Source: Acidobacteriota bacterium (lineage in GTDB: Bacteria; Acidobacteriota; Vicinamibacteria; Vicinamibacterales; UBA2999). Taken from it: a stretch of 15,745 nt of DNA. A program made the translations under genes and the position numbers. Shown piece by piece: positions 1 to 15,745 of the stretch (position 1 is the stretch's first letter; every line of letters starts with the position of its first letter). The stretch covers positions 1 to 15,745 of the forward strand of contig JACCSI010000592.1 in NCBI GenBank assembly GCA_013813075.1. Direction: 5' to 3'. The notes under the pieces are model-generated. The model worked only from the letters and a program-made list of their open reading frames with translations. It was not told the DNA's origin and did not search any database.

Positions 1-1
1 C

Positions 2-127
2 GTCGGCGACGCCGACATCACGAATATGACGGTGATGCCGCCGCATTGGCAGCATCACCACCGGCAGCATCATCATCGACCAGGGAGCACGCCGCCGCTG
101 CTCACGCGGGTGTTCGCGTCAACCTGA
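2..127 (+). CDS. Possible C-terminal end of a His-rich protein (5' truncated by window edge)
   Basis: The second forward frame is open from the window edge to a TGA at 125-127. Its 41 residues include a striking histidine cluster (PPHWQHHHRQHHHRPG), followed by a short Pro/Thr tail. Such His clusters often bind transition metals, which would suit the metal-related neighbourhood, but no family is recognisable from this fragment. The first forward frame is also open here, so the reading frame is not proven. Nothing else was found between 128 and 179. Confidence 0.3.
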   Translation, partial: VGDADITNMTVMPPHWQHHHRQHHHRPGSTPPLLTRVFAST

Positions 128-179
128 TTGCGTCCGTGGGCAACATTCGGACAGGGGTAGTCGGATTTATCCGCTCCGG

Positions 180-196
180 TGCCTACTTGGTAGGCA
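180..196 (-). terminator. Perfect hairpin across the stop codon of the exported-protein gene
   Basis: TGCCTAC and GTAGGCA form a perfect 7-bp stem around a 3-nt loop, and the TAG stop of the minus-strand gene lies inside it. No U-tract follows on the minus strand, so it is at best a weak intrinsic terminator or an mRNA 3'-end stabiliser. Confidence 0.3.
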
Positions 197-806
197 TGTC
201 GAAGGGTTTGTCGCGATCGCCTTGTTCCCCTGTGGGTACTTTGAAGATGAAGCCCTGCAAGTACTCGTTTTTCTTGTTCTGCTTCATCATCGCCATCATG
301 GACTCTGCATAAAACTTTCTCGCATCGTCCACTGATCGCTTCCCGGTCGCGACGTCGTTGGCAAGATTGATGGCAAGGAAATTGGCGTCTTGCTTGTCGC
401 ATCGTGCCCCTATCTCACCTTTCGTCCGCTCCAGCAGGAGACTGCCGTCGTACTGCAGCAACTCGTCAGCCTTGTCAGGAGCGATCCGGTAGTTGATTGC
501 CTGATAGAGCGCATCTTTGTGTGGCATCGGAAAGTCGTGGGGGATCTCTTCATTCACCAGTTGCGTGAACTTCCACGGCCCGTTGTTGTGCCACACGAGC
601 CGATTCGCGGTGACCTCCTGCGGCTGACCGTATTTTGCGAGCATCTTCTTCGCGACGTCCTGGGGGACGGCTTTCCAGGCGGCAATCACCTGTTCGGCGT
701 TCATTGATGCATGTGGCTTCTGTTGAGTAGCCGCTGACTGCGGGGCAGCGGCGAGTGCCACCGCCATCAGCGGGGCGGCGATGAAGAGTCCGGCGATGCG
801 TGTCAT
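183..806 (-). CDS. Exported conserved protein of unknown function, separated from its RBS by an IS element
   Basis: This 207-residue protein begins with MTRIAGLFIAAPLMAVALAAA, a typical signal peptide with likely cleavage near residue 21-25, so it probably acts in the periplasm. The mature part is mixed alpha/beta, with conserved-looking segments WHNNGPWKF, EEIPHDFPMPH, YDGSLLLERTKGE and RCDKQDANFLAINLA. It has a single Cys and no catalytic motif I can name. I have seen similar proteins described only as hypothetical. The longer open frame upstream (to 944) is an IS artefact. Removing the IS and one copy of its CTGT duplication restores GGAGGA nine bases before this ATG, which fixes the start at 806. 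In the present sequence only weak purine stretches from the IS end precede the ATG, so expression is probably reduced. A CRP/FNR-type palindrome would have lain about 67 nt upstream before the insertion. Confidence 0.7.
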   Translation of the reverse strand: MTRIAGLFIAAPLMAVALAAAPQSAATQQKPHASMNAEQVIAAWKAVPQDVAKKMLAKYGQPQEVTANRLVWHNNGPWKFTQLVNEEIPHDFPMPHKDALYQAINYRIAPDKADELLQYDGSLLLERTKGEIGARCDKQDANFLAINLANDVATGKRSVDDARKFYAESMMAMMKQNKKNEYLQGFIFKVPTGEQGDRDKPFDMPTK

Positions 807-810
807 GTTT

Positions 811-814
811 CTGT
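811..814. repeat. Target-site duplication CTGT, left copy
   Basis: CTGT directly abuts the TGACC terminus at 815 and is repeated exactly at 2130-2133 on the other side of the element. A 4-bp duplication is typical of the IS407 group of the IS3 family. Confidence 0.85.
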
Positions 815-838
815 TGACCTGCCCCCAAAATCCGCTAC
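815..838. repeat. Terminal inverted repeat of the IS (orfB end)
   Basis: Reads TGACCTGCCCCC inward and pairs imperfectly with the repeat at 2105-2129. The TGACCTGCCCCC type end is familiar from IS3-family elements. Confidence 0.75.
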
Positions 839-861
839 GGGTGACCCGACCCGGAAAACCG

Positions 862-1767
862 CTACACCGGAAAGGTGACTGAGCAGGCTGTGGTCTCGGT
901 TTCCACCCTAAGTTCATTGACCGAAATCGAGTCACGTACCTCACGTGACTCAGTCACATATTGAGCCCATTCCACGGGCGTTCGATCCTGCAAGGCGCTA
1001 TGGGGCCGCACCCGATTGTAGTCGTTGCGCCAGACGTCCAGCACGGCCTGCGCCTCGGCCACGCTGCCGAAGACATGGCTGTTGAGGCATTCGTCGCGCA
1101 GCCGACCATTGAAGCTCTCGATAAAGGCATTCTCCACCGGACGGCCTGGCCGAATGAAATCCAATCGCACCGCGTGCCCGTACGCCCAGGCGTCCATGGC
1201 CTTGCTCACAAACTCTGTCCCATTGTCCACGCTGATCGCCAGTGGCTTCGGCCGTTGCTCGAGAATGCGATTCAGCGCCGCGGCCACCTTGATGCCGGTC
1301 AGCGACCGATCGACGACCAAGGCCAGGGCCTCGCGCGTGAAGATGTCGACCACCGTCAGCGTCCGAAACCAGCGCCCGTCGGTCGTCCGCGCGCTCACGA
1401 AGTCCATGGTCCACCGCTCGTTCGGCCGCGTCGGCGCAATCGCGGGCACGCGGGTCCGGCTCGCCAGCTTCTTGCGCGGCTTCGTCCGGACCGCGAGCCC
1501 TTCGAGGTCGTAGAGGCGATACACGCGCTTGGCATTCACCACCCACCCTTCGCGTTTCAGCAGCACCGTCAAGCGTCGATACCCGAAGCGCACGCGCACG
1601 CCCGCAAGCTCGCGGAGCCGCTGTCGCAGCGCCTCCTGCGGATCACGGGTCAAGGTATAGCGCCACGTTTGCAGCCGCACGGGAATCAGCCTCGCCGCCC
1701 GGCGCTGGCTCAAACGATAGGTCGTCTGGGCCCACTCCGCCAGGGTGCAGCGTGCGCGAGGCCTCAC
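862..1767 (-). CDS. IS3-family transposase OrfB (DDE integrase, rve domain)
   Basis: OrfB supplies the catalytic part of the transposase. The N-terminal ~100 residues contain the HTH_21-like region (segment VRFGYRRLTVLLKREGW). The integrase core follows with the DDE triad visible in WTMDFV (first Asp), VDNGTEF (second Asp) and FIESFNGRLRDECLN (Glu). The C-terminal NDYNRVRPHSAL motif is typical of the family. The 301-residue length is normal. The frame starts at a GTG overlapping the orfA stop (GTGA). It is probably expressed mainly as an OrfAB fusion by -1 frameshifting at the A6G motif just upstream, which joins exactly this frame. Confidence 0.93.
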   Translation of the reverse strand: MRPRARCTLAEWAQTTYRLSQRRAARLIPVRLQTWRYTLTRDPQEALRQRLRELAGVRVRFGYRRLTVLLKREGWVVNAKRVYRLYDLEGLAVRTKPRKKLASRTRVPAIAPTRPNERWTMDFVSARTTDGRWFRTLTVVDIFTREALALVVDRSLTGIKVAAALNRILEQRPKPLAISVDNGTEFVSKAMDAWAYGHAVRLDFIRPGRPVENAFIESFNGRLRDECLNSHVFGSVAEAQAVLDVWRNDYNRVRPHSALQDRTPVEWAQYVTESREVRDSISVNELRVETETTACSVTFPV

Positions 1768-2030
1768 AGCTTTTTTCGGACGATCTCCTGGAGGATGTGG
1801 CGGTCAAGTGTCAGATCTGCCACCAGCTGTTTCAGTTTGCTATTTTCGTGGCGGAGGGATCGCAGCTCGCGGACCTCCTGGAGCCCGACGCCGGCGAATG
1901 GCTTCTTCCACCGGTAGAAGCTCTGCTCGCTCACCCCGAGTCGGCGACAGACGTCGGGCACTTTCTCGCCGGCTTCGACCTGGCGGAGGGCGGCGACGAT
2001 CGCTTCGTGGCTGTGACCTTTGCGTGGCAT
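1764..2030 (-). CDS. IS3-family transposase OrfA (helix-turn-helix DNA-binding subunit)
   Basis: This 88-residue protein begins MPRKGHSHEAIVAALRQVE and has the HTH_Tnp_1 pattern (VCRRLGVSEQSFYRWKKPF). A heptad-rich C-terminal stretch (ELRSLRHENSKLKQLVADL) looks like the leucine zipper that mediates OrfA/OrfAB multimers. An ATG at 2039 is also in frame, but AGGAG touches it directly. The same AGGAG is 9 bases from the ATG at 2030, which I therefore prefer. The last codons contain the A AAA AAG slippery sequence. Confidence 0.9.
   Translation of the reverse strand: MPRKGHSHEAIVAALRQVEAGEKVPDVCRRLGVSEQSFYRWKKPFAGVGLQEVRELRSLRHENSKLKQLVADLTLDRHILQEIVRKKL
1770..1776 (-). other. Programmed -1 ribosomal frameshift heptamer (A AAA AAG)
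   Basis: On the minus strand the orfA frame reads A-AAA-AAG two codons before its stop. A -1 slip gives AAA-AAA-GCT-GTG-AGG, which continues directly in the orfB frame. This is the classical IS3-family device for making the OrfAB transposase. Confidence 0.8.
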
Positions 2031-2104
2031 CGTGTGCATCTCCTGGCCGGTCGGTGCCGGCGCGTCTAGGAGACCACACCCTCACTCACGTTCACCTTAT
2101 CCGG

Positions 2105-2129
2105 GTGGCGGTTTCCGGGGTTTGGGTCA
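2105..2129. repeat. Terminal inverted repeat of the IS (orfA end)
   Basis: Read inward from 2129 it begins TGACCCAAACCCC and continues to CCGCCAC, matching the opposite end at about 17 of 25 aligned positions with one gap. Confidence 0.75.
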
Positions 2130-2133
2130 CTGT
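2130..2133. repeat. Target-site duplication CTGT, right copy
   Basis: Exact second copy of the CTGT at 811-814, immediately outside the IS terminus. Confidence 0.85.
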
Positions 2134-2134
2134 G

Positions 2135-2140
2135 TCCTCC
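2135..2140 (-). promoter_or_regulatory. Orphaned Shine-Dalgarno GGAGGA of the 183-806 gene
   Basis: On the minus strand this reads GGAGGA. With the IS and one duplication copy removed, it sits nine bases before the ATG at 806. The insertion therefore cut the translation initiation region in two and left the native RBS and promoter on the far side of the IS, about 1.3 kb from the coding sequence. Confidence 0.7.
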
Positions 2141-2184
2141 GCGCTGATACCCTGCAAGAACAACCGCGTTTCCGCTTACTGCGT

Positions 2185-2200
2185 TGTGATCCGCATCACA
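2185..2200. promoter_or_regulatory. CRP/FNR-type operator TGTGA-N6-TCACA (site 1, exact)
   Basis: The palindrome TGTGATCCGCATCACA matches the CRP-family half-sites exactly. It lies in the divergent region between the DUF3179 selenoprotein gene (153 nt to its ATG) and the exported-protein gene (about 67 nt from its ATG before the IS insertion). The binding protein is not in this window, so CRP, FNR-like or HcpR-like identity cannot be decided. Confidence 0.7.
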
Positions 2201-2345
2201 CTTCCGGCAGATCGTGGGCGGCCGGGGCGATGTCAGCTCGGCGTTGCGTATCGCGGTGGTGGGCCAAGGTCAACGGTAAGAACCGGCCGACGAATACGCA
2301 TCGCGCCTGATGTGTGTAACGGGCGCGGCAATTCGGAGACTAACC

Positions 2346-3371
2346 ATGATGATGTACCTCCGCATATGCACGCTGTTGTTCATCGCGACGATTGCCGTGG
2401 GCGGACAGGGGCGCTGGGTCGAGCAGGAAACCATCGATGGCGATCCTGTTCTCCGTGGCCTGCCGAAAGATGCGATTCCCGCCGTTGATAAACCGGCGTT
2501 CGTTCCGGTGGACCGCGCCTTGTTTGTCCACCCCGATGAACCCGTCATCGGCATTGCCATCGATGGTGATGCGCGCGCGTATCCTACCTGGCTGCTGAAC
2601 GCGCACGAGATCGTCAACGACCGCATCGGCGGTCGCGCGATCGCCGTCACCTGGTGACCGCTGTGCTATACGGGCATCGTGTATGCCCGCACGGTCCGCG
2701 GAGAAGAACTCTCGTTCGGAGTGTCAGGCATGCTGTGGCGCGACAACCTCGTGATGTATGACCGTCAGACCGAGTCGTGGTGGGCCCAGGCCGAGGGCCG
2801 CGCGATTCGTGGTCCCAAGCGCGGAACGCGGCTGGAGCAGGTGCCCTCGGACATGATGACTTGGAAGCAGTGGCGTGCGCTCCATCCGCGAACGCGCGTC
2901 CTGTCGACAGGCGAAAACCGTGGCGGTCGCGATGTGTATGCGTCGTACCATGGCAGTGAGTCCCTGGGCGTCACTGGTCGCACCAGAAGTGGCGGAGTGC
3001 TGGAACCGAAACGGCTGGTCGTCGGTTTCCGGATCGATCGCGGTGCGTTTGCGGTTCCGCTCGACATCATCACCACGGACCGTGTGCTACACGTCAGCGG
3101 AGGTGGTCAGCGCGTTGTGCTGGTGACTCTGCCCGATCGCAGCAGCGCCCGCGTGTTCCTCGCCGGCAAAGACACGTTCGCTCCGGCGGGTGAGCGCGAC
3201 GGTCGCGTACTCCTGCGTGACAAGGCGACCGGTTCCATATGGGACGGGTTCGAAGGTCGCTCGATATCAGGGCCACGACAGGATGAACGCCTCGGCGTCA
3301 TTACCGCGCACGTGTCGTACTGGTTTTCGTGGTTCTCATTTTTCCCGGACACGGCGGTGCTGAAGCAGTGA
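2346..3371 (+). CDS. DUF3179-family exported selenoprotein (in-frame UGA at 2655-2657 read as Sec104)
   Basis: The frame runs from ATG 2346 (GGAG seven bases upstream) to TGA 3369-3371, 341 residues if the internal UGA is read. Residues 1-20 form a signal peptide (MMMYLRICTLLFIATIAVGG). The DUF3179 signature follows: VIGIAIDGDARAYP at 68-80, HEIVNDRIGG at 87-96, then AVTW-U-PLC, where the family normally has CPLC. U104 and Cys107 thus form a UxxC redox pair. The sequence after the UGA is unmistakably the same family (YTGIVYAR, SFGVSGMLWRDNLVMYDRQT, SWWAQAEGRAIRGP), with no further stop for 237 codons. A hairpin follows the UGA. A Cys version of the family lies at 11617-13119. The function of DUF3179 is not known to me; a periplasmic thiol/selenol redox or metal-binding role is inferred. 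It is translationally coupled to the VTT-DUF547 gene downstream. The alternative, a nonsense mutation, is less likely because a second gene here shows the same arrangement. Confidence 0.85.
2656..2696 (+). promoter_or_regulatory. Candidate bacterial SECIS element of the DUF3179 gene
   Basis: Directly after the UGA an outer GACC/GGTC pairing (2656-2659 with 2693-2696) and GTG/CAC (2663-2665 with 2690-2692) enclose a perfect 7-bp apical stem, CGGGCAT/ATGCCCG (2671-2677 with 2683-2689). The loop is CGUGU. It starts 20 nt after the UGA and has G in its first two positions, as expected from the bacterial SECIS model. Pairing was found by eye, not by energy calculation. Confidence 0.75.
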
Positions 3372-4993
3372 CGACACGGCAAATCACAGCGATTCGCTGG
3401 GCGTCCCTCGCGTTGATTGCGCTTGGCGCGGTGCTGTTGATGCGCGCGCTGCCGACCGAACGCCTTGTCGGCGCCGCGGAGACCTGGATCGACGGTCTCG
3501 GAGTCTGGGGGCCTGTCGCGCTCGGTGCCATCTACATTGCGGCGGCGCTCCTGTTTGTACCGGGCTCTATCTTGACGCTCGTTGCTGGCGCCATCTATGG
3601 CTTGGTGCTGGGCACGATCATCGTCTCGATTGCGTCAACGACGGCAGCCGCACTGGCGCTTCTGATCTCGCGTCACGTCGCGCGTGATGCGGTGCGGCGA
3701 AAAGTGGAACGGTCGCCAAAACTGGCGGCGGTCGATGAGGCCATTGGTGAGCAAAGCTGGAAAATCGTGGCGTTGCTCCGACTGTCACCCGCGGTGCCGT
3801 TCTCGTTGCAAAATTACTTATACGACGTCACCGCCGTTCGCTTCTGGCCCGCGGTGCTTGCCAGCTGGGTCGCGATGCTGCCTGGCACGTTCATGTTTGT
3901 CTACCTCGGTTCGCTTGGCAGGACTGCCGCCACGGGCGGGGACACCAGCGGCGTGGAATGGGCGTTACGCGGCATCGGGCTGCTCGCCACTATCGCCGTG
4001 ACGATTTACGTCGCGCGTCTTACCCGCAACGCGATCAACCAACGGACAAAGATAGCGAGTGATGACGAGCGCACGCCGCGGCAAGTGGGAGCGACACCTG
4101 AAGCCGTCGGCGCGCGCGCGCTTGCGGGCGTGGCCGCGATGGGCCTCGTCGCCATTGCGATCGTCACGCTGTCAGTGTGGGCGTTCACGCATCAGGACAT
4201 CGTCCGGCAGTCGGTCGAGCGGGTCCTGGGAATTCCGCCGACTGTCATTGCGCAAGAGGCGTACGACGCGCAAATAGTCGGTTCGACCTTTGACCATTCC
4301 ACGTTCGACGCGCTTCTTCGCGCGCACGTGGATGACGACGGCTGGGTCGATTATGAGGGGATTCGCGACGATGTATCGACGCTCGATTCGTATCTGCGCC
4401 AGCTGACCGCGGCGCCATTCGACGCGCTGTCGCGCGACGAGAAGTTAGCGCTGCTCATCAATGCCTACAACGCGTTCACGATCAAGCTGCTCCTCGACTA
4501 CTACCCCGTGGCGTCGATCCGCGATATCCCGGACGACAAACGCTGGGACGCCGTGCGTTGGCAGCTGGGGCCGCACACGTGGAGTCTCAACCAGATTGAG
4601 CACGAGCAGATTCGTCCAAAATTTGCCGATCCGCGAATTCACTTCGCGCTGGTGTGCGCCGCCGTCGGATGTCCGCCGTTGCGAAACGAGGCGTATACGG
4701 CCGCACAACTCGAGCAGCAGCTGACTGCGCAGGCCACATACATCCACTCGCATCCGCGGTGGTTCCGCTTCGACCAGGAGAACAACGTCGTGCAACTGAC
4801 CGCGCTTTACGATTGGTACGGCGGCGACTTCAACCAGCACGCACCGACGATCCTGGAATATGCATCCCGATCTGCGCCTGCATTGCGCCAAGCGCTTGGC
4901 GAGGGACACGTGCCGCGCGTGCGCTGGCTCGACTACGACTGGCGGTTGAACAGTTCCGCAAACCGAAAGTTGGGCGGTCGCAACGGCTCGTAA
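3368..4993 (+). CDS. VTT/TVP38 (SNARE-associated, DedA-like) membrane protein fused to DUF547
   Basis: The preferred start is GTG 3368, overlapping the TGA of the DUF3179 gene as GTGA, giving 541 residues; ATG 3329 is an alternative. Residues about 10-220 form a TVP38/TMEM64 (VTT) domain with several membrane helices and the motifs FVPGSILTLVAGAIYG and LRLSPAVPFSLQNYLYD. A further helix near 250-275 (VAAMGLVAIAIVTLSVWAF) leads into a DUF547 domain at roughly 305-500, with INAYNAFTIKLLLDYYP, SLNQIEHEQIRPKF and FALVCAAVGCPPL (Cys430, Cys435) plus LYDWYGGDF. The DUF547 part probably lies outside the cytoplasm. VTT proteins are linked to lipid scrambling and small-solute transport, and the function of DUF547 is unknown. 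The overlap with the DUF3179 selenoprotein suggests the two products act together in the envelope. Confidence 0.88.
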   Translation: MTTRQITAIRWASLALIALGAVLLMRALPTERLVGAAETWIDGLGVWGPVALGAIYIAAALLFVPGSILTLVAGAIYGLVLGTIIVSIASTTAAALALLISRHVARDAVRRKVERSPKLAAVDEAIGEQSWKIVALLRLSPAVPFSLQNYLYDVTAVRFWPAVLASWVAMLPGTFMFVYLGSLGRTAATGGDTSGVEWALRGIGLLATIAVTIYVARLTRNAINQRTKIASDDERTPRQVGATPEAVGARALAGVAAMGLVAIAIVTLSVWAFTHQDIVRQSVERVLGIPPTVIAQEAYDAQIVGSTFDHSTFDALLRAHVDDDGWVDYEGIRDDVSTLDSYLRQLTAAPFDALSRDEKLALLINAYNAFTIKLLLDYYPVASIRDIPDDKRWDAVRWQLGPHTWSLNQIEHEQIRPKFADPRIHFALVCAAVGCPPLRNEAYTAAQLEQQLTAQATYIHSHPRWFRFDQENNVVQLTALYDWYGGDFNQHAPTILEYASRSAPALRQALGEGHVPRVRWLDYDWRLNSSANRKLGGRNGS

Positions 4994-4994
4994 C

Positions 4995-5010
4995 TGTGAA
5001 AGCAGTCACA
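4995..5010. promoter_or_regulatory. CRP/FNR-type operator TGTGA-N6-TCACA (site 2, exact)
   Basis: The palindrome TGTGAAAGCAGTCACA begins just after the VTT-DUF547 stop codon and lies 88 nt before the dsrE start. A -10-like TACAGT starts 40-41 bp past its centre (5043-5048). The same distance separates site 4 from a CATAGT hexamer. Confidence 0.7.
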
Positions 5011-5097
5011 GCCGTGCCGCAAATGTCGAATCGCCGCTCGCGTACAGTAATTGCCGGCAAGTCATACAGCCGGTTGCTTCGAGGAAAGAAGGCGCAG

Positions 5098-5450
5098 ATG
5101 AACAAGGTTGTTGTCCTGGTGCTGGCAGACATCGACACGAAGGAAGATCTTGGCCGAGTCGTCAACGCGTTGCAGACGGTGAAGGAGTTCAAAGAGGGAG
5201 GCGACCAGGTGCGGCTCGTCTTCGATGGTGCAGGAACGCGCTGGATTGGAGAGCTCGGGGCCGCCGATCACAAGTATCACGCGCTGTTTGCATCAGTGAA
5301 GGACCGGGCCGGCGCGTGCAGCTACTGCGCAAAGGCGTTCGGCGTCAAGTCGCCGTCGAACAGCATGCCGTCACACTCCTCGATGAATTCGACGGTCATC
5401 CAAGCCTGCGAAATGCCGTCTCGGACGGGTACCAGGTAATCAGCTTCTGA
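5098..5450 (+). pseudogene. DsrE-family protein, one frameshift near 5350 (or sequence indel)
   Basis: The start ATG 5098 follows a purine-rich GAGGAAAGAAGG. The first frame gives MNKVVVLVLADIDTKED and then GACSYCAKAFGVK, a DsrE/DsrF-like fold with a CxxC pair typical of small sulfur-transfer proteins. After AAG at 5347-5349 homology continues in another frame as AVEQHAVTLLDEFDGHP and NAVSDGYQVISF, ending at TGA 5448-5450, for 117 residues in all if one base is added around 5350-5351. Without the repair the frame ends at 5439 with an unrelated tail. One missing C (TCC to TC) would explain it. DsrE-like proteins bind sulfane sulfur on Cys; the role here is inferred only. The gene is preceded by operator site 2 and converges with merR. 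Confidence 0.8.
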
Positions 5451-5476
5451 GCACAACGGCCCAGGGCGAGGCGGCG

Positions 5477-5492
5477 TCGGCGGCGCCGCCGA
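5477..5492. terminator. GC-rich palindrome between convergent dsrE and merR
   Basis: TCGGCGGCGCCGCCGA is a perfect 16-bp palindrome in the 66-bp gap between two convergent genes. A second short inverted repeat, AGGCG/CGCCT followed by TTT, lies at about 5501-5517. Together they may form a bidirectional terminator, although neither has a long U-tract. Confidence 0.4.
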
Positions 5493-5516
5493 ATCCGGTA
5501 GGCGTCTGGGCGCCTT

Positions 5517-5924
5517 TCAGTGCGCGTGCAGGGCCGCGATCAACGGGCAGGTGATGGTTCCCCGGCCGGCGGTGCATCGTTTGACCAGCTGCGCCAGCAC
5601 CGATTCCATCTGGCGCAGATCGGCGAGTTTGGCGCGCACGTCTGCGAGCTTCTGCTCGGCGGCGGCGCGCGCGTCGGCGCAGCGCGTCCCATCCTCGAGC
5701 GCGAGTAAACCCGCAATCTCTTCGAGGGTGAACCCGAGACGTTGCGCGGATTTCACGAATTTAACGCGTGCGACGTCGGCGGCGCCGTAGCGACGAATGC
5801 CGCCGTATGCGCGTCGCGGGCGGGGCAGCAACCCCTTGCGCTGATAGAAGCGGATCGTTTCGACATTGACGCCGGCCGCAGCCGCAAAGGCTCCGATCGG
5901 CAGATCGTTCAAATCGTTGTTCAT
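5517..5924 (-). CDS. merR: MerR, mercury-responsive transcriptional regulator
   Basis: This 135-residue protein has the MerR-family winged-helix N-terminus ([24 protein letters not shown] at 10-33, then [22 protein letters not shown]), a dimerisation helix, and the three mercury ligands Cys82, Cys117 and Cys126. With ATG 5924 as start these fall at exactly the positions known from Tn501 MerR, which favours this ATG over the GTG three bases upstream. It represses, and with Hg(II) activates, the divergent merTPA promoter by untwisting the 19-bp spacer. The promoter dyad starts only a few bases upstream of its own start codon, so autorepression is expected. Confidence 0.95.
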
Positions 5925-5927
5925 CAC

Positions 5928-5958
5928 TTGACTCCGTACCGAAGTACGGACTGAAGCT
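5928..5958 (+). promoter_or_regulatory. mer promoter/operator (PmerT) with MerR dyad
   Basis: A -35 TTGACT (5928-5933) is followed by a 19-bp spacer and a poor -10 GAAGCT (5953-5958). The spacer carries the inverted repeat CCGTAC-CGAA-GTACGG (5934-5949). The over-long 19-bp spacer and the CCGTAC/GTACGG dyad are hallmarks of MerR-controlled mer promoters. Transcription should begin near 5965, only a few bases before the merT ATG. Confidence 0.88.
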
Positions 5959-5967
5959 TAATCTGTC

Positions 5968-6345
5968 ATGCCGCCCATCGCTACCGAATCACGCACATCG
6001 CCGCCTGCCGCCGGTCGTAGCGCTCTCTACGCCGGCGGCCTCGCCGCGATCCTGGCGTCGACCTGCTGCCTGGGCCCGCTGGTTCTCCTGATGCTTGGCT
6101 TCAGCGGAGCCTGGATCGGCAATCTCACCGCCCTGGAGCCCTACCGGCCGCTGTTCGTCATCGTCGCCGTGATCGCCTTGTTCTTCGCCTATCGCCGGAT
6201 CTTCCGGCCCGCCACGGTCTGTCAACCAGGGGAGGTGTGCGCCGTCCCACAGGTGCGCACGATTTACAAAGCGCTCTTCGGTCTCGCCGCCGTATTGATT
6301 CTGATTGCGATCAGCTTTCCTTTTGTCGCCCCTCTCTTCTATTGA
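5968..6345 (+). CDS. merT: MerT, inner-membrane mercuric ion transporter
   Basis: This 125-residue protein has three membrane helices (about 20-42, 62-76 and 100-122). Cys33-Cys34 lie in the first helix (STCCLGP) and Cys85/Cys91 in the cytoplasmic loop (VCQPGEVCAVPQ), the two pairs that pass Hg(II) from MerP to MerA. The segments GFSGAWIGNLTALEPYRP and PQVRTIYK are strongly conserved in MerT. The N-terminus is some ten residues longer than usual and Pro/Ser-rich. No RBS is possible if transcription starts near 5965, so the message may be leaderless. It is first in the merTPA operon. Confidence 0.95.
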   Translation: MPPIATESRTSPPAAGRSALYAGGLAAILASTCCLGPLVLLMLGFSGAWIGNLTALEPYRPLFVIVAVIALFFAYRRIFRPATVCQPGEVCAVPQVRTIYKALFGLAAVLILIAISFPFVAPLFY

Positions 6346-6400
6346 CTATCGATGACCCGACCTCACTCACGCTCGACACAACCGTAGGAAGGAACCCGTT

Positions 6401-6682
6401 ATGAAGACACTGCTCTCAATTGCCGGCGCGTTGTTGCTCCTCGCCAGTCCCACATTCGCTGCGTCGAAAACCGTGACGCTGGCGGTGCCCGGTATGAACT
6501 GCTCGGCCTGCCCGATCACTGTGAAGAAGGCGCTGACGAAAGTCGCCGGTGTCAGCAAGGTTGATGTGGACCTCGACAAGCGGCAGGCCACTGTGACCTT
6601 CGACGACGCCAAAACCACTGTCGCCGCGCTGACCAAGGCGACGACCGACGCGGGGTACCCGTCCAGCGTCAAGGAGAAGTAA
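6401..6682 (+). CDS. merP: MerP, periplasmic mercury-binding protein
   Basis: This 93-residue protein has a signal peptide (MKTLLSIAGALLLLASPTFA) and an HMA ferredoxin-like fold carrying GMNCSACP, with Cys34 and Cys37 as the Hg(II) ligands. SKVDVDLDKRQATVTFDD is the usual central strand region. AGGAAGG lies 9 bases upstream of the ATG. It traps Hg(II) in the periplasm and hands it to MerT. The stop codon TAA abuts the merA ATG with no gap. Confidence 0.95.
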   Translation: MKTLLSIAGALLLLASPTFAASKTVTLAVPGMNCSACPITVKKALTKVAGVSKVDVDLDKRQATVTFDDAKTTVAALTKATTDAGYPSSVKEK

Positions 6683-8074
<1,392 letters not shown>

Positions 8075-8139
8075 CTCCTGGTTATGGCATGACCGTTTCG
8101 TTCGCCGCCACCTGAACGCCACATTCGGTTCGCGTTTTG

Positions 8140-8155
8140 CGTGAATAGGATCACA
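8140..8155. promoter_or_regulatory. CRP/FNR-type operator, site 3 (9 of 10 half-site bases)
   Basis: CGTGAATAGGATCACA differs from TGTGA-N6-TCACA at one outer base. It is centred about 71-72 bp before the TACAGA -10 hexamer, three helical turns further than in sites 2 and 4. Confidence 0.55.
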
Positions 8156-8195
8156 ACCCACCGCGTCACGTCCGCCGGCATCGGGCGCACAATGT

Positions 8196-8224
8196 TTGAC
8201 GTCGCGAGGATCAGCCTCTACAGA
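8196..8224 (+). promoter_or_regulatory. Sigma70-type promoter of the redoxin selenoprotein gene
   Basis: TTGACG (8196-8201), a 17-bp spacer and TACAGA (8219-8224) give a good match to the vegetative consensus. Transcription would start near 8231, with operator site 3 centred about 83 bp upstream, a plausible activator position. Confidence 0.5.
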
Positions 8225-8385
8225 GGTTCTGACGCGCGAGTTGGAGAGGGCCGCGGGGTGCAGCGACTCGTCGCTCGACGCACTGCCAGGTTGACGACAC
8301 GGATGTAGATGGCCGCCCCGAGACGGCATGCAATAATCCATCGTCGGACGTGACCTCCCGCGAAAGCAGCACAAGGAGCAGCGCG

Positions 8386-9555
8386 ATGCATCTCAGGCAT
8401 TTTGTCGCACCACTCGCGGCACTGTTTGCCGTTCTGTGGAGCGTCGTGGCCATGGCCAATCAGATCCGCCGCGAAGAGCCGTCGGCTCGAGTCGCCGTTG
8501 ACGTGTCGAAGCTCGGGCCGCAGGTCGGTGAGCGCGTGCGCGACTTCCGCCTGAAGGATCAAACGGGTAAGACGTGGACGCTTGAATCGATCATGGGTCC
8601 GAAAGGCGCCATGCTCGTGTTCTATCGCTCCGCTGATTGGTGACCGTACTGCAAAACGCAGCTCGTCGAGCTGCAACGCCAGGTCGAACATCTCCGCGCC
8701 CGCGGCCTCGGGCTGGCCGCGATCAGTTACGACGCGCCTGAGATCCTCGCGGGATTCAGTCAACGCTACGGCATCACGTTTCCGCTGCTGTCCGACGCAG
8801 ACTCCGCGACGATCACCGCGTACGGCATCCTCAACACTGTCGCCGACGAGGCGCTCGGATCGCGCGGCGATGATCCCTCTGTCGTGGACGACGTGAAGAA
8901 GTTCGTCTCGATCACGGGCTCGCGCAACACCGCGGTCGTGACGAAGGGGACGCCATTTCCCGGAACGTTCCTCATCGACCGCGACGGCCGCGTAACGGCG
9001 CGCGACTTCGAGGAGTTCTATCGCGAGCGCACCACGGTGTCGACGGTCATGCTCAGGCTCGGCGCCGGTGAGCCGCCGATCGCCGCGACGACGATGGCGC
9101 GCGACCATCTGGACATCACGACGTATCCGGCTGATGCCGTCGTCGCGCCGGGCAACCGCACCGCGCTCGTCATCAACATCACTCCCAAGCCAGGCATTCA
9201 CGTGTATGCACCAGGTGCGTCCGGGTACCGAACGGTGAAGTTGACAATCGCGCCCGATCCGCTGGTGCGCGTGCTGCCGATTGCGTTCCCGAAGTCGGAG
9301 ATCTACTTGTTCAAACCGCTCAATGAGCGCGTCGAGGTGTATCAGACGCCCTTTACGCTGTTGCAGGAAATCGTGCTCGAAGTCACGCCGGCAGCGGAAA
9401 AGGCGTTTCGCGGCACACCGGAGCTGACGCTCACCGGCACGCTCGAGTATCAGGCGTGCGACGACAAAGTGTGCTTCAACCCGGCCACCGTTCCGCTGTC
9501 GTGGACGCTGAAGGTGACGACGAACATCACCGAGCGCACCCGGCCTCCGCGCTGA
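8386..9555 (+). CDS. Exported redoxin (peroxiredoxin-like) fused to a DsbD N-terminal-like domain; selenoprotein (UGA 8641-8643 read as Sec86)
   Basis: ATG 8386 follows AAGGAG by seven bases. The 389-residue frame ends at TGA 9553-9555 if the internal UGA is read. Residues 1-24 are a signal peptide. Residues 43-230 form an AhpC/TSA-type thioredoxin fold (VGERVRDFRLKDQTG, AMLVFYRSADW-U-PYCKTQL, later FPGTFLIDRDGRV), with U86 and Cys89 in the place of the catalytic CxxC. Residues about 240-385 resemble the DsbD N-terminal (alpha) domain (ITPKPGIHVYAPG, TLEYQACDDKVCFNP) with Cys358/Cys363. The likely role is periplasmic thiol-disulfide or peroxide chemistry, with the C-terminal pair exchanging electrons with the selenol centre; this is inferred. 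The frame is open for 303 codons after the UGA and a hairpin follows it. A UGA in the UxxC position is known from thioredoxin-fold and peroxiredoxin-like selenoproteins. A nonsense mutation is the less likely alternative. Confidence 0.86.
8642..8685 (+). promoter_or_regulatory. Candidate bacterial SECIS element of the redoxin gene
   Basis: A perfect 7-bp stem GCAGCTC/GAGCTGC (8658-8664 with 8668-8674) closes a GUC loop that begins 21 nt after the UGA. An outer GACC/GGTC pairing (8642-8645 with 8682-8685) is identical in sequence to that of the DUF3179 candidate. The first loop base is G. The 3-nt loop is tight; opening the closing C-G pair would give CGUCG. Confidence 0.75.
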
Positions 9556-9563
9556 CGGACCGA

Positions 9564-10549
9564 TCACCGCGAAAGGCGCGCGAGTAGATCGCGTTTGAAG
9601 TCCGGCGGCGCATCCGAGCAGGACAGCGCCGTTGTCGACGCGGCCGCAAGCGTGCTCGAGGCGATCAGGAATGGCTTGCTCGCGACGGCGGTGCCTTGCA
9701 CGCCGGGCTCGGTCACATCATCCGGCAACGTGAGCATGTCAACCGGTAGCGTGTCGCACGCGAAGCCATCGGCGGAGATCACGTAACCGAAGGCGAGCGT
9801 GTCGAACGGGTTGAATCCGTCGACGCCAAACAGCTGTTGCCAGAGGTCGAGCCATCCGTGCGCGGGACCTGCTAGCGTTTTGCCGGCGCGTGATCTCGAG
9901 GCGAGGCGATCGAGATCCGCGCGTTGAATCCAGATTTTCGATGAGATTTCAAAGGGTGTGAGCACCAGCGGAAGCCCCGACTTCAACAGGACGCGAAACG
10001 CCTCGGGATCGAGCTCGAAGTTGAAGTCGCGATGGCCTTTCGTGTTCGTCGTGCCAGTGGTGAAGCGCTGATCAGGGCGCCGCCCTGCGACGGCCACCAC
10101 ACGAACGATACGGTCGGCAAGCTCCGGCGACTGCAACAGCACTGTCGCCACGTTGTCGCCGGTCCCAGCGCGAGGATCGTCAAGCGCTCTTTGCGGAGAG
10201 CGTCGGCGAGCGCGCGCGAAGCAGGCGTCGCGACGCCGAGCGCTTCCGCACCGGCGGCGCCTGCAAAGACGTGCGTGCCGGACGGCGCGAAATTCTGGAC
10301 GATTCGCTCGGCGATGGGCACACCACGGTCGAGCGGCGCGTTTCCGAACACGACCGAGACGCCGCGCACCGCCAGCTCGGGCGAGTTGAAGGCCTGGATC
10401 ACTGCAAACCCATCGTCGACATCACGACCGGGTTCACCGAGCGCTGGATCGGTGTCAATCCAGACGGGAACGGTCGCTTGTCCGCTCGCGAGGCGGTCGA
10501 CCGCGATGATCAGGACAGCGATGACGAGCCAACGGCCGATTGCCAACAT
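9564..10549 (-). pseudogene. Exported inosine/uridine-type nucleoside hydrolase, one frameshift near 10152 (or indel)
   Basis: The start ATG 10549 has AGGGG six bases upstream and a hydrophobic export signal. The N-terminal metal/ribose motif is IDTDPALGEPGRDVDDGFAV, a variant of the family's DTDxxxDD, followed by GVSVVFGN. The first frame reaches ILALGPAT, and the second continues as VATVLLQSPELADRIVRVVAVAG to the stop at 9564. The canonical LGPATNVA is restored by one extra A (ACAAACGTG instead of ACAACGTG), giving 328 residues. The downstream frame holds FELDPEAFRVLL, LTPFEIS and GFNPFDTLA as in the family. It would release bases from nucleosides. It overlaps the end of the kinase gene by 40 bases and converges with the redoxin gene 8 bases away. 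Confidence 0.8.
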
Positions 10550-11545
10550 GACAGCCCCTGCGAAGGTGAGAGAACCAGCGACCGCGACAGATCGAGCAAT
10601 CGACGCTTCGTGTCCGTTCCATAGACCAGTGGCAACTGTGCCACACCGATCAGACGGCGCATAATTTCCGTTCCCGCGAAGCCGACAAGGAGCGCCTCGT
10701 CGAGCCGCTCATGGCGTGCCGCGACGAGCACGCGTTCAGCGAGTCGCTCACCCAGACCGGCGAGTGCAAAATGCCCGAGCATGACGCCGTAGTCGAATTC
10801 TCGCCCGTGCCGAGAAAGCAGAACTCCGGGTCGATGATGCGCACGCCGCTCGAGGTTCGTACCCAACTGCCCGGAAAGTAATCACCATGCACGAGCGAGT
10901 CGCCGTCTTCGAGATAGCGGGCGCCGAGGGCGACGACCTGCCCGCAATAGTCCGCATCCTGTCTCAGCTCCCCGGCGACTGCGGCCAAGCCGCTCGAGAT
11001 GCTGTCGAGATCCACTGCGTTCTGAGCAGTGAGCGGCAAGCGGAAGATATGCTCATGATTGAGGACGCGCATGGCGCGTTCCTCAATAGATGTTGATCGG
11101 CTGATCGCGAACGCACGCGGCTGAGATCCGACAGCCACTGCAGGAGGTGGTCGAGGTCAGCAGCGGCGATCGTCGCATCTGTGTAGAGGGTGGAGTAGTC
11201 GCCGACGCGTCCGAGATCTTCGAGCACAATCACGCAGTTGTCTTCGTCGAGATCCATCAGGGCTGGCATGCGCGTTGACACCGAGGCCACGTCGCGAATA
11301 GCGCGATAGAAGGAAGCCTCAACGATCGTGCGCTGCGGCGGAGCCGCGATGTCCTGGTATTTCTCGACCCACGGCCTTCCCTGTTTGAGGATCAGGCTGA
11401 AGCGGCGAAACGTCACACGGAGCGTCAGGTTCATGTTGCCGTCGCCGGCACGCTCGACGCGACAGGGCAGTCCTTGCGGTTGCGCCAGGCCCCGCGAGAG
11501 CAGATAGCGTCCAATCGCTTCAGTGTCGCGTTCATCCAAGTACAT
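10510..11545 (-). pseudogene. MtnK-like (5-methylthioribose kinase / APH-fold) sugar kinase with two frameshifts (or indels)
   Basis: Three frames join into about 345 residues. The first (from ATG 11545) has EAIGRYLLSRGL, GDGNMNLTLRV, SLILKQGRPWVEKY and CVIVLEDLG, as in the N-lobe of methylthioribose kinases. The second, entered near 11085-11098, has RAMRVLNHEHIFRLPL, SLVHGDYFPGSW (catalytic-loop Asp) and RIIDPEFCFLG (metal-binding DPE). The third, entered at the CCC run 10804-10806, continues REFDYGVMLGHFALAG to the stop at 10510. Restoring one base at each junction mends the gene; at the second, GGGG for GGG gives LGTGREFDYG. Neighbouring nucleoside hydrolase suggests nucleoside or methylthioribose salvage, but the substrate is uncertain. 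No clear RBS precedes the start. Confidence 0.75.
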
Positions 11546-11616
11546 GGCTGGATCGCAATTCAGTCATCGCGGCGTGCGCCGTGTTACAGACGCCACCCGG
11601 CGACGTGTGGTGGGGG

Positions 11617-13119
11617 TTATTTGATGAGCAGGGTTTTGGGGAACTGCGCGTACCAGCCGAACCAGAACGCGCGCGCCGCGGCAACGCGTGGAAGCCGCTG
11701 GGTGACGTCGCTCTCGAGTGTGAGGAACTCCTCGGTGACACGCCATCGGGCGCCATTCGCGTCGGTGACCACGTCGTGCCCTTCAGTCGATCGCAACACG
11801 ACTGATCGATCGCGGACGTCGTACACGCGATTCGCGCCCTTCGGACTCGTGACGACGACCAGGGGGCTGCCCTCGACTTCGAGATGGAAGACGGGATTGC
11901 GCTTGAGGAACGCGACCTCGATCGCGACGGGCTGCGGGGTGCCTCCGGCGCGTGGTCGCACGCGCAGCGTCAGCACCTCGGTCTTGTTCTTCAAGCGACG
12001 GTCGACCTGTGACACACCGAAATACAAGCTGTCGCTTGCGAAGTAATCGCGATACGCGACGCCTTCTCCGTAATCGCGTTTATGACCGGTATCCAGCGAC
12101 AGCACTGTGGTGTTTGGATGGGTCGTTCGCCATTCTCCCCAGGTCGTGGTCACCACTTCCCGCGGCGTGAGCGCGCCACCTTTGTCGCTGAGGGGCCCGA
12201 CCACCGGCGTGCCTTCGATCGAGTTCCAGAGACTTGCCGTTTGTTCGTCGAACATCAGCTTGTTCGATCGATACAGCAGGCCGCTGGTGCCGAATCGGAG
12301 AAGGCGTCCGGCCACGGTGCTCTCGTACGGGATCACCGTCCCGCACAGCGTGCAGTACACAACCGTCAGCTCGACGGCGCCGACGCGATCAATCGCCAGT
12401 TCGTGCCACGCGAGAATCCGCTTCGGATACGCGCGCGCCTCGCCGTTGATGGCCACGCCAAAGACGATGTGGCCATCGCGCATGTACGACGCATCCTGCG
12501 CGGCAACCACACGCGGATACACGAGTGGTGGAATGCCGTTGACCGGGACGCCGCCCCAATCGATCTCATCGAGACGAATACGGGACTGCACACCCGGCGG
12601 AAAGAACGCGCGCATCCGCGGGTCGATCTGGCTGTAGACGATGCCCTTGAATTCGCCGTACTGCGGATGCGGCTCGTACGGCAATGCCCACATCCATTCG
12701 CGCCAGCCGTTGAGTGTGTCGTCGAAGCGCTTGCCCGTCTGCTTTTCCAGGAAGCGCAACAGCCGCGCTCGTACGATCGATTCGCGCGGCACCGGCCGTG
12801 GGCCCGCCCCTTCGCGCGACTGCCCGCCGGCAGCACTGCCGTCAACTTCCTCATCTCCGAACGACGGCGCGATGATGTCGGAGCCGCCCTGCCGCGGCGC
12901 GCGGCGCATCAGGCGCACCATGTCGATGATCATTGGCGTGTAGCTGTCTTTCCAGTTGCTGGCAATCGCATCGAGCGCCTGACGTGACATCTTGTCGTCG
13001 ACGGCCGCGGCCTGAGCAAAGAGGTCCAGTGGCGGTGGTGGCGTTGGCGCCTGATCCGCGAGCAGTGAGGCGCTCAGCAGAATCACCGCGAGGCACGTCG
13101 TTCGACGGGAAGAACGCAT
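11617..13119 (-). CDS. DUF3179-family exported protein, cysteine version
   Basis: This 500-residue protein starts at ATG 13119. The ATG at 13179 would begin inside the CRP/FNR-type palindrome and is rejected. A signal peptide (TTCLAVILLSASLLA) is followed by a Pro-rich linker. About 180 residues not present in the selenoprotein paralogue come next (HPQYGEFKGIVYSQID, RIRLDEIDWGGVPVNGIPPLVYP). Then comes the DUF3179 domain: VFGVAINGEARAYP, HELAIDRVG, and VVYCTLCGTVIPYES with Cys256/Cys259. This aligns Cys256 with the UGA-encoded position of the paralogue. The domain continues with FGTSGLLYRSNKLMFDEQT and SLWNSIEGTPVVGPL. The mechanism is unknown to me. It is the first gene of a probable minus-strand operon with the kinase (71 bp downstream) and the nucleoside hydrolase. 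Confidence 0.9.
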   Translation of the reverse strand: MRSSRRTTCLAVILLSASLLADQAPTPPPPLDLFAQAAAVDDKMSRQALDAIASNWKDSYTPMIIDMVRLMRRAPRQGGSDIIAPSFGDEEVDGSAAGGQSREGAGPRPVPRESIVRARLLRFLEKQTGKRFDDTLNGWREWMWALPYEPHPQYGEFKGIVYSQIDPRMRAFFPPGVQSRIRLDEIDWGGVPVNGIPPLVYPRVVAAQDASYMRDGHIVFGVAINGEARAYPKRILAWHELAIDRVGAVELTVVYCTLCGTVIPYESTVAGRLLRFGTSGLLYRSNKLMFDEQTASLWNSIEGTPVVGPLSDKGGALTPREVVTTTWGEWRTTHPNTTVLSLDTGHKRDYGEGVAYRDYFASDSLYFGVSQVDRRLKNKTEVLTLRVRPRAGGTPQPVAIEVAFLKRNPVFHLEVEGSPLVVVTSPKGANRVYDVRDRSVVLRSTEGHDVVTDANGARWRVTEEFLTLESDVTQRLPRVAAARAFWFGWYAQFPKTLLIK

Positions 13120-13164
13120 TGGGCCCACTATGAAGGGTGGTGGCAGGGTCTGCAACAGGCAGAC

Positions 13165-13180
13165 TGTGATGCTGTTCACA
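13165..13180. promoter_or_regulatory. CRP/FNR-type operator TGTGA-N6-TCACA (site 4, exact)
   Basis: The palindrome TGTGATGCTGTTCACA lies 45 bp before the ATG of the DUF3179(Cys) gene. On the minus strand a -10-like CATAGT (13132-13127) begins 40-41 bp past its centre, which would put the transcript start almost at the ATG. The NrtS-like gene also ends just downstream, so control of the DUF3179 operon is the natural reading. Confidence 0.7.
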
Positions 13181-13209
13181 GGCCCGCGAGTTTCGCCATC
13201 ATCCCAGGC

Positions 13210-13473
13210 CTATGCCCGACGTTGCTCGGTCGCGCCTTTCGTGTGCGCGGGCCGCAGACGTGGTGCCAGGGCCTGGACGCTCGAGAACGTCGACACCGCA
13301 TACGGAACAAAGACCGTCAGCACCATCTTGAGCACTCGGCCGGCCGAGATGTCGCCGGTGACGATTGCGTCGCCGTGATTGATCGCGATCAGCACCGGGC
13401 TGACGACCAGGGCCGAGGCGACGGCCCGCCGGACCACGGATCGAGCCGCTGCGCATTCGAGCCACGATCGCAT
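13210..13473 (-). CDS. Small membrane protein resembling NrtS (nitrate/nitrite transporter family)
   Basis: This 87-residue protein starts at ATG 13473 with GGAG seven bases upstream; the longer frame to 13524 lacks such a site. It has two membrane helices, VASALVVSPVLIAINHGDAI and MVLTVFVPYAVSTFSSV, joined by VTGDISAGRVLK. The pattern of a first helix ending in INxGDAI, then GD and a VPYxVxT helix, is that of the NrtS family. The family assignment is from memory, and transport of nitrate or nitrite has not been shown for such short proteins in general. It is transcribed towards the DUF3179(Cys) gene. Confidence 0.65.
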   Translation of the reverse strand: MRSWLECAAARSVVRRAVASALVVSPVLIAINHGDAIVTGDISAGRVLKMVLTVFVPYAVSTFSSVQALAPRLRPAHTKGATEQRRA

Positions 13474-13630
13474 CGCACATCTCCATCCTCGGCGCGGCGG
13501 CGCCGAAGGCGCACAGTATCGCACGCGCCCTCGCGCGCCCTCGGCGATCTGTGGGGTCGCTTACAGGCGCCAGCGAAACAGAACGATAACGTGACACAGT
13601 TGCATGAGAGTGGCGTTCTAGGTCATCACC

Positions 13631-14368
13631 GTGTACCCGGTCATCTTTCGCATCGGCGAGTTCGAAGTCACCAGTTTTGGGCTTCTGGTTGGCGTCGCCG
13701 CGCTCGTCGCCATCTACCTCTTTATTCGTGAGCTGGCGAGGAGCGCGTTGCCGTCAAACGCGGTCGATGCGGGGATCGCGGGCGTGCTCGGCGGCCTGGC
13801 CGGCGCAAAATTGCTGTGGACGTTGGAGTTCATGGGTGAGCAGCCGGTGACGGACTTGCTCTTCAGCCGTGGCGGTCTGAGCTGGTTCGGTGGTCTTCTC
13901 GGAGGCGTTGGCACCGGTTTGTGGATGTTGTGGCGCCGCAGAGTTCCGCTCGTGAGAGCGCTCGCGGCTGCAGCCCCGGCGCTTGCCGTCGGTCACGCGA
14001 TCGGGCGGATTGGCTGCTTCATGGTTGGCGACGATTACGGCCGTCCGAGCAACCTGCCCTGGGCCGTTGCGTTTCCCGAAGGACTCCCGCCGACCGACGT
14101 GCCGGTGCACCCGACGCAGCTCTACGAAGCGTTCGCGCTCGGCGTCATCGCCTGGGCGCTGCTGCGGTGGCGACGCCAGGCGCGTCCAGACGCTGTCGTG
14201 TTGGGGCGCTATTTCGTGCTCGCCGGATCGACGCGGTTCGCGATCGAATTCATCCGAGTGAATCTACGCGTGGTGGGACCACTGACCGTCGCGCATCTGC
14301 TCTCATTTGCTCTCATCGTCGTCGGTGCCGTGATGATTGTCCGCGCGCGACCGCGGCACTTGTCCTGA
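13631..14368 (+). CDS. lgt: Prolipoprotein diacylglyceryl transferase
   Basis: This 245-residue polytopic inner-membrane enzyme transfers diacylglycerol from phosphatidylglycerol to the lipobox Cys of prolipoproteins. Its start is GTG 13631 (VYPVIFRIGEFEVTSFGLLVG). Lgt signatures are GGLSWFGGLLGG, the catalytic-region HAIGRIGCFMVGDDYGRPSN, VHPTQLYEAF, and RFAIEFIRVN near the end. The usual GRxGNFxNxE is here GRIGCFMVGDD, a pattern common in the divergent Lgt-like proteins of many phyla, so a paralogue rather than the housekeeping enzyme is possible. It is not obviously co-transcribed with its neighbours. Confidence 0.88.
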   Translation: MYPVIFRIGEFEVTSFGLLVGVAALVAIYLFIRELARSALPSNAVDAGIAGVLGGLAGAKLLWTLEFMGEQPVTDLLFSRGGLSWFGGLLGGVGTGLWMLWRRRVPLVRALAAAAPALAVGHAIGRIGCFMVGDDYGRPSNLPWAVAFPEGLPPTDVPVHPTQLYEAFALGVIAWALLRWRRQARPDAVVLGRYFVLAGSTRFAIEFIRVNLRVVGPLTVAHLLSFALIVVGAVMIVRARPRHLS

Positions 14369-14375
14369 CCACGGC

Positions 14376-14391
14376 TGTGAGCTGGGACACA
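14376..14391. promoter_or_regulatory. CRP/FNR-type operator, site 5 (9 of 10 half-site bases)
   Basis: TGTGAGCTGGGACACA differs at one base of the second half-site. It lies 130 bp before the YHS-domain gene and just after lgt. Taken alone it would be weak; its value is that it resembles four other sites in the window. Confidence 0.4.
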
Positions 14392-14520
14392 CATTGCGAT
14401 GTTGCCGCCGCCGCCGCGTAACATCGCATTTGCTCTTTGGACTGAGTCACCTGAACAGACTCGGAACGCTCGTGCGCTGTGGAGCGACGGCGACCGATTG
14501 TCCGAAGGGGTGAAACAGTG

Positions 14521-14979
14521 ATGCAGAAACACCTGGCAACCATCGCCATCGCAGCGGGCTTCGTCGCGCTGACCACGTTCGGTTTTTTCGCGCAGAGCGC
14601 ACCGCCGGCCGCAGCGGTGGGCGGACCGGCGCTCGGCGGGTACTGTCCCGTCGCCTATGTCGCAATGAATCACGCGATGAAGGGTGACGCGCAACACAAG
14701 AGCGTCCACGACGGCAAGACCTACCACTTTGCAAACGCGGACGCGAAGAAGATGTTCGACGCGGCTCCAGTGAAATACGTGCCGGCGTACGACGGCCTCT
14801 GCGCGACTGCGGTGGCACAGGGAATGAAGCTCCCGTCGGATCCGACCCTCTTCACGATCCACAACGGCCGCGCGTATTTGTTTTCAGCCGCTGAGGCGAA
14901 GGCGATGTTCGACCGGGACAAAGCCGGGACCATCAGCAAAGCGGACGCGGAGTGGCCCAAGGTGAACCAGGCGAAGTAG
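14521..14979 (+). CDS. Exported YHS-domain protein
   Basis: This 152-residue protein starts at ATG 14521; a GTG directly before it, seven bases after AGGGG, is equally possible. A signal peptide or anchor (HLATIAIAAGFVALTTFGFFAQS) is followed by two YHS-like units: GGYCPVAYVAMNHAMKG with DGKTYHFANADAKKMFDAAP, and YDGLCATAVAQGMK with HNGRAYLFSAAEAKAMFDRD. YHS domains bind metals or occur beside metal transport proteins. Here each half has one Cys (GYC, GLC), which together could make a metal site. Its placement beside DUF3179, DsrE and mer genes suits a metal or redox role in the envelope, but this is inference. Confidence 0.82.
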   Translation: MQKHLATIAIAAGFVALTTFGFFAQSAPPAAAVGGPALGGYCPVAYVAMNHAMKGDAQHKSVHDGKTYHFANADAKKMFDAAPVKYVPAYDGLCATAVAQGMKLPSDPTLFTIHNGRAYLFSAAEAKAMFDRDKAGTISKADAEWPKVNQAK

Positions 14980-15103
14980 GCGAGCGGCACAGGGAAGCGG
15001 TGTTCGGCCGCGATCTGATGGCCCTCTTGGCGCCTGGCGGGTAATAGCCACGGCGTTTGCGGTCATCGCGTGGCTGGCACCGCCCACCGGTGCACCCGCG
15101 TTC

Positions 15104-15745
15104 ATGACGGCGCTGGCGGTGGCCGTTAGCGGTTACATCTGGGCGGTTGCACGACTGGTTGCGCATCCGAAGCTCTCCACCCGCGCGCTCGTGATCTGCG
15201 CGCTGGCGGCCGTGGTCTGGCGTGTGCCGCTGATCTTTCTGCCGGAGCTACCGGCCCACGATGCGGTTCGTTACGTCTGGGATGCCAGGGCGCATCGGGC
15301 GGGCGTCGATCCATATCAGGCGCGCCCCGATGATGCGGCACTGGAAGCGATTCACTCGGAAGTCACGCGCGGTGTCGATGCGGCGTGGCTTCCGACGATT
15401 TATCTGCCAGTCGCGCAGCTGTATTTTCGGACGGTTGCGGCCGTCGACGAATCGATCTTCGCGTTTCGCGCGGCCGCCGTCGTGTGCGATGTCGCGATCA
15501 TGCTGGTACTCGCGATGACCCTGCGCGCCGCACAGCGTCCTGCGAGCGGAATGCTGTTGTACGCGTGGCATCCCCTTGTGCCGCTCGAAGGAGCCATGGG
15601 CGCGCATATGGATTTCGTGGGAGTACTTGCGCTGTTGCTGGCGTGGCTGGCGTTGCTACGAGGCCGGCGAATGGTGGCCGCGCTGGCCTTCGTCGCGGCG
15701 GTGCTGGTCAAACCGCTGCCGCTGGTACTTGCGCCATTACTGTGG
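15104..15745 (+). CDS. Polytopic glycosyltransferase-like (mannosyltransferase/GT-C type) protein, 3' truncated, N-terminus uncertain
   Basis: The frame is open from upstream of 15000 to the window end with no stop. The first in-frame ATG is 15104, but residues encoded before it (ATAFAVIAWLAPP) look like a membrane helix. An ATG at 15018 in another frame (MALLAPGG) would join at the GGG run 15039-15041 if one G were missing from the sequence. The visible part has several helices, and HDAVRYVWDARAHRAGVDPY is the motif of GT-C/GT87-like polyprenol-dependent mannosyl- or hexosyltransferases, where the Asp acts in the first extracytoplasmic loop. The further motif LLYAWHPLVPLEGAMGAHMD also fits. 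The acceptor cannot be told. Confidence 0.7.
   Translation, partial: MTALAVAVSGYIWAVARLVAHPKLSTRALVICALAAVVWRVPLIFLPELPAHDAVRYVWDARAHRAGVDPYQARPDDAALEAIHSEVTRGVDAAWLPTIYLPVAQLYFRTVAAVDESIFAFRAAAVVCDVAIMLVLAMTLRAAQRPASGMLLYAWHPLVPLEGAMGAHMDFVGVLALLLAWLALLRGRRMVAALAFVAAVLVKPLPLVLAPLLW

Follow-up and report, generated by a model that had tools for sequence, protein, structure and literature searches.

A DUF3179 protein of an Acidobacteriota bacterium as a probable selenoprotein with a predicted tandem Rieske-like fold

DUF3179 (PF11376) appears with the motif UxxC/T in the selenoprotein tables of two reviews, PMC9312934 and PMC13188914. For this family PMC13188914 credits a 2007 study of the Olavius algarvensis symbiont by Zhang and Gladyshev (reference 60 of that review). 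It is also mentioned in a table of a paper on Idiomarina, and the haloarchaeal NCBI record WP_338918211.1 is named 'DUF3179 domain-containing (seleno)protein'. The original prediction that this may be a new selenoprotein family was therefore not borne out. DUF3179 was absent from the literature found on Vicinamibacter and selenocysteine (Sec), as well as from the available portions of that found on selenoproteins of Acidobacteria and metagenomes (including PMC12013277).

The window analysed here, a stretch of 15,745 nucleotides from an Acidobacteriota bacterium, contains a further member of the same Pfam family as the DUF3179 selenoproteins of those two papers, with Sec likewise at the first position of UxxC. 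The new parts are the likely fold and the evidence on the working residue, the selenoprotein family itself being already known. The UxxC spacing is shared with the thioredoxin-like CxxC/UxxC selenoproteins, from which DUF3179 differs in a model that is mostly beta with Rieske-type matches and in Sec copies that often lack the second Cys. The Rieske/ISP proteins (PF00355; e.g. the naphthalene dioxygenase ferredoxin 2qpz and the nitrite reductase small subunit 3c0d) have the CxH...CxxH ligands, which are absent from the DUF3179 protein. This uncharacterised family becomes testable, and Sec fixes the reactive residue to one atom.

The gene and its internal UGA are located as follows.

2346..3371, forward strand: probable DUF3179 selenoprotein gene; product of 341 residues with Sec counted, ended by a TGA stop
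2655..2657, forward strand: in-frame UGA, residue 104, almost certainly Sec (frame translation, relatives' column, hairpin pairs, selection)

A single frame from 2346 to 3371, broken only by the UGA at the first Cys of CPLC, had been predicted and was confirmed: when UGA was translated as U, the only U apart from the terminator was residue 104 (AVTW-U-PLC). A second in-frame ATG is present at 2310 and the start is therefore not certain. At the genome level the PF11376 profile spanned the UGA with 275.6 bits (cut-off 27) and one TGA inside the match. The translated protein scored 282.2 bits against the same cut-off over residues 41–336 and profile positions 1–292 of 292, a full-length match above the gathering score that places it in the family. 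The homology proposed for the 237 codons past the UGA also held, since the profile runs straight across and no stop was found in frame, against five in each of the two other frames (probability of zero stops 0.0012, given the base composition). Comparison of this downstream stretch with its counterpart in the nearest named relative, from a Vicinamibacterales MAG (L046), gave dN 0.297 and dS 1.34, and four more relatives gave dN 0.43–0.73 and dS 1.15–1.99. With dN well under dS, the part past the UGA is under purifying selection as protein. Sequencing error is unlikely, because the same codon is UGA in L046, a separate MAG with 67% identity in the best segment, and in L072.

Under the standard code the gene is split into two ORFs, the second starting from GTG 2679, and Sec copies are for this reason probably under-annotated. 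The same split is what would be expected if the UGA were a true stop, leaving a pseudogene or two genes (2310/2346–2657 and 2679–3371). That explanation is very improbable, as both the profile match across the UGA and the selection beyond it speak against it, together with the distribution of UGA among relatives, the Sec machinery and the compensatory changes in the stem described below.

DUF3179 was present in at least 133 of the 396 genomes surveyed in the phylum Acidobacteriota. The loci used were all 51 TGA rows among the matches listed (window included), 81 rows without TGA and nine loci from named genomes. The alignment held 56 UGA segments, one of them a copy of the window gene, leaving 55 distinct genes. 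Among these matches and the named genomes, the UGA fell on the first Cys of CPLC in 55 of 55 genes, and this was the only column of the domain with UGA. The same column held Cys in 68 of the 140 rows of the tree described below, so that the Sec/Cys pairs proposed as a check were found. Copies with UGA also occur in MAGs named Latescibacterota (L050), Calditrichia (L051) and 'proteobacterium' (L047).

The other check proposed was the presence of selA, selB, selC and selD in the same genome. The source genome is 84% complete in 759 contigs, the window being the entire contig C579, and SelA, SelB, SelD and tRNA-Sec were all detected in it over their cut-offs, which again argues against a true stop. 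The selA match consists of two contig-end pieces that overlap at profile positions 253–359 and may be one gene or two. The tRNA-Sec match carries less weight, because 5 of the 14 controls also passed the score of the model. The selD gene of this genome (G000:C599:2080-3000, L155) likewise contains an in-frame TGA; SelD is given as a known selenoprotein family in the 2026 selenoprotein review.

A hairpin after the UGA had also been predicted, and the following element was analysed.

2671..2689, forward strand: SECIS-like hairpin, 7-bp stem 2671–2677/2683–2689, loop 2678–2682 (CGUGU) (alignment A1, pair counts, Cys-gene control)

Folded by itself the window hairpin is unremarkable (z −0.46 for the single sequence), and its support therefore comes from the comparison with relatives. 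Identical stretches were counted once, and the counts cover 54 of the 55 Sec genes (34 in alignment A1, 20 in A3) and 64 of 69 Cys-type genes (A2). At the stem, positions 17–23 and 29–35 from the U of UGA (window 2671–2677 and 2683–2689), 94.5% of the cells in the 34 Sec genes of A1 were paired, against 80.5% in shuffles, with 25 double changes against 4.3; these values were reached by none of 500 shuffles. Two coarser measures were reached by 21 and 8 of 500, and slid registers gave at most 45.0% pairing. As control, the same positions in the 64 distinct Cys sequences were 46.0% paired (45.9% in shuffles). At least six of the seven stem pairs were formed in 31 of the 34 Sec genes and in none of the 64 Cys sequences. 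The predicted hairpin thus covaries in Sec genes and not in Cys genes, and its compensatory changes are hard to reconcile with a true stop. The 20 Sec genes of the other clade (A3) have a different, shorter hairpin that is too invariant for a covariation proof. No Rfam family matched in the window at gathering scores.

The Sec machinery, the single UGA column, the covarying hairpin and the purifying selection downstream jointly indicate that UGA 2655–2657 almost certainly encodes selenocysteine, strongly supporting the replacement of Cys by Sec that had been claimed for this site. That the DUF3179 gene is a genuine bacterial selenoprotein, acting by the mechanism steps worded conditionally below, is our best explanation of the data, to which we assign a probability of roughly 0.8.

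One important question is which residue of the motif does the work. The resolving Cys of a CxxC motif (two-residue gap) is present in the window gene as Cys107, which is invariant in the 93 rows of alignment A4, its nearest homologues (92 proteins picked by length and redundancy from the best 120 of 542 found). It is present in 63 of 68 Cys rows and missing in 5, whereas 23 of 55 Sec rows lack it. The residues at this position are C 32, A 15, T 4, V 2, D 1 and S 1 (L093) in Sec rows, and C 63, T 4 and A 1 in Cys rows. The two published tables give C or T here, already hinting at a changeable second residue, and the present rows add A, V, D and S. In L128, sister to a row with Sec and Ala, Cys occupies the first place and Ala the second. 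These sequences suggest that Sec often manages without the second Cys and Cys rarely does, although the rows are related and the events not independent. Sec genes that lack a second Cys speak against the CxxC pair being obligatory. The claim that the first Cys is the attacking nucleophile is accordingly supported at the sequence level, its position being the sole UGA column in 55 of 55 genes and the second position varying in 23 of 55 Sec rows; the first motif Cys would then be the reactive residue.

Other residues are conserved around this site. His87 is kept in 52 of 55 Sec rows, 66 of 67 Cys rows and all 17 other rows; at residue 88 every row has E or H (55, 67 and 17 rows). Asp139 is kept in 55/55, 68/68 and 16/17 and Trp146 in 55/55, 67/68 and 14/17 rows, respectively, and Gly156 in every row. 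The 17 other rows form a tree group (e.g. L134, L138, L141, L148) with S, N, H, D, G or Q at the Cys/Sec site, and several of them match only about profile positions 1–230. They retain His87, Glu88, Asn91 and Asp92 (17 of 17 each) and are perhaps pseudo-enzymes or binding proteins.

In order to follow the exchange of Sec and Cys, a quick tree of 140 rows was built without the motif column. The 166 domain segments were reduced to these 140 by omitting L001 and L002 (copies of window genes), 11 segments that lacked the motif column, 12 matches that were fragments or lay in the second repeat, and the Cys segment of L136 (148 residues, limit 150). The minimum number of changes was 7 for Sec versus Cys and 9 for Sec, Cys and other. 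Five Cys genes (L130, L131, L132, L139 and L144) are nested in a Sec clade; their own group is starred at 99, and the forks that nest it (90–91) are unstarred. They come from genomes G094, G171, G359, G370 and G130, each at least 99% complete, none of which has SelB over the cut-off; tRNA-Sec is below the gathering score in four of the five and above it in G130 (51.3 bits). The pattern is as if Cys had taken the place of Sec on loss of the machinery. Two further Cys genes that adjoin Sec genes, L031 (G183) and L128 (G201), belong to genomes that retain SelB, indicating that machinery loss is not the sole route to Cys. Over 80 genomes, SelB was detected in 41 of the 46 that have a UGA copy and in 25 of the 34 for which none is listed (Fisher p 0.08), a contrast that is weak because the Sec trait is common in the phylum.

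The predicted architecture of the protein comprises three elements.

2355..2402, forward strand: N-terminal hydrophobic helix in the model, residues 4–19, probable signal peptide
2523..2861, forward strand: first repeat, residues 60–172, predicted Rieske-like fold, with Sec104 and Cys107
2997..3320, forward strand: second repeat, residues 218–325, predicted Rieske-like fold, without Cys or Sec

In the model, which is mostly beta, the protein is a tandem repeat and each half resembles solved Rieske domains in fold. Judged from this model, the protein probably folds as tandem Rieske-like domains, which if true would be the first structural idea for DUF3179; the literature searched contained neither a description of the DUF3179 fold nor a Rieske-fold selenoprotein, and the word Rieske is absent from the available text of the 2026 selenoprotein review. 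Ligands for a [2Fe-2S] cluster are missing: apart from Sec104, the protein has just two cysteines, Cys107 and, in the leader, Cys8. No sequence link to Rieske proteins was detected: PF00355 did not match, and hhalign against a profile of 14 Rieske sequences (those of 30 loci that fitted the motif pattern) gave probabilities of 1.3 for the first repeat and 0.3 for the second. A PDB profile search with DUF3179 returned no match up to E 10, and the single sequence P0001 gave one chance-level match (ribosomal L3, E 0.35) and none in NCBIfam. No other Pfam domain was found in nine long DUF3179 proteins. A role of Sec104 as a Rieske cluster ligand was considered and rejected, as its position precedes the first ligand loop by roughly 10–17 residues, a figure obtained by counting from alignment ranges and hand-counted 2qpz ligands and not from residue-level superposition.

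The following mechanism is predicted. SelB would deliver Sec-tRNA to UGA 2655–2657, and the protein would be exported by means of the helix at residues 4–19 and fold into a tandem pair of Rieske-like beta domains that lack an iron-sulfur cluster. The reactive selenol would be Sec104, with the conserved His87 opposite it on an antiparallel hairpin; our best guess for the active site is Sec next to a conserved His. The most likely mode of action, at about even odds, would be that of a secreted selenol/thiol redox enzyme in which a substrate oxidises Sec104, and the oxidised Sec would be reduced by Cys107 where present, as in the window gene, or else by an outside thiol. DUF3179 may thus be a tandem, cluster-free Rieske fold turned selenol enzyme, with Sec or Cys at the hairpin end by His87, off the lost cluster site, and with many Sec members lacking a partner Cys, a view for and against which the balance is about equal.

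The position of the nucleophile beside a conserved His and the frequent lack of the second Cys in Sec rows would also suit a non-redox reaction, acyl transfer or hydrolysis, in which His87 serves as the base. This is improbable, since Sec is rarely used in such reactions; no cysteine hydrolase was prominent among the fold matches listed, which excludes nothing.

A metal site is the main rival to the redox mechanism. Sec104, His87 and Glu/His88 would form a putative periplasmic soft-metal site and not a redox nucleophile. The conservation of His87 and of E or H at residue 88 agrees with this, as do the 23 of 55 Sec rows in which the second Cys is replaced, a pattern that suits a single ligand. 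The same contig also carries a mercury-resistance-like cluster (5517–8074).

5517–5927, reverse strand: MerR-like, by eye
5968–6345: MerT, by Pfam
6401–6682: MerP-like, by eye
6683–8074: pyridine nucleotide-disulphide oxidoreductase by Pfam, MerA-like by eye

Of 124 DUF3179 genes, 6 have a flavoprotein nearby that resembles MerA by eye. The mercury genes are, however, at least 2.1 kb downstream, such neighbours are few, and the other residues are kept in rows without Cys or Sec. The soft-metal site is consequently regarded as unlikely, and the redox mechanism is preferred.

ORF clustering around the 124 DUF3179 genes gave no common partner gene. Among the largest clusters, named by eye, were VTT/DUF547-type genes (7 loci), short-chain-dehydrogenase-like genes (7) and FAD oxidoreductases (6); L001–L045 cover at most 1.5 kb per side, so neighbours are under-counted there. 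In L046 the ORF immediately upstream of DUF3179 clusters with the VTT-DUF547 gene of the window. About 300 bases separate the Sec gene from two overlapping reverse-strand ORFs upstream of it (862–2039), which resemble an IS3-type transposase pair by eye. The window holds a second DUF3179 gene at 11617–13179 (reverse strand), of the Cys type (YCTLCGT) and extended at its N-terminus by about 200 residues, and a third copy in the source genome is on C489.

A second in-frame UGA of the window, at 8641–8643 (SADW-UGA-PYC), is located in an AhpC/TSA-Redoxin protein that runs from ATG 8386 to 9555 and has a DsbD_N-like end. This gene very probably encodes a peroxiredoxin-like selenoprotein; the reviews PMC9312934 and PMC13188914 include an AhpC/TSA-type family among the selenoproteins. 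A stem, GCAGCTC/GAGCTGC, follows its UGA.
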